This document shows positions 1-64,000 of a stretch of 64,000 bases of DNA, one piece after another. The stretch is taken from the NCBI GenBank assembly GCA_025358305.1, contig JANYJZ010000033.1:1-64000 (forward strand), given 5' to 3'. A program made the translations under genes and the position numbers. This DNA is from Ignavibacteriota bacterium (GTDB lineage: Bacteria > Bacteroidota > Ignavibacteria > UBA10030 > SZUA-254). Each line of letters starts with the position of its first letter. Positions within the stretch are counted from its first letter, which is position 1. The notes below the pieces were generated by a model that was not told the DNA's origin, did not search any database, and saw only the letters and a program-made list of their open reading frames with translations.

Positions 1-26
1 ACGCGGTCTAGTTCTTCGTGGCTCAT
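1..26 (-). CDS. Start of an unidentified gene, cut by the window edge
   Basis: Only the first eight codons are present, reading MSHEELDR on the minus strand. An AGGAG ribosome binding site lies a few bases upstream of the ATG, which supports a true start. It points the same way as the polyketide synthase and methyltransferase genes, but a gap of about 155 bp separates them, so co-transcription is uncertain. Too little sequence is available to assign a function. Confidence 0.5.
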
Positions 27-181
27 TGTCAGTACTCCTGCGGCCATCCTCGGGATCCTTCATTGAAAGTGAGTCCCTAAGATGCCAAATACTGACATTT
101 CTATTAAGTCGAGAACATGACACTCTTATTAAGTTATTACACGGGCGAGAGAGAGAACTCAGGAGCGGAAAACTCGGGGGA

Positions 182-997
182 TCAGGAGACCCGCTGCCGC
201 TCGAGGACGACGTTCAACCGGAACATCGGCGACCGGGAGACCGTCACCGGCCGGACGCCTGCGGCGACGGCCATGGCGGCGAGTTCCGCACGCGTGAACG
301 CCGCAAAAAGGGAGGCGATGGCGTCCGTTCGCGTCATGATGTTCGTCGTCGTGACCCGAGTGTAGATCCACGCGGCCGCAAGCGCTAGGTAACTCCGGGA
401 AAGGTCGTTGAGGACGAATCCGACCCGGGAGAGTCGGTCCATCTCTTGGAGGAGGACGACCACCTCTCCCTCTGTAAAATGATGTGCGGTGAGGGAACAG
501 AGCGTGACGTCAAAACTCCGCTCGGCATACGAGAGCGCACGGAGATCGCCACGTTCGACTCGAATCTCAGGGAACGCTTCGGTCTGGCGCCGGGCCTCCG
601 ACAGGACGGCCTCGTTATTGTCGAGCGCCGTGAGCGAGACGGGCCGCCCGAGTGTGCGGCAGAATTCGACGAGAGCGATCGCCTGGTCGCCAGAACCAGT
701 GCCGAGATCGAGCACTTCCAAGGGCCGGGACGGCTCCGAGGAGAGGATCAGGGGGAGGAGAGCCTTTCGGACGGAGGAAAGCCCTCCAAAGTACCGGTTG
801 ATCTTCCGCAAGTTCCTGAGCTCGCCCCGGAGCAGTTCAGGATCGGCGTCCGGCAGATCGATCATCTCCGGTGCCGAAGGGTCGAACCTGCGAGGCGGGA
901 CGAGGAGCCGTGCAGTAACGCGGGCAAAGAGACCTTGCGCACGCTTCCCCGTCTCGAGTCGGGCTCCGCCCCTCACGACGCTCGCGCCTCTTACCAC
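182..997 (-). CDS. Class I SAM-dependent methyltransferase next to a type III PKS
   Basis: A 271-residue protein with a Rossmann SAM-binding motif (VLDLGTGSGD, residues about 95-104) and an acidic residue ending the second strand (TALDNNEAV). The region around LRNLRKINRYFGG just before the motif resembles methyltransferases commonly encoded beside bacterial type III polyketide synthases. The GTG start overlaps the end of the synthase gene by 7 bp, so the two are translationally coupled. The likely role, inferred from context, is O- or C-methylation of the polyketide product, such as an alkylpyrone or alkylresorcinol. The substrate cannot be read from sequence. The first 40 residues are poorly conserved-looking, so a later start is possible. 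Confidence 0.8.
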   Translation of the reverse strand: MVRGASVVRGGARLETGKRAQGLFARVTARLLVPPRRFDPSAPEMIDLPDADPELLRGELRNLRKINRYFGGLSSVRKALLPLILSSEPSRPLEVLDLGTGSGDQAIALVEFCRTLGRPVSLTALDNNEAVLSEARRQTEAFPEIRVERGDLRALSYAERSFDVTLCSLTAHHFTEGEVVVLLQEMDRLSRVGFVLNDLSRSYLALAAAWIYTRVTTTNIMTRTDAIASLFAAFTRAELAAMAVAAGVRPVTVSRSPMFRLNVVLERQRVS

Positions 998-2070
998 GAG
1001 ATGAGCGCGGCTTCGGCAGCCAGGCCGGGCCCAAGGGCGAGCATAACGCCGAGTTCGCCGGACCGAGGTGCACCCGCGCGGCTGTCGTTCAATACCTCCT
1101 GCAGGACGAACAGGACGGTCGGAGAGGACATGTTGCCATGGTTCTTGAGAACGGTGCGGCTATGGAGGATCTGAGCGTCGGAGAGTCCGAGATCGGTCTG
1201 AATGGCGTCGATGACGCGCCGGCCCCCGGAGTGGATGACCCACCGCGATATCTGTTCCATCGCGACGCCGTGCGCTTCGAGCAGCTCCCGGATGACCTGG
1301 GCGGCGAGGCCCCCTGCGAGACCCCGGATGTCCTTCGAGAGTATGATGCGGAGTTTGCCCTCGGCATGTTCGAGACCGACGCTGTCGAGGAGGGAAGGTT
1401 CGAGAAGCGTCTGAAATCCCGCGATCCTCGCGATGGGCGACGCGTCCGACATGCCGACGACGACCGCCGCGGCCCCGTCGGCGCAGATGGCGTTCCCCAC
1501 CATCGTCTCGAGGGAATCATCGAAGCAGTAGCACGCGGAGCAGATCTCGACCGTGAGCACGAGGGCCTTCTTTCCGGGGTGCGCCTTGACGAAGTCGTAC
1601 GCCCGCTGGAGCGCGGGCATCGCGCCCGCGCATCCCATGCCGACCAGGTCGGCGCGCTGGATGTCGTTCCGAAAGCCCAGTTCCTTGCCGAGGATCGGGC
1701 AGAGCCCGGGGCAGAGATACCCCGTACAGGTCGCAACGACGAGGAAGTCGATATCGGTCGCACGAAGCGACCCGGCGGTCAGACAGGCGGTGATCGCCTC
1801 TTTCCCGATCTCCACCGCTCCCTTGCGGAACCGGGCGTTGAGTTCCCCGGAGCTTTCCTGGCCCGTGAAGCTCTCCCTGGAGAGGTAGAGATGCCGGAAG
1901 TCAATGTCCGAGTTCATGAAAAGCTGCTCGATCCGGGGATTGCGGTAGGGCTCCGCGCACGAGCAGATCATCTGGTAGATCTCTTCCTGGGAATACCTCC
2001 CTGACGGCAGCGCCGTGCCGATCGACAAGATCGCCGGCTGGAGACGCTCTTCGTCGCGTGACAACTTCAT
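991..2070 (-). CDS. Type III polyketide synthase (chalcone/stilbene synthase family)
   Basis: A 359-residue enzyme with the complete Cys-His-Asn triad of the family: C147 in GMGCAGA, H280 in WVIHSGG and N313 in HGNMSSP, plus the C-terminal GPGLAAE loop. Such enzymes condense malonyl-CoA onto acyl-CoA starters to make alkylpyrones or alkylresorcinols. The chosen ATG is preceded by AAGGGG at good spacing and gives the normal family length. The frame stays open upstream to another ATG at 2250 that has its own AAGGAGG and lies just after the promoter, so a 419-residue form is possible, although the extra 60 residues do not look like this family. It is followed by the methyltransferase gene with a 7-bp overlap. 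Confidence 0.92.
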   Translation of the reverse strand: MKLSRDEERLQPAILSIGTALPSGRYSQEEIYQMICSCAEPYRNPRIEQLFMNSDIDFRHLYLSRESFTGQESSGELNARFRKGAVEIGKEAITACLTAGSLRATDIDFLVVATCTGYLCPGLCPILGKELGFRNDIQRADLVGMGCAGAMPALQRAYDFVKAHPGKKALVLTVEICSACYCFDDSLETMVGNAICADGAAAVVVGMSDASPIARIAGFQTLLEPSLLDSVGLEHAEGKLRIILSKDIRGLAGGLAAQVIRELLEAHGVAMEQISRWVIHSGGRRVIDAIQTDLGLSDAQILHSRTVLKNHGNMSSPTVLFVLQEVLNDSRAGAPRSGELGVMLALGPGLAAEAALISW

Positions 2071-2261
2071 GTTGGACCCCTTTTGCTCATGGTGTGCACT
2101 CAGATCGAACGCGGGCCGCGGACAGAGGCGTCCTTTGAAGACCGGACCCCTGCCGCCATATGCCATTTGCCGCTGTATCGGTGAATCGCCTTTGTGAGAC
2201 ACGCCGTCCGCACGCACATATCGCCCCTTCTCGAGGAGAGTGGCTGCCATCAGCCTCCTTC

Positions 2262-2290
2262 ATGTTACAGAATTGGGGGTGGATTGTCAA
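2262..2290 (-). promoter_or_regulatory. Sigma-70-like promoter of the polyketide synthase operon
   Basis: Minus-strand TTGACA (2285-2290), 17-bp spacer and TAACAT (2262-2267). The predicted transcript starts near 2255, about 185 nt before the preferred synthase ATG and 5 nt before the alternative ATG at 2250. Confidence 0.7.
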
Positions 2291-2404
2291 GCAATGTTCA
2301 CCCCCACCGCCCGACCGCCGCAGCGCTCGAAATGCCTTTCGCAGGCCCGTCAGAAGCAAAATTCAGCACGAGCACGCTTTCCTCAATTTCAGACTTCCAA
2401 GCCC

Positions 2405-2432
2405 TTGACTTTTCAGAAATTATGCGTAGATT
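2405..2432 (+). promoter_or_regulatory. Candidate promoter for the 53-residue membrane protein gene
   Basis: Plus-strand TTGACT (2405-2410), 16-bp spacer and TAGATT (2427-2432), about 100 nt upstream of the small gene at 2542. Supported by motif match only. Confidence 0.4.
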
Positions 2433-2541
2433 ACAGATGTAGTACCCCGCTTCACCAGCGTATCTCCAACACCAGAATTCTCGTTTACGCACCACTCAGC
2501 GCTACGCTGAGCTTTCTCACATCTATCTTCTAGATACTACT

Positions 2542-2703
2542 ATGTTCCGGGTTCTCCGCCGCGACGAGGATACGCCTGCTGCTGTGCCAGCGAAGTCCAA
2601 AGCTGCGCAAGTGAAGTTCCAGAGCTTTTGGGTCCTCGTTGGATTCACGTTCTGGTTCGGCTTCTATCTCGGCGCGCTCATCATGCACGCCGCTGCAAAG
2701 TAA
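2542..2703 (+). CDS. Small single-pass membrane protein, 53 residues
   Basis: The frame encodes a charged N-terminal stretch (MFRVLRRDEDTPAAVPAKSK) followed by one strongly hydrophobic, aromatic-rich segment at about residues 28-50 (FWVLVGFTFWFGFYLGALIM), ending HAAAK. This layout suggests a cytoplasmic N-terminus and one membrane helix. There is a candidate promoter upstream and a terminator just after the stop, so it sits in its own transcription unit. No Shine-Dalgarno sequence is visible. I do not recognise the family, and no function is offered. Confidence 0.55.
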   Translation: MFRVLRRDEDTPAAVPAKSKAAQVKFQSFWVLVGFTFWFGFYLGALIMHAAAK

Positions 2704-2714
2704 CAGACGAGAGC

Positions 2715-2749
2715 AAAAAAAAGCCCTGCCGTTCCCGGCAGAGCTTTTC
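2715..2749. terminator. Rho-independent terminator, probably bidirectional
   Basis: A stem of AAAAGC-CTGCCG against CGGCAG-GCTTTT with one mismatch and a TTCC loop. It carries eight T on the minus strand, where it ends the subtilase gene, and four T on the plus strand, where it can end the small membrane-protein gene. Confidence 0.8.
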
Positions 2750-2771
2750 TTCACACCCCACGTCACTTCCT

Positions 2772-5700
2772 TTACCGCACCAGCAGTAGTTTCTTCGCGT
2801 CACTGAAGCCCGCAGCCCCCGTAGCCGACCGGCTCGCCGCGCGCAATTGGTAGAAATAGACCCCGCTCGCCAGCCCCGAACCGTCGAACCGGACGCGGTG
2901 CGTTCCCGCCGTTTCCTCCTCGTTCACGACCAACGCCGCCACTTCCTGCCCGAGCATATTGACGACCTTCAGCGAGACGACGCTCGCCTCCGGGAGATCG
3001 TACGTGATGATCGTCGACGGATTGAAGGGATTCGGATAATTCTGCCGGAGCGCATACACGCTCGGCAACCCGCGGTCCCCTGCCGGGACGTCGAGGAGCG
3101 TCTTGATGAACGCCCATTTTGCGGCGGCCGCGTCGGCGTTCGATTGCAGGTCCGAGAGTCCGTCGCCGCCAGCGAGCGCGAAGGCGAGCATCTGCGTCCC
3201 CCCGGCCGGTATGTCGAACGGCCCGGACGAGACCACGAAATGCACGTCACCAAGCGTGGTATCGGTGACGACGCCCCCGCTCAGCCATGCGAATTTCGAC
3301 GCCCGAGAAAGGTCGATCGTCGTGGAGTTCACGAGCCCCCGAAACCCCGCCGTCCCTTCGAGGACCCGTACGCCGGAGTAGGTCGTCAGGCCCGTCGTAT
3401 CATACCAGGCGTAGCCGAGGTTGCGCGAGCCGTCGTACCACGTGTGGTTGAAGTTGTACGCATCGGATCGGTTGTTCGGAGCCTGCATGTCCCAGTCGAG
3501 GAAGAGCCCCGCAAAGACGCCGGTGAGCGCCGTCGCGTTCGTGTTCTTGATGTCGTAGCGCACGATGGCGTAGTCGTCGTCCGGTGCGCTCGGAAACTCG
3601 TACGAGTACATGTTCACCTGGATGCCGAGCTTGTTCGTCGCGACCGCCGGTCCGTCGGTGAAGACCGTGCTCCCGTCCTGGCCGGAGATCGTTCCCGGGG
3701 TCTTCATGTCATAGATGACGCTCGAGCCGAAGTCCACGTCCTGGGCCGCGGTCGGGTTTCGGACGACGTCGACGAGCTTCGCCGGGGAATTCCCCACCAT
3801 GAGCCCTCCCTCGAAGAGCTGGTTTTGGCCGTTGAAGACGAACCCGACCCCCTGGACGTTGTTCGGGAAGTCGTTGAACCCGACCTTCCCGTTGTTCGTG
3901 AGCGTCACGCCGACATTGTTGAGAAAATGCGTGGCGTACGTCGGATTGAAGAAGAGCGAGAATTCGAAATGATCGACGTACGCACCATCGGTGATCGTGA
4001 GGAGGAACGGCACGATCGTGGAGGACGGGATGCCCGGAAGGACGTGGACCTTGAAGGGCGCCGCGCCGTTGTTCGCCGAGGCCATCGTCCCGAGCACACC
4101 GAACGGAAAGGAGCCGGTCGTGACGGTGATGAACGGGTTCGCCGTCGTCAGGGTCGCTGTGGCCGACGACGACGACGCCTGGAGGTAGTTCAGAAGTGTC
4201 ATCGAGATTGAGACATCCTCATTAGGCTCGAACGTCCCGTTGTTGTTCCCCCCGACGGAATCCTTCGCAATGATGTTCGAGATCCGGACCGACGGCGAGG
4301 TGACCGTAAGAGCCCGGTATGCGTTGATGCGTCCTTTGCCGAGCTTGTACTTGTACGAGCTGTTCGCGGTGTAAATATCGTCACAGGTGACGCGGAGCTG
4401 CTCGCCGACCTGCGCCATCGAGAGGGCGGGAAAATACGACTTCACGAGCGCCGCGGCCCCTGCCGTGAGCGGGGTCGCCATCGACGTTCCCGTGATGTAG
4501 GCGTACGTGCTGGGATAATACGTGCTGAGGATCTGCGTCGTTTGGACGAACCCGTCGCCGCCGGGTGCCGAGACGTCGACATGCTCTCCGTAGCTCGAGT
4601 AGGTCGCCTTGAGGTCCGCGTTGATCTGGGTTGCCGCGACGGACATGACATTGTCGTAGCTCGCCGGGTACTGGGGATCGGCCGCGCTGCCGGTGTTTCC
4701 TGCCGCCGCCACGATGAGCGCGCCCTTGCCGGTCGCGTAATTGATGATGTCCTGCTCGAACGACGAGAACCCCGAGCCGCCCCAGCTCAAGCTGATGATG
4801 TTCGCGCCCATGTCGGCCGCGTAGATGATCCCTTCAAATCCGGCCGTGATGAAAGGCGCCCCGCCGGAGCCCCGCAGGTCGTTGTCGGAGGAGGCCTTCA
4901 CGGCGAGGATCTTGCACTTGAACCCGATGCCCGCGATGCCGGTGACGTTGTTCGTTACGGCCGAGGCGAGCCCCGCGGTGTGCGTGCCGTGGCCGTGGCT
5001 CGACCGGATGGGCGACGGGTTGTTGTCCGCGACCGGCGCGTTGAAGTCCGCCCCGCCGAAGTCCCACCCGTGCCAGTCGTCGATCTTGCCGTCGCCGTCG
5101 TCATCGATGCCGTTCGTGCTCTTGTCCCCGCCGAGGCCGTCGGGGCCGGACTCCCCCGGGTTGATCCAGATGTTTGCGGCGAGGTCGGGATGGTCCCACT
5201 GGACGCCAGTATCAACGATGCCGATGACCACATTCGTATCCCCTTGCGAGAGGCTCCAGGCGGAGTCCGCGCGGACCTTCAGGAGATGCCACTGCTGCGA
5301 AAAACTCGTGTCGTTCGGCGTAAAAACGGTGGTTCCGCTTGTCTGGTAGACGAAGCTCGGCTCCGCGTACTCCACTTCGGGGCGCCGAGAGAGCTCTTCG
5401 GCGACCGCGAAGGCATCTATGGGAGAGCCGTACCGGACGACATAGATCGAGGACAGGTCGATCTCGTTCTTCTTCACGGGGACGGAGTGTTCCGGGAACA
5501 TCCGGGAGACGGACTGCGACCCGTACCGGGTCACAAAGGCGTCCAACGACGGCACGCCGAAGGTCTGCGCCGCCTTCGACGAGAGGGCCGATGGCCGGAG
5601 CTTGACGATGACGCGGTCGGGAAGATAGAGGCTCGTCTCGCGCGTCTTTTTCTCGCGTCCGATCTCACCGTTCGGTCCGAGAGGGGCAGGTGAGGCCTTC

Positions 5701-5777
5701 CGCAGAACATTGGAAGGTGCGGTGGAAGCCAGAAGACTGAACAAGACGAGGAAGCTGATGAGGCGGTACGAACGCAT
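2772..5777 (-). CDS. Secreted S8 subtilisin-like protease with T9SS-type C-terminal sorting domain
   Basis: A 1001-residue exported protease. Residues 1-25 form a signal peptide, and about 50-140 resemble an inhibitor/propeptide domain. The S8 catalytic domain spans about 155-455 with D189 (GIVDTGV), H263 (HGTHTAG), oxyanion N361 (AAAGNTG) and S432 (GTSMATP). An acidic insert DDDGDGKIDD at about 225-234 looks like a calcium loop. The middle 450 residues look like beta-sandwich domains. Residues 906-1001 carry QNYPNPFNPSTI and later GVYFYQLRA, the sorting-domain type used in FCB bacteria for type IX secretion or surface anchoring. The likely role is extracellular protein degradation. A terminator follows directly, and the gene appears monocistronic. 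Confidence 0.95.
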   Translation of the reverse strand: MRSYRLISFLVLFSLLASTAPSNVLRKASPAPLGPNGEIGREKKTRETSLYLPDRVIVKLRPSALSSKAAQTFGVPSLDAFVTRYGSQSVSRMFPEHSVPVKKNEIDLSSIYVVRYGSPIDAFAVAEELSRRPEVEYAEPSFVYQTSGTTVFTPNDTSFSQQWHLLKVRADSAWSLSQGDTNVVIGIVDTGVQWDHPDLAANIWINPGESGPDGLGGDKSTNGIDDDGDGKIDDWHGWDFGGADFNAPVADNNPSPIRSSHGHGTHTAGLASAVTNNVTGIAGIGFKCKILAVKASSDNDLRGSGGAPFITAGFEGIIYAADMGANIISLSWGGSGFSSFEQDIINYATGKGALIVAAAGNTGSAADPQYPASYDNVMSVAATQINADLKATYSSYGEHVDVSAPGGDGFVQTTQILSTYYPSTYAYITGTSMATPLTAGAAALVKSYFPALSMAQVGEQLRVTCDDIYTANSSYKYKLGKGRINAYRALTVTSPSVRISNIIAKDSVGGNNNGTFEPNEDVSISMTLLNYLQASSSSATATLTTANPFITVTTGSFPFGVLGTMASANNGAAPFKVHVLPGIPSSTIVPFLLTITDGAYVDHFEFSLFFNPTYATHFLNNVGVTLTNNGKVGFNDFPNNVQGVGFVFNGQNQLFEGGLMVGNSPAKLVDVVRNPTAAQDVDFGSSVIYDMKTPGTISGQDGSTVFTDGPAVATNKLGIQVNMYSYEFPSAPDDDYAIVRYDIKNTNATALTGVFAGLFLDWDMQAPNNRSDAYNFNHTWYDGSRNLGYAWYDTTGLTTYSGVRVLEGTAGFRGLVNSTTIDLSRASKFAWLSGGVVTDTTLGDVHFVVSSGPFDIPAGGTQMLAFALAGGDGLSDLQSNADAAAAKWAFIKTLLDVPAGDRGLPSVYALRQNYPNPFNPSTIITYDLPEASVVSLKVVNMLGQEVAALVVNEEETAGTHRVRFDGSGLASGVYFYQLRAASRSATGAAGFSDAKKLLLVR

Positions 5778-5849
5778 GCGTTTCTCCGGAATGTACCTAG
5801 GGGACAGGGAACTCCTAATAAGGTAAAGAGTTTTCCCGAAAGTACCAAA

Positions 5850-6431
5850 TCAAATGCGGTACAGACCCTTCTGGCGGATGTATTCCTCGATGGTGCGGGG
5901 GACAAGGTAGCGGATCGATCTACCCAATTTGACGCGGCGGCGGATATCCGTTCCGGAAACGCCGATTTGCGGGACGTTCACATGCTTCGCGAGGCGGGAG
6001 AGCTCGCTCTTTGCCCCCTGAACGGCGTACCCGGGCCGGTTCATGACGACGAGTTCCGCCCGGTCGACGATCTCATTCGGAGATTTCCAGGTCTGGAACT
6101 CGATGAGGTTGTCCGCCCCGATGATGAGGGAAAGCGTGGCCCGGGGGTAGAGGGCCGAAAGGCTCTTGAGCGTATCAACGGTGTAGGAGATGCCCCCGCG
6201 GTTCGTTTCGATGTCCGAGACCTCAAAATCCGGGTTCCCCTCCACTCCGAGCCGAGCCATCTGGAGGCGGTCGGAGGCCGGCGCGAGCGAAGGATCGCTC
6301 TTGTTGGGGGGATTCGCCGAGGGGATGAACAGGAGACGGTCGAACTGGAGCTGCTCGCGGACGCTCTCAATGACGATGAGATGGCCGATGTGCATCGGAT
6401 TGAACGTCCCGCCGTAGATGCCGATCCTCAT
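5850..6431 (-). CDS. nadD: Nicotinate-nucleotide adenylyltransferase
   Basis: A 193-residue cytoplasmic enzyme that adenylates nicotinate mononucleotide to deamido-NAD in NAD synthesis. The nucleotidyltransferase signature GGTFNPMHIGHL is at residues 8-19, and the second motif SGTDIRRRV is near the C-terminus. Length and motif spacing are normal for the family. The start overlaps the end of the preceding DUF2064-like gene by 4 bp, so the two are translationally coupled. Confidence 0.95.
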   Translation of the reverse strand: MRIGIYGGTFNPMHIGHLIVIESVREQLQFDRLLFIPSANPPNKSDPSLAPASDRLQMARLGVEGNPDFEVSDIETNRGGISYTVDTLKSLSALYPRATLSLIIGADNLIEFQTWKSPNEIVDRAELVVMNRPGYAVQGAKSELSRLAKHVNVPQIGVSGTDIRRRVKLGRSIRYLVPRTIEEYIRQKGLYRI

Positions 6432-7141
6432 CGCGAGGCCTTTCGCGTCTTGTACTTCTTCTCGAAGGCCTTGAACATCTCGTACGTCCTGCGGGGGAAC
6501 TCCCCGTTGCGCTCCGCTACCCCCTCAAGCTCCTCGCGAAAGCGGGCGAGATTCGCGCCGGAATCGAGGAGGTACATCGCGCGCTGGGGAACGATGAGCG
6601 TCTCAAGCGTGCAGAGCCGCTCCAAGAGGAGGTGCGGCTTCACGAGCGAGTCCCCCCCTTCGTCGTCGAAGATCCAGCTGTGGTTCGCCTTCATGCCGAT
6701 CGACGCACACCTGCCGTCGACGCTCGGGCCGAAGACGACGCAGTCGTCCTCCTGGCCGAGCTGATCGAGCATACGGCGGATCCGCAAGGGGATGCCGACG
6801 GGATTGTTCTCTAGGAGCACGAGGACCTTGTGGTAATGCTCGCCGAAGGCGCTCTCGACCGCATGCTCCACCTCCTGGGCGAAGGGCTTTTCCAAAAGAT
6901 CACAGCACCGGACGCGCGATGTGAACGGCGCGATGAACTCGTCGGCGAACTCCTTCTCGTTCCGAAAGAGAAGCACGTCCAGCTCGGCGAGCTGGCAGAC
7001 GTTCTGGATCGTGTCGCCGAGCAATGCAGTGAACAACGCGTCGAGGTCGTCCCACGCAAGCGAAGCGAACGGCTCCACGGGGCTCCGGCGGGCGATCTGC
7101 GGCGTACGGGCGAAAATGACGACGGCGGTGTTTTGACGCAT
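6428..7141 (-). CDS. DUF2064-like nucleotide-diphospho-sugar transferase fold protein
   Basis: A 237-residue protein from the ATG at 7141; the frame is open further upstream but the added residues look random. The opening TAVVIFARTP and the central block with NNPVGIP, VVFGPSVDGRCASIG resemble the DUF2064 family (GT-A fold, rSAM/selenodomain-associated transferase 1). In that family the corresponding positions read roughly GxDxP and GPxxDGGYxLIG. Here the final motif is altered (DGRCASIG), so catalytic competence is uncertain. It is the first gene of a two-gene unit with nadD and has a clear promoter 27 nt upstream. The function is unknown. Confidence 0.6.
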   Translation of the reverse strand: MRQNTAVVIFARTPQIARRSPVEPFASLAWDDLDALFTALLGDTIQNVCQLAELDVLLFRNEKEFADEFIAPFTSRVRCCDLLEKPFAQEVEHAVESAFGEHYHKVLVLLENNPVGIPLRIRRMLDQLGQEDDCVVFGPSVDGRCASIGMKANHSWIFDDEGGDSLVKPHLLLERLCTLETLIVPQRAMYLLDSGANLARFREELEGVAERNGEFPRRTYEMFKAFEKKYKTRKASR

Positions 7142-7174
7142 GGTCCTGCAATAAAAGTAGGTTCTTTGGCGCGT

Positions 7175-7203
7175 ATAATATAAGGAAAAAAAACTCCTTT
7201 CAA
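7175..7203 (-). promoter_or_regulatory. Sigma-70-like promoter of the DUF2064-nadD unit
   Basis: Minus-strand TTGAAA (7198-7203), 17-bp spacer and TATTAT (7175-7180). The predicted leader is 27 nt, with AGGA just before the ATG at 7141. Confidence 0.65.
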
Positions 7204-7209
7204 CATCCC

Positions 7210-8211
7210 CTACCAGAGGGCGCCGAAACTCCCGAACCGTGCGCACCCCCGGAGGAGCGCACCGAAGTAGACGAACGGCAGCCTGAGCAAGACCGGCAGG
7301 TTAGAGAGATGCGGGGTGCGCCGTTCATACCGGTACCAGAGCGCCGCGAAGCTCGCGGCGGCCACCGCGAGCGACGTCCCCGCAACGCCGAACGAACCGA
7401 GGATGCCCCCGGCGCAGCATGCGCCGAGGCCCGCGATATATACCGCGCAGAGATAATGGAACGGCCTCCGAATGGTGACGCCGGCGAGCCGCTTCACCTC
7501 GATCATGGACCGATAGAGCTGCGGATGCTCCCGGTAGAGGAGCGCGTCGAAGTAGTACCGGCGGGCGTGACGGAGAAAGTCGGACCCCGAACGGTAAAGC
7601 GCGGGATGCGTCACCAAGACGTCGTCGGCGAACAGGACGCGCTTTCCGGACTCAAGGAGCCGGAACCCGAAGTCGGCATCCTCACGGAAGTAGAGCTTCG
7701 TTGCCGCGTCAAAGTACTCCGGCCGGTAGCCGCCGACGGATAGGAACTCAACGGCGCGGACGAACCAGTTGCACGGCACGAACCCCAGCTGCCGGCCCGT
7801 TTCCAGGAGCCGGAGGTCGTCGGACGCCTCGCCGAGGAGCGTCCTGCCTTCGACCGCGCTGACCGAACCGTCGGCGAAGTAGCCTTCGGCGCGCTCGAGC
7901 CACCGTGCGTCGATCCGGACGTCGTCCTCGGTGAACGCGAGGATGCTCCCCGCGGCGCTGCGCGCCCCGAGGTTGCGAGCACTGCCCGGCCCTTGCTGCG
8001 CTTGCCGAAGGAACGTGATGCGGGGCCCGAGCCCGCCCGAGGCGGCGCGGACCGCCGCTTCGGTCCCGTCCGTCGATCCGTCGTCGACGACGATGACCTC
8101 GAAGCGCCCAGCATCAAGCGACTGCAGACCGAGGGAGCAGAGGCATTCAACGAGCGTCTCCTTCCGGTTGAATGTCGGTATGATGACGGAAAAAAGCGGC
8201 GTACCGGTCAT
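7210..8211 (-). CDS. Family 2 glycosyltransferase with C-terminal membrane segments
   Basis: A 333-residue protein. The GT2 domain fills about residues 1-230, with VIIPTFNRKE, VVDDGSTDGT and the DxD-like FTEDDV, then FREDADFGFRL, the usual acceptor-side acidic motif. The C-terminal 80 residues contain two hydrophobic segments (near CAVYIAGLGACCAGG and AVAAASFAALW), so the enzyme is probably anchored at the inner face of the membrane. The ATG at 8211 overlaps the stop of the fused glycosyltransferase gene by 4 bp and is better than the upstream in-frame starts. It is the last gene of the polysaccharide operon. Confidence 0.88.
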   Translation of the reverse strand: MTGTPLFSVIIPTFNRKETLVECLCSLGLQSLDAGRFEVIVVDDGSTDGTEAAVRAASGGLGPRITFLRQAQQGPGSARNLGARSAAGSILAFTEDDVRIDARWLERAEGYFADGSVSAVEGRTLLGEASDDLRLLETGRQLGFVPCNWFVRAVEFLSVGGYRPEYFDAATKLYFREDADFGFRLLESGKRVLFADDVLVTHPALYRSGSDFLRHARRYYFDALLYREHPQLYRSMIEVKRLAGVTIRRPFHYLCAVYIAGLGACCAGGILGSFGVAGTSLAVAAASFAALWYRYERRTPHLSNLPVLLRLPFVYFGALLRGCARFGSFGALW

Positions 8212-10337
8212 CCGAGATCCCTTCCGAGAAGCGTGCCGTAGGCCGCGACCAGTGCGGGCGCGACCTTGTCCCAATTGTACCTCTCCTCGGCCAATACGCG
8301 ACCGCGCTCGCCCATCGACCGGGCCGCCACCGGATCGTCATACATGCGCCTCAAGGCTGCGGCGATCCCTGCCGGCGAGGCATGATCCACGCAGAGGCCG
8401 ATCTCCTGGCCTTCGACGAACTCCCTGAAGCCTTTGAAGCCCGAGGTCACGAGCGGAACGGCGCACATCATGTATTCGAAGAGTTTGTTCGTGGCGGTGA
8501 CGTTGTACTCGTTGTTCCGGCAGGCGCCCGTTGTAAAGGCGAGGCCGGCGTGCGCGCCGGCGCACAGTTCAAACAGGGGCGTTCCGTGGGGCACCGCCCC
8601 GAGATGGACGAGCCGCTTCCCGAGCAGCTGTGCCCCAGGCGATGCGGCGAGCCAGTCGGCGAACGGCCGTTCCATCGACCCGACGAGCACCAGGACAGCG
8701 TCCGCGGGAAGCATGGCGACCGCCTCGACGGCTGCGTCGAGGGAGCGTTCGGCGCTGATCCCGCCGTGGAAGTAGGCAATGAACCGCGCGTCGAGGCCCC
8801 GGTCTCGGAGCAACTGCGGCAAGGGGGAGTGCAAGGGCCTCGGTACAGTCTTCGAGCAGTTGAAGATCACCGTCGGGAGGCATTTCGCTCCGTATTCGTC
8901 CTGGTAGATGTGCGCCCGGTTGATCTCGGGGACGATAATGAGGTCCACACGCGCGGAGAACCACCTGTCGAGTGATCGCCAGAACTTCGCCCGGGGAAAG
9001 TCCTTCTTCTGCTCGGACCAGAGTTCGTGCGCCCGGTAGACGACGGGCTTCCCCCGGAGCCGGGCCGCGGGATAGACGTACGGGAGCGCGATGAGGTCGT
9101 GCGCCACATAGAGGTCCGCATTGGCGAAGAAGCACCACCAGAACGATCGGAAAGCCATCTCGGCGTACCGGATGAGCTCGAAGTGGTCGTGGTCGCCGAA
9201 GAGCTTCCTCGACACAAGCCCCAGCCGCCGGAGCCGGAACCCCGGGGCGACCGTCTCCCGGACCAGCTGGCCCATATCGTACCGGAGGCCCAGCACGTCG
9301 ACCCGGCACCCATGGCCGGCGAGGCTCATTCCTTCGTTCAGGACGGGCGGAACGCGGTCCAATCCGCCGAACATGCACGCCGCGATCCGCGGCGGCGCTC
9401 CGCGCCGAGCAGGCCTGAGCCTGCCTCGAATATAGCCCGAGACCTGGAACCACTGCGTGAGGAGGAAGAACCCGTACGCAGGGATCATCTGTAATGGTGA
9501 GACCGATGCCGGCCGCAACGGGGCGATGATCCTCCCGTACGACATCACGAGCACGATGAGCGCGAGCAGGCTGAGGTAGTAATCAACAAAGAGTCCTGCG
9601 ACGAGCGCGACGGGCGACAGGCAGAGAATGAAGAGCTTCAGGTTCAGCCAGGCGTGGAGATGCGCTTCGCCGTCCCCGATCCCGTAGCGGTGGTATTGGC
9701 GGAGGTACGCCCCTATGCTGCGCTGGGGCTGCCATGTGACAACGGCCTCCGGCTCAAACAGCATGACAACGCCTGAGTCCCTCGCCCGAACCATGAAGAG
9801 GGTATCCTCCCCGGCGAGTGTCAGGTCCTCCGGGAACTTTCCCGCAGCCTCCCAGGCGCTCCTCCGGACAAGCGCCGAGCGGGCCGATGGGAGAAAGGTC
9901 GACCGGTCGACCGCCTCGACAGGGACCTGCAAGAGCGACACCCACCGTTCGAACCGGTTTCCCGGCCTTACGGCGGTCCACCCGCCGATGATGCCGGCTT
10001 CCGGATGGAGCTCGAGATGGGCGCACAATTTGGCGAGCCACTGCCGGTCCACGATGCAGCCCGCGTCGACCATCGCGATGAGCGCGTGGGAGGCGCGGCC
10101 GATCGCGACGTTCCTCCCCCGAGCGATATTGCACCCCGGCTCGACAACGAGCCGGAGCCAGGGATGCTCCGCGCCGAGCGTGCGGAGGATCTCGGCGGTC
10201 CCGTCCGTCGACCCTGCGTCGACGACGACGAACTCGTCCGGGAGCCGGTCCATCGCGGCGACGGACCGAACGAGCGTCTCGACCGACGAGGCCTCGTTGA
10301 ACACCGTGGCGATGAGCGAGACCCGGTCCTCACTCAT
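8208..10337 (-). CDS. Fused GT2-GT4 bifunctional glycosyltransferase
   Basis: One uninterrupted 709-residue frame combines two glycosyltransferases. Residues about 1-230 are a GT2 domain (ATVFNEASS, VVDAGSTDGT, MVDAGCIVD, LAGEDTLF). It is followed by membrane segments at about 245-330 (LFILCLSPVALVAGLF, LLALIVLVMSYG, MIPAYGFFLLTQWF). A basic linker follows, then a GT4/GT-B domain from about 345 to the end (RIAACMFGG, VVYRAHELWSEQ, YFHGGISAERSLD, TNKLFEYMMCAVPLVTS). The start at 10337 follows from an 8-bp overlap with the upstream GT4 gene. The enzyme could add two successive sugars to a lipid-linked repeat unit at the membrane. The donor sugars are unknown. Confidence 0.85.
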   Translation of the reverse strand: MSEDRVSLIATVFNEASSVETLVRSVAAMDRLPDEFVVVDAGSTDGTAEILRTLGAEHPWLRLVVEPGCNIARGRNVAIGRASHALIAMVDAGCIVDRQWLAKLCAHLELHPEAGIIGGWTAVRPGNRFERWVSLLQVPVEAVDRSTFLPSARSALVRRSAWEAAGKFPEDLTLAGEDTLFMVRARDSGVVMLFEPEAVVTWQPQRSIGAYLRQYHRYGIGDGEAHLHAWLNLKLFILCLSPVALVAGLFVDYYLSLLALIVLVMSYGRIIAPLRPASVSPLQMIPAYGFFLLTQWFQVSGYIRGRLRPARRGAPPRIAACMFGGLDRVPPVLNEGMSLAGHGCRVDVLGLRYDMGQLVRETVAPGFRLRRLGLVSRKLFGDHDHFELIRYAEMAFRSFWWCFFANADLYVAHDLIALPYVYPAARLRGKPVVYRAHELWSEQKKDFPRAKFWRSLDRWFSARVDLIIVPEINRAHIYQDEYGAKCLPTVIFNCSKTVPRPLHSPLPQLLRDRGLDARFIAYFHGGISAERSLDAAVEAVAMLPADAVLVLVGSMERPFADWLAASPGAQLLGKRLVHLGAVPHGTPLFELCAGAHAGLAFTTGACRNNEYNVTATNKLFEYMMCAVPLVTSGFKGFREFVEGQEIGLCVDHASPAGIAAALRRMYDDPVAARSMGERGRVLAEERYNWDKVAPALVAAYGTLLGRDLG

Positions 10338-11418
10338 GGGCGCTCCAGAGCGACCGGTATTCGCCCGCGAGCCGTTCCCACGACTGTTCCCGGGCCCAGG
10401 TCCAGCCCGGACCGCACCGCGAGAGGACGTCGGAGAACGCGTCGCGGCAGTCGATGAGTCCGTCCGCCACCGCGGCCGCGCTGCCGCACACATAGAATGA
10501 CGACGCTGCCGGGTGAAGCGTGAGATACTCCTTGCGCAGGGGGTTGTCATAACATGCGAAGACGACGCGGCCGGCGCACAAGGCCTCGAGGATCGTGAGA
10601 TATCCCGAGGCGAAGATGATCGGAAATGACCGGTAGACCTCTCTGATGTCCCCAAGCGCGGGTTCGAGCGTCACGTTCCCCCTTTGTTCCTTCCGAACAA
10701 GGGACTCGAGGCTCCCGGAACCGAAGACGGAAAGACGTATCGGCGCGCCCGGCATGCCCCTCAACCGGCGGAAGGCGTCGAGAACGATAGGAAGGCCCGC
10801 GTCCGGTTCAAGTCTTCCGACGTACGCCGCGCGCAGCGGTTCGCCGGAGGCAACCGCCGGAAATTGCGCAAGCGTCTTCACGTCGGCGGCGCCATAGGTG
10901 ACAACGTCCCCTTTCGCGCCATACCACCGGCGGATGAACTCTCCCACAAGCATCGTTCCGACGGCGGCGCGTTCGCACTCCTGGCGCTGCCGTATGACCG
11001 TCGGCTCGGGGGGGAACTTCCCCTCCCACCCGTGGAAGGTGATGTACGTCTTTCGGAGGAGCCCCGCGGCTCGCAGCAGGGGCAGGAACGGGTGAAGCGT
11101 TGCCGCGTCATGGAAATGGAGGACAGCCGTGCGGTCGCGACCAAGGGTTCGCAGAAGCGCGACGATCGCAGCGGGCCGGGCGAAGATCCTGGCCCGTGAG
11201 AGTCCCGCGGGAAAGCGGATCCACTCCACGCCGGACGATAACCCCTCCGGAGCCGGGCTCCGGTGGAGGACGACGATCCGTCCGGAGAGGCCGAGATTGC
11301 CGAGCGCCTGGTGGACCCCACCGACGTGGCGTTCGACCCCGCCCGTCAGGGGCGCGTACGACTTGGTGATCATGACATACCGCGTCGGCGCGGAAGTCCT
11401 CGTCCCGTCGGGCGTCAT
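10330..11418 (-). CDS. Family 4 glycosyltransferase
   Basis: A 362-residue GT-B enzyme. The N-terminal SYAPLTGGVERHVGG loop and the C-terminal YLTILEALCAGRVVFACYDNPL block, with its E-x7-E type donor-binding helix, identify GT4. The ATG at 11418 overlaps the methyltransferase stop in an ATGA. It is a cytoplasmic or membrane-associated enzyme in the surface polysaccharide operon, and its donor and acceptor are unknown. Confidence 0.88.
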   Translation of the reverse strand: MTPDGTRTSAPTRYVMITKSYAPLTGGVERHVGGVHQALGNLGLSGRIVVLHRSPAPEGLSSGVEWIRFPAGLSRARIFARPAAIVALLRTLGRDRTAVLHFHDAATLHPFLPLLRAAGLLRKTYITFHGWEGKFPPEPTVIRQRQECERAAVGTMLVGEFIRRWYGAKGDVVTYGAADVKTLAQFPAVASGEPLRAAYVGRLEPDAGLPIVLDAFRRLRGMPGAPIRLSVFGSGSLESLVRKEQRGNVTLEPALGDIREVYRSFPIIFASGYLTILEALCAGRVVFACYDNPLRKEYLTLHPAASSFYVCGSAAAVADGLIDCRDAFSDVLSRCGPGWTWAREQSWERLAGEYRSLWSAHE

Positions 11419-12185
11419 TGGGCGCGCTTGGCGTGGATGCAGATCGTGGCGGGGCATATCGCCTTCGCGACGAGGCGGTCGAGAGCGTTGAAGGCCGAAC
11501 GTACGCCGGGCAGCGATAGGACCCGCTGAAGCTTCCGGAGCGGCTTCGGTATGATGCAGAGTTCTCTCAGAGGACTGTCGAGGTATGCCAAGCGTTCCAC
11601 GGCGAAGCCGGCGCGCTCGGCCAAAGCGGTCAGAGCTGCTTTGTCATACCGGCGGAGGTGACCGACCTCCTCGTCGAACGGGAACGGCCTCCCCAGCGCT
11701 TTGTACGATCGGTAGAGGAGCGAATGCAGGGTAGGGGTGAATAGGACGAGGGTCGCGCCCGGCTTCAAGGAGGAGCAGACCCGCCGCAAGAATGCTTCGT
11801 CGTCGGGGACGTGCTCGATGACATGGCTGCACAGGACGAGATCGAACACCTGGGTCTCGCTCCAGTCGCGGACGAAGTCAAGTTGGCGGAATTCGGCTCC
11901 GGAGACGCCGTGATGTTCCGCGCCGGCCCGGGCGGTCTCGACCGCGTTCTCCGCCAGATCGACGCCCAGAACCCGGCAGCCTCGACCCGCCATGAAGAGG
12001 CTCAGAGCTCCGTCGTTGCATCCGAGGTCGAGCGCGCGCACGTTTGCGCGGAGATACCCCTTGATCTCGCCGATCACCTGGCCGTACATGAAATCATGTT
12101 CTTCGACGAGCGGCGCGGCGGCCGCGGCGCGTTCGTATGCATGCTCGTAAAATTCACGAAGGTCCTTCGCCGGAGCGCCGGTCAT
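11415..12185 (-). CDS. Class I SAM-dependent methyltransferase of the polysaccharide operon
   Basis: A 256-residue protein with motif I LDLGCNDGALSLF, a motif II acidic residue in GVDLAENAV and the post-motif block VIEHVPDDEAFLRRV, typical of Methyltransf_11/UbiE-like enzymes. The start at 12185 is preferred because AGAAGG lies 9 nt upstream; an ATG nine bases earlier (12194) is too close to that site. It lies between the flippase and GT4 genes, so sugar or lipid-carrier methylation is the likely role. Confidence 0.82.
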   Translation of the reverse strand: MTGAPAKDLREFYEHAYERAAAAAPLVEEHDFMYGQVIGEIKGYLRANVRALDLGCNDGALSLFMAGRGCRVLGVDLAENAVETARAGAEHHGVSGAEFRQLDFVRDWSETQVFDLVLCSHVIEHVPDDEAFLRRVCSSLKPGATLVLFTPTLHSLLYRSYKALGRPFPFDEEVGHLRRYDKAALTALAERAGFAVERLAYLDSPLRELCIIPKPLRKLQRVLSLPGVRSAFNALDRLVAKAICPATICIHAKRAQ

Positions 12186-12207
12186 GTTCGGCATCCTTCT
12201 TGGGCCC

Positions 12208-13629
12208 TCATGACGCCACCGCGCCCGTCCCGGAGCGGAGCCGGCGGGCCTTCCTGAGGACGAGCGAGCCGCTGATGAGGCCGCCGACGAGATTGTTCGC
12301 CACGAACGTCAGGGCCGCCGCGTTGACCCCGTACTTCGGCAGGAAGAGGACAAGGAGAGTGAAGACGACGACGAGCTGCAGGAGGTTGACGATCCAGTAG
12401 ACCTTCGCCATGCCGAAGCTGTACCCGACCATCGTCATCGGGTTCGCGAGGATGGCGACGCAGTACCCGAGGGAGATGATCTGCGCGACAAGGACGCTCT
12501 TCTCGTACGCCCCCCCGAAGAGGAGCGGAATGAGGAGCGGCACGACGATGGCGTAGACGACGCCGGCGGCCGAAACGGCGATGCTCACTTTGAGCGTCTT
12601 TTTCAGGAGCGCTTGGACCTCGTTCACCGTGGTGACGGCGGAAGCCCTCGGCCAGAGCGCGGTGCTCAAGGCCGTCAGAAGGAACATGAGCGGGAGTGCC
12701 GTCCGGGAGGCGATGTTGTAGAGGCCGATCTGGCTCTGCTCGAGGTAGATCCCCATCAGCCACAGGTCGAGCCGGACCGTGATCATCACAATGATCGTCG
12801 ACAGGAGGAGATAGAATGCGAACTTCTCCGCCCCCGCCTCCTCGAGCTCGCCCGCAGGCCTCCGCGCGGCCGCGGGTAGCTTCCAGAACCGGCGCAATGC
12901 GGACGCCGGCCGGAACGACGGCGCATGGTCCGGAAGGATCGCCTTCCGGGGCAGAAGTGCCGCGGAGGCGAGCGCCGCGACCCCGGCCGCGCATACCGAA
13001 ACGACGATGACGCGGTCGACCGTGAGGAGTCCCATGAGGAACAGCACCGCGAGGCCGCCGAAGGTCATGACCCCTTGGCCCGTCAGGATCAACGCGTTCA
13101 TGCCGAACCGTTTGAGCGACTGGAAATAGATGACCGGGACGGACCCCAGGGAAACGAAGATCGCCGTGAGGAGCCCGACTCTGAGCAGCGGCGTCAGCGC
13201 TACGCTGTGCCAGAGGTTCTCAGCGATCGACGGAATGGCGAAGAAGACGGCGAGCGCGATCCCCGCGACGCTCAGAAGCCGGAGCCGGAACGCCCAGCGG
13301 ATCACCGCGAATTGCCCTTGCGTGTCGTGATGTGCGGCGGCGATGGAGGCGTACCGGATCGCCGTCTGGCTCGTGCCCGGATCCGAGAGGGTCGCGACGG
13401 TGTCGGCGACGCTCTGAACGAGAGCATACTGGCCCATGCCGCCGGGGCCGAGGCCGCGGGCAAGGAGGATCGAGGAGAGAAAACCAAGGAGCGACTTCGT
13501 CGCCTGGGGGACGAGGGAGACGAGGACGTCGGAGATCCCTTTGCGGGAGTTCCCCGTGAACTCTTTCAGCTGTTCCGTCACTCTGTCGAGCATGGTCCTC
13601 ATCGCGGTTCGCGAGTTCATGGTACGCAT
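12208..13629 (-). CDS. Polysaccharide flippase, MATE/Wzx-like
   Basis: A 473-residue integral membrane protein with about twelve to fourteen hydrophobic segments. Its N-terminal helix starts KGISDVLVSLVPQATKSLLGFLSSILLARGLGPGG in form, matching polysaccharide exporters, although the exact family member is not identifiable. It is expected to flip lipid-linked repeat units across the inner membrane. The ATG at 13629 has GGAGG at good spacing; upstream in-frame codons lack a ribosome site. It heads the five-gene operon of flippase, methyltransferase, GT4, GT2-GT4 and GT2. Confidence 0.87.
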   Translation of the reverse strand: MRTMNSRTAMRTMLDRVTEQLKEFTGNSRKGISDVLVSLVPQATKSLLGFLSSILLARGLGPGGMGQYALVQSVADTVATLSDPGTSQTAIRYASIAAAHHDTQGQFAVIRWAFRLRLLSVAGIALAVFFAIPSIAENLWHSVALTPLLRVGLLTAIFVSLGSVPVIYFQSLKRFGMNALILTGQGVMTFGGLAVLFLMGLLTVDRVIVVSVCAAGVAALASAALLPRKAILPDHAPSFRPASALRRFWKLPAAARRPAGELEEAGAEKFAFYLLLSTIIVMITVRLDLWLMGIYLEQSQIGLYNIASRTALPLMFLLTALSTALWPRASAVTTVNEVQALLKKTLKVSIAVSAAGVVYAIVVPLLIPLLFGGAYEKSVLVAQIISLGYCVAILANPMTMVGYSFGMAKVYWIVNLLQLVVVFTLLVLFLPKYGVNAAALTFVANNLVGGLISGSLVLRKARRLRSGTGAVAS

Positions 13630-13701
13630 TATTCCCCTCCGAATCAAGACGACGAGGCGCACGGAAAGGCGCGCGGAAGGACCAGCCAGACGGGACCCCT
13701 G

Positions 13702-15024
13702 TCAGGGGGCCGGCGGTGCGGGGACGGGCGATTTTCGGACGCGGACGAGCCGGATCCGGCGCTGGCTCTTCTTCAGGACGGTGAAGAGAAGCGGCCCGAA
13801 CGCGATCTCCTCGTTGAGCTCCGGGATCCGTCCGGTCACCGAGCCGAGGAACCCGTTGAGTGTCTCGTATTCGGGGGCTTCGGGGACCTCGACGCCGAAC
13901 TTCTCGTTGAACGTGCCGATGTTGATCCGGGCGTTGACGATCGAGGAGCCGTCGGCGGACTGCTCGACGTCCTTGAGGACCTCGTCGTACTCGTCGTGGA
14001 TCTCCCCGACGATCTCCTCGAGGATGTCCTCCATCGTGATGATCCCTTGGGTCCCGCCGAACTCATCGATGACGATCGCCATGGAGAGCTTCCGCTGCTG
14101 CATCTCGCGCAGGAGCTGGCTGATCTTCGTCGTCTCGGGGACGAAGTGCGCGGGCCGAATGATGTCGTCCAGGACGATGAGGTCCCGGTGCTCCAGGAGG
14201 CTGATGAGGTCCTTGGTGTGGATGATGCCGATGATGTTATCGATCGATTCGTGGAACACCGGCATCCGGGAGTACCCCTCCTCGGTGACGATGCGGATGA
14301 TCTCCTCCCTCGGCGTCGCATGCTCGATGGCGATCATGTCGGGCCTGGGCACCATGATCTCCCTGGCCGTCGTGGCCGAGAACTCAAAGATGCTCGAGAT
14401 GAGTTCCTGTTCCGTCTTATTGAGCACGCCCGTCTTCGCTCCTTCCGCGACGATGAGCTGGAGCTCCTCTGCCGAATGGAACAGTTCGCTCGCCTTCGAC
14501 GGAGAGATCCCAAGGAGGTGGAGGAACGCGTTCGCCGTCGTGTTGAGGACCCAGATGGCGGGCCGGAACACGCGGTAGAAGACCTGCAGGGGGAACGAGA
14601 TGACGAGCGTCGTCGTCTCGGGATACTGGATCGCAAGCGACTTCGGGGCGAGCTCGCCCAGAACGATGTGGAGGAACGTTAGGATCGCAAAGCTGATGCC
14701 GAATGCGATCGCGTGCACCGCCTGGTCGCTCACGACGCCCATGACGGAGAGCGGGCCGACGATCATGTCGGCCAAAAGCGGCTCGCCGACCCAGCCGAGG
14801 CCGAGGCTCGTCAGCGTGATGCCGAGCTGCGTCGCGGAAAGGTACGCGTCGAGATGGTCGACGATGTTCATCGCGAGGAGCGCGCGGCGGTGGCCGATCT
14901 TCAGCTGAGTGGCGATCTGGGAGGAGCGGACCTTGACGATCGCAAATTCCGCGGCAACAAAAAAACCGTTGGCAAAGACCAAAAGGAGGATAAAGATGAA
15001 ATTACCGATGGCTTGCGTCACCAT
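13702..15024 (-). CDS. CNNM/CorC-family (hemolysin-like) ion transporter
   Basis: A 440-residue protein with a DUF21 membrane domain of about four helices at residues 1-190 (ANGFFVAAEFAIVKVR, SATQLGITLTSLGLGWVGEP, LGELAPKS). A pair of CBS domains follows at about 210-330 (VPRPDMIAIEHATPREEI and the segment near IDEFGGTQGIITMEDILEEIVGE in form). A CorC_HlyC C-terminal domain completes it. The family is linked to magnesium or cobalt transport, and the CBS pair usually binds nucleotide. It has its own promoter 43 nt upstream. Confidence 0.92.
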   Translation of the reverse strand: MVTQAIGNFIFILLLVFANGFFVAAEFAIVKVRSSQIATQLKIGHRRALLAMNIVDHLDAYLSATQLGITLTSLGLGWVGEPLLADMIVGPLSVMGVVSDQAVHAIAFGISFAILTFLHIVLGELAPKSLAIQYPETTTLVISFPLQVFYRVFRPAIWVLNTTANAFLHLLGISPSKASELFHSAEELQLIVAEGAKTGVLNKTEQELISSIFEFSATTAREIMVPRPDMIAIEHATPREEIIRIVTEEGYSRMPVFHESIDNIIGIIHTKDLISLLEHRDLIVLDDIIRPAHFVPETTKISQLLREMQQRKLSMAIVIDEFGGTQGIITMEDILEEIVGEIHDEYDEVLKDVEQSADGSSIVNARINIGTFNEKFGVEVPEAPEYETLNGFLGSVTGRIPELNEEIAFGPLLFTVLKKSQRRIRLVRVRKSPVPAPPAP

Positions 15025-15073
15025 GTGTTACAAAAGGGCCGTATGGAGGGGCAGTATCATCGTTTGCGGGTGT

Positions 15074-15102
15074 AATGTACATCAAAAGCCGGTGGGATTC
15101 AA
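15074..15102 (-). promoter_or_regulatory. Sigma-70-like promoter of the CNNM gene
   Basis: Minus-strand TTGAAT (15097-15102), 17-bp spacer and TACATT (15074-15079), giving a 43-nt leader. Confidence 0.6.
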
Positions 15103-15121
15103 CAGCGGGCTGGGGGGGGCC

Positions 15122-15850
15122 TTAATACGTCACGCGCTCCAGAATAAGGCCGTGCGGGGGCGCCGACATGCCCGCCTCTTGGCGGTCGTTGGACGCGAGG
15201 ATCAACTGGAAGTCTTCCGGCGGCGTGTAGCCTCTCCCGACGTCCACCATCGTGCCGACGAGGGCCCGGACCATGCCGTGGAGGAACCGGTCGGCCGTGA
15301 TCGTGAACCGTACGAGCGCTCCATCCTCAGACCAGGAGGCCTCGCGCACGTCGCACCGGTGGTGTTCCACGCCGGAGTTCGCGCGGCAGAACGACCGGAA
15401 ATCGTGCGTGCCGACGACGGCCTGCGCGGCCGCGTCCATCAGGGGGACGCTCAGGTCGAACTTCACGTGCCAGGACGTCGCGCGAGCGAGCGCGCTCGGA
15501 CGTCGGGTGATCGCATAGCTGTACGACCGGGCCCGGGCGCTGAAGCGCGCATGGAACTCCATCGGCACGTCCTGCGCGTCGTGGACGACGATATCCTCCG
15601 GCAAAAGCCCGTTGAGGCCGCCGAGGAGTTCGTGTCCGGTCAAGGTACGCTCCGTCCGGAAGTTCGCCACTTGTCCCCGCGCGTGGACGCCGGCGTCCGT
15701 GCGCCCGGCGCCGATGACGGCCGTCTCTTCGCGCAGGATCTGCCGGAGGGACTGCTCAAGGGCCTCCTGGACGGTGAGGGCGTTCTCCTGCCTCTGCCAT
15801 CCGGCGTAGCGTGAACCGTCGTACTCGAGTATGAGCTTGATGTTTCGCAT
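15122..15850 (-). CDS. truA: tRNA pseudouridine(38-40) synthase
   Basis: A 242-residue enzyme converting uridines 38-40 of the tRNA anticodon arm to pseudouridine. The catalytic aspartate is D52 in GAGRTDAGVHA. The opening IKLILEYDGSRYAGWQRQ and the closing block APPHGLILERVTY fit TruA. The ATG at 15850 gives the usual N-terminus, and the ten residues upstream in the open frame do not match the family. Confidence 0.95.
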   Translation of the reverse strand: MRNIKLILEYDGSRYAGWQRQENALTVQEALEQSLRQILREETAVIGAGRTDAGVHARGQVANFRTERTLTGHELLGGLNGLLPEDIVVHDAQDVPMEFHARFSARARSYSYAITRRPSALARATSWHVKFDLSVPLMDAAAQAVVGTHDFRSFCRANSGVEHHRCDVREASWSEDGALVRFTITADRFLHGMVRALVGTMVDVGRGYTPPEDFQLILASNDRQEAGMSAPPHGLILERVTY

Positions 15851-15919
15851 GGAGTGTCTCGGCCGCGCTTTGCCCGTCACCCGATGGTACGGGAAGCGGC
15901 CGGATCAGGGGTCAGGCGC

Positions 15920-16675
15920 CTAGAACCGGCGGGAGACGGTGAGCATCACGCCGTCGGGGCGCGAGAGCGTCCCGAGGAGGTCGGCATGGATGTCGATGAG
16001 GCCGGCATGATCGATGTTCCGGTTGTGCGAAAAGGCGAGCCGTGCCGCGTTGATGGCGCTGACGACGTGGTTCACGACGATCGCGGCGACGACGAACCGG
16101 GTGTTATTGAACATCTTGTCGGCGGCGACGCGCTGATCGCGAAAGAGATTCCGGTTCGCGTCGCTGTCCCAGGACCAGTAGTCGGACGACATGGGGTCGT
16201 AGAGCTTCTGGGGGTTGCGGTCCCTGAGGACCTGTTCGTTGAACTGGTAGATAGTGTTGAAGTTGCTGATGTCAACGAAGTATTGGTCGTTCTTGCCGGT
16301 GAAGGGCGTACCCGCGTGCTCCGCCGCGTACCGACGCGCGTCATCCTGCATCGAGTTCGCATGGAGGTTCACGCCAGCGAGCCCCACCCAGAGCGCCCCC
16401 TCGGCGATCGTGAAATACTTGCCCATGTCGTACCGGTCGACGTAGAGTTCCCCCATCCCAGGAAGGAGGAGCGAGTAGACCGCGGCGAGCCCGATGCTCT
16501 TGCGCTCGGCGGAAGACCCGCCCTGGAGGACGTCCTCCCGCACGGGGGCAAGGCCCTCAAGGCCCGCATGCCCCGTTTGAACCGGAAAGAAGTCGCTGCG
16601 CGCCGTCGAGACGGTTCGCGTCTGCGCCACGAGCGTTTGTGCCGCAAGAAGAAGGAGCAAGAATGTCGTTTTCAT
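15920..16675 (-). CDS. Exported or membrane protein of unknown function
   Basis: A 251-residue protein with a signal peptide (KTTFLLLLLAAQTLVAQ). A hydrophobic stretch follows at about 65-110 (AAVYSLLLPGMGELYVDRY, then FTIAEGALWVGLAGVNLHA), somewhat like DUF5683-type proteins with an LPGxGxxY motif. The second half is polar, with a further hydrophobic segment near FVVAAIVVNHVVSAINAARLA in form. The ATG at 16675 is chosen because the signal peptide begins there. It lies 40 bp after mtaB and could be co-transcribed with it. Function is unknown. Confidence 0.65.
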   Translation of the reverse strand: MKTTFLLLLLAAQTLVAQTRTVSTARSDFFPVQTGHAGLEGLAPVREDVLQGGSSAERKSIGLAAVYSLLLPGMGELYVDRYDMGKYFTIAEGALWVGLAGVNLHANSMQDDARRYAAEHAGTPFTGKNDQYFVDISNFNTIYQFNEQVLRDRNPQKLYDPMSSDYWSWDSDANRNLFRDQRVAADKMFNNTRFVVAAIVVNHVVSAINAARLAFSHNRNIDHAGLIDIHADLLGTLSRPDGVMLTVSRRF

Positions 16676-16715
16676 AGGACCAGAAGGAAGATGGTGGAAC
16701 ATTGATGGATTGTAC

Positions 16716-18056
16716 TCAGTAGCCAGCGGCCATCAATGCCTTTCGTGTGTGTGCTTCAGGTGCCTGGACGAGTGCGCCGTGGCAGAAATCGTCCTCCGCC
16801 CGGGTGAGCGTCACCTCGGCGAATCGGTTCGCAAGGGAAAGGTCGCCTGGGACCTTCACCCGGATGTAGTTCGGCGTGAGCCCCGACATCGTCCCGCCGC
16901 CTGCGGCGTGCTCGAACAAGACGCTCGACCTGTAGCCGAGGACGGATGCGTGGAACGCGTGGCGCTTCTTCTGGCCGAGCATCCGCAATCGGTCGCTTCG
17001 GCCGAAGCGCTCCTTCGGCTCCACCGCGCCGGAAAGGCCGGTCGCGGGAGTGTTCTCCCGCTCGGAGTAGGTGAACACATGGAGGTACGAGACGGGCGTC
17101 TCGGCAAGACATCGGTACGTCTCGTCGAAGAGCGCATCGGTCTCCCCCGGAAAACCCGCAATGACGTCCGCACCGATCCCGGCGAACGCATCGGCGGCGC
17201 GGATATAATCGACGAGATCCCGGTAGTGGCGCGTATCGTAGCGCCGGCGCATGGCTCTGAGGATCGCGTCGCTCCCGCTTTGCAGGGGGATGTGAAAGTG
17301 GTTGCAAAATTTCTCTGAGCCGAGCATGAAGTCGACGACCGCGGGCGTGAGGAGGTTCGGCTCGATGGAGCTGACGCGGTACCGATCCACGCCCTCCACC
17401 TCTTCGAGCGCACGGAGAAGGTCGAGGAGCGACAATCCGAACTGGCGGCCGTAATCTCCGACGTTCACGCCCGACAGAACGATCTCCCGAAACCCCTTCG
17501 ACGCGATCTCGCGCGCTTGCCGAACGATCTGAGCGACCGGTACGCTCCGGCTTTCGCCGCGCGCCAGCGGGATCGTGCAGAACGCGCAGTGAAAGTCGCA
17601 TCCGTCTTGGACCTTGAGGAACGCCCGCGTCCTGCCGTCGGCATCGGCGGCGTACGCCGCGTCGAACGACTCCGCCTCGTCGATGCACGAGACGAACACC
17701 TGCGGCAGGCCCTTCTTCTCGAACCCCCCGGCGAGCTCCAGTGCGCGGAACTTGTCGCGTGTCCCGACGACGAGATCGACCCCGCCGATCGCGGCGATCG
17801 CTTCCGGGTCGAGCTGCGCGTAGCATCCGGTGACGATGACGTAGGCACCGGGCGAGGTTCGCAAGGCCCGGCGGACGACCTGGCGGCATTCCCGGTCGGC
17901 TCTCTCGGTGACGCTGCACGTGTTGAGGAGGAACACATCGGCCGGTTCGTGCTCGTCCACCACGGTGAATCCCGCCTCGGCAAATGTCCTGCCGATCGTG
18001 GAGGTCTCCGCGAAATTGAGTTTGCAGCCGAGGGTATGGAGGGCGATGGTCCGCAT
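16716..18056 (-). CDS. mtaB: tRNA t6A37 methylthiotransferase
   Basis: A 446-residue radical SAM enzyme that adds a 2-methylthio group to N6-threonylcarbamoyladenosine 37. The UPF0004 cluster cysteines are C11, C47 and C78, and the radical SAM triad is C153, C157 and C160 in DGCDFHCAFC. The HTLGCKLN start is typical of MtaB rather than MiaB, and a short TRAM-like tail follows. It begins immediately downstream of the rpsA terminator. Confidence 0.93.
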   Translation of the reverse strand: MRTIALHTLGCKLNFAETSTIGRTFAEAGFTVVDEHEPADVFLLNTCSVTERADRECRQVVRRALRTSPGAYVIVTGCYAQLDPEAIAAIGGVDLVVGTRDKFRALELAGGFEKKGLPQVFVSCIDEAESFDAAYAADADGRTRAFLKVQDGCDFHCAFCTIPLARGESRSVPVAQIVRQAREIASKGFREIVLSGVNVGDYGRQFGLSLLDLLRALEEVEGVDRYRVSSIEPNLLTPAVVDFMLGSEKFCNHFHIPLQSGSDAILRAMRRRYDTRHYRDLVDYIRAADAFAGIGADVIAGFPGETDALFDETYRCLAETPVSYLHVFTYSERENTPATGLSGAVEPKERFGRSDRLRMLGQKKRHAFHASVLGYRSSVLFEHAAGGGTMSGLTPNYIRVKVPGDLSLANRFAEVTLTRAEDDFCHGALVQAPEAHTRKALMAAGY

Positions 18057-18060
18057 GGGT

Positions 18061-18098
18061 TAAAAATACAAAGAGTTGTCTAGAAAGACAACTCTTTG
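18061..18098 (-). terminator. Rho-independent terminator of rpsA
   Basis: A perfect 13-bp inverted repeat (18069-18081 and 18086-18098) with a 4-nt loop, followed on the minus strand by a T-rich tract. Confidence 0.85.
18063..18091 (-). promoter_or_regulatory. Weak candidate promoter of mtaB inside the rpsA terminator
   Basis: Minus-strand TTGTCT (18086-18091), 17-bp spacer and TATTTT (18063-18068). The predicted start of transcription falls on the mtaB ATG (18056), so any transcript from it would be leaderless. The match is only moderate. Confidence 0.35.
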
Positions 18099-18124
18099 CA
18101 TCTGTTCCTGTCGCGAGTGGATCG

Positions 18125-19960
18125 TCAGATCATGAACTCCGACGCCGGGGGTTGGTCGTTCAGGCCCTCGGGAGCCTGTTCCGCGTGCTTCCCGGAGCCG
18201 CTCGCCACATCCCGGATGGTCATGGGGGGCAGCTTGTGCTTCGAAGCGTACTCGTCGATGGCCTGCTGTTCCTTCCCCTTGAGGTACTCGACGACCGACA
18301 GGACGATCTTCTTGCTGTCCTTGTCGAACTCGATGACCTTCAGCGGGAGATCGTCCCCGACGTGGAACACGTCGGCGATCGTCTTGACCTGGCTCATCGC
18401 GAGCTGGGAGGCGGGAACGAACCCGTCCACGCCGAACGGCATCTCGACGATGACGCCCTTCTCGATGATCCGAACGACCTTGCCGGAGGTTTCCGTGCCG
18501 GTCTTGTACGCTTCGGCGAACGCGTCCCAGGGGTTCTCCTTCACCTGCTTGTGCCCGAGGGAGATCCGGCGCTGTTCCACGTCGATGCCGAGGATGACGA
18601 TATCGAGGCGGTCGCCCTTCTTCACGACTTCTCCCGGATGACGGATCTTCTTCGTCCAGGATAGGTCGGAGATGTGGACGAGTCCGTCCACGCCCTCTTC
18701 GAGTTCCACAAAGACGCCGAAGTTCGTGAGGTTCCGGACGATGCCGGTGTGCTTCGATCCGACGGGGTACTTCTGGAGCAGGTTGAGCCAGGGATCGGGC
18801 TCGAGCTGCTTCATGCCGAGGGAGATCTTCTTATTGTCCTTGTCGAGGCTCAGGATGACCGCATCGATCATCTGGCCCATGGACACGACCTGGGACGGGT
18901 GCTTGATGTGCTGGGTCCAGCTCATCTCGGAGATGTGGATGAGGCCTTCGATGCCCTTCTCGATCTCGATGAACGCGCCGTAGTCGGCCAAGGAGACCAC
19001 TTTGCCGTGGACCTTCGTCGTGACCGGATACTTCGTGTCGATGTTCTCCCACGGATGGGGCTGGAGCTGCTTGAGGCCGAGGGAGATCCTCTTCTTCGCT
19101 TCGTCGAAATCCAATACGACCACCGTGATCGTCTGGTCGAGCTTCACCACCTCGGACGGGTGGTTCACGCGGCCCCAGGAGAGGTCGGTGATGTGGACGA
19201 GGCCGTCCACGCCGCCCAAGTCGACGAACACGCCGAAGTCCGTGATGGCCTTGACGCTGCCTTCGAGGATCTGGCCCTTCTGGAGGCTGTTCATGATCGC
19301 GCCGCGCTGTTCCTGCATCTCGGCTTCGATGAGGACCTTGTGGCTCACGACGACGTTCTCATTGGGATGGTTGATCTTGGCGACCTTGAACTCCATCGTC
19401 TTGCCGAGGAACTGGTCGAAATCGCGCACGGGCTTCACGTCGATCTGGGATCCGGGAAGGAACGCGTCGAGACCCATGAGGTCGACGACGAGACCGCCCT
19501 TGATCCGGCGCGTGATCTTGCCGGTGAGGACTTCGCCGGTCTCGTACGAGCGCGTGACGCGCTCCCACGTGCGCATGAAGTCTGCGCGCTTCTTGGAGAG
19601 CACAAGCTGGCCGTCCTTGTTCTCGACGCTTTCGAGGAAGACTTCCACCTCGTCCCCGGCGTTGAGTTCGTCGATGTTCGGGAACTCCATGATCGGAACG
19701 AGGCCTTCGCTCTTGAAGCCGATGTCGATGGCAACGCCGCTGTCGGTGATCGCGACGATCTTGCCCTTGACGATCTGGCCTTCAAAGATGCTCGAGAACG
19801 TGTTGTCGTACAATTTGGCGAGCTCGGCGTATTCCTGTTCGGAGTATTCGCGCTCCTCGATGTCCGCCACGCTGAACTTCTTCGGTGCGGCCGGTTTCGG
19901 TGACGACGCCTTCATAGCGTCATGCATGGTGGGTGTCGCGTCATTGTGCTCTACAGCCAT
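18125..19960 (-). CDS. rpsA: 30S ribosomal protein S1
   Basis: A 611-residue RNA-binding protein that helps the 30S subunit capture mRNA. Six S1 repeats can be followed, starting near residues 59, 142, 228, 315, 402 and 490. Repeats 3 to 5 are the most canonical (DFGVFVDLGGVDGLVHITDL, then similar blocks). Both the N-terminal 50 residues and the C-terminal tail are polar. The start has GAAGGAG at good spacing. It lies downstream of cmk and ispH, an order known from other FCB genomes, and ends at a strong terminator. Confidence 0.97.
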   Translation of the reverse strand: MAVEHNDATPTMHDAMKASSPKPAAPKKFSVADIEEREYSEQEYAELAKLYDNTFSSIFEGQIVKGKIVAITDSGVAIDIGFKSEGLVPIMEFPNIDELNAGDEVEVFLESVENKDGQLVLSKKRADFMRTWERVTRSYETGEVLTGKITRRIKGGLVVDLMGLDAFLPGSQIDVKPVRDFDQFLGKTMEFKVAKINHPNENVVVSHKVLIEAEMQEQRGAIMNSLQKGQILEGSVKAITDFGVFVDLGGVDGLVHITDLSWGRVNHPSEVVKLDQTITVVVLDFDEAKKRISLGLKQLQPHPWENIDTKYPVTTKVHGKVVSLADYGAFIEIEKGIEGLIHISEMSWTQHIKHPSQVVSMGQMIDAVILSLDKDNKKISLGMKQLEPDPWLNLLQKYPVGSKHTGIVRNLTNFGVFVELEEGVDGLVHISDLSWTKKIRHPGEVVKKGDRLDIVILGIDVEQRRISLGHKQVKENPWDAFAEAYKTGTETSGKVVRIIEKGVIVEMPFGVDGFVPASQLAMSQVKTIADVFHVGDDLPLKVIEFDKDSKKIVLSVVEYLKGKEQQAIDEYASKHKLPPMTIRDVASGSGKHAEQAPEGLNDQPPASEFMI

Positions 19961-20131
19961 TACTTCTCCTTCAGAGTCGATCGTCCGCCGTTACAGCAAG
20001 GACGACCATTGATCCGCGGCGGGGGGTGTGCGTGCGCGAGCAGTCATCAGGCTCGGCGTCGCAAAGGCCCTGTCCGGGAACGTGCGTTAGTGATTGATGT
20101 ATGTAATTAGGATGACTGGAAAAAAAAATCT

Positions 20132-21037
20132 TCAAACGGCCGCCGTCGCCGGGACCGTGAGCGCTTCGATCTGAGCCTTGATGCTCTCCATGAGCCACTG
20201 GGGCGTGGAGGTGGCGCCGCTGATGCCGACCGTCGCGACCCCTTCGAACCACTCGGGCTTCAGTTCCGAGGCCACTTCGACGAAGTATGTCCTGGGGTTC
20301 GCTTCCTGGCAGATGTGAAAGAGCACCTTGCCGTTCGAACTGTTCCGGCCCGCGACGAAGATCATGATGTCGTTCTGGCCCGCATACTCTCGCAATTTCT
20401 TGTCGCGGCCGAACACCTGGCCGCAGATCGTGTCCTTCGCGTGGAACTCTTTCGCTTGTTCCTCGAAGGAATCGACGACGAGTTCACCGATCTTCCGCTG
20501 CATCTCCAGCTTCAGGGCGTGGAAGGTCGCCTTGTCCATCGTCGTCTGGGAGAAGAGCACCGTCTTCCGCGTCAGGTCGAGCCGGTCGATCTCTTCCACC
20601 GATTTGATGACGATCGCTTCGCCGTTCGTCTGGCCGATGAGGCCGATCACTTCGGCGTGGTCCTTCTTCCCGTAGATGACGACCTGAAAACCCTTGTCGT
20701 AGAACTTCTTGATGCGCTCTTGGACCTTCCAGACCACCGGGCAGGTCGCGTCCACCAGCTCGACACCCATCGCCCTGGCCTGGTCGAACGTGGCCGGGGG
20801 CTCGCCGTGCGCGCGGATGAGGACCTTGCCGTTCTTGGCGGAGCCAAGTTCGGCGTGCGTGATCGTCTTGAGGCCGCGCTTTTCGAGCCGCTCGATCTCC
20901 ATCGGATTGTGGATGATGTCCCCGAGGACGTAGAGCTGTTCGCCGGTCTTGAGGGACTCAAGCTCCGATTCGGCGATATCGATCGTCCGGATCACGCCCC
21001 AGCAAAATCCCGCGCTCTTGTCGACGGTGACGATCAT
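20132..21037 (-). CDS. ispH: 4-hydroxy-3-methylbut-2-enyl diphosphate reductase
   Basis: A 301-residue iron-sulfur enzyme, the last step of the MEP isoprenoid pathway, making IPP and DMAPP. The three cluster cysteines are present: C12 (AGFCWGV), C99 (DATCP) and C205 (DTICGQ). The substrate-binding DHAEVIG and SGATSTPQW motifs are also present. The ATG at 21037 overlaps the cmk stop in an ATGA. A run of nine T lies just after the stop on this strand, but no good stem precedes it, so read-through into rpsA is likely. Confidence 0.96.
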   Translation of the reverse strand: MIVTVDKSAGFCWGVIRTIDIAESELESLKTGEQLYVLGDIIHNPMEIERLEKRGLKTITHAELGSAKNGKVLIRAHGEPPATFDQARAMGVELVDATCPVVWKVQERIKKFYDKGFQVVIYGKKDHAEVIGLIGQTNGEAIVIKSVEEIDRLDLTRKTVLFSQTTMDKATFHALKLEMQRKIGELVVDSFEEQAKEFHAKDTICGQVFGRDKKLREYAGQNDIMIFVAGRNSSNGKVLFHICQEANPRTYFVEVASELKPEWFEGVATVGISGATSTPQWLMESIKAQIEALTVPATAAV

Positions 21038-21714
21038 GTCCGATGATGCAATAGTTTTTCCGCTTTCTCGACGATGGTGTCGACCTGTTCCGCGATCGTG
21101 AGGTTGGAGGTGTCGATGACGATCGCGTCTTCCGCCTTGCACAAGGGGCTGATGTCCCTTTGGGAGTCCTTCTGATCGCGTTCGATGATCTCCGTGACCA
21201 GCTGTTCGAGCTCGACCGCCTGGCCCTGGTGCTGCATTTCCTTTTGACGGCGGCGTGCGCGCTCTTCCACTTTCGCCACCATGAAGATCTTCAGATCGGC
21301 GTTCGGGAAGACCACCGTGCCGATATCCCTGCCTTCGAGGACGATGCCGCCGTCCTTGCCCATTCTGCGCTGCTCCCGAACCATGACGTCCCGGACCTCT
21401 CTGAGCATGCTCACCGCGCTCACGTTCTTCGTCACGGCCTGGCTCCGGAGCTTCGTCGTCACGTCCTCCCCGTCGAGGAACACGCGCTGCTCTCCGTCGT
21501 GCAGTTCGAGCCGGATGGCGGTCTTCTTCGCGATGCGAGAGATCGCTTCGCCGTCCGCCGAGTCGATCTCCTCGCGCAAGATCTTCAGCGTCATGGCGCG
21601 GTACATTGCGCCGGTGTCAATGTGGAGATACCCAAGACGTTGAGCGGTCAGTTTTGAAGTGGTACTCTTGCCAGATGCGGCAGGTCCGTCGATGGCAATG
21701 ACTAATTTCTTCAA
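21034..21714 (-). CDS. cmk: Cytidylate kinase
   Basis: A 226-residue nucleotide kinase that phosphorylates CMP and dCMP. It has the P-loop DGPAASGKST at residues 9-18, the HIDTGAMYRA substrate motif and EGRDIGTVVFPNA. Length is typical. It is the first gene of the cmk-ispH-rpsA group, with its own promoter 28 nt upstream. Confidence 0.96.
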   Translation of the reverse strand: MKKLVIAIDGPAASGKSTTSKLTAQRLGYLHIDTGAMYRAMTLKILREEIDSADGEAISRIAKKTAIRLELHDGEQRVFLDGEDVTTKLRSQAVTKNVSAVSMLREVRDVMVREQRRMGKDGGIVLEGRDIGTVVFPNADLKIFMVAKVEERARRRQKEMQHQGQAVELEQLVTEIIERDQKDSQRDISPLCKAEDAIVIDTSNLTIAEQVDTIVEKAEKLLHHRT

Positions 21715-21748
21715 ATTCTTAGCGTTTTAGCGGGTTCTTGAGCAGAGA

Positions 21749-21777
21749 AATATACGAAAAAGACCCGTTGGAATCAA
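21749..21777 (-). promoter_or_regulatory. Sigma-70-like promoter of cmk
   Basis: Minus-strand TTGATT (21772-21777), 17-bp spacer and TATATT (21749-21754). The predicted leader is 28 nt. Confidence 0.65.
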
Positions 21778-21789
21778 CAGGTTTCAAGG

Positions 21790-21851
21790 GGAGGTGCGAA
21801 TCACTTGGAGGTGCGAATCACTGGGGAGGTGGGTCCGGGAGGTGCGAACAT
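21790..21851. repeat. Short tandem repeat between cmk and trmH
   Basis: Two perfect copies of GGAGGTGCGAATCACT (21790-21805 and 21807-21822, 17-bp period). A degenerate GGAGGTG copy at 21825 and a partial copy GGAGGTGCGAACAT (21838-21851) follow. The array lies between two divergent genes, and the last copy falls where the -35 of the rightward gene would be. Confidence 0.85.
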
Positions 21852-21883
21852 CGGATGCGAATTGCGTATATTAACGTCCGACC

Positions 21884-22468
21884 ATGAAAAAACTCACCCA
21901 TGACGAGATCGCCGCCCGTCGCCTAAGCGCCGACAGGCTCAAGACGGAGACCCGGCTCCCCATCACCGTTCTGTTGGACAACATCCGGAGCCTCTACAAC
22001 GTCGGATCGATCTTCCGGACCTCCGACGGCGGAAGGATCGCGAAGCTCATCCTCACCGGCTACACCCCGCACCCGCCGCGCAAGGAGATCTCGAAGACGG
22101 CCTTGGGCGCGACCGAGACGGTCCCCTGGGAGTACGTCCGGGACCCCGTCGAAGCCATCGAGAGCCTCAAGGCCGAAGGGACGCGCATCTGCGTCCTCGA
22201 GCATACGAGCGGGAGCGTTCCGTATCATTCGGTGACAAAGGGGGAGTTCCCGCTCTGCCTCGTCGTCGGCAACGAGATCACCGGCGTCTCCCAGGAGATC
22301 ATCGGACGCGCGGACCTGGCGGTCGACATTCCGATGTTCGGCATGAAGCAGTCCCTGAACGCTGCCGTCGCGTACGGCATCGCGCTCTTCGAGTTCGTCC
22401 GGATCGTCCGGGAAGAGGCTCCCCCGTCGGGGGGCGTCACGACGCGTCCGGAGACTCCTCGTCGATGA
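21884..22468 (+). CDS. SpoU/TrmH-family RNA 2'-O-methyltransferase
   Basis: A 194-residue SPOUT-fold methyltransferase with the three family motifs: NIRSLYNVGSIFRTSD (about 29-44), LVVGNEITGVS (about 126-136) and IPMFGMKQSLNAAVAYGIALFE in form near 150. It probably methylates a ribose in tRNA or rRNA, but the target cannot be told from sequence. A TATATT element at 21867-21872 predicts a leader of only about 5 nt, with no Shine-Dalgarno. Its last 32 bp overlap the 3' end of the convergent histidine kinase gene. Confidence 0.9.
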   Translation: MKKLTHDEIAARRLSADRLKTETRLPITVLLDNIRSLYNVGSIFRTSDGGRIAKLILTGYTPHPPRKEISKTALGATETVPWEYVRDPVEAIESLKAEGTRICVLEHTSGSVPYHSVTKGEFPLCLVVGNEITGVSQEIIGRADLAVDIPMFGMKQSLNAAVAYGIALFEFVRIVREEAPPSGGVTTRPETPRR

Positions 22469-25400
22469 CCTCCCGGATCCTCTTGAGGATCTGGTCGGGA
22501 ATGTACGGCTTCTGGATGAAATCCTTCGCCCCCGCCTTCAAGAGGTCCATCTTCACGTTCGGGTCGAAGTAGCCGCTGGCCAAGATCGCCTTCACGCTCG
22601 GATTGATCTCCTTCATCTTCTGGAACATTTCCCACCCTCCGAGCTTCGGCAGACCCATGTCGGACAGGACGAGCGCGATCGAATCGAACTTCGCGGCGTA
22701 TATCTCCAGGCCCGCCTGGCCGTCCTCCGCCGTGAGAACCTCGTATCCCTGGCTCGCCAAGAGCCCGGCGAGAAGCTCCCGAAGCATCTCCTCGTCCTCG
22801 ACCAAGAGGACCTTCTCCGTGTACCTCCCCTCCTCCACCTCGTGCGCCTCATGGATCTCGACGACCGGATCCTCGATGAGCGTCGCCGGAAAATAGAGGT
22901 AGAACGTCGACCCCGTCCCTTGGACGCTCTCGAAGTCGGCGAACGCGTGGTGGCTGTTGATGACGCCGTAGACGACCGCCAGGCCGAGGCCGGTCCCTTT
23001 CCCGAGGTCCTTCGTCGTGAAGAACGGCTCGAATACATGCTTCTTCGTTTGCTCGTCCATCCCCATGCCGGTGTCACTCACCGCAACGCAGACGTATTCG
23101 TTCGACGTCGCCTTCCCAAACCGCTGTTGGAGCTTGAACCCCGGCACCGTCGAAGTGCGCAAAAGAAGCATGCCGCCCGCCTGGGGCTCTTTCCGAGCGT
23201 CGAGCATCGCGTCGCGGGCGTTGACGCAGAGGTTGAGGATCGCCTGATGGAGTTGCGACCGGTCGGCGAAGATCGGCGGCAGGTTCTTGTCCAGTTCGAG
23301 CTTCACTTCGATCGATTTCACGAACGTTTCCGAGAGCATCTGCGACAGGTCGGTGATGACCTCGTTGACGTCGAGCGGCCGGAATGACGGGTCCGCCTTC
23401 CGGGCGAACGTCAGGAGCTGCCGGACGAGCTCCGCCCCGCGGTCGACCGCCTTCTTGATCGTGTCGAGGCTCTTCGAGAAGCGCTCGGGCGTGACGTTGT
23501 CGCTCTCCAGAAGCTGCGTGTAACCGAGGATGATCCCGAGGAGATTGTTGAAGTCGTGTGCGATCCCGCCGGCGAGCGTGCCGATACCCTCCATCTTCTG
23601 GGCCTGCTGGAGCTGCTGCTCGAGGCGCTTGCGGTCCGTGATGTCCTCCACAGTCCCTTCGTAGTAGATGACGGCGCCGGACGCGTCCCGGACGGCGCGG
23701 GCATTCTCCCGGACGAAGATCACCGAGCGGTCCTTCTTCAGCCATGAGGCCTCCAGGCCCCGGACCTCGCCGTCACGGTCGATGAGTTCGCGGAAGCGGC
23801 TCCGCTCGTAGGCGGACTCCACGCCGTCGGCCTCGATGTCGATCGACGCGAGCTCCTCCATCGAGCCGTATCCGAGCATACGGATGAGCGTCGGGTTCGC
23901 CATCACGACGCGGCCCTCGGGCGTCGTCCGGTAGATGCCGGTGGGGTTCTGCTCGAACAGGTTTCGGTACCGCATTTCGCTCGCCCTGAGAGCGTCCTCG
24001 GAGCGCCGCTTGTCGATCGCCTTCGCGACCTGGGAGGAGACGAACTCGAGCACTTGCTGTTCCTTCTTGCCGTATGCGTGCGGGTCTGAATAGTGCTGGA
24101 CCGTCATGACGCCGATGGTCGTCTTGTCGATGATAAGCGGAACGCCGAGCCAGATCGGGGACGAAGCCCCGACGAGCTCGACATGGCCCTCCGCATGCAG
24201 GCGCTCATCGGTCTCCTTGTCGACCAGGAGCGATCGCCCGGTCCGCAGGACGTATTCCGTGAGGCCTTTCCCGAGCTTCGTCGGGGGGCCGGGCTCGTCG
24301 ATCTCGTCGACGAAGTAGGGGAAACTGAGCATCTCCTCCTTGTCGTCGTAGAGGGCGATGTAGAAGTTGCCCGCCGGCATGACCGTCGAGATGATGCCGT
24401 GGAGCTCCCGGAAGAGCGTATCGAGGTTCGGCGACTTGTCGGCCGCCAGCGAGATCCGGTAGACCGCCTCCTCGAGCTCCTCCGCGCGCTTCCGGACGCT
24501 GACGTCCTTCGCGATGACGAGGTCTGCGGACCGGCCGGCGAACCGGATCGAGTGGGTCACGAGCTCGACGTCGAAGACCGTGCCGTCCTTCCGGCCGTGC
24601 CGGACACTCGCGACGTTCGCCGAGAGGTCCCCGGTGTAGCGCTGGGGGGCGTCGCCGCGCAAGGGGGCCGGGGCGGCCAGGAGGTCTCGGACGGACATCG
24701 CCATGAACTCGATGCGGTTGTAGCCGTAGCGGTCGATCGCGGCGTCGTTCACCGCGACGATCTTCGTCGTATCGTGGTCGGAGACCCACATCGGCTCGGG
24801 GTTCGCGTCGAAGAGGAGCCGGTACTTCTCCTCGTTCTCCCGGAGCTGCTCCTCGGCCCGGTGCCGGTCGGTGACGTCACGGAAGTTCACGACGACGGCG
24901 TTGACGCCGGGGTCTTGGAGGAGGTTCGTGCCGATGCCCTCCACCCACCGCCACGAGCCGTCCTTGTGCTTCACGCGGTACTGGCCAAAGATCGGCGCCG
25001 CGGGCTCGGCCAACAGACGCGTGAACTGCGCTTCCGCGGCGGCGCGGTCGTCGGGATGGACGAAATTAAAGGGGTTCTTTCCGAAGAGATCGGCATCGGT
25101 GAACCCGAGGATCTTCGTCGTGGAGGAGCTCACGTACACCGGCGAGAGGTCGTCGCGCAGCATGGCGATGCCGTCCGAGCTGTTCTCGATGAGCGACCGG
25201 AAGCGCTGCTCGCCCTTGCGCAAGAGTTCGGAGATCTTCTTGCGCTCGGTGATGTCGCGCGCGATGCTCACGAGCGCCACGGGCGCGCCGTTCTCGTCGG
25301 GGACGGCCGAGGTCCAGATCTCGACCGGGAACTCTGCCCCATTCTTCCTTCGGCCGGCGATCTCGCCGTTCCATCCGCCGGCGATCGTCGCGGGAATGAT

Positions 25401-25994
25401 CTCGTCGAGGATGCGCTGAGGGTTGCTTTCCGCGTATGTCGCGGCAATGCTCGTGCCGGTGAGTTCCTCCTCGGTGTAGCCGTACGCCCGGCAGAAGGCC
25501 GCGTTCACGAAGAGGATCCTGCCCTCCAAATCGGTGAGGGAAAAGCCGTCTCTGGTGGAGCTCAGGGCGTGGGCGAGGAGCCTGAGGCGGCTCTCGGACT
25601 GCCGGCGTTCGGTGAGGTCGCGAGACACGACGACGATGAAGCGCGGTTTGCCGCGCGAGTCGCGGATGACGTTTCCCTGGGACTCGATGAACCGAACCGA
25701 GCCGTCCGGGAGGATGAACCGGTATTCCCCCCGGCGTCCGACGCCGGTCGCCGCCGTTTCCCGAAACAGTGCGCGGATCGCCTCGCGGTCCTCCGGGTGG
25801 ATCTCCTGGAAGGAATCCGTCCCCTTGAGGCCCGCTGCGGTGGCGCCGGAGAAGATCTTGCCGTACGAAGGGCTGTTGTAGAGCCGGCGACCGTCCAGGT
25901 CGAGCACGGCGATGAGATCATCGACGCTCTCGGTGATGATCCGGAAGAGTTCCGGAGAATCCTCAAACGGGAGGAGGCTGTCCTTCGTTCCCAT
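22437..25994 (-). CDS. Hybrid multi-PAS sensor histidine kinase with receiver domain
   Basis: An 1185-residue signalling protein without clear membrane segments, so probably cytoplasmic. Order: PAS at about 16-130, 137-250, 262-378 and 390-500, GAF at about 516-660, a fifth PAS at about 685-795. HisKA follows with phospho-His H813 (GGIAHDFNN), then HATPase_c at 905-1040 ([25 protein letters not shown]) and a receiver at about 1060-1180 with D1112 (LVLSDMGLP). The ATG at 25994 starts the recognisable domain. A promoter lies 65 nt upstream. The ligand and target are unknown, and no DNA-binding output gene is adjacent. Confidence 0.93.
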
Positions 25995-26065
25995 GTCGCA
26001 CCCAGGATTGTTCGTGGATCGCCCGACCCGACAAGGGGTTCGCAGCGCTGGCACAGACGCGCACC

Positions 26066-26094
26066 AATGTAAGAAAGTTTTTGTTTTGCATCAA
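26066..26094 (-). promoter_or_regulatory. Sigma-70-like promoter of the hybrid kinase gene
   Basis: Minus-strand TTGATG (26089-26094), 17-bp spacer and TACATT (26066-26071). The predicted leader is 65 nt. Confidence 0.6.
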
Positions 26095-26103
26095 TAGGGA
26101 GGG

Positions 26104-26129
26104 AAAACCCCTTGACAAAACCCCTTGAC
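26104..26129. repeat. Perfect 13-bp tandem duplication
   Basis: AAAACCCCTTGAC occurs twice head to tail with no mismatch, about 10 bp upstream of the kinase promoter. It could be an operator pair or a slippage product. Confidence 0.9.
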
Positions 26130-26172
26130 GAGGGGTGGGGGGAAGCGTGCGCGCCGAACGGGGAACGGAAAC

Positions 26173-26838
26173 CTACGCGCCAGGCTCGTAGGCGAGCGTG
26201 AAGTACTCTTCGCGTTCATGCGTGTGGATCCGGATGACGCCGGCCCGGACGAGCCGGACGAGGATCCGCGACGCCCGGCGGTCGCTCGTGTTCACCAGCC
26301 GGCCGAACTCCCTGAGCGTGATGCGCGTATGCTGTTCCAGGTGCGTAAAGAGCCGCTTTTCATGGTCGCCGATCGCGACCTTCAGTGGCGGGGAGTCCGG
26401 GTTCTCGTTCTCCAAGATCCTGACGACCTCGCGGCTCGCCATCATCGTGTTGTCGTTCACCCGAATATAGACCCGGGTGCTTTCGCCGTTGACGCGGTCC
26501 TGGCCGCCGAGATAGTAATGGGGCTTCGTCCTGCTTTCGAAGATGTGGCAGACGATGACGTCGCGGCCGTCGAACGGGACGATGTCGATCATGGGTACGA
26601 TCTGCGGATCGCAGTACTCCCGGCCCGCCATTTCGATGAGCTCGACCTCCGACTTTTCGCTCTCCACCCCGACGATGGACCCGTCGTCGTCGACGCCGAA
26701 GAGGATCGTCCCCCCTTTCGTGTTGGCGAACGAGATGAGCGTCCGCGCGATCTTCTCCGCGGACGAGATCCGGCGCTTGAATTCGAGAGTGAAGCCCTCC
26801 CCTTCTTCGATCATCGCGTTAACGTCACGAAAATTCAT
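26173..26838 (-). CDS. AlbA_2 (Schlafen-like) domain protein with winged-helix tail
   Basis: A 221-residue protein. Residues 10-130 match the AlbA_2/divergent AAA-4 domain, with GFTLEFKRRISS, FANTKGGTILFGVDDDGSIVGV and VYIRVNDNTMMASREVVR in form. Residues about 150-215 look like a winged helix-turn-helix (ITLREFGRLVNTSDRRASRIL in form). Such proteins are usually annotated as putative transcriptional regulators, but their substrates are poorly defined. It lies 16 bp upstream of the start-distal mtgA gene in the opposite reading order, so the two may share a transcript in which mtgA comes first. Confidence 0.75.
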   Translation of the reverse strand: MNFRDVNAMIEEGEGFTLEFKRRISSAEKIARTLISFANTKGGTILFGVDDDGSIVGVESEKSEVELIEMAGREYCDPQIVPMIDIVPFDGRDVIVCHIFESRTKPHYYLGGQDRVNGESTRVYIRVNDNTMMASREVVRILENENPDSPPLKVAIGDHEKRLFTHLEQHTRITLREFGRLVNTSDRRASRILVRLVRAGVIRIHTHEREEYFTLAYEPGA

Positions 26839-26854
26839 GTCGAGCTCCTTTCGA

Positions 26855-27607
26855 TCACCAGCCGCGCGCCGCCATCCGGGTGAGGATCATCCGAGCGCGC
26901 CGCGCGACGTACGGCGACGTGCCCGACGGCGAATAGCGCAAGGGGCTCGGGATGACCGCCGCCATCCTTGCCGCCTCCTCTCGGGAGAGGTCCGATGCGT
27001 GTTTTCCAAAATATGTGAGCGCCGCCGCTTCCGCTCCGAAGACCCCGTCACCCCACTCGATGACGTTCAGGTAGAGCTCGAGGATCCGGTTCTTCGTCAG
27101 CTCGTCCTCGAGTTGGCCGCTCAGGAGGAACTCCTTGAGCTTCCGGACCGGGTCCTTCGAGGTCGACAGGAAGAGGTTCTTCGCCAATTGCTGCGTGATC
27201 GTGCTCGCGCCGCGCGCGAACCGGCGCTTCTGGAGGTCCTTCTTGAGCGATTCCCGGACCTCGTACCAGTCGACCCCGCCGTGCTCGTAGAACGTGCCGT
27301 CCTCTGCGACGATGATGGCGTGCTGGAGGTCGTCGCTCACCCGGGAGAGGCGCACCCACTGCTGCCGGAGGGCAAGAGCGTCTCCGCGGGACCGCGCTTC
27401 ATCCTGACGCTGGTCCATGAGCGCCGTGCGTCGGGGATTGACCGTCTTCAGGGATGCGATCTCGGAGGAGGAGGGATAAGTGATGTATTCAATGAAAAGG
27501 AAGAACGCCAGGATAAGAGAGAGCGTGAGCCACCTCCGGCGCTTCATCCAGAGGAACGCCGGCCGTACGCCGGCCGTCAGGCGGTCAAGGGCATTCTCGT
27601 GAGCCAT
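26855..27607 (-). CDS. mtgA: Monofunctional peptidoglycan glycosyltransferase
   Basis: A 250-residue enzyme that polymerises lipid II glycan strands at the outer face of the inner membrane. One N-terminal membrane anchor lies at about 27-45 (LTLSLILAFFLFIEYI). The GT51 domain has the catalytic glutamate in VAEDGTFYEHGGVDW, then RGASTITQQLAKNLFLS and LELYLNVIEWGDGVFG. The length matches MtgA, and no transpeptidase domain follows. Confidence 0.94.
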   Translation of the reverse strand: MAHENALDRLTAGVRPAFLWMKRRRWLTLSLILAFFLFIEYITYPSSSEIASLKTVNPRRTALMDQRQDEARSRGDALALRQQWVRLSRVSDDLQHAIIVAEDGTFYEHGGVDWYEVRESLKKDLQKRRFARGASTITQQLAKNLFLSTSKDPVRKLKEFLLSGQLEDELTKNRILELYLNVIEWGDGVFGAEAAALTYFGKHASDLSREEAARMAAVIPSPLRYSPSGTSPYVARRARMILTRMAARGW

Positions 27608-27623
27608 CCGGTCAAGAGATCGT

Positions 27624-28052
27624 TTAGGACGTGCGTGCGCCGTCGAGGTGATGCTGCAAGATGAGCGCGGCTGCGGTGAGGTCGACGATGCCCTTGACTT
27701 GGCGCGCCTTCTTCTTCACGCCCATGGTGATGAGCGTTTGCTGCGCCATCCGGGAGGTGAACCGCTCATCGACGGTCACCACGTCACGCCCCGCGCCGGA
27801 ACGCAAGACCGAGACGAACAGCTCCACTTCCTGCGCCTTCTTCCCCATCTCGCCTTTGAGGTTGTACGGCATGCCGACGACAATGACGCCCACGTCGTAC
27901 TCCTCGGCGAGCTCCCGGATCCGCTCCACCGCCCGGGGCGAGTTCGCGATGACCTCGAGGCCCCGCGCGATGATATTGAGGGGGTCGCTCACCGCGATGC
28001 CGATTCTGGTCGTACCGTAATCGATCCCGAGCGCCCGCTTCGCCAACGCCAC
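27624..28052 (-). CDS. ruvX: Putative pre-16S rRNA nuclease / Holliday junction resolvase, YqgF family
   Basis: A 142-residue RNase H-like protein with GIDYGTTRIGIAVSD near the N-terminus, VVGMPYNLKGEMGKKAQEVE mid-protein and DERFTSRMAQQ, the three acidic motifs of the family. The family is known for 16S rRNA 5' processing and was proposed as a resolvase. The GTG start follows the HU stop codon directly with no gap, indicating coupling. Confidence 0.93.
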   Translation of the reverse strand: MALAKRALGIDYGTTRIGIAVSDPLNIIARGLEVIANSPRAVERIRELAEEYDVGVIVVGMPYNLKGEMGKKAQEVELFVSVLRSGAGRDVVTVDERFTSRMAQQTLITMGVKKKARQVKGIVDLTAAALILQHHLDGARTS

Positions 28053-28394
28053 CTAGTCCGCCTGCTCCAGCGGCTGGGAGAGGAACTTCTTCAGGAGCTT
28101 GCTCGGCTTGAAATGGGTCTTTCTCCGCGACGGAACGAAGATGATCTCCCCCGATTTCGGGTTCCGGGCCTTCGGCTTCGACTTCGTCGGCTTCACCTCG
28201 AACACGCCGAAGTCCCGGACCTCGATCCGGAGCTCCGGATCGGCGCTCATCATGATCTCCCGGATCGACGTGAACACCTGGTCCACCCACTTCGCCGCCG
28301 TGTGGACGTTGTCGTTGCAGCCTGCGGCCACTTTCCGCACGATGTCCTTCTTCGTGAAGGTCTGCGGACGATGGTGCTCTCGTTTCATGGTCAT
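28053..28394 (-). CDS. HU/IHF-family DNA-binding protein
   Basis: A 113-residue basic protein. The core (TKKDIVRKVAAG, then VRDFGVFEVK, ARNPKSGE and HFKPSKLLKKFL) matches HU/IHF, including the DNA-intercalating arm with the RNPKSGE stretch. It is about 20 residues longer than classical HU because of a charged N-terminus and a short acidic tail. It sits between rel/spoT and ruvX in one leftward group; the start follows the rel stop by about 10 bp. Confidence 0.92.
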   Translation of the reverse strand: MTMKREHHRPQTFTKKDIVRKVAAGCNDNVHTAAKWVDQVFTSIREIMMSADPELRIEVRDFGVFEVKPTKSKPKARNPKSGEIIFVPSRRKTHFKPSKLLKKFLSQPLEQAD

Positions 28395-28404
28395 CCCTCT
28401 CTCT

Positions 28405-30600
28405 CTACTCCACTAAGCGCTCTGTGTGGGACACACCCTTGATCTTCCGGAGCTTCTCGATGATGCGCTGGAGATGTTCGGTGTTCTTCACGTTGATCAT
28501 GATCTTCCCGTCGAATTGCGAGTCCCTCACGTCGATCTTCACGCCCCGGATGTTCGTGTTCTGGTACGTCGAGATGGAGTGCGTGATGTCGTTCAGGAGC
28601 CCCGTGCGGTCCTGTCCGGAGATCTTGATGGCGGCCGCGTATTCCCCGCCGTTCGTCGACGGCCAGCCGACCTCCACGACGCGCGCCGGTTCGAGTTCCG
28701 CCATCGCGTGGAAGTTCCGGCAGTTGCGCAGGTGGACCTTCACCCCTTCCCCCTTGGAGACGTAGCCGACGATATCGTCGCCGGGGATCGGATTGCAGCA
28801 CTTCGCGTAGCTGTGGAGGAACGCGTCGGTGCTCCCGAAGAGCGTGATCCCGCCCGTGATGTTCCGGGCCGTGTTGAGGAACCGCGTAAAGACGTTGTCG
28901 CCGCCGGGGGATTCCCCCTCCTCCTTTACGCCTTCGGGCTGCGGGTGTTTCAGCCGGATCTCGATTTCCGAGATCACCGCGTCGGGATTGATCTCCCCGC
29001 GGTGTATTTTCTCGTAAAAATCGCCCACATTGTCGGCTTTGAAGTCGTGAAGATATTTTGCAAGATCGTCCTCGTTGATGTGGAGTTTGAACCTTTTCGT
29101 CCGCTTTTCCCAGGTCTCGCGCCCCGCGGCGATCGACTTGCGCTGCTCCTCTTTCATCCACCGCCGAATGTGCGACTTCGCCTTGTGGGTGACGACGAAC
29201 GTGTCCCAGTCAACGTTCGGGGCCTGGTTCTTGGAGACGATGATCTCCACCTGGTCGCCGCTGCGCAGTTGGTAGTCCAAAGGCACGATCCTCCCGTTCA
29301 CCTTCGCGCTCAGGCAGTGGAACCCGATGTTGGAGTGGACGGCGAACGCGAAATCGACGGGGGTCGCTCCCTGGGGAAGGATCTTCAGTTCGCCGCGCGG
29401 CGTGAAGAGATAGATCTCGTCCTGGTAGAGGTTGAGCTTGAAGCTTTCCATGAGCTGCTTCGCGGGGGCCTCCTCGTCGGCATGCTCGAAGATCTCGCGC
29501 ACCCACGTGATCCAGTTCTCGAGCTCCTCGTCGAGGGTGGTGACGTTCTCCTTGTATCGCCAGTGCGCCGCTACGCCGTTCTCGGCGATCTCGTGCATCG
29601 CTCGGGTCCGGATCTGGACCTCTACCATCTTCCCGTCGGGTCCCACGAGCGTCGCGTGGATCGACTGGTACCCGTTCTTCTTCGGGACGGAGATGTAGTT
29701 CTTGAACCGCTCCGGGATCGGCATGTAGATCGACGAGATGATGCCGTAGACCGTGAAGCAGTCGTTGTCGTTCTCGGTATCGAGGACGACCCTGACCGCG
29801 AAGAGGTCGTACACCTCGTCGAGCTGCTTGCTGCGGCTCACCATCTTGTTGTAGATGCTGTAGAGGTGCTTCGGACGGCCCTCGATCTCGAACTTCATAT
29901 GCTCCGCCTCCAAGCGCTCCTCGACCGGCGTGATGAACTTCCGGATGTAGGTCTCGCGCTCCTTGCGGCGCGATTTCAGCTTGTGCGAGATGTCCTCGTA
30001 TTCCCGAGGCTGGAGGTGCTTGAACGCCAGGTCTTCGAGCTCCCATTTGATCTTCGCGAGGCCGAACCGGTGGGCGAACGGGGCGTAGATGTCGAGCGTT
30101 TCCTTGGCGAGCCGAAGCTGCTTTTCCTTCGGGAGGTACTCGAGGGTGCGCATATTGTGGAGCCGGTCCGCGAACTTCAGGAGCATGACACGGATGTCGT
30201 TCACCATCGATAGGAGCATCTTCCGGTAGCTCTCGGCCTGGGTGATCTCGTGGCTCCGGAAAATGTCAGAGATCTTCGTCGCGCCGTCGACAATCTCGGC
30301 GATCGTGTCGCCGAACTCCTGGCGGATGTCCTTGATCTCGTAGTCGGTGTCTTCGGCGACGTCGTGGAGCAGCGCGCTGGCGACCGAGACGTCGTCCAGG
30401 GGGATCTCCTTCGCGACGACCATGGCGACCTCGTACGGGTGGTTGAAGAAGGGATCGCCCGAAGCGCGCATGTCGTTCTTGTGCGCTTCGAGGCTGAACT
30501 CGAACGCGCGGCGGATGAGGTCCTCGTTCACCGTCCGGAGGTTCTTCCTGCAGACGGCTAAAAGGTCATCCAGCTTTTTTTTGTAGATGCCGTTTCTCAT
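28405..30600 (-). CDS. Bifunctional (p)ppGpp synthase/hydrolase, Rel/SpoT family
   Basis: A 731-residue stringent-response enzyme. The HD hydrolase domain has H54, H79-D80 (ALLHDVAED) and the later KFADRLHNMRTL, so hydrolase activity is expected. A RelA_SpoT synthetase domain lies at about 235-350 (YDLFAVRVVL, NGYQSIHATLVGP, VEVQIRTRAMHEIAE). A TGS domain is at about 385-445, followed by a helical zinc-finger-like segment (SYAKCCNPIPGDDIVGYVS) and a C-terminal ACT domain. The ATG at 30600 begins MRNGIYKKKL. A near-consensus promoter lies upstream with a 79-nt leader. Confidence 0.96.
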   Translation of the reverse strand: MRNGIYKKKLDDLLAVCRKNLRTVNEDLIRRAFEFSLEAHKNDMRASGDPFFNHPYEVAMVVAKEIPLDDVSVASALLHDVAEDTDYEIKDIRQEFGDTIAEIVDGATKISDIFRSHEITQAESYRKMLLSMVNDIRVMLLKFADRLHNMRTLEYLPKEKQLRLAKETLDIYAPFAHRFGLAKIKWELEDLAFKHLQPREYEDISHKLKSRRKERETYIRKFITPVEERLEAEHMKFEIEGRPKHLYSIYNKMVSRSKQLDEVYDLFAVRVVLDTENDNDCFTVYGIISSIYMPIPERFKNYISVPKKNGYQSIHATLVGPDGKMVEVQIRTRAMHEIAENGVAAHWRYKENVTTLDEELENWITWVREIFEHADEEAPAKQLMESFKLNLYQDEIYLFTPRGELKILPQGATPVDFAFAVHSNIGFHCLSAKVNGRIVPLDYQLRSGDQVEIIVSKNQAPNVDWDTFVVTHKAKSHIRRWMKEEQRKSIAAGRETWEKRTKRFKLHINEDDLAKYLHDFKADNVGDFYEKIHRGEINPDAVISEIEIRLKHPQPEGVKEEGESPGGDNVFTRFLNTARNITGGITLFGSTDAFLHSYAKCCNPIPGDDIVGYVSKGEGVKVHLRNCRNFHAMAELEPARVVEVGWPSTNGGEYAAAIKISGQDRTGLLNDITHSISTYQNTNIRGVKIDVRDSQFDGKIMINVKNTEHLQRIIEKLRKIKGVSHTERLVE

Positions 30601-30620
30601 GTTTTCCGTTCGCCACACTC

Positions 30621-30706
30621 GCCGGGTGGGGGTGCGGCCGGGGGGCATAACTCGTGTATCAAAAAGACTTACTACTTCTCTTTAAAATATACGCCGGGTG
30701 GGGGTG
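30621..30706. repeat. 15-bp direct repeat flanking the rel/spoT leader
   Basis: CGCCGGGTGGGGGTG occurs near 30620-30634 and again near 30692-30706. The second copy is inside the promoter spacer, and the first lies in the leader before the ATG. Confidence 0.7.
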
Positions 30707-30714
30707 AATGTCAA
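30686..30714 (-). promoter_or_regulatory. Near-consensus promoter of rel/spoT
   Basis: Minus-strand TTGACA (30709-30714), 17-bp spacer and TATATT (30686-30691). This is the best promoter match in the window. Just upstream, GGAGCGGCT and AGCCGCTCC (30715-30723 and 30735-30743) form an inverted repeat that could end the upp transcript. Confidence 0.75.
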
Positions 30715-30797
30715 GGAGCGGCTCCTTGTGAGAAAGCCGCTCCCGCCGTAAACCGCTTGAAATGGAAGGGGTTGCCAGGCCGCCAAACGGCCGGCGT

Positions 30798-31427
30798 CTA
30801 TTCGCCAGTTCCGAAGATGCGGTCACCGGCGTCGCCGAGCCCGGGCAGGATGTATCCCTTGGCGTTGAGCTGGCGGTCGAGCGCGCAGGTGTAGATCTGT
30901 ACGTCGGGATGGGAGCGCGAAAGGTGCCTCACCCCGGCCGGGGCCGCCACGAGGCTCACGAACAGGATCTTCTTCGCGCCGCGCGCCTTGAGATAGCTCA
31001 CCGCCGCCACGGCGCTTCCGCCGGTGGCGAGCATCGGGTCGAGGACGATCGAGAGGGCGCCGGCGAGCTTCTTCGGGAACTTCAGGTAATAATCGACCGG
31101 CTTGAGCGTCTCCTCGTCGCGGTACAGTCCGATATGCCCGACCCGGGCGTCGGGAATGACCTCCACGAACCCGCCGACGAGACCGAGGCCGGCCCGGAGG
31201 ATCGGGATGAGGATGATCGGATCCCGGACGACGTATCCCTTGGTGCGCTCGAGCGGGGTCCGGACGGTCACGCCGCGCAGGCGCAGGCCGTTCGTCACTT
31301 CGTACGCCATGAGGCTCGCCGTGCGCCTGAGGACCGAACGGAAGATGTTGCTCGGCGTCTTGACGTTGCGCAGGAGCGTGAGATCGCGTTTGACCAAGGG
31401 GTGGCTGATGATCGTGAGGTTCTTCAT
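30798..31427 (-). CDS. upp: Uracil phosphoribosyltransferase
   Basis: A 209-residue pyrimidine salvage enzyme making UMP from uracil and PRPP. It has the PRPP-binding loop VLDPMLATGGSA and the C-terminal PGLGDAGDRIFGT motif of bacterial Upp. Length is exactly as expected. It lies 31 bp after the FAD-dependent reductase and may be transcribed from the der promoter. Confidence 0.96.
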   Translation of the reverse strand: MKNLTIISHPLVKRDLTLLRNVKTPSNIFRSVLRRTASLMAYEVTNGLRLRGVTVRTPLERTKGYVVRDPIILIPILRAGLGLVGGFVEVIPDARVGHIGLYRDEETLKPVDYYLKFPKKLAGALSIVLDPMLATGGSAVAAVSYLKARGAKKILFVSLVAAPAGVRHLSRSHPDVQIYTCALDRQLNAKGYILPGLGDAGDRIFGTGE

Positions 31428-31458
31428 AGGAGAGTACCGTCTCGACTGTTCAGGAGAG

Positions 31459-32829
31459 TCAGAGTTTCTTCAGGAGTTGGTTCGCCGCGACCAGGAGCGG
31501 GTCCCAGAGCGGCGCGAACTGCGGCGCGTAGATCATGTCGAACCGCGCGACGTCCTCGACCGCGAGCCGCTGCTGGATCGCGACGCCCAGGGTGTTCGCC
31601 CGGAGGACCGAACCGGGGCCGCCGAAGACGTTCGCACCGAGGAGCCGCTTCGACTTTTGGTCCGCGATGAGTGTCACACTCATCTTGGCGCTGCCGGGCA
31701 TCGACTTCACCTTCGTCCAACAGGAGATCGTCTCGGTGACGACGGCGTACTTCGCGCGGCGCGCCTCGTCCGCGCTCACGCCGACCTGGGCCACTTCCAG
31801 AGCGAAGATCTGGACGGCGGCCGCCCGGATGGCGCCCTTCATCCTCGCCCTGCCGCCCGCCGCGTTCTCGCCGGCGACCCATCCGGCGCGGCTCGCGATC
31901 GTCGCCAGGGGGAGGTAGACCGGCAGCCCGGTGACCGCGCTTCTGACCTCAGAGCAGTCCCCCGCCGCATAGATCCCGTCGATGTTCGTCTGCTGGCGTT
32001 CGTCGGTCGCGATCGCGCCGGTCGGGCCCAGGCGCACCTTGGCGCTCTTGGCGAGCGCGACGTTTGGTTCGACGCCGAGGGCGAGAATGACGATGTCCGC
32101 GCCGAACGTGCCCCGGTTCGTCGCGACGTGCGTGACGCGGCCGTCCTTCCCCACCGGGAGCGCGCTGACAGACGCATTTGTGACAAAATGAACGCCGTTC
32201 CGGTCGAGTTCCTCCAGGATCGCTTCGCGCGTCCGATCCTCGAGCCCGGCCAAGGGAAGCCTGTGCCGGTGGACAAGCGTGACGTCGAGCCCCTTCGTTC
32301 TGAGGGCGTCCGACATCTCCATGCCGATGTAACCGCCGCCGACGATGACCGCCTGCGCGGGCTTCTCTGACGCGATGTAGTGCATGATGTCGAGCGTGTC
32401 TTGGCGCGAGGAGAGATGGAAGACGTTTCTCGCCTCCTCCCCCTTCACCTGGAGGGCGCGCGGCGAAGAGCCGGTCGCGATGATGAGGGCGTCATATGCG
32501 GTCTCAACGAGCGTCTGGCGCCTGAGATCGCGCACGACGACGATGTGCTTCGAAGGGAGGATCTTTTCGACCCGGTGGAGCGTCCGGACGTCGATCCCCT
32601 TCTCCTCCCGAAGCCGCTCGGGGGTGTACGGCATGAGCGCCGATTCATCGCCGATGAGGCCCGAGATCGCGTAGGGGGATTCGCAGATGCCGTAGGAGAC
32701 GGTCTCGGTCGCCTCGAACATCGTGACGGAGGCCCGGGGGTTGACCCGGACGGCCTTCACGGCGGCGCTGGGCCCCGCGGCAAGGCCGCCGACGACGACG
32801 ATGCGCCGTTGTGCCTTCGGTCCGGTCAT
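31459..32829 (-). CDS. FAD-dependent pyridine nucleotide-disulfide oxidoreductase, CoA-disulfide reductase-like
   Basis: A 456-residue flavoprotein. The FAD motif VVVGGLAAGPSAA is at about 11-23, an NAD(P) motif AVIVGGGYIGMEMSDAL lies mid-protein, and FAD-binding IYAAGDCSE follows. A dimerisation domain ends the protein. Its single-cysteine active-site position is C49 in SYGICESPYAIS; in CoA-disulfide reductases and NADH oxidases this segment usually reads C-G-L-P. The substrate may therefore differ. The ATG at 32829 overlaps the der stop in an ATGA; the long in-frame extension upstream runs through der and is not real. Confidence 0.88.
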   Translation of the reverse strand: MTGPKAQRRIVVVGGLAAGPSAAVKAVRVNPRASVTMFEATETVSYGICESPYAISGLIGDESALMPYTPERLREEKGIDVRTLHRVEKILPSKHIVVVRDLRRQTLVETAYDALIIATGSSPRALQVKGEEARNVFHLSSRQDTLDIMHYIASEKPAQAVIVGGGYIGMEMSDALRTKGLDVTLVHRHRLPLAGLEDRTREAILEELDRNGVHFVTNASVSALPVGKDGRVTHVATNRGTFGADIVILALGVEPNVALAKSAKVRLGPTGAIATDERQQTNIDGIYAAGDCSEVRSAVTGLPVYLPLATIASRAGWVAGENAAGGRARMKGAIRAAAVQIFALEVAQVGVSADEARRAKYAVVTETISCWTKVKSMPGSAKMSVTLIADQKSKRLLGANVFGGPGSVLRANTLGVAIQQRLAVEDVARFDMIYAPQFAPLWDPLLVAANQLLKKL

Positions 32830-34145
32830 CGGTCCTTGTTCTTCTTCCGGAAATAGAGCGAGAGGGGGACGCCGATGAACCCGAAGTTCTCCCGGAGCTT
32901 CCGCTCGAGGAAGCGCTTGTACGTGTCCTGGACGAGCTTCGGCTCGTTCGCGAAGAACGCGAACGCCGGCGGGTTGGTCTTCACCTGCGTGATGTAGTTG
33001 AGCTTGATCTCCTTCCCCGACGAGGAGGACGGCGCCGTCTCCTGGATGACCTTCAGCATGACGGAGTTGAGCTTGTTCGTGGAGACGCGCTTGTTCTGTT
33101 CGGCGAAGACGGTCTTGGCGATGTCGATCGCCTTGAAGACGCGCTGCTTCTTGAGGGCGGAGATGAAGACGATCGGCACGTAATCGTAGATGCGCAACAA
33201 ATCCCTCAGGGCCTTCTCGTACGCCTTCGCCGTCTGGTCGTTCTTCTCGACGGCGTCCCACTTGTTCGCCGCCAGGACGATGCCGCAGTGCCGTTCGGCG
33301 ATGATCTCCATGATGCGCAGGTCCTGCTTGTCGACGCCCGTTTCCGCGTCGACGAGCAAGATGGCGACGTCGCACCGGTCGATGCTTTTCAGGGAGCGCA
33401 GGGTGCTGTAGAACTCTACGCTTTCCTTCACGCGGCTCTTGCGACGGAGGCCCGCCGTATCGATGAGCACGATGTCCTCCCCCTCATAGTGGAGGATCGA
33501 ATCGATCGCGTCGCGCGTCGTGCCCGGGATGGGCGTGACGATGTTGCGCTTCTTGCCGATGAGGACGTTCACGAGGGAGGATTTGCCGACGTTCGGCTTC
33601 CCGACGATGGCGAGCTTGAGGCGCGGGTCTGCGACCTCATCGGCATTCTCCTCGGGGAGCTGACGCGTGACAAGGTCGAGAAGATCGCCGATGTTCCTCC
33701 CTCCGAGGGCGGAGATGGAGAACGGATCCCCGAGGCCGAGCCGGAAGAACGGGGCCGAATCGGGCTCCTTGTCGGCGTTGTCGACCTTGTTGACGATGAG
33801 GTGGATCTTCTTCTTCGCCTTGCGCAAGATACCGGCGATGTCCGCGTCCAAGGGCGTGATCCCTGTCGAGGCGTCGACGATGAAGAGGACCGCGCTCGCT
33901 TCGTTGATCGCGATCTCCGCCTGTTCGCGGATGGCGGCCTCGAACACGTCGTCGGAGTCAGGGACAAACCCGCCGGTGTCGATGAGCGAGAAGCTCTTCC
34001 CCGCCCACTCGGCCGAAGCGTAGTGGCGGTCCCGGGTGACGCCCGGCTCGTCGTGGACGATCGCCTCGCGCGCACCCACGAGCCTGTTGAAGAGCGTGGA
34101 TTTGCCGACGTTGGGCCGACCGACGATCGCAAGGATGTGTTTCAT
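32826..34145 (-). CDS. der: GTPase Der, ribosome assembly factor
   Basis: A 439-residue protein with two tandem GTPase domains. The first G domain has GRPNVGKSTLFN, DTGG and NKVD; the second starts near residue 177 with GKPNVGKSSLVN, DTAGLRRKS and NKWD. A C-terminal KH-like domain follows. Der is needed for 50S subunit maturation. It has its own promoter 20 nt upstream and is coupled to the flavoprotein gene. Confidence 0.97.
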   Translation of the reverse strand: MKHILAIVGRPNVGKSTLFNRLVGAREAIVHDEPGVTRDRHYASAEWAGKSFSLIDTGGFVPDSDDVFEAAIREQAEIAINEASAVLFIVDASTGITPLDADIAGILRKAKKKIHLIVNKVDNADKEPDSAPFFRLGLGDPFSISALGGRNIGDLLDLVTRQLPEENADEVADPRLKLAIVGKPNVGKSSLVNVLIGKKRNIVTPIPGTTRDAIDSILHYEGEDIVLIDTAGLRRKSRVKESVEFYSTLRSLKSIDRCDVAILLVDAETGVDKQDLRIMEIIAERHCGIVLAANKWDAVEKNDQTAKAYEKALRDLLRIYDYVPIVFISALKKQRVFKAIDIAKTVFAEQNKRVSTNKLNSVMLKVIQETAPSSSSGKEIKLNYITQVKTNPPAFAFFANEPKLVQDTYKRFLERKLRENFGFIGVPLSLYFRKKNKDR

Positions 34146-34171
34146 TGTAGGTTCGCGCTGCTCTTGGTGAC

Positions 34172-34200
34172 AGTATACATATTTCCGGGGCGAGTTTCAA
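34172..34200 (-). promoter_or_regulatory. Sigma-70-like promoter of der
   Basis: Minus-strand TTGAAA (34195-34200), 17-bp spacer and TATACT (34172-34177). The leader is 20 nt. Confidence 0.65.
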
Positions 34201-34237
34201 AACCGCTTCCCGCGCCCGGCGGGCCGATCGGTTGGTC

Positions 34238-34648
34238 CTATGGTTTGCGCGCGTAGACAAGCACGGAGCTGAGCTCCTGGTTGAACTTGTCGAATCCGCT
34301 CGACTTGCTGATGTAGGCGGCCGCTCCCGTCTGCATGGCGTAGGTGAGGTCTTCTTCGCGGTCCGACGTACTGACAATGACGACGGGAACGTCTCCGATC
34401 TCCGGGCTCTCCTTCACCACCTTGAGCACTTCCCGGCCGTCCCGCTTCGGGAGGTTGAGGTCGAGCAGGATGAGGTCGGGCTTCGGAAACTGCGCCGTGT
34501 CGGCGTACGCACCATGGTGGAACAGGTAATCGAGGGCCTCCTGGCCGTCGCGGACGACGAAAAACTTACCGGTCACCTTGTTGTGTTTGAGCACGTACTC
34601 GGTGATCTTCTGATGGGCAAGGTTGTCCTCGACGATCAGTATGTTCAT
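34238..34648 (-). CDS. Single-domain response regulator
   Basis: A 136-residue stand-alone receiver. The acidic pair is in ILIVEDN, the phospho-acceptor aspartate is in LILLDLNLPKRDG, the switch Ser/Thr is in VIVSTSD and the lysine in YISKSSGF. The insert YLFHHGAYADTAQFP resembles Rcp1-type regulators partnered with bacteriophytochrome-like or PAS kinases. There is no output domain, so it may relay phosphate, possibly from an orphan kinase such as the hybrid kinase in this window. Confidence 0.92.
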   Translation of the reverse strand: MNILIVEDNLAHQKITEYVLKHNKVTGKFFVVRDGQEALDYLFHHGAYADTAQFPKPDLILLDLNLPKRDGREVLKVVKESPEIGDVPVVIVSTSDREEDLTYAMQTGAAAYISKSSGFDKFNQELSSVLVYARKP

Positions 34649-34732
34649 GGGGGGCTTTTTCGCGACACGGGTGAGGATGGGAGAAGGGTGACCTGGGCCG
34701 TCATTCCTGATTGGTGAGTGGATAATAAGGAG

Positions 34733-34807
34733 TCGGGGTGACTGGATTCGAACCAGCGACCTCTTGGTCCCGAACCAAGCGCTCTAGCCGGGCTGAGCCA
34801 CACCCCG
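34733..34807 (-). tRNA. tRNA-Pro (anticodon CGG)
   Basis: A complete 75-nt cloverleaf on the minus strand. It has acceptor arm CGGGGTG/CACCCCG, D-arm GCTC/GAGC, anticodon arm CTTGG-TTCGGGA-CCAAG and T-arm GCTGG-TTCGAAT-CCAGT in form. The discriminator base is A, and CCA is not encoded. The loop gives anticodon CGG, reading CCG proline codons. Confidence 0.95.
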
Positions 34808-34965
34808 ATTCTCTCTTTGTACTCTCAGGACAAAAAACAATCGATTTTAACGCTCCAGGCGGGGAAATTCGCCCCTCAGACGCCACGCGCGTTTCATCGG
34901 CGGGTTCAAGATACAAAAATCAGTCGTAAAATCAAAGGACTTTTTGGAACTTCGGGCCCCCCGGA

Positions 34966-35928
34966 CTACGGGAGGCGGCCGGAGCGGAAATAACGCGCGA
35001 TCCGGGCGGCGAGCTCCGGAAACTCCGCGTCATCTTGGACGGTGAACCACGTGATGCGGGGGTCGTGCCGGAACCAGGTGAGCTGGCGCTTCGCGTAGCG
35101 CCTGGAGTTCTGCTTGATGAGCTCCGCCATCCTCACGTACGTCGTCGCGCCGTCGAGAAAGTCGAACACCTCGCGGTAACCGACACTCTGGAGCGCGTTG
35201 AGCGTCCGGCTGTACCCTTCGCGAACGAGGTCTTGGACCTCGTCGATGAGCCCGTCGTCGAGCATCCGGTCGACGCGGCGGTTGATGCGGTCGTAGAGCG
35301 CCGGCCGGTCCCAGGCGATCCCGACGCAGACCGGCCGGAACTCCGGGGCGGCCGTCGGGCGGCTCTGGAGCTTCGACAGGGGGACCCCGGTGTGATGGTA
35401 GACCTCGAGGGCGCGCACGATCCGCTTCGTGTTCGAAGGGAGCATCCGTGCGGCCGCTGCTGGGTCGACTTCGCGGAGTTCCGCCAATAGGGCGTCCGGC
35501 CCCACTTCCTCCATGCGCGACCAGAGCGCTTTGCGGAGCTCGTCAATTGCGGGAGGGCCGTCAAAGAGCCCGTCGAGGAGCGCACGGAGATAGAGCCCCG
35601 ATCCCCCCACGACGACTGGCGTCTTCCCCCGTGCGAGGATGTCGGCGATCCGAGCCCGGGCGGCCGATCCGAACTGCGCCGCATTGCACTCTTCATCGGG
35701 CAGCCGGTCGTCGATGAAATAGTGCGGGACGGTACCGCGCTCCTCTGGTGTCGGCTTCGCGGTCCCGATATCCATGAGGCGGTACATCTGCCGGGAGTCC
35801 GCGGAGATGATCTCGCCGCCGAGGTGTTGGGCGAGGAGGATCGAGAGCGGGGTTTTACCCGAGGCCGTCGGGCCGGCCAAGACGAGGACGTCGCCCGCGG
35901 ATCTCGGCTGCGCCGGAGCGCGTGTCAT
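34966..35928 (-). CDS. miaA: tRNA dimethylallyltransferase
   Basis: A 320-residue enzyme that transfers a dimethylallyl group to A37 of tRNAs reading U-starting codons. It has the P-loop GPTASGKTPL near residue 19, ISADSRQMYRLMDIGTAKP and the later KRQLTWFRHD block. All match MiaA. It is the last gene of folP-cdaA-pcm-miaA, separated from pcm by 30 bp. Confidence 0.96.
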   Translation of the reverse strand: MTRAPAQPRSAGDVLVLAGPTASGKTPLSILLAQHLGGEIISADSRQMYRLMDIGTAKPTPEERGTVPHYFIDDRLPDEECNAAQFGSAARARIADILARGKTPVVVGGSGLYLRALLDGLFDGPPAIDELRKALWSRMEEVGPDALLAELREVDPAAAARMLPSNTKRIVRALEVYHHTGVPLSKLQSRPTAAPEFRPVCVGIAWDRPALYDRINRRVDRMLDDGLIDEVQDLVREGYSRTLNALQSVGYREVFDFLDGATTYVRMAELIKQNSRRYAKRQLTWFRHDPRITWFTVQDDAEFPELAARIARYFRSGRLP

Positions 35929-35958
35929 GAGGGGATGCTCGGAACCATGAAGAGGGCC

Positions 35959-36651
35959 TTACTTCCACCCTTTCTTGCCGATCAACGGGACGAACTTGAA
36001 CCCGGCGGCCTGCCGGGAGACGTACCCGTCCTTCGTCCGGGTGATGATGTAGAGCGTCTGCACCTCCTGGTCGCCGATCGGGATGACGAGGATGCCCCCC
36101 GGGGCGAGCTGGTCGAGAAGCGGCTCCGGCGCGTCGGGCGCGCCGGCGGTGACGAGGATGCCGGCGTACGGTCCGAACTCCTTCCACCCGAGCGTCCCGT
36201 CCGAGCACTTCGACGCGATCGTGAATCCGAGCCGGTCGAAGCGTTTGCGCGCCTCAACAAGGAGGTCCATGTGCCGTTCGATCGTGAACACCTTTGCCCC
36301 CATGCGCGCGAGGATGGCCGCCTGGTAGCCCGAGCCGGTGCCGATCTCGAGGACCCTGTCGCCGGGATGGAGTGAGAGCGCCTCGGTCATGAAGGCGACA
36401 GTATAGGGCTGGGAAATGGTCTGGGACTTTCCGATCGGGAGCGCTGAATCGTCGTAAGAGCGGTTGACAAAGGCCTCCTGGACGAACTCGTGACGGTCGA
36501 TGGACCCCATCGCCCCCAGGAGGCGCTCGTCGCGGATGCCGCGCTCCTGGAGAAGCTGAATCATCTCGTCGCGCTCCATGTCGAAGCGCTTCACGCTCCG
36601 GCGCTGCGTGGACTCGCCCGGGGACAGCGGTGTTGCGTCGCTCTTAGCCAT
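35959..36651 (-). CDS. pcm: Protein-L-isoaspartate O-methyltransferase
   Basis: A 230-residue SAM enzyme that repairs isoaspartyl damage. It has the family signature VLEIGTGSGYQAAILA preceded by GKSQTISQPYTVAFMTEAL in form, and GAPDAPEPLLDQLAPGG. The start overlaps the end of cdaA by 8 bp. The closing HIGDQEV-type segment is present as IPIGDQEVQTLYIITR. Confidence 0.94.
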   Translation of the reverse strand: MAKSDATPLSPGESTQRRSVKRFDMERDEMIQLLQERGIRDERLLGAMGSIDRHEFVQEAFVNRSYDDSALPIGKSQTISQPYTVAFMTEALSLHPGDRVLEIGTGSGYQAAILARMGAKVFTIERHMDLLVEARKRFDRLGFTIASKCSDGTLGWKEFGPYAGILVTAGAPDAPEPLLDQLAPGGILVIPIGDQEVQTLYIITRTKDGYVSRQAAGFKFVPLIGKKGWK

Positions 36652-37459
36652 GCGCCTTCAGTACACTCCAGATGGATTTCACGGATTTGTCCTGCGGCGA
36701 GGAGAGCCGGGACTTGAGTTCGTTGCGCAGGTCCTGGACCGACAGGCCCCGGATGAGGACGCCGTTGTCGGCGAGCGAGATCGTGCCGGACTCCTCCGAG
36801 ACGACGACCGCGACCGCGTCCGCCTGTTCCGAGATCCCGAGGGCCGCTCTGTGGCGCATCCCGAGGACGACGTCGCCGATCGTCGCCGTATGCGACAAGG
36901 GAAGCGTCACTCTGGCCGCCTCGATGACGCGGTCCCTGACGACGACCGCGCCGTCATGGAGCGGGGAGCGCGGGTTGAAGATCGAGACGAGGAGCGGCTT
37001 GCTGATCTTGGCCTGGAGCGATTGGCCGGTCTCGACGAGCGTCCGCAGGCCGGTGGCCCGGACGACGACGACGAGCATCCCGTGGTGCTTCTTCGCGAGT
37101 TCGGCGGCCGCACCGGCGATCTCGTCGACCGACTCCTCGGTGTCGAGCCTGAGGAACATCTGGACGACGCGGTTTCGGCCGACGAGGACGAGAAGGCGCC
37201 GGAGCTCCGGCTGGAACAAGATGATGAATGCGATGACCCAGATGTCGGTGAGGGTCCTGAGGATCCAGTTCATCGCCTTGAAATTGATCGCCTGGGAGAT
37301 GATCGAGAACACCAGGATCAGTACGAGACCGACGAAGATCTGCGCGGCGATGGTCCCGCGCATGACCATGTAGAGCTTGTAGAAGATGACCGAGACCAGC
37401 ACGATGTCGAGCAGATCGATCCATGTCACGTGGAGAAACCCGACGTTAAAGAGTTCCAT
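36644..37459 (-). CDS. cdaA: Membrane-bound diadenylate cyclase
   Basis: A 271-residue enzyme making cyclic di-AMP from ATP. Three N-terminal membrane helices lie at about 12-33, 38-58 and 63-83. The DisA_N domain has DGA at 169-171 and RHR at 202-204, the catalytic and ATP-binding motifs. It overlaps folP by 14 bp and pcm by 8 bp. No GlmM or CdaR regulator gene is adjacent, unlike in Firmicutes. Confidence 0.95.
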   Translation of the reverse strand: MELFNVGFLHVTWIDLLDIVLVSVIFYKLYMVMRGTIAAQIFVGLVLILVFSIISQAINFKAMNWILRTLTDIWVIAFIILFQPELRRLLVLVGRNRVVQMFLRLDTEESVDEIAGAAAELAKKHHGMLVVVVRATGLRTLVETGQSLQAKISKPLLVSIFNPRSPLHDGAVVVRDRVIEAARVTLPLSHTATIGDVVLGMRHRAALGISEQADAVAVVVSEESGTISLADNGVLIRGLSVQDLRNELKSRLSSPQDKSVKSIWSVLKAHG

Positions 37460-38327
37460 GCGCCCCTCCGTGTGGAGATGCGTGCATGATCGCGTCCGCG
37501 ACCTGGGCGACCTGTTTCATCGCCTTCACGTCGTGCACGCGCACGATGCTCGCACCGTGGAAAATAGAGGCCGTGACGGCCGCCGCCGTTCCAAACTGGC
37601 GCTCCTCGGCCGGGAGGCCCGTGATAGCGCCGATGAAGGCTTTCCGGGACGGCCCGACGAGCACGGGGCAGCCCGTGCGTTCGAGCGACCGGAGGTTCCT
37701 GAGGATCTCAAGGTTATGGGCGAGAAGTTTTCCGAAGCCGATGCCGGGGTCGACGATGACCTGGTCGACGCCCGCGGCGCGCGCGCGCGCGACGCCTTCC
37801 TCGAGGTAGGTGCAGATCTCCCCCATGACGTCGTCGTAGCGCGGGTCCTTCTGCATCGTCTGTGGCGTCCCCTGCATATGCATGAGGACCATCGAGGCGC
37901 CGGCGGCCGCGGCGACATCGGCGAGACGGGAGTCTCTGTGAAGGCCCGAGGTGTCGTTGACGATGACGGCGCCGGCCCGGAGCGCGGCCTCGGCGACCTC
38001 CGGTTTCACCGTGTCGATGGAAATGGGAACCTTCGTGCGTCCGGCGAGCATGCGGATGACGGGCAGGACCCGATCGATCTCGTCCTGGGCGGAGACGCTT
38101 GCGGCGCCGGGCCGCGTCGATTCCCCGCCGATGTCGATGAAGTCCGCCCCGTCCTCGATCATGAGGAGCGCGTGGCCGACGGCCGCATCGCGGTCGAGGA
38201 AGCGCCCGCCGTCGGAGAAGGAATCGGGCGTAACGTTGAGGATGCCCATGAGGAAGGTGCGAGACCGCAGGTCATACGTGGACGTGCCGAACCGGTATGT
38301 CGATGTCAACGTGGTCATGGGACACAT
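37446..38327 (-). CDS. folP: Dihydropteroate synthase
   Basis: A 293-residue folate-pathway enzyme joining pterin pyrophosphate and p-aminobenzoate. It has MGILNVTPDSFSDGG near residue 27, DIGGESTRPGA and VDPGIGFGK. Two in-frame ATG codons (38327 and 38318) are possible starts and neither has a clear ribosome site. It heads the folP-cdaA-pcm-miaA group just after a terminator. Confidence 0.95.
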   Translation of the reverse strand: MCPMTTLTSTYRFGTSTYDLRSRTFLMGILNVTPDSFSDGGRFLDRDAAVGHALLMIEDGADFIDIGGESTRPGAASVSAQDEIDRVLPVIRMLAGRTKVPISIDTVKPEVAEAALRAGAVIVNDTSGLHRDSRLADVAAAAGASMVLMHMQGTPQTMQKDPRYDDVMGEICTYLEEGVARARAAGVDQVIVDPGIGFGKLLAHNLEILRNLRSLERTGCPVLVGPSRKAFIGAITGLPAEERQFGTAAAVTASIFHGASIVRVHDVKAMKQVAQVADAIMHASPHGGAHGTL

Positions 38328-38343
38328 GGTGTTGCCGATGAAA

Positions 38344-38368
38344 TAAAAAAAGGCATCCGACGGATGCC
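38344..38368 (-). terminator. Terminator of the small basic protein gene
   Basis: The inverted repeat GGCATCCG/CGGATGCC (38352-38359 and 38361-38368) is followed on the minus strand by TTTTTTTATTT. Confidence 0.8.
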
Positions 38369-38380
38369 CTGTCGCGCCGG

Positions 38381-38482
38381 CTACACCGATTTCTTCTTGG
38401 CGAGCAGCGCCTGACGCTTCGCCTTGAGGCGCTGAGTGTTCTTGCGGTGTTTCTTCGTTGCGACTCTTTTCTTCTTGTACAT
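38381..38482 (-). CDS. 33-residue lysine/arginine-rich protein resembling bS22/mS38 (AURKAIP1/COX24 type)
   Basis: The ORF encodes MYKKKRVATKKHRKNTQRLK followed by AKRQALLAKKKSV. Nearly half the residues are Lys or Arg. The KK-R-x-A-TKKHRK-x-x-R pattern resembles the small ribosomal proteins of the AURKAIP1/COX24 group, which includes mycobacterial bS22 and mitochondrial mS38. A GAAGGAA ribosome site precedes the ATG and a strong terminator follows, so it is likely a real gene. The upstream neighbour is a small zinc-ribbon gene 29 bp away. The ribosomal role is inferred from composition and pattern only. Confidence 0.65.
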   Translation of the reverse strand: MYKKKRVATKKHRKNTQRLKAKRQALLAKKKSV

Positions 38483-38511
38483 TGTGCGTTCCTTCGTGGT
38501 TAATGACGTCG

Positions 38512-38691
38512 TTAGGGCTCGCTGCAGGAATGATAGAACCCGCACTTCGGGCAGATGAGCTTGCATTTTCTCCCCTCGAGCCGGGTGCCGCAGTTCACGC
38601 AGAACTGCCAGTAGTGCTCTTCCGGCGGTCTCCGAGATGACGGGAGGGCCTGCGGCGGCGGTCTGTCCGCTGATTGTTTCTCATCAGACAT
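38512..38691 (-). CDS. 59-residue zinc-ribbon protein
   Basis: The C-terminal half carries C31-x2-C34 ([11 protein letters not shown]) and C47-x2-C50 ([12 protein letters not shown]), with extra cysteines at 43 and 55, and ends CSEP. The N-terminal 25 residues are polar and proline-rich. The [19 protein letters not shown] pattern occurs in small uncharacterised bacterial zinc ribbons. It is 29 bp upstream of the basic 33-residue protein, probably on the same transcript. Function is unknown. Confidence 0.65.
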
Positions 38692-38752
38692 GAGGAATAA
38701 TACGAGAATTTCAGATGGAAATCAAGACAATTATCGTCCGGCGCGCCCGAGT

Positions 38753-39022
38753 CTAGAGGACGAACAGCACGCGCCCGTGTGAACCGAGGTCCCGGTAGAG
38801 CGCGTCGATCTGGTCTTGGCTTCCTGCGCGGAAGGTGATCGTCACGGCGAGATACGTGCCGGCGCCGCTCGGGCGCGTCTCGACGCTCTCGTGGTTCGCC
38901 GGATCGACATGCTTCCGAAAGACCGAGAGGACGAACCCCTTGAAATCGTCCGCATCCTTGCCGATGACCTTGAGCGGGAACGAACAGGGGAACTCCAGGA
39001 GGGACTTCCGCTCGTCACTCAT
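38753..39022 (-). CDS. DUF493 (YbeD-like) family protein
   Basis: An 89-residue protein with FPCSFPLKVIGKDADDFKGFV at the start in form and the closing IDALYRDLGSHGRVLFVL, matching the small ACT-like DUF493/UPF0250 fold. The role is unknown; family members are suspected regulators. The ATG at 39022 overlaps the polymerase stop by 8 bp, so the two genes are coupled. Confidence 0.85.
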   Translation of the reverse strand: MSDERKSLLEFPCSFPLKVIGKDADDFKGFVLSVFRKHVDPANHESVETRPSGAGTYLAVTITFRAGSQDQIDALYRDLGSHGRVLFVL

Positions 39023-40223
39023 AGTCGGGGATGTGCGTGAAGGCGATGCGCGCCGGCGCGGAGTCGAGGGCCGTGTGCGCACCCCCGAAATAGACCGTGT
39101 TCTTGCCGTACCGCGCGTTGAGCTTGTCGATCGCCGCGTGGAAGGCGGAGACCTTTGCGTCGCGCTCGAACAGCGGGAGCGTCTGGTCCTTCTCCGCCGC
39201 GAGGTGGATGAGCGTCACGCCGACCGAGAGCGGCGAGCGCTTTGCGTCCGGGCGCTTGTCCCAGAGCCGTTGGAGCGCGGCGGTGAGCTTCAGCGTGTCG
39301 CTCGTCGCGTCGAAGGACATCGTTTCGCCCCACCGGTCGCTGCCGAGGAACCGGACGGAGACCTGCATGCCACCGGCGCTGTATCCGTCCTTCCTGAGGC
39401 GCATCCCGGCCTTCTGGAGTAGCCGGTGGAGGACCGCGAGGCCGTTCTCCGGGTCGCGCTCGTCTGGCGCCAAGACGTGTGAATGGCCGATGGTCGACGT
39501 CTGCGACGGGGGATCATACGTCGCCTCGCCGCGCAACCGGGCGTACATCCGGTCGCCCTCGATCCCTCCCCAGACCTTTCGGAGAAGGGTCTTGTCGGCC
39601 TGGCAGAGCTGGCGGACCGTGCGGATGCCTTGCTCTTCGAGCCGAGGCTTCATCTTCCGGCCGATGCCGGTGAGGTCGCTCAGGTCGAGCTTGTAGAGGC
39701 ACTCCGGAAGGTCCGGCTCCTCAATGACGACGCAGCCGTCCGGCTTCTGCATGTCGGAGGCGGTCTTGGAGAGATAGAGCGTCGGGGCGATCCCGATGGA
39801 GGACCGAAGCTCCGTCCCGACGGTCGAGGAGACCTTCTCCTTCACCGCCCGAGCAAGGGCGAGAGCGGCGACGCGATTTTGCTGGCTTCCCACGAGCTCG
39901 CACGCCATCTCGTCGATCGAGAGAACCTTATGGACAGGGATGCACGATTCCACCGCGGCGATGAGCCGGTGGTGGTACTCGACGTAGAGGGAGGGCCGGG
40001 CCTTGACGATGACGAGCCCGGGGCAGAGCTTCTTCGCTTCGCCGACCTTTGTCCCGGTCCGCACGCCGTGCTTCTTCGCCTCGTAGCTCGCCGCGATGCA
40101 GGAGGTCGTGTCGGCCAGGACGGGGACCACCGCGACGGGCTTGCCGCGGAGTTCCGGACGGTCCTGCTGCTCGACCGACGCAAAGTAGGAGTTGAAATCA
40201 ACGAACAGGTAACGAACGGGCAT
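39015..40223 (-). CDS. Y-family DNA polymerase, DinB/Pol IV-like
   Basis: A 402-residue translesion polymerase. The palm carries D9 (FVDFNSYFASVEQ) and the SIDEMACEL pair, so the catalytic acidic residues are intact, unlike ImuB. The helix-hairpin-helix block DLTGIGRKMKPRLEEQGI and a little-finger domain (IGHSHVLAPDER) follow. The ATG at 40223 starts the conserved domain; the upstream open frame is unrelated. No LexA or ImuA gene is adjacent, and no beta-clamp motif was identified with confidence. Confidence 0.9.
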   Translation of the reverse strand: MPVRYLFVDFNSYFASVEQQDRPELRGKPVAVVPVLADTTSCIAASYEAKKHGVRTGTKVGEAKKLCPGLVIVKARPSLYVEYHHRLIAAVESCIPVHKVLSIDEMACELVGSQQNRVAALALARAVKEKVSSTVGTELRSSIGIAPTLYLSKTASDMQKPDGCVVIEEPDLPECLYKLDLSDLTGIGRKMKPRLEEQGIRTVRQLCQADKTLLRKVWGGIEGDRMYARLRGEATYDPPSQTSTIGHSHVLAPDERDPENGLAVLHRLLQKAGMRLRKDGYSAGGMQVSVRFLGSDRWGETMSFDATSDTLKLTAALQRLWDKRPDAKRSPLSVGVTLIHLAAEKDQTLPLFERDAKVSAFHAAIDKLNARYGKNTVYFGGAHTALDSAPARIAFTHIPDYE

Positions 40224-40269
40224 AGGGATGGGTCCGGAGCGATTGAGCGTGTGACGGCCTTGGGTGCAA

Positions 40270-40617
40270 CTACACGGAAGATGCACCCTCGCCGATATGA
40301 TCAAGAATCGTCTTTGCCTCTTCGAGCTTTGTCCGATCGACCTGCAGCTCGACGGGGCCGGTGGCGACATTGAATCCGACGCCGAAGGCCCCACCGACCC
40401 AGGAACTGGCCGTCTCTCCCCTGGCGAAATACTCGATCCCCGCGTTATCGAGGAGCGACTTCGCCACCGCGAGGATCGCAGGGTTCCCCGTTGACAGGAC
40501 GGTGACGAACTCGACGTACTCGGGCGGGTCAGGGCGCGTCGTCACAAGTTGCACATCACAGTCGGGACACCGGGCGATGCCCGGCTCGTATTCAAGGCGA
40601 CATTGCGGACAAAACAT
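40270..40617 (-). CDS. DUF2007-family protein with N-terminal zinc ribbon
   Basis: A 115-residue protein. Residues 1-22 form a zinc ribbon (MFCPQCRLEYEPGIARCPDC, C-x2-C and C-x2-C). Residues about 34-110 match DUF2007, a small alpha-beta domain also called putative signal-transducing protein (NPAILAVAKSLLDNAGIEYF). A strong GGAGG precedes the ATG. Function is unknown. Confidence 0.82.
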   Translation of the reverse strand: MFCPQCRLEYEPGIARCPDCDVQLVTTRPDPPEYVEFVTVLSTGNPAILAVAKSLLDNAGIEYFARGETASSWVGGAFGVGFNVATGPVELQVDRTKLEEAKTILDHIGEGASSV

Positions 40618-40723
40618 AACACCTCCGTGTGTATCGTTGTGTGCAGTGTAGTAGTGTTCCCTCTGTCAACGTACGGCTATGCAGAATCAATCGATACGAC
40701 CCTTCAGGCTCGAGCGCCGGGCG

Positions 40724-41206
40724 TCAACGGATGATGGTGAACCGCACCGGCCGCAAGGGCAGAACGCGGGGATCGCTGAGTGCGGCGTGGTACGCTCTCA
40801 TCGTATAGATCCCGGGGGGAAGCGAGATCCGGGGAATGCGGCCGAGGGAGTTCGGGGCGATCCAGTGGCTTTGAAACGTCTCCCCTGCCCGGATGCATTT
40901 TGGGATGATGATCTGCGGGAATGCCAAGCCGTCGGCCGACGTCGCAATGACGGAGTCGCCGAGGAAGATCTTGAACGCCACTTCGGGGGGACCGTATTGG
41001 TAGCAGATGTCCGTGCGCGTGAGATTCGTGAGTGTGTACCGGACATCGAAATCCTCCCCCGAACGGAAGACCCAGGCGGGCCGTCCGGAGAGATCATAGA
41101 GCGCGAGCGTCGGCGTCACCTTATCCGGGATGACAGGCGAGAAGAAGAACTGGTCGCATCCCCTCAGAAAAAGGGGAAGCAGGAGAAATACCATCAGGTG
41201 TTTCAT
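40724..41206 (-). CDS. BsuPI-domain lipoprotein
   Basis: A 160-residue lipoprotein. The lipobox LRGC puts the lipidated cysteine at residue 17, with Asp at +2. The mature part resembles the BsuPI domain (intracellular proteinase inhibitor fold): FDVRYTLTNLT, then GETFQSHWIAP and LPPGIYTMRAYHA. It is a beta-sandwich of unknown target. A 25-bp gap separates it from the UPF0145 gene upstream, so both may come from the same promoter. Confidence 0.75.
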   Translation of the reverse strand: MKHLMVFLLLPLFLRGCDQFFFSPVIPDKVTPTLALYDLSGRPAWVFRSGEDFDVRYTLTNLTRTDICYQYGPPEVAFKIFLGDSVIATSADGLAFPQIIIPKCIRAGETFQSHWIAPNSLGRIPRISLPPGIYTMRAYHAALSDPRVLPLRPVRFTIIR

Positions 41207-41231
41207 GGAGACCTCCTTGGTTGGTGTCCCG

Positions 41232-41564
41232 CTACCGGGACTGTTCGACCACCACCGCCGTGCCGTAACACAAGACCTCGGAGACGCCCTGCATGATCTC
41301 GGTCGCGTCGTACCGGACGCCGATGACGGCGTTCGCGCCGAGTTCCCCGGCGTGGAGTAGCATCATATCGAACGCCTCGGAGCGGGTCTTCTCGCAGAGT
41401 TGGGAGAAGAGGGTGATGTTCCCGCCGATGAGCGTCTGGAACGACGCCCCGATCGTACCGAAGACATTGCGGGACCGGACAGTGATCCCCCGGACGATGC
41501 CGAGGTTCTTCGTGACGCGGTATCCGTCGAGCGTGAAGGCGGTGGTGGTCATCGAATGCTGCAT
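41232..41564 (-). CDS. UPF0145 (YbjQ-like, heavy-metal-binding fold) protein
   Basis: A 110-residue protein with DGYRVTKNLGIVRGITVRSRN, then GELGANAVIGVRYD and SEVLCYGTAVVVE, matching the YbjQ/UPF0145 family, which forms pentamers. Its role is unclear. The ATG has AAGGAG at ideal spacing, and a TTGAAG/TACATT promoter lies 37 nt upstream. Confidence 0.9.
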   Translation of the reverse strand: MQHSMTTTAFTLDGYRVTKNLGIVRGITVRSRNVFGTIGASFQTLIGGNITLFSQLCEKTRSEAFDMMLLHAGELGANAVIGVRYDATEIMQGVSEVLCYGTAVVVEQSR

Positions 41565-41607
41565 GCGGGCTCCTTGTGTATCGGTGTATGGTGCATGAGT
41601 TCACCGA

Positions 41608-41636
41608 AATGTAGCGAACTCCGGTGCAATCTTCAA
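41608..41636 (-). promoter_or_regulatory. Sigma-70-like promoter of the UPF0145 gene
   Basis: Minus-strand TTGAAG (41631-41636), 17-bp spacer and TACATT (41608-41613). Confidence 0.6.
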
Positions 41637-41660
41637 GTGTATCATTCGTATAGCAACAAA

Positions 41661-41685
41661 AAAGCCGGCCCTGGGAGCCGGCTTT
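41661..41685 (-). terminator. Terminator of the superoxide dismutase gene
   Basis: AAAGCCGGC/GCCGGCTTT (9 bp, 7-nt loop) followed on the minus strand by six T. Confidence 0.85.
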
Positions 41686-41705
41686 CCTTGTTCGTCGCCG
41701 ATCGG

Positions 41706-42428
41706 TTATTTCGCTGTGGCGTACCGGGAAGCGACCTCATCCCAGTTGACGACGTTCCAGAACGCCGCGACGTAATCGGCCCGGCGGTTCTGGTATTTCA
41801 GGTAATAGGCGTGTTCCCACACGTCCATGCCGAGGACCGGGACGCCCTTCACTTCGGCGATATCCATGAGCGGATTGTCCTGATTCGGCGAGGAGGCGAC
41901 GACGAGCTTCCCGTGCTGGGAGATGAGCCACGCCCAGCCGGAGCCGAAACGGGTCATGCCGGCGTTCGCGAACTGTTCCTTGAACTTGTCGACGGATCCA
42001 AAATCGCGTGTGATGGCCGCGCCGATGTCTCCGCCGGGGGCCTTGCCGCCGTTCACTTTCAAAATGTTCCAGAAGAGCGAATGGTTGTAGTGTCCGCCGC
42101 CGTTGTTCCGGACGGCCATCGGAAGCTTCGAGATGCTCGCGAGGATCTCCTCGATCGGTTTCGACGCCCACTCATTGCCTTCGAGCGCCTTGTTGAGGTT
42201 GGTGACGTAGGCGGCATGATGCTTGCCGTGGTGGATCTCCATCGTCATCTTGTCGATGAACGGCTCGAGCGCGTCGGGCGCGTACGGTAATGCGGGCAGT
42301 GTAAACGGCATAGGTCCTTGCTCCTTCGGTTGAGTGGAATTGAGTATTGACGATACAAGTGAATTGCCGGGGATCGCGGCGATCGCGCCCCCGAGAACGG
42401 TCGAGCGTAAGAAGTTTCTGCGTTTCAT
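41706..42428 (-). CDS. Exported Mn/Fe superoxide dismutase with Tat-like signal
   Basis: A 240-residue enzyme with an N-terminal RRNFLR twin-arginine motif and hydrophobic segment (residues 3-28), suggesting folded export. Metal ligands are H66 (MEIHHGKHH), H116 (HYNHSLFW), D202 and H206 ([12 protein letters not shown]). The GGHYNH form and the later PNQDNPL glutamine look more like manganese-type enzymes, although cambialistic use cannot be excluded. The fold is complete. It appears monocistronic and ends at a terminator. Confidence 0.93.
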
Positions 42429-42505
42429 GATCGTCTGAAATAAGTGAAGTGTCTGTGGAACGAACGACGACTCAGGTGCGTCTGTACAGGATGCCTGTGA
42501 CCAAC

Positions 42506-42997
42506 TCAGTGTTCTTCTGATCCCGACGTCGGGTTCACGCGCATGTGTCGCTTCATGCTCTCCTGGCGTAATTTCCGGGCAACCTTGGAGACAAGCTCGT
42601 TGATCTGAGAGAGGAGCCGTGCGCTCCCACCGGCCGGCACGTCGACGATAGAGGAGGCTCTGAGCCCCGCTGTTCCCTCATGTGTGCCCCGCGCTCCTGC
42701 CCCGGCTGTCGCGTCGATCTGAAACGTAAAAAGGTCCTCCTGGCGCTGGGCGAGCGGCGTGAGCTTGACCGAAATGATATTGTCTGACCCCGATCGAAAT
42801 TTCCATCCGGTACGCTCGACACTGAGCCGAAGGACATCATGCACCGCTTCCTCGGTCAGGCCGTATGCGACGGACACGCTGTCGAGCGGCTCCAAGAGTA
42901 CGGTAAGATCCTCCGGCGCCTTCGGGGAGCGGATATCCTGCGAAGAAGCATATCCCCAGCAGATCAGAACGAGACAGCAGACGACCAAGCCCTTCAT
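42506..42997 (-). CDS. Secreted protein of unknown function
   Basis: A 163-residue protein with a signal peptide ([19 protein letters not shown]). The mature part looks like a small alpha-beta domain ([20 protein letters not shown]), a polar middle with [12 protein letters not shown], and a basic C-terminal helix ([20 protein letters not shown] in form). No family was recognised. It lies 25 bp after the A-type carrier gene and could be the tail of the SUF transcript, or separately expressed. Confidence 0.6.
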
Positions 42998-43022
42998 ACG
43001 TTCCTCCGCACACGAGAGACAC

Positions 43023-43391
43023 TTACGCGCTGAACGAGCTCCCGCAGCCGCACGACTTCGTGGCGTTCGGGTTGTTGAAGACGAACCCCTTGCCGTTGAG
43101 CCCGTCCGAAAAATCGAGTTCAGTCCCGGAGAGATAGAACAAACTCTTCGGGTCGACGTAGATGGTGATCCCGTGGATCTGGAAGATCTTATCGTTCGGC
43201 TTCGGCTCTGCGTCGAACCCGAGCACGTATGAGAGACCCGAACAGCCGCCCCCCTTCACCCCGACCCGAAGACCGTTCTCGGCCGGGATGTTGTTCTCCT
43301 GCTTGATCTTCACGACCTGCTGGGCCGCCTTCTCGGTCAGGAGGATATTCTCCTCCATCACCGGCTTATTGATCGTCAAAAAATCTGCCAT
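43023..43391 (-). CDS. A-type iron-sulfur carrier protein (HesB/IscA/SufA family)
   Basis: A 122-residue carrier that passes iron-sulfur clusters to target proteins. The three cluster cysteines are in VGVKGGGCSGLSYVLGF and the C-terminal SCGCGSS. The 12-residue N-terminal extension (MADFLTINKPVM) could mean the start is at the internal Met. It lies 12 bp from the MIP18-like gene and is the last recognisable member of the SUF operon. Confidence 0.93.
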   Translation of the reverse strand: MADFLTINKPVMEENILLTEKAAQQVVKIKQENNIPAENGLRVGVKGGGCSGLSYVLGFDAEPKPNDKIFQIHGITIYVDPKSLFYLSGTELDFSDGLNGKGFVFNNPNATKSCGCGSSFSA

Positions 43392-43403
43392 CGTCTCACT
43401 CTC

Positions 43404-43739
43404 CTATGATAGTCCCAGTTCGAGTTTTGCCGCTTCCGACATCAGCGCCGGCGTCCAGGGCGGCGACCAGACCACGTCGACCGTCACTTCGGCGACCCCT
43501 TCGACCGTCTTGACCTTTCGCGCAACGTCCGGGGGCAGCGACTGCGCTGCCGGACAGCTCGGCGAAGTGAGGGTCATCTTGATCGCGACGTTCCTGGCGT
43601 CATCCACTTTGATGTCGTAGATGAGTCCGAGTTCAAAGATGTTCACCGGGATCTCCGGGTCGAAGCAGGTCTTGATGGCTTCCAGGACCTGTGCCTCGAT
43701 GATGCTCTTTTCAACGGATGTTAACTGCGTTGTTTCCAT
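43404..43739 (-). CDS. MIP18/DUF59-family iron-sulfur assembly protein
   Basis: A 111-residue protein of the PaaD/MIP18 type, with CFDPEIPVNIFELGLIYDI and TLTSPSCPAAQSLPPDV, then VDVVWSPPW. In many SUF operons this family member (often called SufT-like or YitW) helps target cluster delivery. The conserved Cys of TSPSCP is present. It lies between sufU and the A-type carrier gene, with a 56-bp gap to sufU. Confidence 0.92.
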   Translation of the reverse strand: METTQLTSVEKSIIEAQVLEAIKTCFDPEIPVNIFELGLIYDIKVDDARNVAIKMTLTSPSCPAAQSLPPDVARKVKTVEGVAEVTVDVVWSPPWTPALMSEAAKLELGLS

Positions 43740-43795
43740 GCATCCTTATGAATGAATGATACCGAAATTCTCTGCGAGATTCAACGGACCGGGCG

Positions 43796-44248
43796 CTACT
43801 CGGTCGACACGACCGCTTCGTTCGAGACGAGGCCGGCGTGGAGCGTATGCCAGGCGAGGCTCGCGCATTTGACCCTGGCGGGGAACTCCGAAACGCCGCC
43901 GAAGACCGCCAGCTTGCCGAACTCTTCCGCCTCTTCGCCGGGGTTCAGTGCGCCGGTGACGAGCCGGTGGAAGCGTTCGAACATGGCTTGTGCTTCCGCT
44001 TTCGTCTTCCCGATCAGGAGCGAGCTCATCACCGACGCCGAGGCCTTCGAGATCGCGCACCCCGCCCCTTCAAAACTGATGTCCTCGATGAAGTCCCCCT
44101 TGAACTTCAGATAGACCGTGTAGTGGTCGCCGCATAGGGGGTTGTAGCCGTCGACCGCCCGGTCGGCATGCTCCATCTTCCGAAAGTTCCGCGGACTCTT
44201 GTTGTGATCGAGGATCGTCTCCTGGTAGAGCTCTCTGAGGTCCGACAT
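43796..44248 (-). CDS. sufU: Iron-sulfur/zinc SufU scaffold or sulfur-transfer protein
   Basis: A 150-residue SufU. The three ligands C39 (NPLCGD), C64 (GAGCAIS) and C128 (VKCASLAWHTL) are in place, and the FPARVKCASLAW block is typical. SufU accepts sulfur from SufS, and zinc binding is known for the family. The ATG shares a base with the sufS stop (TGATG), giving tight coupling. Confidence 0.94.
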   Translation of the reverse strand: MSDLRELYQETILDHNKSPRNFRKMEHADRAVDGYNPLCGDHYTVYLKFKGDFIEDISFEGAGCAISKASASVMSSLLIGKTKAEAQAMFERFHRLVTGALNPGEEAEEFGKLAVFGGVSEFPARVKCASLAWHTLHAGLVSNEAVVSTE

Positions 44249-45513
44249 CAGCCCAGGACCTCGATCGCGTGACGGACACTTCGGACGAGCACGTCGATCT
44301 CTTCAAAGGTGTTGTAGAGCGCGAACGACGCCCGCGCGGTGGCGGGGATGCCGAACCGGAGCATGGTCGGCTGGGCGCAGTGGTGGCCGGTGCGGATCGC
44401 GACGCCGTCGCTGTCGAGGATCGTCCCGATGTCGTGCGGATGGATGTTCTCCACGACGAACGACACGACGCCCGCCTTCTGGAGGGCCGTACCGATGATC
44501 CTGACGCCCGGGACCGCTTCGAGGGCTTCGGTGGCCCGAGCGACGAGCGCGTGCTCATGGTCCCGGACCGCATCCATATCGAGCGCGGCGAGGTAGTCGA
44601 CCGCCGCACCGAGGCCGATGCCGCCGGCGATGTTCGGCGTCCCGGCTTCGAACCGGAACGGCAGATCGTTGAAGATCGTCTTTTCGAACGTCACCGACTT
44701 GATCATGTCTCCCCCGGATTGGTAGGGAGGCAGCGATTCCAGGATCTTCTTCTTCCCGTAGAGGATGCCGACGCCCGTCGGGCCGTACATCTTGTGGCCG
44801 GAGAAGGCGTAGAAATCGGCGTCGAGGTCCTGGACGTCGACCGACATGTGGGGCACCGCTTGGGCGCCGTCGATCAAGACGTCCGCGCCGGCGCGGTGCG
44901 CCAGCGCGGTCATCTCCTTGACGGGGTTGATCGTCCCGAGCGCGTTGGAAACGTGCGAGAGCGCGACGATGCGCACCTTGCCCCCCTGCAAGAGATGTTC
45001 ATAGTCGTCAAGGAGGAGCTCCCCGCGGTCGTTCATCGGGACCACCCGGAGCCGGGCTTGGCGCTGTTCGCACAGGAGCTGCCACGGCACGATGTTCGAA
45101 TGATGCTCGAGCGCCGAGATGACGATCTCGTCGCCGGGCCGGAGCGAGGCTCCGAGCGTCGCGGCGACAAGATTGATCGCCTCGGTCGTTCCCCGAACGA
45201 AGATGAGTTCCTGCGTGAGGCTCGCGTTGATCCACCCTCGAATCTTCGAGCGCGCGACCTCGTACGCCTTCGTCGCCTCTTCGCTCAGGTGGTGGACGCC
45301 CCTGTGGATGTTCGCGTTCTGCGTACGATAATAGCGCGACGTCGCGTCGATGACCGAGACTGGCTTCTGGCTCGTGGCGGCGTTGTCGAGATAGACGAGC
45401 GCGTGGCCGTTCACGCGCTCGGCGAGGATCGGAAAATCGCTGCGTACACGCGGCACATCCAAGGCTTCGGCACTGTGCTGTTTCATCGGGGCGATATCGT
45501 GCTTGACGCTCAT
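44248..45513 (-). CDS. sufS: SufS cysteine desulfurase (group II)
   Basis: A 421-residue PLP enzyme. The PLP-binding lysine is K241 (AFSGHKMYGP), and the sulfur-carrying C379 lies in the short RTGHHCAQP loop, typical of group II enzymes. The N-terminus (VRSDFPILAERVNGHALVYLDNAATSQKP) is standard. It mobilises sulfur for the SufBCD scaffold. The start overlaps the sufD stop in an ATGA. It is the second of two cysteine desulfurases in this operon. Confidence 0.96.
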   Translation of the reverse strand: MSVKHDIAPMKQHSAEALDVPRVRSDFPILAERVNGHALVYLDNAATSQKPVSVIDATSRYYRTQNANIHRGVHHLSEEATKAYEVARSKIRGWINASLTQELIFVRGTTEAINLVAATLGASLRPGDEIVISALEHHSNIVPWQLLCEQRQARLRVVPMNDRGELLLDDYEHLLQGGKVRIVALSHVSNALGTINPVKEMTALAHRAGADVLIDGAQAVPHMSVDVQDLDADFYAFSGHKMYGPTGVGILYGKKKILESLPPYQSGGDMIKSVTFEKTIFNDLPFRFEAGTPNIAGGIGLGAAVDYLAALDMDAVRDHEHALVARATEALEAVPGVRIIGTALQKAGVVSFVVENIHPHDIGTILDSDGVAIRTGHHCAQPTMLRFGIPATARASFALYNTFEEIDVLVRSVRHAIEVLG

Positions 45514-46871
45514 AGACCTTCGAGTCGGCGTCCTTCGTGGAGCTGTTTCAAGATCAAGCGGTCGAGCGCGGCCCGGACCGGCTCGATCTTCACCCGGCCG
45601 GTGACATCGCTCGCGAATGCGTAGGTAAGGATGTCCCGAGCGAGTTCGATGCCGATCCCCCGGGACCGGAGGTAGAACACGGCCTCCGCGTCAAGATACC
45701 CCACGGTCGCGCCGTGCGTGCACTTCACGTCGTCGGCGAAGATCTCCAATTGCGGCTTCGTGTCGATCGTCGCCAGATCGGACAGAAGAAGCGTCTTGTT
45801 CGTCTGCTTCGCGTCGGTCTTCTGGGCGTCCTTCCGGACGAAGATCTTCCCGTTGAAGACACCGCGGGACGAGCCGTCGAGGATCGACTTGTAGAGTTCG
45901 TGACTGTTGCAATGGGCCGTGGCGTGGTCGATCGTCGTGTGATTGTCGATGTGCTGACGGCCGGTCGAGAGCGACAGGCCGTTCAAGGTGCACTCGACGC
46001 CCTGGCCCTCCATGACGGAGGTGATGTTGTTCCGTACGATTGCGCCGCCCATCGCGAACGAATTCGAGGTGTAGTTGCTCTTTGCCGCCATGGAGACGTG
46101 CGCCGAACCGACGTGGAACGCGTTCAAGGACTCTTCTTGGACTTTGTCATGCTCCACGACCGCGCCCTCGGCCAAGACGACCTCGGTCACCGCGTTGGTG
46201 AAGTAGCTGTTCTCCGCCAAGGCCGCGTAGCGTTCGACGACGAAGCAGCGGCTGTTCCTCCCCGCCACGAAGAGGTTTCTCGGATGGGCGACGAAGGGAA
46301 CCGTGCGCCCGGTGGCGAGGTAGAGGACATAGATCGGTTCGTCCCAGCTGACGCCGTCCGGTATGTGGACGAACGCGCCGTCCCTCAAAAATCCCGTGTT
46401 GAGCGCCGTAAAGGCGTCTTGGTCGTACCGCGCGTGCCTCGCCGTGTGCCGGAGGGCCGCGGCGTCCCCCGACGTCAAGGCCCGGGCAAGACTCATGATC
46501 GCTCCGCCAGAGGGTACGGAGCGGACGGTGGAGAATCTTTCCGAGAACTCGCCGTCGACAAAGACGAGGCGGTTCGCGTCGAGGCCGGCGAAGGTCCAAC
46601 GCGCGATATCGGCCGCACTCACCGTGCCGGGGGTACCGGCGGCGTAGGGGGCGCGCGCGATCGGTTGGACGTCCGTGAAACGCCATTCCTCGTCGTGCGT
46701 CGTCGGGAAGCCCGTGGACGCAAAGTGCGCGATGGCCTCCTTGCGGACCGCATGAATCGGCGAGGCGGACTCCCCGTTGAGCCCCCTCTCGAAGGACCGG
46801 AACGCCGAGAGATACTGTTCGATCTGTGCGCCCTGCCGCTCTCCGGCGGGCTTCGCAGCCTTTTCCACCAT
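45510..46871 (-). CDS. sufD: SufD subunit of the SufBCD scaffold
   Basis: A 453-residue beta-helix protein matching the SUFBD domain from about residue 210 (VEHDKVQEESLNAFHVG, DVKCTHGATVGYLDAEAVFYLRSRGI in form), with the N-terminal RKEAIAHFASTGFPTTHDEEWRFTDV. SufD partners SufB and SufC. The ATG at 46871 shares a base with the sufC stop (TAATG). Confidence 0.95.
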   Translation of the reverse strand: MVEKAAKPAGERQGAQIEQYLSAFRSFERGLNGESASPIHAVRKEAIAHFASTGFPTTHDEEWRFTDVQPIARAPYAAGTPGTVSAADIARWTFAGLDANRLVFVDGEFSERFSTVRSVPSGGAIMSLARALTSGDAAALRHTARHARYDQDAFTALNTGFLRDGAFVHIPDGVSWDEPIYVLYLATGRTVPFVAHPRNLFVAGRNSRCFVVERYAALAENSYFTNAVTEVVLAEGAVVEHDKVQEESLNAFHVGSAHVSMAAKSNYTSNSFAMGGAIVRNNITSVMEGQGVECTLNGLSLSTGRQHIDNHTTIDHATAHCNSHELYKSILDGSSRGVFNGKIFVRKDAQKTDAKQTNKTLLLSDLATIDTKPQLEIFADDVKCTHGATVGYLDAEAVFYLRSRGIGIELARDILTYAFASDVTGRVKIEPVRAALDRLILKQLHEGRRLEGL

Positions 46872-47629
46872 TACGCCTTCACCTGTTCTTCTTCCTTGAG
46901 CCAGTCGTACCCGCGCTCCTCAAGCTCGAGGGCGAGTTCCTTCGGGCCCGACTTCACGATGCGGCCCTCCACTAGAACGTGGACGACGTCGGGCACGATA
47001 TAGTTCAGCAACCGCTGGTAGTGCGTCACGACGACGACCGCGTTCTCCTTCGTCCGGAGCTTGTTAACGCCGTCGGCGACGATCCTGAGGGCGTCGATGT
47101 CGAGCCCGGAGTCGGTCTCGTCGAGGATGGCGAGCTTCGGGTCGAGGACGGCCATCTGAAAGATCTCGTTGCGCTTCTTCTCGCCGCCGGAGAACCCTTC
47201 GTTCACGGGCCGCGACAAGAGCGTCTTGTCCATCTCGAGGATGCCCATCTTCTGCTTCACCATCGCGAGAAAATCGACGGCGTCGAGTTCCGCGAGACCC
47301 CGGTACTTTCTCACGGAGTTGAGCGCGGCCTTCAGGAAATAGGTGTTGCTCACCCCGGGGATCTCGACCGGGTACTGGAACGCGAGGAAGATCCCCTCGC
47401 GCGCGCGGTCCTCGGGACTCATCTCGAGCAAGTCCTTGCCGTTGTAGCGGACCTCGCCGGCGGTCACCTCGTAGGCCTCGCGGCCGGCGAGGACCTGTGC
47501 GAGCGTGCTCTTGCCGGAGCCGTTGGGTCCCATGATGGCGTGGACCTCACCCGCGTTCACCTTCAAGTGAACGCCAGTAAGGATTTCATTACCGTTGACC
47601 GAAGCGTGGAGGTTCTTGATCTCTAACAT
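46871..47629 (-). CDS. sufC: SufC ATPase
   Basis: A 252-residue ABC-type ATPase of the SUF scaffold. It has Walker A GPNGSGKSTLA near residue 36, FQYPVEIPGV and ABC signature GFSGGEKKRNEI, Walker B LAILDETDSGLDIDAL and the switch H in VVVTHYQRLL. The ATG at 47629 starts the domain; a few extra in-frame residues upstream are not needed. It lies 33 bp from sufB. Confidence 0.97.
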   Translation of the reverse strand: MLEIKNLHASVNGNEILTGVHLKVNAGEVHAIMGPNGSGKSTLAQVLAGREAYEVTAGEVRYNGKDLLEMSPEDRAREGIFLAFQYPVEIPGVSNTYFLKAALNSVRKYRGLAELDAVDFLAMVKQKMGILEMDKTLLSRPVNEGFSGGEKKRNEIFQMAVLDPKLAILDETDSGLDIDALRIVADGVNKLRTKENAVVVVTHYQRLLNYIVPDVVHVLVEGRIVKSGPKELALELEERGYDWLKEEEQVKA

Positions 47630-47662
47630 GTGGTTCTGTCGTCCTTTGTTCATTGTCAATGG

Positions 47663-49108
47663 TTAACCGACGCTGCCTTCGAGGCTGATGCCGAGGAGTT
47701 TTTGGGCTTCCACGGCGAATTCCATCGGGAGTTCGCGGAACACCTCCTTGCAGAAGCCGTTGACGATCATGTTCACGGCGTCCTCGGAGGAAAGTCCCCG
47801 TTGTTTGCAATAGAAGATCTGGTCCTCGCCGATCTTAGAGGTTGACGCCTCGTGCTCGACCTTCGACGAGGTGTTCTTCACTTCGATGTAGGGGAAGGTG
47901 TGCGCGCCGCACGTGTCCCCGAGGAGGAGCGAATCGCACTGCGAGAAGTTCCGGGCGTTCGTGGCGCCCTTCTGGATCTGGACGAGGCCGCGGTAGGAGT
48001 TGTTCCCGTGCCCGCCGGAGATCCCTTTCGAGACGATCGTGCTCTTCGTGTTCTTGCCGATGTGGATCATCTTCGTCCCGGTATCGGCCTGCTGGCGGTT
48101 GTTCGTCACCGCGACGGAGTAGAACTCGCCGACGGAGTTGTCCCCCTTGAGGATGACGCCGGGGTACTTCCAGGTGATCGCCGAGCCGGTCTCCACCTGG
48201 GTCCAGGAGATCTTCGAGTTCGCGCCCGAGCAGATGCCGCGCTTGGTGACGAAATTGTAGATGCCCCCCTTGCCTTCCTTGTCCCCGGGGTACCAGTTCT
48301 GGACCGTGGAGTACTTGATCTGCGCGTTGGCCAAGGCCACGAGCTCGACGACCGCGGCATGGAGCTGGTTCTTGTCGCGCATCGGGGCCGTGCACCCCTC
48401 CAAGTAGCTCACGTAGCTCCCTTCGTCGGCCACGATGAGGGTCCGTTCGAACTGGCCCGTCTCCGCGGCGTTGATCCGGAAGTAGGTCGAGAGTTCCATC
48501 GGGCAGCGCACCCCCTTCGGGATGTAGCAGAACGAGCCGTCCGAAAAGACGGCGGAATTGAGCGCGGCGAAGAAGTTGTCGGTCTGGGGCACGACGGAGC
48601 CGAGGTACTGCCGGATGAGCTCGGGATGCTCGCGCACCGCTTCGGAGAACGAACAGAAGATGATGCCGAGCTCGCTCAGGTTCTTCTTGAACGTCGTGGC
48701 CACCGAGACGCTGTCGAACACCGCGTCCACGGCGACGCCCGAGAGGCGCTTTTGCTCCTCGAGGGAGATGCCGAGCTTCTCGTACGTCCTGCGAAGCTCG
48801 GGATCGACCTCGTCGAGGCTGTTGAGCGAGATCTTCTGTTTCGGCGCGGAATAATAGATCGCGTCCTGGTAGTCGATTTTGGGATAGTGGACGTTCGGCC
48901 AGGTGGGCTCGGTCATGGTCTTCCAGTGGGCGAACGCCTTGAGGCGCCACGCGAGCATCCACGCCGGCTCCTGCTTCTTCGATGAGATGAGCCGGACGGT
49001 GTCCTCGCTCAGGCCCCGAGGGGCGCTGTCCGCCTCGATGTCGGTGACGAACCCCCACTTGTACTCTTGATTGGTGAGTTGCTCTATGCTGTCGTTTTCT
49101 TTGGTCAT
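47663..49108 (-). CDS. sufB: SufB, cluster-building subunit of SufBCD
   Basis: A 481-residue SUFBD-domain protein. Conserved blocks include [11 protein letters not shown]-like [50 protein letters not shown] in form, and [15 protein letters not shown] with QLRGLS-like [19 protein letters not shown]. SufB is the site of cluster assembly. The ATG at 49108 matches the family start; the upstream open frame runs into the previous gene. Confidence 0.97.
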
Positions 49109-49131
49109 GCTTGTTCTTTTTTGGGTCTGTC

Positions 49132-49449
49132 TTATGATGCCTTTGCCGCGGCGGCGGCCACGGGGGCCTTCTCCACCTTGGGGAGCGCGAACTCGGGGTA
49201 GTCGAGGCGCCACGACTGGTGGTCGATGCGCTTGAAGATCCCCTTCTCTTCGAACGCCGCTCCCACCAGGATCGCCACGCGTTCGGCGTCCTGATACTTC
49301 AGCTTCATGCGGTGTTCCTGGAGGTAGAGCATCACGCCGTAATGGAAGTCCCGGAAGAAGAAGTTCGACTGATGGATGAGCGTGAACTTCGTCTTGAGGA
49401 ACTTCAGGAATTCAGGTGAGTTGCTGATGATGATGTCGGCTTCTTTCAT
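49132..49449 (-). CDS. Unrecognised 105-residue protein inside the SUF operon
   Basis: The protein starts [20 protein letters not shown] and is rich in aromatic and charged residues ([19 protein letters not shown]). It ends in an Ala-rich tail ([14 protein letters not shown]). No Cys is visible, so it is not itself an iron-sulfur carrier. The middle, [23 protein letters not shown], looks helical. Its ATG overlaps the iscS stop (ATGA), and sufB begins 23 bp after its stop, so it is co-transcribed and coupled. I do not recognise a family. By position it could regulate or assist desulfurase-to-scaffold transfer. Confidence 0.75.
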
Positions 49450-50657
49450 GGGGTCACGTCTTCTTTTGATGAATGGATCGTTTCTTGGAGCATGCGGTAC
49501 GCCGGGCTCGAGGCGCGGAGCTGTTTCACGGCCTCGATGACACGCTTGACGACGAAATCGACCTCTTCGTCCGTCGTGAACCGGCTGAGCCCGAAGCGCA
49601 AAGCCGAGTGAACGCGTCCTTCGGGGATCCGGAGCGCCTTCAGGACGTGCGACGGCTGCGGGTCGACCGAGCTGCAGGCCGACCCGGTGGAAACGGCGAT
49701 ATCTTTCAGGCTCATCATGAGCGTCGTATCCTCGACGCCCAGAAAGCTCACATTGAGGTTCTGCGGAAGGCGCGCCGACCTGGGGCCGTTGAGCACCACG
49801 CCCCCGAGCTCCGACTCGAACGAGCGAAGCATCCGGTCGCGCATGCCAGAGAGGCGCGCGGCCTCCTCGTTCATCGATCCGGCGGCGATCTCGAGCGCTG
49901 CGCCCAAGCCGACGATGCCGGGCACGTTGAGCGTCCCGGAACGGATCCCGCGCTCCTGTCCGCCGCCTTCGATCAAGGGTGCGAACTTCGGTTTTCGCTT
50001 GACGCTGCGGAACGCGAGAGCGCCGATCCCCTTCGGGGCGTAGAACTTGTGGCCGGAGAAGGAGAGCGCGTCGAGTTGCATCAGCGCCATGTTCACCGGG
50101 ACCTTGCCGACGGCCTGTGTCGCGTCGGAATGGAACAGCACGTTCTTCTCGAGGCAGATCTGCCCGATGGCTTCCATCGGCTGGATCGTCCCGATCTCGT
50201 TGTTCGCGTACATGATCGAGACGAGGATGGTCTCCGCTGCGATCGCGGCGCGGAGTTCCTCCGGACGGACAAATCCGTCCTGGTCAACGCCGAGATAGGT
50301 CACCCGGCACCCGCGCTTCTCGAGCGTCCGGCACGTCTCCAAGACCGACTTGTGCTCGGTCTGCAGCGTGATGATGTGGTTCCCCTGCTGTCGAAGCCCG
50401 TCGGCGATCCCCTTGATGTAGAGGTTGTTCGCCTCGCTCGCGCCGGCGGTGAAGACGACGTCTTTGGCGAGTGCGCCGATTTGCTTCGCGATCGATGCGC
50501 GCGCGCCCTCGACGGCCGTTTCCGCGACCCAGCCGTACTGATGCTGCCGGCTCGCGGGGTTGCCGAAGTCTTGGGTGAAGAACGGGAGCATCCGTTCGAG
50601 GACCTTGGGGTCCACGGGGGTCGTCGCGTGAGAGTCCATATAGACCGGGATGCGCAC
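49446..50657 (-). CDS. IscS/NifS-type cysteine desulfurase (group I)
   Basis: A 403-residue PLP enzyme. The PLP lysine is K204 (SFSGHKFYAPKG), and the mobile catalytic cysteine is C328 in the longer STGSACSSVDPQPSH loop of group I enzymes. The N-terminus reads VYMDSHATTPVDPKVLERMLPFF in form. It provides sulfur for cluster assembly or tRNA thiolation. It is separated from the rrf2 regulator by only 5 bp and coupled to the unknown 105-residue gene. Confidence 0.95.
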   Translation of the reverse strand: MRIPVYMDSHATTPVDPKVLERMLPFFTQDFGNPASRQHQYGWVAETAVEGARASIAKQIGALAKDVVFTAGASEANNLYIKGIADGLRQQGNHIITLQTEHKSVLETCRTLEKRGCRVTYLGVDQDGFVRPEELRAAIAAETILVSIMYANNEIGTIQPMEAIGQICLEKNVLFHSDATQAVGKVPVNMALMQLDALSFSGHKFYAPKGIGALAFRSVKRKPKFAPLIEGGGQERGIRSGTLNVPGIVGLGAALEIAAGSMNEEAARLSGMRDRMLRSFESELGGVVLNGPRSARLPQNLNVSFLGVEDTTLMMSLKDIAVSTGSACSSVDPQPSHVLKALRIPEGRVHSALRFGLSRFTTDEEVDFVVKRVIEAVKQLRASSPAYRMLQETIHSSKEDVTP

Positions 50658-50661
50658 GGGG

Positions 50662-51069
50662 CTAGATCATCTGTGTGATGGAAAGCTCTTCGAACACCTT
50701 GTTAATGCTCTCCTGGAGCTTTACAAGGGGATCCTTGATCGTACAGGTGGAATGGATGTTGCAGTCCTCGGCGCCGGCCGCCTCGCACTGGACGATGGTG
50801 ACGTTCGGCTGGCCTTCGATCGCGCTGATGATCGCCGATACTTTGATCTCGTTCGGGTTTCGGGCGAGGATGTATCCGCCGTGCACCCCCTGATACGACG
50901 AAATGAACCCCTCCTTGACGAGGCGCTGCATGACCTTCGCCATAAGCTCGTAGGAAATGTGGTAGGTGTCGGCGATCTCTTTGGCAGTGAACATCCTGCC
51001 GCCATGGCCGGAGGCCATGTGGCGTATCGCGATCAACCCGTATTCCACTTTTTTGGAGAGTTGGAACAT
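50662..51069 (-). CDS. Rrf2-family transcriptional regulator (IscR/SufR-like)
   Basis: A 135-residue winged helix-turn-helix repressor. DNA-binding elements are YHISYELMAKVMQRLVKEG and the wing GVHGGYIL. Three cysteines, C95, C103 and C109, could bind a [2Fe-2S] cluster; the first gap is seven residues rather than the five seen in classical IscR. It is the first gene of the SUF operon and probably represses it when clusters are sufficient, through the palindrome at 51080-51092. Confidence 0.93.
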   Translation of the reverse strand: MFQLSKKVEYGLIAIRHMASGHGGRMFTAKEIADTYHISYELMAKVMQRLVKEGFISSYQGVHGGYILARNPNEIKVSAIISAIEGQPNVTIVQCEAAGAEDCNIHSTCTIKDPLVKLQESINKVFEELSITQMI

Positions 51070-51079
51070 TTCTATATAC

Positions 51080-51092
51080 GACTGTTTAGGTC
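51080..51092 (-). promoter_or_regulatory. Candidate Rrf2 operator over the transcription start
   Basis: The GAC-N7-GTC palindrome, in an A/T-rich context, matches the core of the type 1 IscR site (GACTrwwwyAGTC) in core spacing. The flanks match only partly. The predicted +1 (about 51089) lies inside it. Confidence 0.45.
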
Positions 51093-51095
51093 TTA

Positions 51096-51124
51096 ATTAT
51101 GGTCAAAAAAAGATTCCGGTTCAA
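51096..51124 (-). promoter_or_regulatory. Sigma-70-like promoter of the SUF operon
   Basis: Minus-strand TTGAAC (51119-51124), 17-bp spacer and CATAAT (51096-51101). The predicted leader before rrf2 is 20 nt. Confidence 0.6.
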
Positions 51125-51135
51125 CGGAATCTTTT
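51108..51135 (-). terminator. Terminator of the zinc-ribbon gene, overlapping the SUF promoter
   Basis: An 11-bp perfect stem AAAAGATTCCG/CGGAATCTTTT with a 6-nt loop, then seven T on the minus strand. The loop is exactly the SUF -35 hexamer. Confidence 0.8.
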
Positions 51136-51195
51136 ACTAAAGGAAAAGTACGAAAAAGGCAAGCCAGAGTCAAGTCGAGGACGGTGCGGAAGCCC

Positions 51196-51393
51196 TCAAT
51201 TCATGCTGATTTTGACCCTCTTGCCTTCCGTTGCAGGTCCATGGAGGCTCACTTCCACCTTGTCGAGGTCAATGTGCACCACTTCTTCGCAGTACGCGCA
51301 GACTTTGGTGACCTGACGGTCGAAATTGATGGGATTACCGCAACAGGGACAACTCGTAATGACAATGCCGATGACTTTTGCTTTCTGCTTCAC
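51196..51393 (-). CDS. 65-residue zinc-ribbon protein
   Basis: Two CxxC knuckles, SCPCCGNPINFD and VCAYCEEVVHID, are set in a beta-rich frame, with a short C-terminal strand pair (VEVSLHGPATEGKRVKISMN in form). It is probably a zinc-binding structural protein; the role is unknown. It has its own promoter (64-nt leader) and terminator just before the SUF operon, so it is a single-gene unit. Confidence 0.7.
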   Translation of the reverse strand: MKQKAKVIGIVITSCPCCGNPINFDRQVTKVCAYCEEVVHIDLDKVEVSLHGPATEGKRVKISMN

Positions 51394-51463
51394 GGTGCGC
51401 GGTCCTTTCAGATTTGGGCCAATTGTGGCGAATTCATCACAATGGAAGGGTTAAACCTATCGA

Positions 51464-51491
51464 AATATACGAAATAATTCCCGAAAAACAA
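51464..51491 (-). promoter_or_regulatory. Candidate promoter of the zinc-ribbon gene
   Basis: Minus-strand TTGTTT (51486-51491), 16-bp spacer and TATATT (51464-51469). Confidence 0.5.
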
Positions 51492-51719
51492 TGGCTTTGA
51501 AGAATATTTTTTCAATCTGAGCAAAAAATGTGCGCTTGCGCAGACCCTATATGAGAGTACGTGACCCGTCTCTCTTTGTTCCACTGCAAAGAGCGTTCCA
51601 CAATGATCATCTCTCTTGCCCGAGGCGATTCCGGCATCATGATTGCTCCCGCATGGCAGAGGCTGTCCCACACGTAGGTCAAACCTGTCCGCTCATTGGG
51701 ACGAACCCGAGGGATCCCT

Positions 51720-51730
51720 CCCCCCCCCCC
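51720..51730. repeat. Homopolymeric C tract (11 C) upstream of bshA
   Basis: Eleven consecutive C, about 25 bp upstream of the bshA -35 box and 60 bp before its ATG. Such tracts vary in length by slipped-strand mispairing in some bacteria. Confidence 0.8.
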
Positions 51731-51755
51731 GAAGGCGCCGGTCGAGCCCACCGAG

Positions 51756-51784
51756 TTGTATTTCTTTCGGTTTCTGACTAACTT
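51756..51784 (+). promoter_or_regulatory. Candidate promoter of bshA, leaderless
   Basis: TTGTAT (51756-51761), 17-bp spacer and TAACTT (51779-51784). The sequence TAACTTTG also fits the Bacteroides-type TAnnTTTG element. The predicted +1 is the A of the bshA ATG at 51791. Confidence 0.55.
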
Positions 51785-51790
51785 TGGCGT

Positions 51791-52933
51791 ATGAAAATTG
51801 GCATTGCCTGTTACCCGACCTACGGAGGCAGCGGCGTCGTCGCTGCGGAGCTCGGAAAAGCCCTCGCCGAACGGGGACACCAGATCCACTTCATCAGTTA
51901 CGCCATGCCCATCCGGCTCGACGGGTTCATGGACAACATTGTCTACCACGAGGTGGAGATCTCCAACTACCCGGTGTTCGACTTTCCGCTCTACACGCCC
52001 GCCCTCGCTAGTAAAATCGTCGAGGTGGCGAGGTTCGAGCACCTCGACATCATCCACGCCCATTACGCCATCCCCCACGCGACGAGCGCGTATCTCGCGA
52101 AGCAGATCCTGGGCAAGGAGAGCAACATCAAGATCGTGACGACGCTCCACGGCACCGACATCACGCTCGTCGGGCTCGAGCCGAGCTACCTTCCGGTGAT
52201 GAAGTTCAGCATCGAGCAGAGCGACGGCGTCACGGCCGTCTCGCGGTTCCTCAAAGAGAAGACGATCACGAACTACGGAATCGACAAGGAGATCGAGGTC
52301 ATCCCGAATTTCATCGATCCGGTGAAGTACAAACGCACGGAGTCCGCCAAGATCCGCCAGAACCTCGCCCCCGACGGGGAAAAGGTCCTCACGCACATCT
52401 CGAATTTCCGCCAGGTCAAGCGCGTCCAGGACGTCGTCAGGATCTTCAACGAGGTCCAGAAGAAGGTCCCGTCGAAGCTCATCCTCATCGGCGACGGCCC
52501 CGACCGCTCCAGCTGCGAGCTCCTCGCGCGCGAGCTTGGGATCTTCGACCACGTGAAATTTCTCGGAAAGCAGAACGAGCTCGTCTGCCTCCTGTCCGCT
52601 TCCGACCTCTTCCTCATCCCGAGCCAGTCGGAGAGCTTCGGCCTTTCGGCCCTCGAAGCCATGGCCTGCGAGGTCCCCGTCATCTCGTCAAGCGTCGGCG
52701 GGCTGCCCGAACTCGTCCTCCACGGCCAGACCGGCTACATCGCCGAGATCGGCGACATCGACCGGATGGCGAAATACGCGGTCGAACTCCTGACGAACGA
52801 CGCGAAGTACAAGCTCTTCGCCGCCGCCGCGCGCCAGCGCGCGATAACACTGTTCAGCGCGGACAAGGTCATCGACCTCTACGAGGCGTACTACCGCCGG
52901 GTCCTGGCCGAGAACGCCGTCTCCGTACCGTAA
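51791..52933 (+). CDS. bshA: N-acetyl-alpha-D-glucosaminyl L-malate synthase (bacillithiol synthesis)
   Basis: A 380-residue GT4 glycosyltransferase that joins UDP-GlcNAc and L-malate, the first step of bacillithiol synthesis. The BshA signature is clear: IGIACYPTYGGSGVVAAELGK in form, FPLYTPALASKIVE, HAHYAIPHATSAYLA, TTLHGTDITLVG and SESFGLSALEAMACEVPVI. No bshB or bshC is in the window. No Shine-Dalgarno precedes the ATG, matching the predicted leaderless transcript. The MgtC-like gene begins 7 bp after its stop. Confidence 0.96.
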   Translation: MKIGIACYPTYGGSGVVAAELGKALAERGHQIHFISYAMPIRLDGFMDNIVYHEVEISNYPVFDFPLYTPALASKIVEVARFEHLDIIHAHYAIPHATSAYLAKQILGKESNIKIVTTLHGTDITLVGLEPSYLPVMKFSIEQSDGVTAVSRFLKEKTITNYGIDKEIEVIPNFIDPVKYKRTESAKIRQNLAPDGEKVLTHISNFRQVKRVQDVVRIFNEVQKKVPSKLILIGDGPDRSSCELLARELGIFDHVKFLGKQNELVCLLSASDLFLIPSQSESFGLSALEAMACEVPVISSSVGGLPELVLHGQTGYIAEIGDIDRMAKYAVELLTNDAKYKLFAAAARQRAITLFSADKVIDLYEAYYRRVLAENAVSVP

Positions 52934-52940
52934 CGCCCCC

Positions 52941-53657
52941 ATGACCGAAGAGTTCTCCTGGTTCGTCTCTATGCTCCCGATGATCCTCATCCGGAGCGGC
53001 GCCGCGATCGTCTGCGGCGGCATCATCGGCATCGAGCGCGAGCGGCGCGGCAAGGCAGCGGGCTTCCGAACGAACACGCTCATCTGTTTGGGGTCCGCGA
53101 TCTACGTCTTCGCCTCCGACCTCCTGTTCCTTCGCATGGGCATCACGAACACCGACCCGACCCGAATCGCCGCGCAGATCGTCACCGGCATCGGCTTCCT
53201 CGGGGCGGGGACGATCATCCAGTCGAGGGGCACGGTGACCGGCCTGACGACGGCGGCAACGATCTGGGTCGTCGCCGGTATCGGCGTCCTGATCGGCGCG
53301 GGATTTCCCCTGCTGGGCTTCCTCTGCACCCTCCTCGTGATGATGACGCTCGTTCTCCTGGTGAAGATCGAGCCGAAGCTTCTCGGAAAATGCCGGTTCG
53401 TCACATCGGACATCCTGTTCAATACATCGGTCGGGGAGGCCCGCGGGGCGATCGCGAGCATTCTCGCCGACTACGACATCGACGAGTCGAAGGTCGAGAT
53501 CACGAAGGTGGACCAGTCGGTCTCGCGGCTCCGTCTCACGTACTGCGACAAGCACCCCTCCCATCATCGGTTCCTGCCGGAGCTCTGGCGCGTGCCGGGG
53601 ATGGTCGAGATGATAAAGAACGGCGCGGACTCGGGGATCCCCGCCGGGACCCCATGA
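52941..53657 (+). CDS. MgtC/SapB-family membrane protein
   Basis: A 238-residue protein. Four to five membrane helices lie at about 10-150, with GGIIGIERERRGKAAGFRTNTLICLGSA and GIGFLGAGTIIQSRGTVTGLTTAATIW in form, the MgtC core. A C-terminal cytoplasmic ACT-like domain (about 155-230) follows. Family members are linked to Mg2+ stress and cation homeostasis, but the transported ion is uncertain. It is probably co-transcribed with bshA. Confidence 0.92.
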   Translation: MTEEFSWFVSMLPMILIRSGAAIVCGGIIGIERERRGKAAGFRTNTLICLGSAIYVFASDLLFLRMGITNTDPTRIAAQIVTGIGFLGAGTIIQSRGTVTGLTTAATIWVVAGIGVLIGAGFPLLGFLCTLLVMMTLVLLVKIEPKLLGKCRFVTSDILFNTSVGEARGAIASILADYDIDESKVEITKVDQSVSRLRLTYCDKHPSHHRFLPELWRVPGMVEMIKNGADSGIPAGTP

Positions 53658-53706
53658 TGGTGGCGGCCATGTCACCCATGCACCTGAACCCCGAAGGGAT
53701 CTTCCA

Positions 53707-54339
53707 TTGACCTCACTCCTGGCCGTCTTGCCGCAGCTCCCCACGCTCGAGGAGATCGTCCTCTGGGGAGGGTACATCGGATTGTTCGCCATCGTTTTTT
53801 CCGAGACGGGACTCCTCGTCGGGTTCTTCCTGCCGGGCGACTCCCTCCTGGTGACGGCGGGGCTCTTCGCCGCGCGCGGCGAGCTCGATATCGTCCTCTT
53901 GAACCTCCTTCTCATCGCGGCAGCCATCTCCGGCGACGCGGCCGGATACTTCATCGGCTTGAGAGCCGGGCATGCGTTATTCCACAGGCCGCAGTCTCGG
54001 TGGTTCCGGAGGGACCACCTCATCAAGACGAAGGAGTTCTATGACCAATACGGCGGGATAACCATCATCCTCGCGCGCTTCATGCCGTTCGCACGGACCT
54101 TCGCGCCGGTCGTTGCCGGCATCGCCGAGATGACGTATCGGCGGTTCGCGATGTTCAATGTCGCAGGCGGGGCGCTCTGGGTCCTGAGCATGACCCTTAT
54201 CGGCTACTTCCTCGGGAAGACCATCCCCGGCATCGAGAAGAACATCGAATACGTCATCGGCATCGTCATCGTGCTCTCGTTCCTCCCGCTCGTCTACAAG
54301 TACGTCCAGCACCGGCTGAAGAAGTCGCCGACGGCGTAG
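53707..54339 (+). CDS. DedA-family membrane protein
   Basis: A 210-residue membrane protein of the DedA/SNARE-associated family. It has FLPGDSLLVTAGLFAARGE, then GYFIGLRAGHALF, FYDQYGGITIILARFMPFARTFAPVVAGI in form and the closing helix. DedA proteins act in undecaprenyl or phospholipid flipping and proton-dependent homeostasis. It uses a TTG start at 53707, 49 bp after the MgtC-like gene. A strong terminator follows. Confidence 0.93.
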   Translation: MTSLLAVLPQLPTLEEIVLWGGYIGLFAIVFSETGLLVGFFLPGDSLLVTAGLFAARGELDIVLLNLLLIAAAISGDAAGYFIGLRAGHALFHRPQSRWFRRDHLIKTKEFYDQYGGITIILARFMPFARTFAPVVAGIAEMTYRRFAMFNVAGGALWVLSMTLIGYFLGKTIPGIEKNIEYVIGIVIVLSFLPLVYKYVQHRLKKSPTA

Positions 54340-54404
54340 CCGGTCCGGACTCCTTTGCGCGCGGGAGGAGCCGTGCCCCCGCGCTTACCCCCCATAAAGA
54401 AAAC

Positions 54405-54440
54405 GACGAAGCCCCGGTCAGTACCGACCGGGGCTTCGTC
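54405..54440. terminator. Strong inverted repeat terminator between convergent genes
   Basis: A perfect 15-bp stem GACGAAGCCCCGGTC/GACCGGGGCTTCGTC with a 6-nt loop. T-rich on the minus strand (TTTTCTTTAT), so it ends the APC permease gene and may also stop the DedA transcript. Confidence 0.85.
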
Positions 54441-54482
54441 ATATTGCGTGGTTCACTCCGCGCGCACGCGTGAGGCGGACGA

Positions 54483-55955
54483 TCAGGCGGCAGTCTCCGG
54501 GCCGTTTGCCCGCTTCCACAGGCTGTAGACCGGTATGCCGAGGAGGATGATCCCGAGACCCGGCCATGACCAGAGGGGCTTATAGACCAAGAGATCGACC
54601 GAGATCGCCGCGGCGACAAGAATGTAGAGCGCCGGGAGGACGGGATAGCCGAACGCGCGGTACGGGCGCTCCGCGTCGGGACGGAGCTTTCGCAGCCGGA
54701 AGATCCCCGCGATCGTGAGAATGTAGAACAACAGCACGGCGAAGACGACGTAATCGAGCAGATCGCCGTACGTGCCGGACAGGCACAACAGACAGGCCCA
54801 GATCGCCTGAAAGACGAGCGCGGCCCCGGGGACGGAGCGGGCGTTGAGCTTCCCTGCGCTGCGGAAGAAGAGCTTGTCCGCCGCCATCGCGTAGCAGAGG
54901 CGCGCGCCGGAGAGGATAAGCCCGTTGTTGCAGCCGAAGGTCGACACCATGATCAGGACCGCCATGATGAGCGACGCCGGCTCCCCGAAGATGATCGACG
55001 CCACCGAAGTGCCCACCCTGTCGCTCACCGCGAACTGTATCCCGCGCTCCATCGCTCCCGCCCCGTCGGGCGAACCGGCCATCGGCAGAATAAGAAGGTA
55101 GGAGATGTTCGCCGCGATGTAGATGATCGTCACGATCCCGGTGCCGAGCGCGAGACTCATGGGAATGGTCCGCTTCGGATTGATGACCTCCGCGGCCGTG
55201 AAGGTGATATTGTTCCAGGCGTCGCTCGAAAAGAGCGACCCGACCATCGCGACGCCCATCGCCGCCAGGACGCCGATCCCCATGAGGGGTTCGACCGAGA
55301 GGTGTCCGTCCGTGAGCGTCGTCCGAGCCGCGTTCCACATGGACGTGAAATTCGCCGCCACCGCTTCCGCGTTCCTGCCGACCGTCACGCCGAGGAGGAT
55401 GAGCCCGAACAGGGCGAGCACCTTCGCGGTGGTGAAGACGTTCTGCACGAGCTTCCCGGTATGCACCCCTTGGATGTTGATATACGTCAGAAGAATGATG
55501 CTCGCGATCGCCAGGAGCTGCGCCGCCGAGACATGGAGCCCCAGGAGTGTGACGAGGATGTGCTTTTCGCTGAACCAGGGAACGAGCACGCCGGTGAACT
55601 TCGCGAACGCAACGGCGACCGCGGCGATCGTGCCGGTCTGGATGACGAGGAAGAACGTCCAGCCGTAGAGAAAACCGACGAGCGGGTTATAGGCTTCGCG
55701 CAGGTAGACGTACTGGCCTCCGGCCTGCGGCATCATGCCGGCAAGTTCGCCGTAGCTCAAGGCAGCGATCATCGTCAGTGCGCCGGTGACGAGCCAGACG
55801 AGGAGAAGATACCCGGGTGACCCGACCGTCCGCGCGATGTCCGCGCTGACGATGAAGATCCCCGAGCCGATCATCGACCCGACGACGAGCATCGTCGAGT
55901 CGATGACCCCCAGGTCGCGTTTGAAATGTCCTCCGGCGGCTGGTGTGTCGCTCAT
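54483..55955 (-). CDS. APC-family amino acid permease
   Basis: A 490-residue transporter with about twelve membrane helices. Helix 1 has MLVVGSMIGSGIFIVSADIA, the substrate-binding GSGIF motif of APC permeases, and SYGELAGMMPQAGGQYVYLREAYNP is the next conserved block in form. It is most like the LAT/YfnA-type exchangers, with unknown substrate. The ATG at 55955 begins the cytoplasmic N-terminus; the 48 in-frame residues upstream do not look like the family. The second APC gene lies 10 bp upstream and is probably co-transcribed. Confidence 0.9.
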   Translation of the reverse strand: MSDTPAAGGHFKRDLGVIDSTMLVVGSMIGSGIFIVSADIARTVGSPGYLLLVWLVTGALTMIAALSYGELAGMMPQAGGQYVYLREAYNPLVGFLYGWTFFLVIQTGTIAAVAVAFAKFTGVLVPWFSEKHILVTLLGLHVSAAQLLAIASIILLTYINIQGVHTGKLVQNVFTTAKVLALFGLILLGVTVGRNAEAVAANFTSMWNAARTTLTDGHLSVEPLMGIGVLAAMGVAMVGSLFSSDAWNNITFTAAEVINPKRTIPMSLALGTGIVTIIYIAANISYLLILPMAGSPDGAGAMERGIQFAVSDRVGTSVASIIFGEPASLIMAVLIMVSTFGCNNGLILSGARLCYAMAADKLFFRSAGKLNARSVPGAALVFQAIWACLLCLSGTYGDLLDYVVFAVLLFYILTIAGIFRLRKLRPDAERPYRAFGYPVLPALYILVAAAISVDLLVYKPLWSWPGLGIILLGIPVYSLWKRANGPETAA

Positions 55956-55965
55956 CGCGGCCACC

Positions 55966-57531
55966 CTAATGCTTCTTACCGGACCGTTCTTCTTCCGCAA
56001 GGACCCGCGCCATGACGCTGTGGTGCCTGCCGTAGGAGAAGTAGATGATGAGGCCGACCGCGAGCCAGCCAACAAGACGCGCCCAGTTGGCCCATTCAAG
56101 CGTCAGCATCATGCCGAGGTTGAAGATCACGCCCAAGGGGGCGATGAGCCACACCGCGGGGGCGCGGAACGGCCGGTGACGCATCGGTTCCTTCCGGCGC
56201 ATGATCCAAACGGCGATGCAGACCATGACGAACGCAAGGAGCGTACCGATGTTCACCATCTTGGAGATGGAATCGATCGGCGTGAGAGCCGAAACGAGCG
56301 AGACGACGAGGCCGATCATGATGTTCGCTTTCCACGGGGTCCGAAAGACCGGATGGAGCTCGCCGAAGGTCGCCTTGGGCAGCAATCCGTCCTTGGAGAT
56401 AGCGTAAAATACGCGCGATTGGCCGAGGAGCATGACGATGAGGACCGATGTGAGGCCCGCGATCGCCGCCAGAGAGATGATGAAGACGGCGTAATTCAGG
56501 CCCTGGGCACCGAACGCGGCGGCGATGGGAGCGGTGATGTCGATGTCTTTGTAGTTCACCATCCCGGTCAGGACCAGCGCGACGAGGATGTAGAGGAGCG
56601 TGCAGACGATTAAGGATGCGATGATACCGAACGGCACGTCTTTCTGGGGGTTCTTCGCCTCGCCCGCGTGGGTCGAGACGGTATCAAAACCGATGTACGC
56701 GAAGAAGATGTAGGCGGCCCCGGCGACGATCCCGATGAGGCCGTAGGCGTCGTGCGATCCGCCGCGCGCGTCGACGTACTGGCCGCGGTCGGGGATGAAC
56801 GGGTGCCAGTTGGCGGTGTTGATGTACTGGGCTCCTAAAATGATGATGAACAGGACGACGCAGACCTTGAACGCGACCATGACGTTGTTCGTGCTCGACG
56901 CCTCCTTGATGCCCCGGACGAGGATCATCGTGACCGCCCAGATGACGAGGAGGGCCGGAAGGTTGAAGGCGAGCTCATGCCCCATGAGGGTCGGGAACTG
57001 CAGCGAGGAATAATGGTCCGCAAGCTGCGTCATCGTTCCCTTCTGCACCGCCTCGGCGATGATCTCCTTCGCGGTGAAGTAATCGTTCATGATCCAGATC
57101 GGGAAGTGGATATTGAACAGGTGAAGGAACTTCCCGAGGTACCCTGACCAGCCGACGGCAACGGCCGAGGCTCCCATGGCATACTCGAGGATGAGGTCCC
57201 ATCCGATGATCCATGCGAAGAGTTCGCCCATCGTCGCGTAGGAGTAGGCGTAGGCGGAGCCTTCCACGGGGAGGAACGACGCGAACTCCGCGTAGCAGAG
57301 CGCTGCGAACGTGCAGCCGATGCCGGCGACGACGAACGAGAGTGCGAGCGCGGGTCCGGCGTATTCCTTGGCGCCGACGCCCGTCATGACGAAGATGCCC
57401 GCCCCGATGATCGCGCCGATGCCAAGAGAGGTCAGACCCCACTTGCCGAGGACGCGCTTGAGCTTGCTCTCCCTCATTTCGGCTTCAAAGTGCTCGACGG
57501 GCTTTACTTGCCACAGTTGACTCTTACCCAT
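55966..57531 (-). CDS. APC-family amino acid permease, cationic-amino-acid type
   Basis: A 521-residue transporter with twelve to fourteen helices. It has GIGAIIGAGIFVMTGVGAKEYAGPAL, CYAEFASFLPVEGSAYAYSYAT and FFAYIGFDTVSTHAGEAKNPQKDVP in form, typical of CAT/YfnA-like permeases. Compared with the adjacent APC gene it has a longer insert after helix 4 (HLFNIHFPIWIMNDYF). The substrate is not identified. It heads a two-gene permease unit. Confidence 0.9.
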   Translation of the reverse strand: MGKSQLWQVKPVEHFEAEMRESKLKRVLGKWGLTSLGIGAIIGAGIFVMTGVGAKEYAGPALALSFVVAGIGCTFAALCYAEFASFLPVEGSAYAYSYATMGELFAWIIGWDLILEYAMGASAVAVGWSGYLGKFLHLFNIHFPIWIMNDYFTAKEIIAEAVQKGTMTQLADHYSSLQFPTLMGHELAFNLPALLVIWAVTMILVRGIKEASSTNNVMVAFKVCVVLFIIILGAQYINTANWHPFIPDRGQYVDARGGSHDAYGLIGIVAGAAYIFFAYIGFDTVSTHAGEAKNPQKDVPFGIIASLIVCTLLYILVALVLTGMVNYKDIDITAPIAAAFGAQGLNYAVFIISLAAIAGLTSVLIVMLLGQSRVFYAISKDGLLPKATFGELHPVFRTPWKANIMIGLVVSLVSALTPIDSISKMVNIGTLLAFVMVCIAVWIMRRKEPMRHRPFRAPAVWLIAPLGVIFNLGMMLTLEWANWARLVGWLAVGLIIYFSYGRHHSVMARVLAEEERSGKKH

Positions 57532-58198
57532 GTCGTTGATCTCCTAAGGTGGTTGTTGTGATCGCGTCCTGCCGATCGTACGCTCGGTCGCGCCGCGCTT
57601 ACTTCTTGAAACGAACTCGTTAAACTAAACAATATCCGGCATAAACTCAATAGGTATCTTTTTTGAGGAAGAGAATGCGAAAACCGGCGAAATTACCCCT
57701 TCTTGGAGATAATCGGGATCAACGCGTCCGGTGAAGGGAAATTGGGGATGGAGGCCCCGGTCAACGGCCGTGCCGCCTCGCCAGCGGCCCCCTTCAAGCC
57801 CCGGTGTAGAGTCTGCTGACAGACGGCCGAAATCAGACCTTGATGGTTTTACAGATTTTACATATATTTACCGCGTCTGGGACCGAAGAACACAACGGGA
57901 CATTCACGGAAAGACTGGCGACGGGGGCGTGGAAGGAACCCGCCCAGATTGCGGGGCTAAGCGTTCTGGCCGGAAAAAGCGCCACGGACCTTAAAAAGTT
58001 GTAGAAAGAATGCCGGGAAAGTTGTATATTGGAACCCATGCCGTGAAAATTGATGAATTTTTCACGCGCATCACCTCTTTTTTACATCTCTGAACGCAGT
58101 ACGTCGATTCCCACAGGGAACGGTCGTTCGTCGATCTGTTGCAAAGCGTAACAGACATGGAATCTTTTTTTACTGAAGAAAGGAGTACCACAGGCGAC
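57532..58198. other. Long intergenic region upstream of hppA
   Basis: About 670 bp with no convincing gene; the 88-codon open frame at 57731-57994 lacks a start signal and family resemblance. A TATATT element at 58025-58030 may serve hppA. CGTGAAAA and TTTTCACG (58042-58049 and 58059-58066) form an inverted repeat around a 9-nt loop after it. The rest shows no RNA gene or repeat that I can recognise. Confidence 0.5.
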
Positions 58199-60367
58199 AT
58201 GGAATTAAACCTGATTTTAGGCATCAGCGTCATCGGATTGCTCTTCGCGTTCTACCTCATGCGCGACGTCCTCAAGCGCGACACCGGCACGCCTCAGATG
58301 CGCGAGATCTCCGACGCCATCAAAGCGGGAGCGGAGGCCTTCCTCCGGCGCCAAAACCGGACGATCCTCTACCTCGCGACCGCCCTGGCAGCGCTCATCT
58401 ACATCCTCTATGCGTTCGTCCGCGCTCACAACGAGCACGACCCCGCTAGCGCGAGCGACCTGGCGCTCTGGACAACGCTCTCCTTTGTCCTCGGCGCGGC
58501 CTGCTCCGTCGCCGCCGGATACATGGGCATGTGGGTCGCCATCCGGGCCAACATCAGGACCGCCGCCGGCGCCACGAAGGACCTCAACAGCGCACTCCAG
58601 CCCGCTTTGCGCGGCGGTGCGGTCTCCGGGTTCTTCGTCGTCGCGATGAGCCTCTTGGGCGTCGCCGGACTCTTCTCGGTCGTCAAATTCATGGGCGTCA
58701 CCTCCGACGTCACCAAGATCCCCCTTCTCATCGTCGGATACGGATTTGGCGCGAGTTTCGTCGCCCTCTTCGCCCAGCTCGGAGGCGGCATCTACACGAA
58801 GGCCGCCGACGTCGGCGCGGACCTTGTCGGCAAGGTTGAAGCCGGCATCCCCGAAGACGATCCTCGCAACCCCGCGGTCATCGCAGACCTCGTCGGCGAT
58901 AACGTGGGCGACTGCGCGGGCCGCGGAGCCGACCTTTTCGAATCGACCGCCGCCGAGAACATCGGCGCGATGATCCTCGCCGCCGCGCTCTACCGCGCGA
59001 ATGCGGCCGTCTTTGAGTCCCAGAGCCTCACCCTGATCGGCGTGCTCCTCTTCCCGCTCGTCGCTAGGGCGTTCGGCATCCTCGCCTCGATCGTCGGCAT
59101 CCTCGTCGTCAAGACGAACGACAAGGAAGATCCTATGAACGCCCTCAACCGGGGCTATTACGTCACCTCCGCCCTCGCGATGGTCGGGTTCTACGTCGCG
59201 TCGCGGTGGCTCCTCGGGCCGGAATACTACTTCAACTTCTTCCTCTGCGGCATCATCGGCGTCGTGACCTCCATCGCGTTCGTCCTCATCACGCAGTATT
59301 ACACCGAGTACAAGTACCGTCCCGTCCGGTCGATCGCGGAAGCCTCGCAGACCGGCCCCGCGACGAACATCATCGCCGGCATCGCCATCGGTATGGAATC
59401 CACCGGCTATCCGGTCCTCGTCATCGCCACCGCCATCATTTCGGCGTACTTCCTCGGACTCCACTCGGGTCTGGCGCACGCGGGCCTCTTCGGCACCGCG
59501 GTGGCGACCATGGGCATGCTCGGCACCGCCGCCTACATCCTTGCGATGGACACCTTCGGCCCGATCACCGATAACGCGGGCGGCATCGTCGAGATGAGCC
59601 AGCAGCCCGACGCCATCCGCGAACGCACCGACCGTCTCGACTCGGTCGGGAACACCACGAAGGCCCTCACGAAGGGCTACGCCGTCGGATCGGCCGCTCT
59701 CGCCGCGTTCCTCCTGTTCAGCGCCTACATCGACGAGATCAAGATCTACATGCCGACGTTCGAAGGCGTCATCAACTTGAACAAGCCCGAAGTGTTCGTC
59801 GGAGCCATGTTCGGCGCCGTGCTCGTGTTCCTCTTCTCCTCCATGGCCATCAAGGCGGTGGGACGCGCGGCTTATTCGATCATCAACAACGTCCGCGACC
59901 AGTTCAAGGCCAACCCCGGCATCATGCTCGGCACGTCGAAGCCCGATTACGGCCAGTGCGTCGACATCGCCACGAAAGCGGCCTTGAAAGAGATGGTCAT
60001 GCCGGGCCTCCTCGTCGTCGGCATGCCCATCGTCGTCGGGCTCGTCTTCAAATGGCTCTTTTACGCCACCGGGCAGCCGGCAACCGGCGCGAGCGGCGCC
60101 GAGGTCGTCGGCGGACTCCTCATGGTCGGCACGATCGTCGGGATCCTCATGGCCCTCTTCCTCAACAACGGGGGCGGCGCCTGGGACAACGCGAAGAAAT
60201 ACATCGAGACCGGCGCATTCGGCGGCAAGCGCTCGGATCCGCACAAGGCGGCGGTCGTCGGCGACACGGTCGGCGATCCGTTCAAGGACACTGCGGGCCC
60301 GTCGCTCCACGTCCTGATCAAGCTCCTGAGCACGATCACGCTCGTGCTCGCTCCGCTGTTCCTCTAG
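58199..60367 (+). CDS. hppA: Membrane-bound proton-translocating pyrophosphatase, K+-independent type
   Basis: A 722-residue pump with about sixteen membrane helices that couples pyrophosphate hydrolysis to proton export. The substrate-site block DVGADLVGKVEAGIPEDD and IADLVGDNVGDCAGRGADL are complete, as is the C-terminal GDTVGDPFKDTAGPS. The segment GNTTKALTKGYAVGSAAL has Lys at the position that is Ala in K+-dependent enzymes, so a K+-independent H+ pump is predicted. An ATG 42 bp earlier (58157) is possible; AAGGAG lies a little too far upstream of the chosen ATG. Confidence 0.95.
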   Translation: MELNLILGISVIGLLFAFYLMRDVLKRDTGTPQMREISDAIKAGAEAFLRRQNRTILYLATALAALIYILYAFVRAHNEHDPASASDLALWTTLSFVLGAACSVAAGYMGMWVAIRANIRTAAGATKDLNSALQPALRGGAVSGFFVVAMSLLGVAGLFSVVKFMGVTSDVTKIPLLIVGYGFGASFVALFAQLGGGIYTKAADVGADLVGKVEAGIPEDDPRNPAVIADLVGDNVGDCAGRGADLFESTAAENIGAMILAAALYRANAAVFESQSLTLIGVLLFPLVARAFGILASIVGILVVKTNDKEDPMNALNRGYYVTSALAMVGFYVASRWLLGPEYYFNFFLCGIIGVVTSIAFVLITQYYTEYKYRPVRSIAEASQTGPATNIIAGIAIGMESTGYPVLVIATAIISAYFLGLHSGLAHAGLFGTAVATMGMLGTAAYILAMDTFGPITDNAGGIVEMSQQPDAIRERTDRLDSVGNTTKALTKGYAVGSAALAAFLLFSAYIDEIKIYMPTFEGVINLNKPEVFVGAMFGAVLVFLFSSMAIKAVGRAAYSIINNVRDQFKANPGIMLGTSKPDYGQCVDIATKAALKEMVMPGLLVVGMPIVVGLVFKWLFYATGQPATGASGAEVVGGLLMVGTIVGILMALFLNNGGGAWDNAKKYIETGAFGGKRSDPHKAAVVGDTVGDPFKDTAGPSLHVLIKLLSTITLVLAPLFL

Positions 60368-60389
60368 ACCATGCACGCACGTTCATGCG

Positions 60390-60425
60390 AACGGGTTTCA
60401 GGATGCTCTGAAACCCGTTTTTTTA
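60390..60425 (+). terminator. Terminator of hppA
   Basis: An 11-bp stem AACGGGTTTCA/TGAAACCCGTT with an 8-nt loop, continuing into a run of T on the plus strand. Confidence 0.88.
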
Positions 60426-60443
60426 TCCCACAGTGACCGACCT

Positions 60444-61286
60444 ATGACGATACTCCACGCGATCCTCCTCGGCATCATCCAGGGACTCACGGAGTTCCTG
60501 CCGATCAGCAGCACCGCCCATCTCACGCTCGCCGGGAAGTTCTTGGGGGTCATCGATCCGGCCCGACCGGAGGACTGGACCGCGTTCATCGCGATCATGC
60601 AGCTCGGCACAATCGCCGCGGTGCTCGTCTACTTCTCCCGCGACATCCTCGGGATCTTCAAAAGCCTCGCCGCGGACCTCAAAGCCGAGATGCCCGGCCG
60701 GGAGCGCTGGAGCGTCAACTCTCGGCACGCGTGGCAGATCTGCATCGGGACCTTGCCGGTCGTCATTCTCGGGCTCGCGTTCAAGAAGATGATCGAAGGG
60801 GCGGTGACGAAGGAGATCGCGGTGATCGCGACGAGCATGATCGTCCTCGCCCTGATCCTCTGGTGGGCGGAGATGGTGGGAAAGCAAGACCGCGACGAAT
60901 CAGAGACAACATGGAAGGACGGGCTTCTCATCGGCATCGCGCAGGCGTGTGCGCTTATTCCGGGATCATCCCGGTCGGGGACCACGATCACGGCCGCGCT
61001 GTTCCTGGGTTTGAAGAGGACGGCGGCGGCACGGTTTTCGTTCCTGTTGAGCATCCCTGCCGTCCTGGCGAGCGGCATCTACGAGCTCTACAAGAACTAC
61101 CATCATCTCTCGGGCCTCGCCTCGACGAACCTCATTGTCGCCACCGTGGTCTCCGGGATCGTCGGATACGCATCGATCGCGTTCCTCCTGCGGTACCTCA
61201 CGACGCACTCGACGCGGATCTTTATCTTCTACCGCATCATCCTCGGGGCAGCCCTCTGGGGCATGATCCTCGGCGGAACTCTCTAG
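60444..61286 (+). CDS. uppP: Undecaprenyl-diphosphatase
   Basis: A 280-residue integral membrane phosphatase that recycles undecaprenyl pyrophosphate for cell-wall and polysaccharide synthesis. It has the catalytic QGLTEFLPISSTAHL near residue 14 and LIPGSSRSGTT at about 170, with about eight helices. The gene follows the hppA terminator by about 20 bp, so a separate promoter is required, but none is obvious. Confidence 0.96.
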   Translation: MTILHAILLGIIQGLTEFLPISSTAHLTLAGKFLGVIDPARPEDWTAFIAIMQLGTIAAVLVYFSRDILGIFKSLAADLKAEMPGRERWSVNSRHAWQICIGTLPVVILGLAFKKMIEGAVTKEIAVIATSMIVLALILWWAEMVGKQDRDESETTWKDGLLIGIAQACALIPGSSRSGTTITAALFLGLKRTAAARFSFLLSIPAVLASGIYELYKNYHHLSGLASTNLIVATVVSGIVGYASIAFLLRYLTTHSTRIFIFYRIILGAALWGMILGGTL

Positions 61287-61318
61287 CTCTCGGCAGGGGA
61301 GGTACGCCAGAGGCTACA

Positions 61319-61864
61319 CTAGAGGCGTCGCCGGATGAGCGGCATGACGATGTACTTATCGAGGAGCGCAATGGCGCCGAGGAAGAGGATGAGGAATCCC
61401 GTCAGCCCGCCGCGGCCCTTCATGAAGGCAAGATACTTTCCCACCCAATCGTTCACCGACTGAATGCCCACGGCGCTGTACTTGTCCGCAAACTGAAAGA
61501 GCGTACGGACGCCTTCGCCCGAATTTTGGCCGGGCGCCCCCGCCGGCTGCCTCCCAAGGATGAAATGGACGACCGCCAAAACCGCAAGGAGCGCGAGGAG
61601 CGGCGCGAAGTTCATGAACAGTGTGAAGAGCCACGACTGTCCCTCCCGGATGCCAAGGCGCTTCAGCACGGTACGGGAAAGGTCCTCGCTCGCGCGTTCG
61701 AGCGGCATGGAGCGAAGGGCGCGCTCAAGCGCGCGGAAGTGGTCGATCCTTCGGGCGCACTCGGCGCAGGTCCGAAGGTGGAGGTCCGCCGCCGCCGCAG
61801 CGCGCTCGTCCGGGAGGTCTCCGCCGGCGTGGTCCTGGAGTTCTTCTTGCGAGAGGTGGTTCAT
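61319..61864 (-). CDS. Anti-sigma factor with ZAS zinc-binding motif
   Basis: A 181-residue membrane protein. The N-terminal domain carries the anti-sigma H-x3-C-x2-C motif (LHLRTCAECARRI, residues about 29-36). Helices that would hold the sigma factor follow, then membrane segments at about 79-103 (FTLFMNFAPLLALLAVLAVVHF) and about 155-175. The gene overlaps the sigma gene by 4 bp (ATGA), the usual arrangement. The signal it senses is unknown. Confidence 0.85.
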   Translation of the reverse strand: MNHLSQEELQDHAGGDLPDERAAAAADLHLRTCAECARRIDHFRALERALRSMPLERASEDLSRTVLKRLGIREGQSWLFTLFMNFAPLLALLAVLAVVHFILGRQPAGAPGQNSGEGVRTLFQFADKYSAVGIQSVNDWVGKYLAFMKGRGGLTGFLILFLGAIALLDKYIVMPLIRRRL

Positions 61865-62439
61865 ACGGTCGTGTTCTCCGGTCGAAATTCCTTTAACAGT
61901 TCCTTCTGCAGGAGCGCGCGGGCCCGGAAGAGCTGGGTCTTGACGGTTCCCAGCGGAAGGTCGGTCACGCTGCAGATCTCCTCATGGGACAGATCCTGCA
62001 GGTAAAACAGCGAAAGCATCGTCGCGTACTTCACCGGGAGAGATGCGATACTCGACCGGATGAACCGCGCCAGATCCGCCGCCTCGGCATGGTCCATCAC
62101 CGGGGCTCCCCCTTGCTCTTCATATCCCTGCTCATCGTCGTAGTCGACGCGTCCGGCGCTGCGCGCCGCGCGCCGTGTGAGCCGTGTGAGGCAGACGTTG
62201 TAGACGATACGGTAGAGCCATGTCCCGAATCGGGCCGTCCCCTCGAAGCGCTCCAGCGCCTTGTATGCGCGAACAAAGGCATCCTGGACAGCCTCTTCCG
62301 CCTCCTCCCGATTCCGGAGCATGCGGACCGCGAGCGTCATGGATTGGTCCTGATAGCGCTCAACGAGGAGCGCAAATCGGGGTTTCGCCCCTGCGCGGAT
62401 CTGGGCGATGATATCGGCATCAGAAAGAGACATGTCCAT
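61861..62439 (-). CDS. ECF-family RNA polymerase sigma factor
   Basis: A 192-residue sigma factor with region 2 (ERYQDQSMTLAVRMLRNREEAEEAVQDAFVRAYKALERF in form, FGTWLYRIVYNVCL) and region 4 (LPVKYATMLSLFYLQDLSHEEICSVTDLPLGTVKTQLFRARALL in form). Region 3 is replaced by an acidic linker (YDDEQGYEEQGG), as in ECF sigmas. It is paired with the anti-sigma factor. Two close ATG codons are possible starts (62439 and 62433). Confidence 0.95.
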   Translation of the reverse strand: MDMSLSDADIIAQIRAGAKPRFALLVERYQDQSMTLAVRMLRNREEAEEAVQDAFVRAYKALERFEGTARFGTWLYRIVYNVCLTRLTRRAARSAGRVDYDDEQGYEEQGGAPVMDHAEAADLARFIRSSIASLPVKYATMLSLFYLQDLSHEEICSVTDLPLGTVKTQLFRARALLQKELLKEFRPENTTV

Positions 62440-62447
62440 CTGCTGAG

Positions 62448-62476
62448 TTAGACCGCCCCGAGGGCGCCAGGGTTTC
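62448..62476 (-). promoter_or_regulatory. Weak ECF-type promoter candidate for the sigma operon
   Basis: Minus-strand GAAACC (62471-62476), 17-bp spacer and GTCTAA (62448-62453), loosely like GAACTT/TCTRA promoters that ECF sigmas often use for their own genes. The predicted +1 is close to the ATG. Confidence 0.25.
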
Positions 62477-62598
62477 GTTCAGGCGCCGGCCCCAAGGCAT
62501 TTCTTCCACACTGTGAAACCTTCGCCCCCGCCACGAAGTCCAAGATATCAGAACGGGGGAACGTACCCCATTGAACGCCACCCACACAGGAGCACCAT

Positions 62599-62949
62599 AT
62601 GAATGAGACAGAACTGATCGTACCGGTCGTCCTCTTTATCGCGATCGCGGGGGTCGTCATCACCTATATCAGCTCCCGGCACCGCGAGCGGATGAGCATG
62701 ATCGACAAAGGCATGTCGAGCGACGATATCAAGGCGCTCTACGCTCGCGAGGTGCGCCGGAGCCCCCTCGGATCACTGAAATGGGGCATCCTCCTTGTCA
62801 TGGCGGGCCTCGCCATCCTCGTCGGCAACTTCCTCCACGACCGCTATTTCGTGGATGAAGGCGTCATCGCCGGCATGATCTGCCTCTTCGTCGGCATCGG
62901 GCTCGTCATCTTCTATGGTCTCGCCGCGAAAAAGATGAGTCAGTTGTAA
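62599..62949 (+). CDS. DUF6249-like small membrane protein
   Basis: A 116-residue protein with three hydrophobic segments: about 7-24 (IVPVVLFIAIAGVVITYI), about 62-77 (GILLVMAGLAILVGN) and about 88-108 (VIAGMICLFVGIGLVIFYG). A charged loop with DKGMSSDDIKALYAREVRR separates the first two. This resembles the DUF6249 family, often found beside ECF sigma genes. AGGAG precedes the ATG at good spacing. It is divergent from the sigma operon, so may be part of its regulon. Function is unknown. Confidence 0.7.
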   Translation: MNETELIVPVVLFIAIAGVVITYISSRHRERMSMIDKGMSSDDIKALYAREVRRSPLGSLKWGILLVMAGLAILVGNFLHDRYFVDEGVIAGMICLFVGIGLVIFYGLAAKKMSQL

Positions 62950-62976
62950 CTGGCCGTTCATCCCGCGCGAAACGAC

Positions 62977-63011
62977 AAAGGGAAGAGCCGGACCTGTCAG
63001 CTCTTCCCTTT
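62977..63011. terminator. Bidirectional terminator
   Basis: A 12-bp stem AAAGGGAAGAGC/GCTCTTCCCTTT with an 11-nt loop and T on both sides. It ends the DUF6249 gene and the converging permease gene. Confidence 0.8.
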
Positions 63012-63069
63012 TCCATTTCCCTCTCCCCCACCCCCAGAAGCTGACCCGTGCGGTCTGCCGCGAGGGCCG

Positions 63070-64000
63070 TCACCGGTCCAGCGTTTGGTAGTTGATCTGG
63101 TGTGCGTCCTTCGCGACCGCCGCTTCAGTCCCTTCTTTGCTCAAGGCCATGTTCACTGCCCAGTAGAAGATCACGAGGGCGAAGACCGTCACCACGATGA
63201 CGTCGACCCAGTTGGGGATGATGCTCAGTGAGCCTTCCCCGTACCGGCCCAGCCATCCGATAAGCACCAGACCGCCCAGCCAGGGTGCGATCCAGAAGGA
63301 ATTCCGGAGCGTGCGTTGCGCACCGGTCCGAGAACGCAGCACACCCCCGGCGAAGAGCGCAAGACCGACTACCATCGCACAACCGAGCTTCCAGGTGGAG
63401 TCGAACCCCCCCCAGTAGATGATGAGGTTCGCCGAGCAAAAAGCCGCGGGCAGGACGAGCTTCGGCATGGGCACTCGGTACGAGCGCGGCCTGTTGCTGT
63501 CGACCTTGTGGAGCGCCGCGAGCGACACCGGTGCGAAGGCATACATGATCGCCGTGGCTCCGGTGACCACGGTGACGAGCGCGCTCCAGCTTTTGAACGG
63601 ACCGAAGGCAAGCGACCCGATGACCGCCGCCACGAGGATGGAAACGACGGGAACGCCCTTCGTATTTGTCGTGGCCAGCGCGGTCGGCATCTCCCTCTCC
63701 TCGCCGAGAGCGTAGGAAAGACGCGCCGTCGTGGCGACATACACGACGCCCGTGCCCGCCGGTGAGATGACCGCATCGACGATGAGCACCTTGGCGAGCC
63801 AGCCTGCGCCGAGTGCGAGCGCCAGCGTGTACCACGCTCCGTAGTCGGACGGGTCGGTACCGAGCGGCTTTGTCCAGCCGGCGGCAATGTTGGCAGGCTC
63901 GAGCCCGCCGATCATCACGATCTGGAGCAAGGAGTAGAGGACCGCGCCGATCGCCATCGCAGCGAGGATAGCGCGGGAGAGGTCTTTTTTCGGGTTGCGG
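63070..64000 (-). CDS. APC-family amino acid permease, C-terminal part (cut by window edge)
   Basis: The frame is open to the right edge and runs from RNPKKDLSRAILAAM, the EAKNPQKDLPRAI-like motif in the loop before helix 7 or so, to the C-terminus. It shows at least seven membrane helices. AVISPAGTGVVYVATTARLSYAL and the RSYRVPMPKLVLPAAFCSANL block resemble AGT/GABA-permease-like APC proteins. The start lies beyond 64000. It is the third APC transporter in the window, separate from the pair at 54-57 kb. Confidence 0.88.
   Translation of the reverse strand, partial: RNPKKDLSRAILAAMAIGAVLYSLLQIVMIGGLEPANIAAGWTKPLGTDPSDYGAWYTLALALGAGWLAKVLIVDAVISPAGTGVVYVATTARLSYALGEEREMPTALATTNTKGVPVVSILVAAVIGSLAFGPFKSWSALVTVVTGATAIMYAFAPVSLAALHKVDSNRPRSYRVPMPKLVLPAAFCSANLIIYWGGFDSTWKLGCAMVVGLALFAGGVLRSRTGAQRTLRNSFWIAPWLGGLVLIGWLGRYGEGSLSIIPNWVDVIVVTVFALVIFYWAVNMALSKEGTEAAVAKDAHQINYQTLDR

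Follow-up and report, generated by a model that had tools for sequence, protein, structure and literature searches.

The SUF and ISC machineries for Fe-S cluster assembly are usually treated as separate, and the accessory factors of this assembly are few in number. IscX, CyaY and SufT are among those discussed in a review (PMC8593673). The small helix-turn-helix protein IscX binds IscS in competition with CyaY (PMC5801593), and an acidic patch is used by IscX as well as by CyaY (PMC2854127). We analysed a short gene, hereafter X, that is located within a SUF operon on a stretch of 64,000 nucleotides from an Ignavibacteriota bacterium (this whole stretch is called the window), together with its homologues and their genomic neighbourhoods. 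A role in Fe-S biogenesis would give a function to what is otherwise a class-wide orphan gene, and a family associated with A-type-carrier loci as well as with SUF and ISC would suggest that these machineries have a control point in common.

X spans positions 49132-49449 on the minus strand and counts 105 codons from its ATG. The order of the operon, entirely on this strand, is rrf2-iscS-X-sufB-sufC-sufD-sufS-sufU-DUF59-A-type carrier, and sodA is found further on. The head gene encodes an Rrf2-family (IscR-like) regulator (50662-51069) in which the three Cys C95, C103 and C109 are invariant in the alignment, as in cluster-binding IscR. The class I cysteine desulfurase gene iscS (49446-50657) follows, and the ORF coordinates confirm what the initial annotation had described: X shares 4 bp with the end of iscS (49446-49449, ATG/TGA), precedes the sufB start at 49108 by 23 bp, and encodes no Cys. 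Beyond sufB (47663-49108) are sufC (46871-47659), sufD (45510-46871), sufS, encoding a class II cysteine desulfurase (44248-45513), sufU (43796-44248), a gene for a SufT/DUF59-like Fe-S assembly protein (PF01883; 43404-43739) and the A-type carrier gene (PF01521; 43023-43391). Among NCBIfam models, SufS scores best not with the general SufS model but with that for family 2A encapsulin cargo cysteine desulfurases, at 655 bits, which is under the cutoff of 800. A 163-aa ORF lacking any Pfam match (42506-42997, minus strand) lies between the A-type carrier gene and sodA.

X is a real gene, far beyond chance, because homologues at 21-69% identity, with frames open in nearly all genomes, occupy the same position and share invariant residues. 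For the protein, Pfam and NCBIfam yielded no match and the PDB no sequence relative, and 30 aligned relatives searched against Pfam, NCBIfam, PHROGs and PADLOC gave scattered chance matches alone. A match to an unrelated known family was thus looked for in all five collections and none was found. Searches of plasmid and viral collections returned nothing, and we found no paper on the gene in the literature. Homologues were detected by tblastn in 58 of 395 genomes of the phylum, all of the class to which the window belongs. A profile built from 30 members recovered the same 58 genomes plus three matches elsewhere in the phylum, which we judged to be chance (E 0.003-0.008, all partial, two of the three with internal stops). 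Within the phylum, X is restricted to this one class, where the profile detects it in 165 of 294 genomes, nearly always in single copy. These profile searches covered the phylum; beyond it, genome contigs were scanned with a pattern, which picks up close relatives. The named relatives are Ignavibacteriae or Ignavibacteriales metagenome-assembled genomes. Inheritance looks largely vertical, as the X trees mostly track family assignments. In two families (f13 and f9; e.g. L013, L020, L022, L032), a short tail, conserved and similar to PG[DK]P[FS], follows the domain, and members from f3 and f14 have Pro/Ala-rich tails.

We then read 80 X loci, calling the neighbouring genes from ORFs and phmmer seeds. 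A Fe-S biogenesis gene directly adjoins X on the same strand in 77 of these 80 loci, which are phylogenetically non-independent. Directly upstream is iscS (39 loci) or rrf2 (18 loci); directly downstream is the A-type carrier gene (53 loci), the direct neighbour in most families other than that of the window, or sufB (9), iscU (6) or sufC (1). Wherever a locus contains iscS, this gene immediately precedes X (39/39), often overlapping it or within about 30 bp, and rrf2 is present within the locus in 47 of 80 cases. Three operon types carry X, full ISC operons included: counted from annotated loci, there are about 21 SUF operons and 7 ISC operons, one further locus runs off its contig, and the remainder are mostly clusters of X, A-type carrier and sodA, frequently preceded by nuoLMN. 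Several ISC operons display the E. coli order with X inserted after iscS, and three of family f14 read rrf2-iscS-X-iscU-iscA-hscB-hscA-fdx-iscX (L167, L169, L170); in these three, hscA and fdx are separated by a SodA-like gene, and iscX is followed by a LON-domain gene. In genomes G208 and G164, X and IscX are encoded on one strand at a distance of about 5.5 kb. Another recurring arrangement, nuoL-nuoM-nuoN-rrf2-(iscS)-X-A-carrier-sodA-LON-domain gene, facing atpCD (L079-L081, L090, L103, L113 and similar), joins respiration, Fe-S assembly and superoxide defence.

These neighbourhoods bear out the initial annotation in its view that X, a gene not described before, is linked to Fe-S assembly and coupled to a desulfurase gene. 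It had also placed X among SUF components. The accessory link to Fe-S assembly stands and the limit to SUF does not, since about 59 of the 80 loci lie outside SUF operons, in ISC operons or in rrf2/X/A-carrier/sodA clusters. The homologues recovered outside SUF operons nevertheless stay in Fe-S loci, and the accessory idea thus survives in a broader form. The further suggestion that X chooses between two desulfurases is unsupported as a general role: X is kept without iscS in 41 of 80 loci, and it adjoins sufB in operons where SufS is the only desulfurase (L066, L071, L078, L082).

X is dispensable, and it has no single obligatory partner. X-less SUF operons of the same order begin rrf2-sufB, iscS being missing too (L173-L177, L179), and in other members of the class X is cleanly absent from rrf2-iscS-A-carrier or rrf2-iscS-iscU arrangements. 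We therefore rejected X as a core component of SUF or ISC, as X-less operons of both kinds exist in its own class. A SUF-only component is at odds with the seven ISC operons and with the three f14 genomes, among 18 X-bearing genomes tested, in which single-protein tblastn did not detect SufB. A strict genome-wide tie to IscS is contradicted by families f15, f17 and f10, which have a strong IscS but no X; a tie to the A-type carrier, by 5 of 12 tested X-bearing genomes in which tblastn with one query protein detected no such carrier; and a tie to Rrf2, by the 33 of 80 loci that keep X without it. As none of the partners is obligatory and X is cleanly missing from sister operons, we consider X to be an accessory factor, and an accessory role in Fe-S biogenesis is very probable.

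Two members were modelled with AlphaFold2 (pLDDT 93.4 and 92.6), and both models show the succession H1-S1-H2-H3-S2-S3, from which X is predicted to be a compact, minimal winged helix with a short wing. Foldseek found no significant match to the model in the PDB, its weak matches being mostly winged-helix or related helix-turn-helix domains of both DNA-binding and protein-binding kinds. Across 80 members, conservation is complete or nearly so at S28, N29, F31, R33 and D34, and next highest at Y37, E56 and W80. The first five form the near-invariant S-N-x-F-x-R-D patch (codons 28-34; 49348-49368, minus strand), which spans strand 1 and the start of helix 2. The core, judged by sequence, has a mean net charge of +1.8 with few conserved acidic positions (D34, E56), which argues to some extent against an acidic patch for IscS binding, and Cys is almost absent from the family. 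What follows about surfaces and interfaces rests on sequence conservation and secondary structure.

In a winged helix, helix 3 is usually the one that reads DNA. X could accordingly be a DNA-binding regulator, or a partner of Rrf2, that would control its own Fe-S operon through the winged helix. The predicted fold is consistent with this reading, as are the proximity of Rrf2, which directly adjoins X in 18 of 80 loci and is nearby in many more, and the lack of an obligatory protein partner, expected of a free-standing regulator. However, helix 3 of X is poorly conserved and net acidic (2.0 bits, net charge -1.8, against 3.4 bits for the S1/H2 patch in matched loci), whereas the recognition helix of Rrf2 from the same loci, used as a control, is conserved and basic (3.0 bits, +1.9). 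This difference lowers the likelihood of canonical DNA reading and raises that of a protein-docking face. In addition, many loci have X without Rrf2 and many Rrf2 without X, and X has neither a separate dimerisation or sensor part nor, in nearly all members, any Cys. We consider a regulator unlikely, and infer that X is not a DNA reader and that its conserved face is a protein interface.

We propose instead that X is a winged-helix docking adaptor or modulator that would tune a step of cluster assembly which SUF and ISC have in common, a reading whose chances we hold to be even. X is made in a fixed position together with desulfurase, scaffold and carrier proteins, and its invariant S-N-x-F-x-R-D face would dock onto an assembly protein that both machineries possess, tuning sulfur mobilisation or cluster hand-over. 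The best candidate target would be a cysteine desulfurase or a U-type scaffold: as X is kept without a detected A-type carrier and without SufB, the desulfurase/U-protein step remains as common ground, and SUF-only and ISC-only carriers of X should still share these two proteins. Several observations fit the proposal less well. The absence of an obligatory partner would equally suit a free-standing regulator, and the variable helix 3 is compatible with non-canonical nucleic-acid binding. X also survives in loci that lack iscS, in a few f6 genomes (L110, L116) it follows nuoN and adjoins no Fe-S gene, and the A-type carrier absences depend on a single tblastn query.

The same f6 genomes bring up a second alternative, namely that X serves complex I or oxidative-stress proteins (Nuo, SodA) and not general Fe-S assembly. 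X often lies after nuoLMN and before sodA, and in one locus an insertion of NuoB-like and ferredoxin genes (L002:2534-3576) separates X from sufB. Against this, X of families f1-f5, f12 and f14 is in SUF or ISC operons with no nuoLMN beside it, and X-negative relatives retain rrf2-iscS-A-carrier-sodA, which renders such a dedicated service improbable.

Still less probable is that X is a diverged IscX (YfhJ) occupying the CyaY/IscX site of IscS. The two proteins are of the same size class, IscX is likewise a helix-turn-helix protein binding IscS, and a match in YP-11-D spacing catches the eye. The homology suggested by eye was rejected on the basis of profile comparison (hhalign probability 0.3%) and by a gapless profile score no better than column shuffles (p = 0.39), the eye-caught register being negative overall, and X was therefore not filed as IscX. 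The IscX profile (PF04384) matched none of 30 X members at E ≤ 1, true IscX accompanies X within individual ISC operons (L167, L169, L170), and the X core is about neutral, whereas an acidic patch serves IscX and CyaY. Finally, a spurious ORF, conserved merely through its overlap with or placement between real genes, might be suggested by the shortness of X and by its frame running open into iscS, but is practically excluded by a confidently predicted fold and by 80 loci whose frames are open and which keep invariant residues in differing DNA contexts.

The docking modulator that we favor can be set against the described proteins. Rrf2/IscR regulators (PF02082) resemble X in having a winged-helix fold and in sharing its operons; they differ by their three Cys and their conserved basic recognition helix, both lacking in X, and hhalign found no sequence relation between the two. 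SufT (DUF59, PF01883) is, like X, a small non-core accessory protein often encoded in suf operons (PMC8593673). It belongs to a different family, with no match among 30 X members, and a distinct DUF59 gene sits in the very operon of X. CyaY/frataxin (PF01491) is comparable in kind, as a small protein that modulates cysteine desulfurase and cluster assembly, but is again a different family (no match to the window protein or to 30 members) and occurs in few members of the class, most of which also carry X. Neither IscX nor frataxin was found in the window genome; as a rule, X is not a substitute for them, since many f14 genomes hold all three. IscX is similar to X in being small, encoded in ISC operons, of helix-turn-helix type and non-core. 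Unlike IscX, X is modelled with an S2-S3 wing hairpin, has a core about neutral in charge, shows no detectable sequence relation, is encoded beside iscS and not at the operon end, is also present in SUF operons, and co-occurs with true IscX in f14. The fullest version of our proposal, to be taken as tentative and somewhat doubtful, is that X represents an undescribed, system-independent Fe-S modulator that serves both SUF and ISC in one class at the desulfurase/U-protein step, through a winged-helix face unrelated to IscX or frataxin. By analogy, X may act as IscX does, as an adaptor, with a different face.
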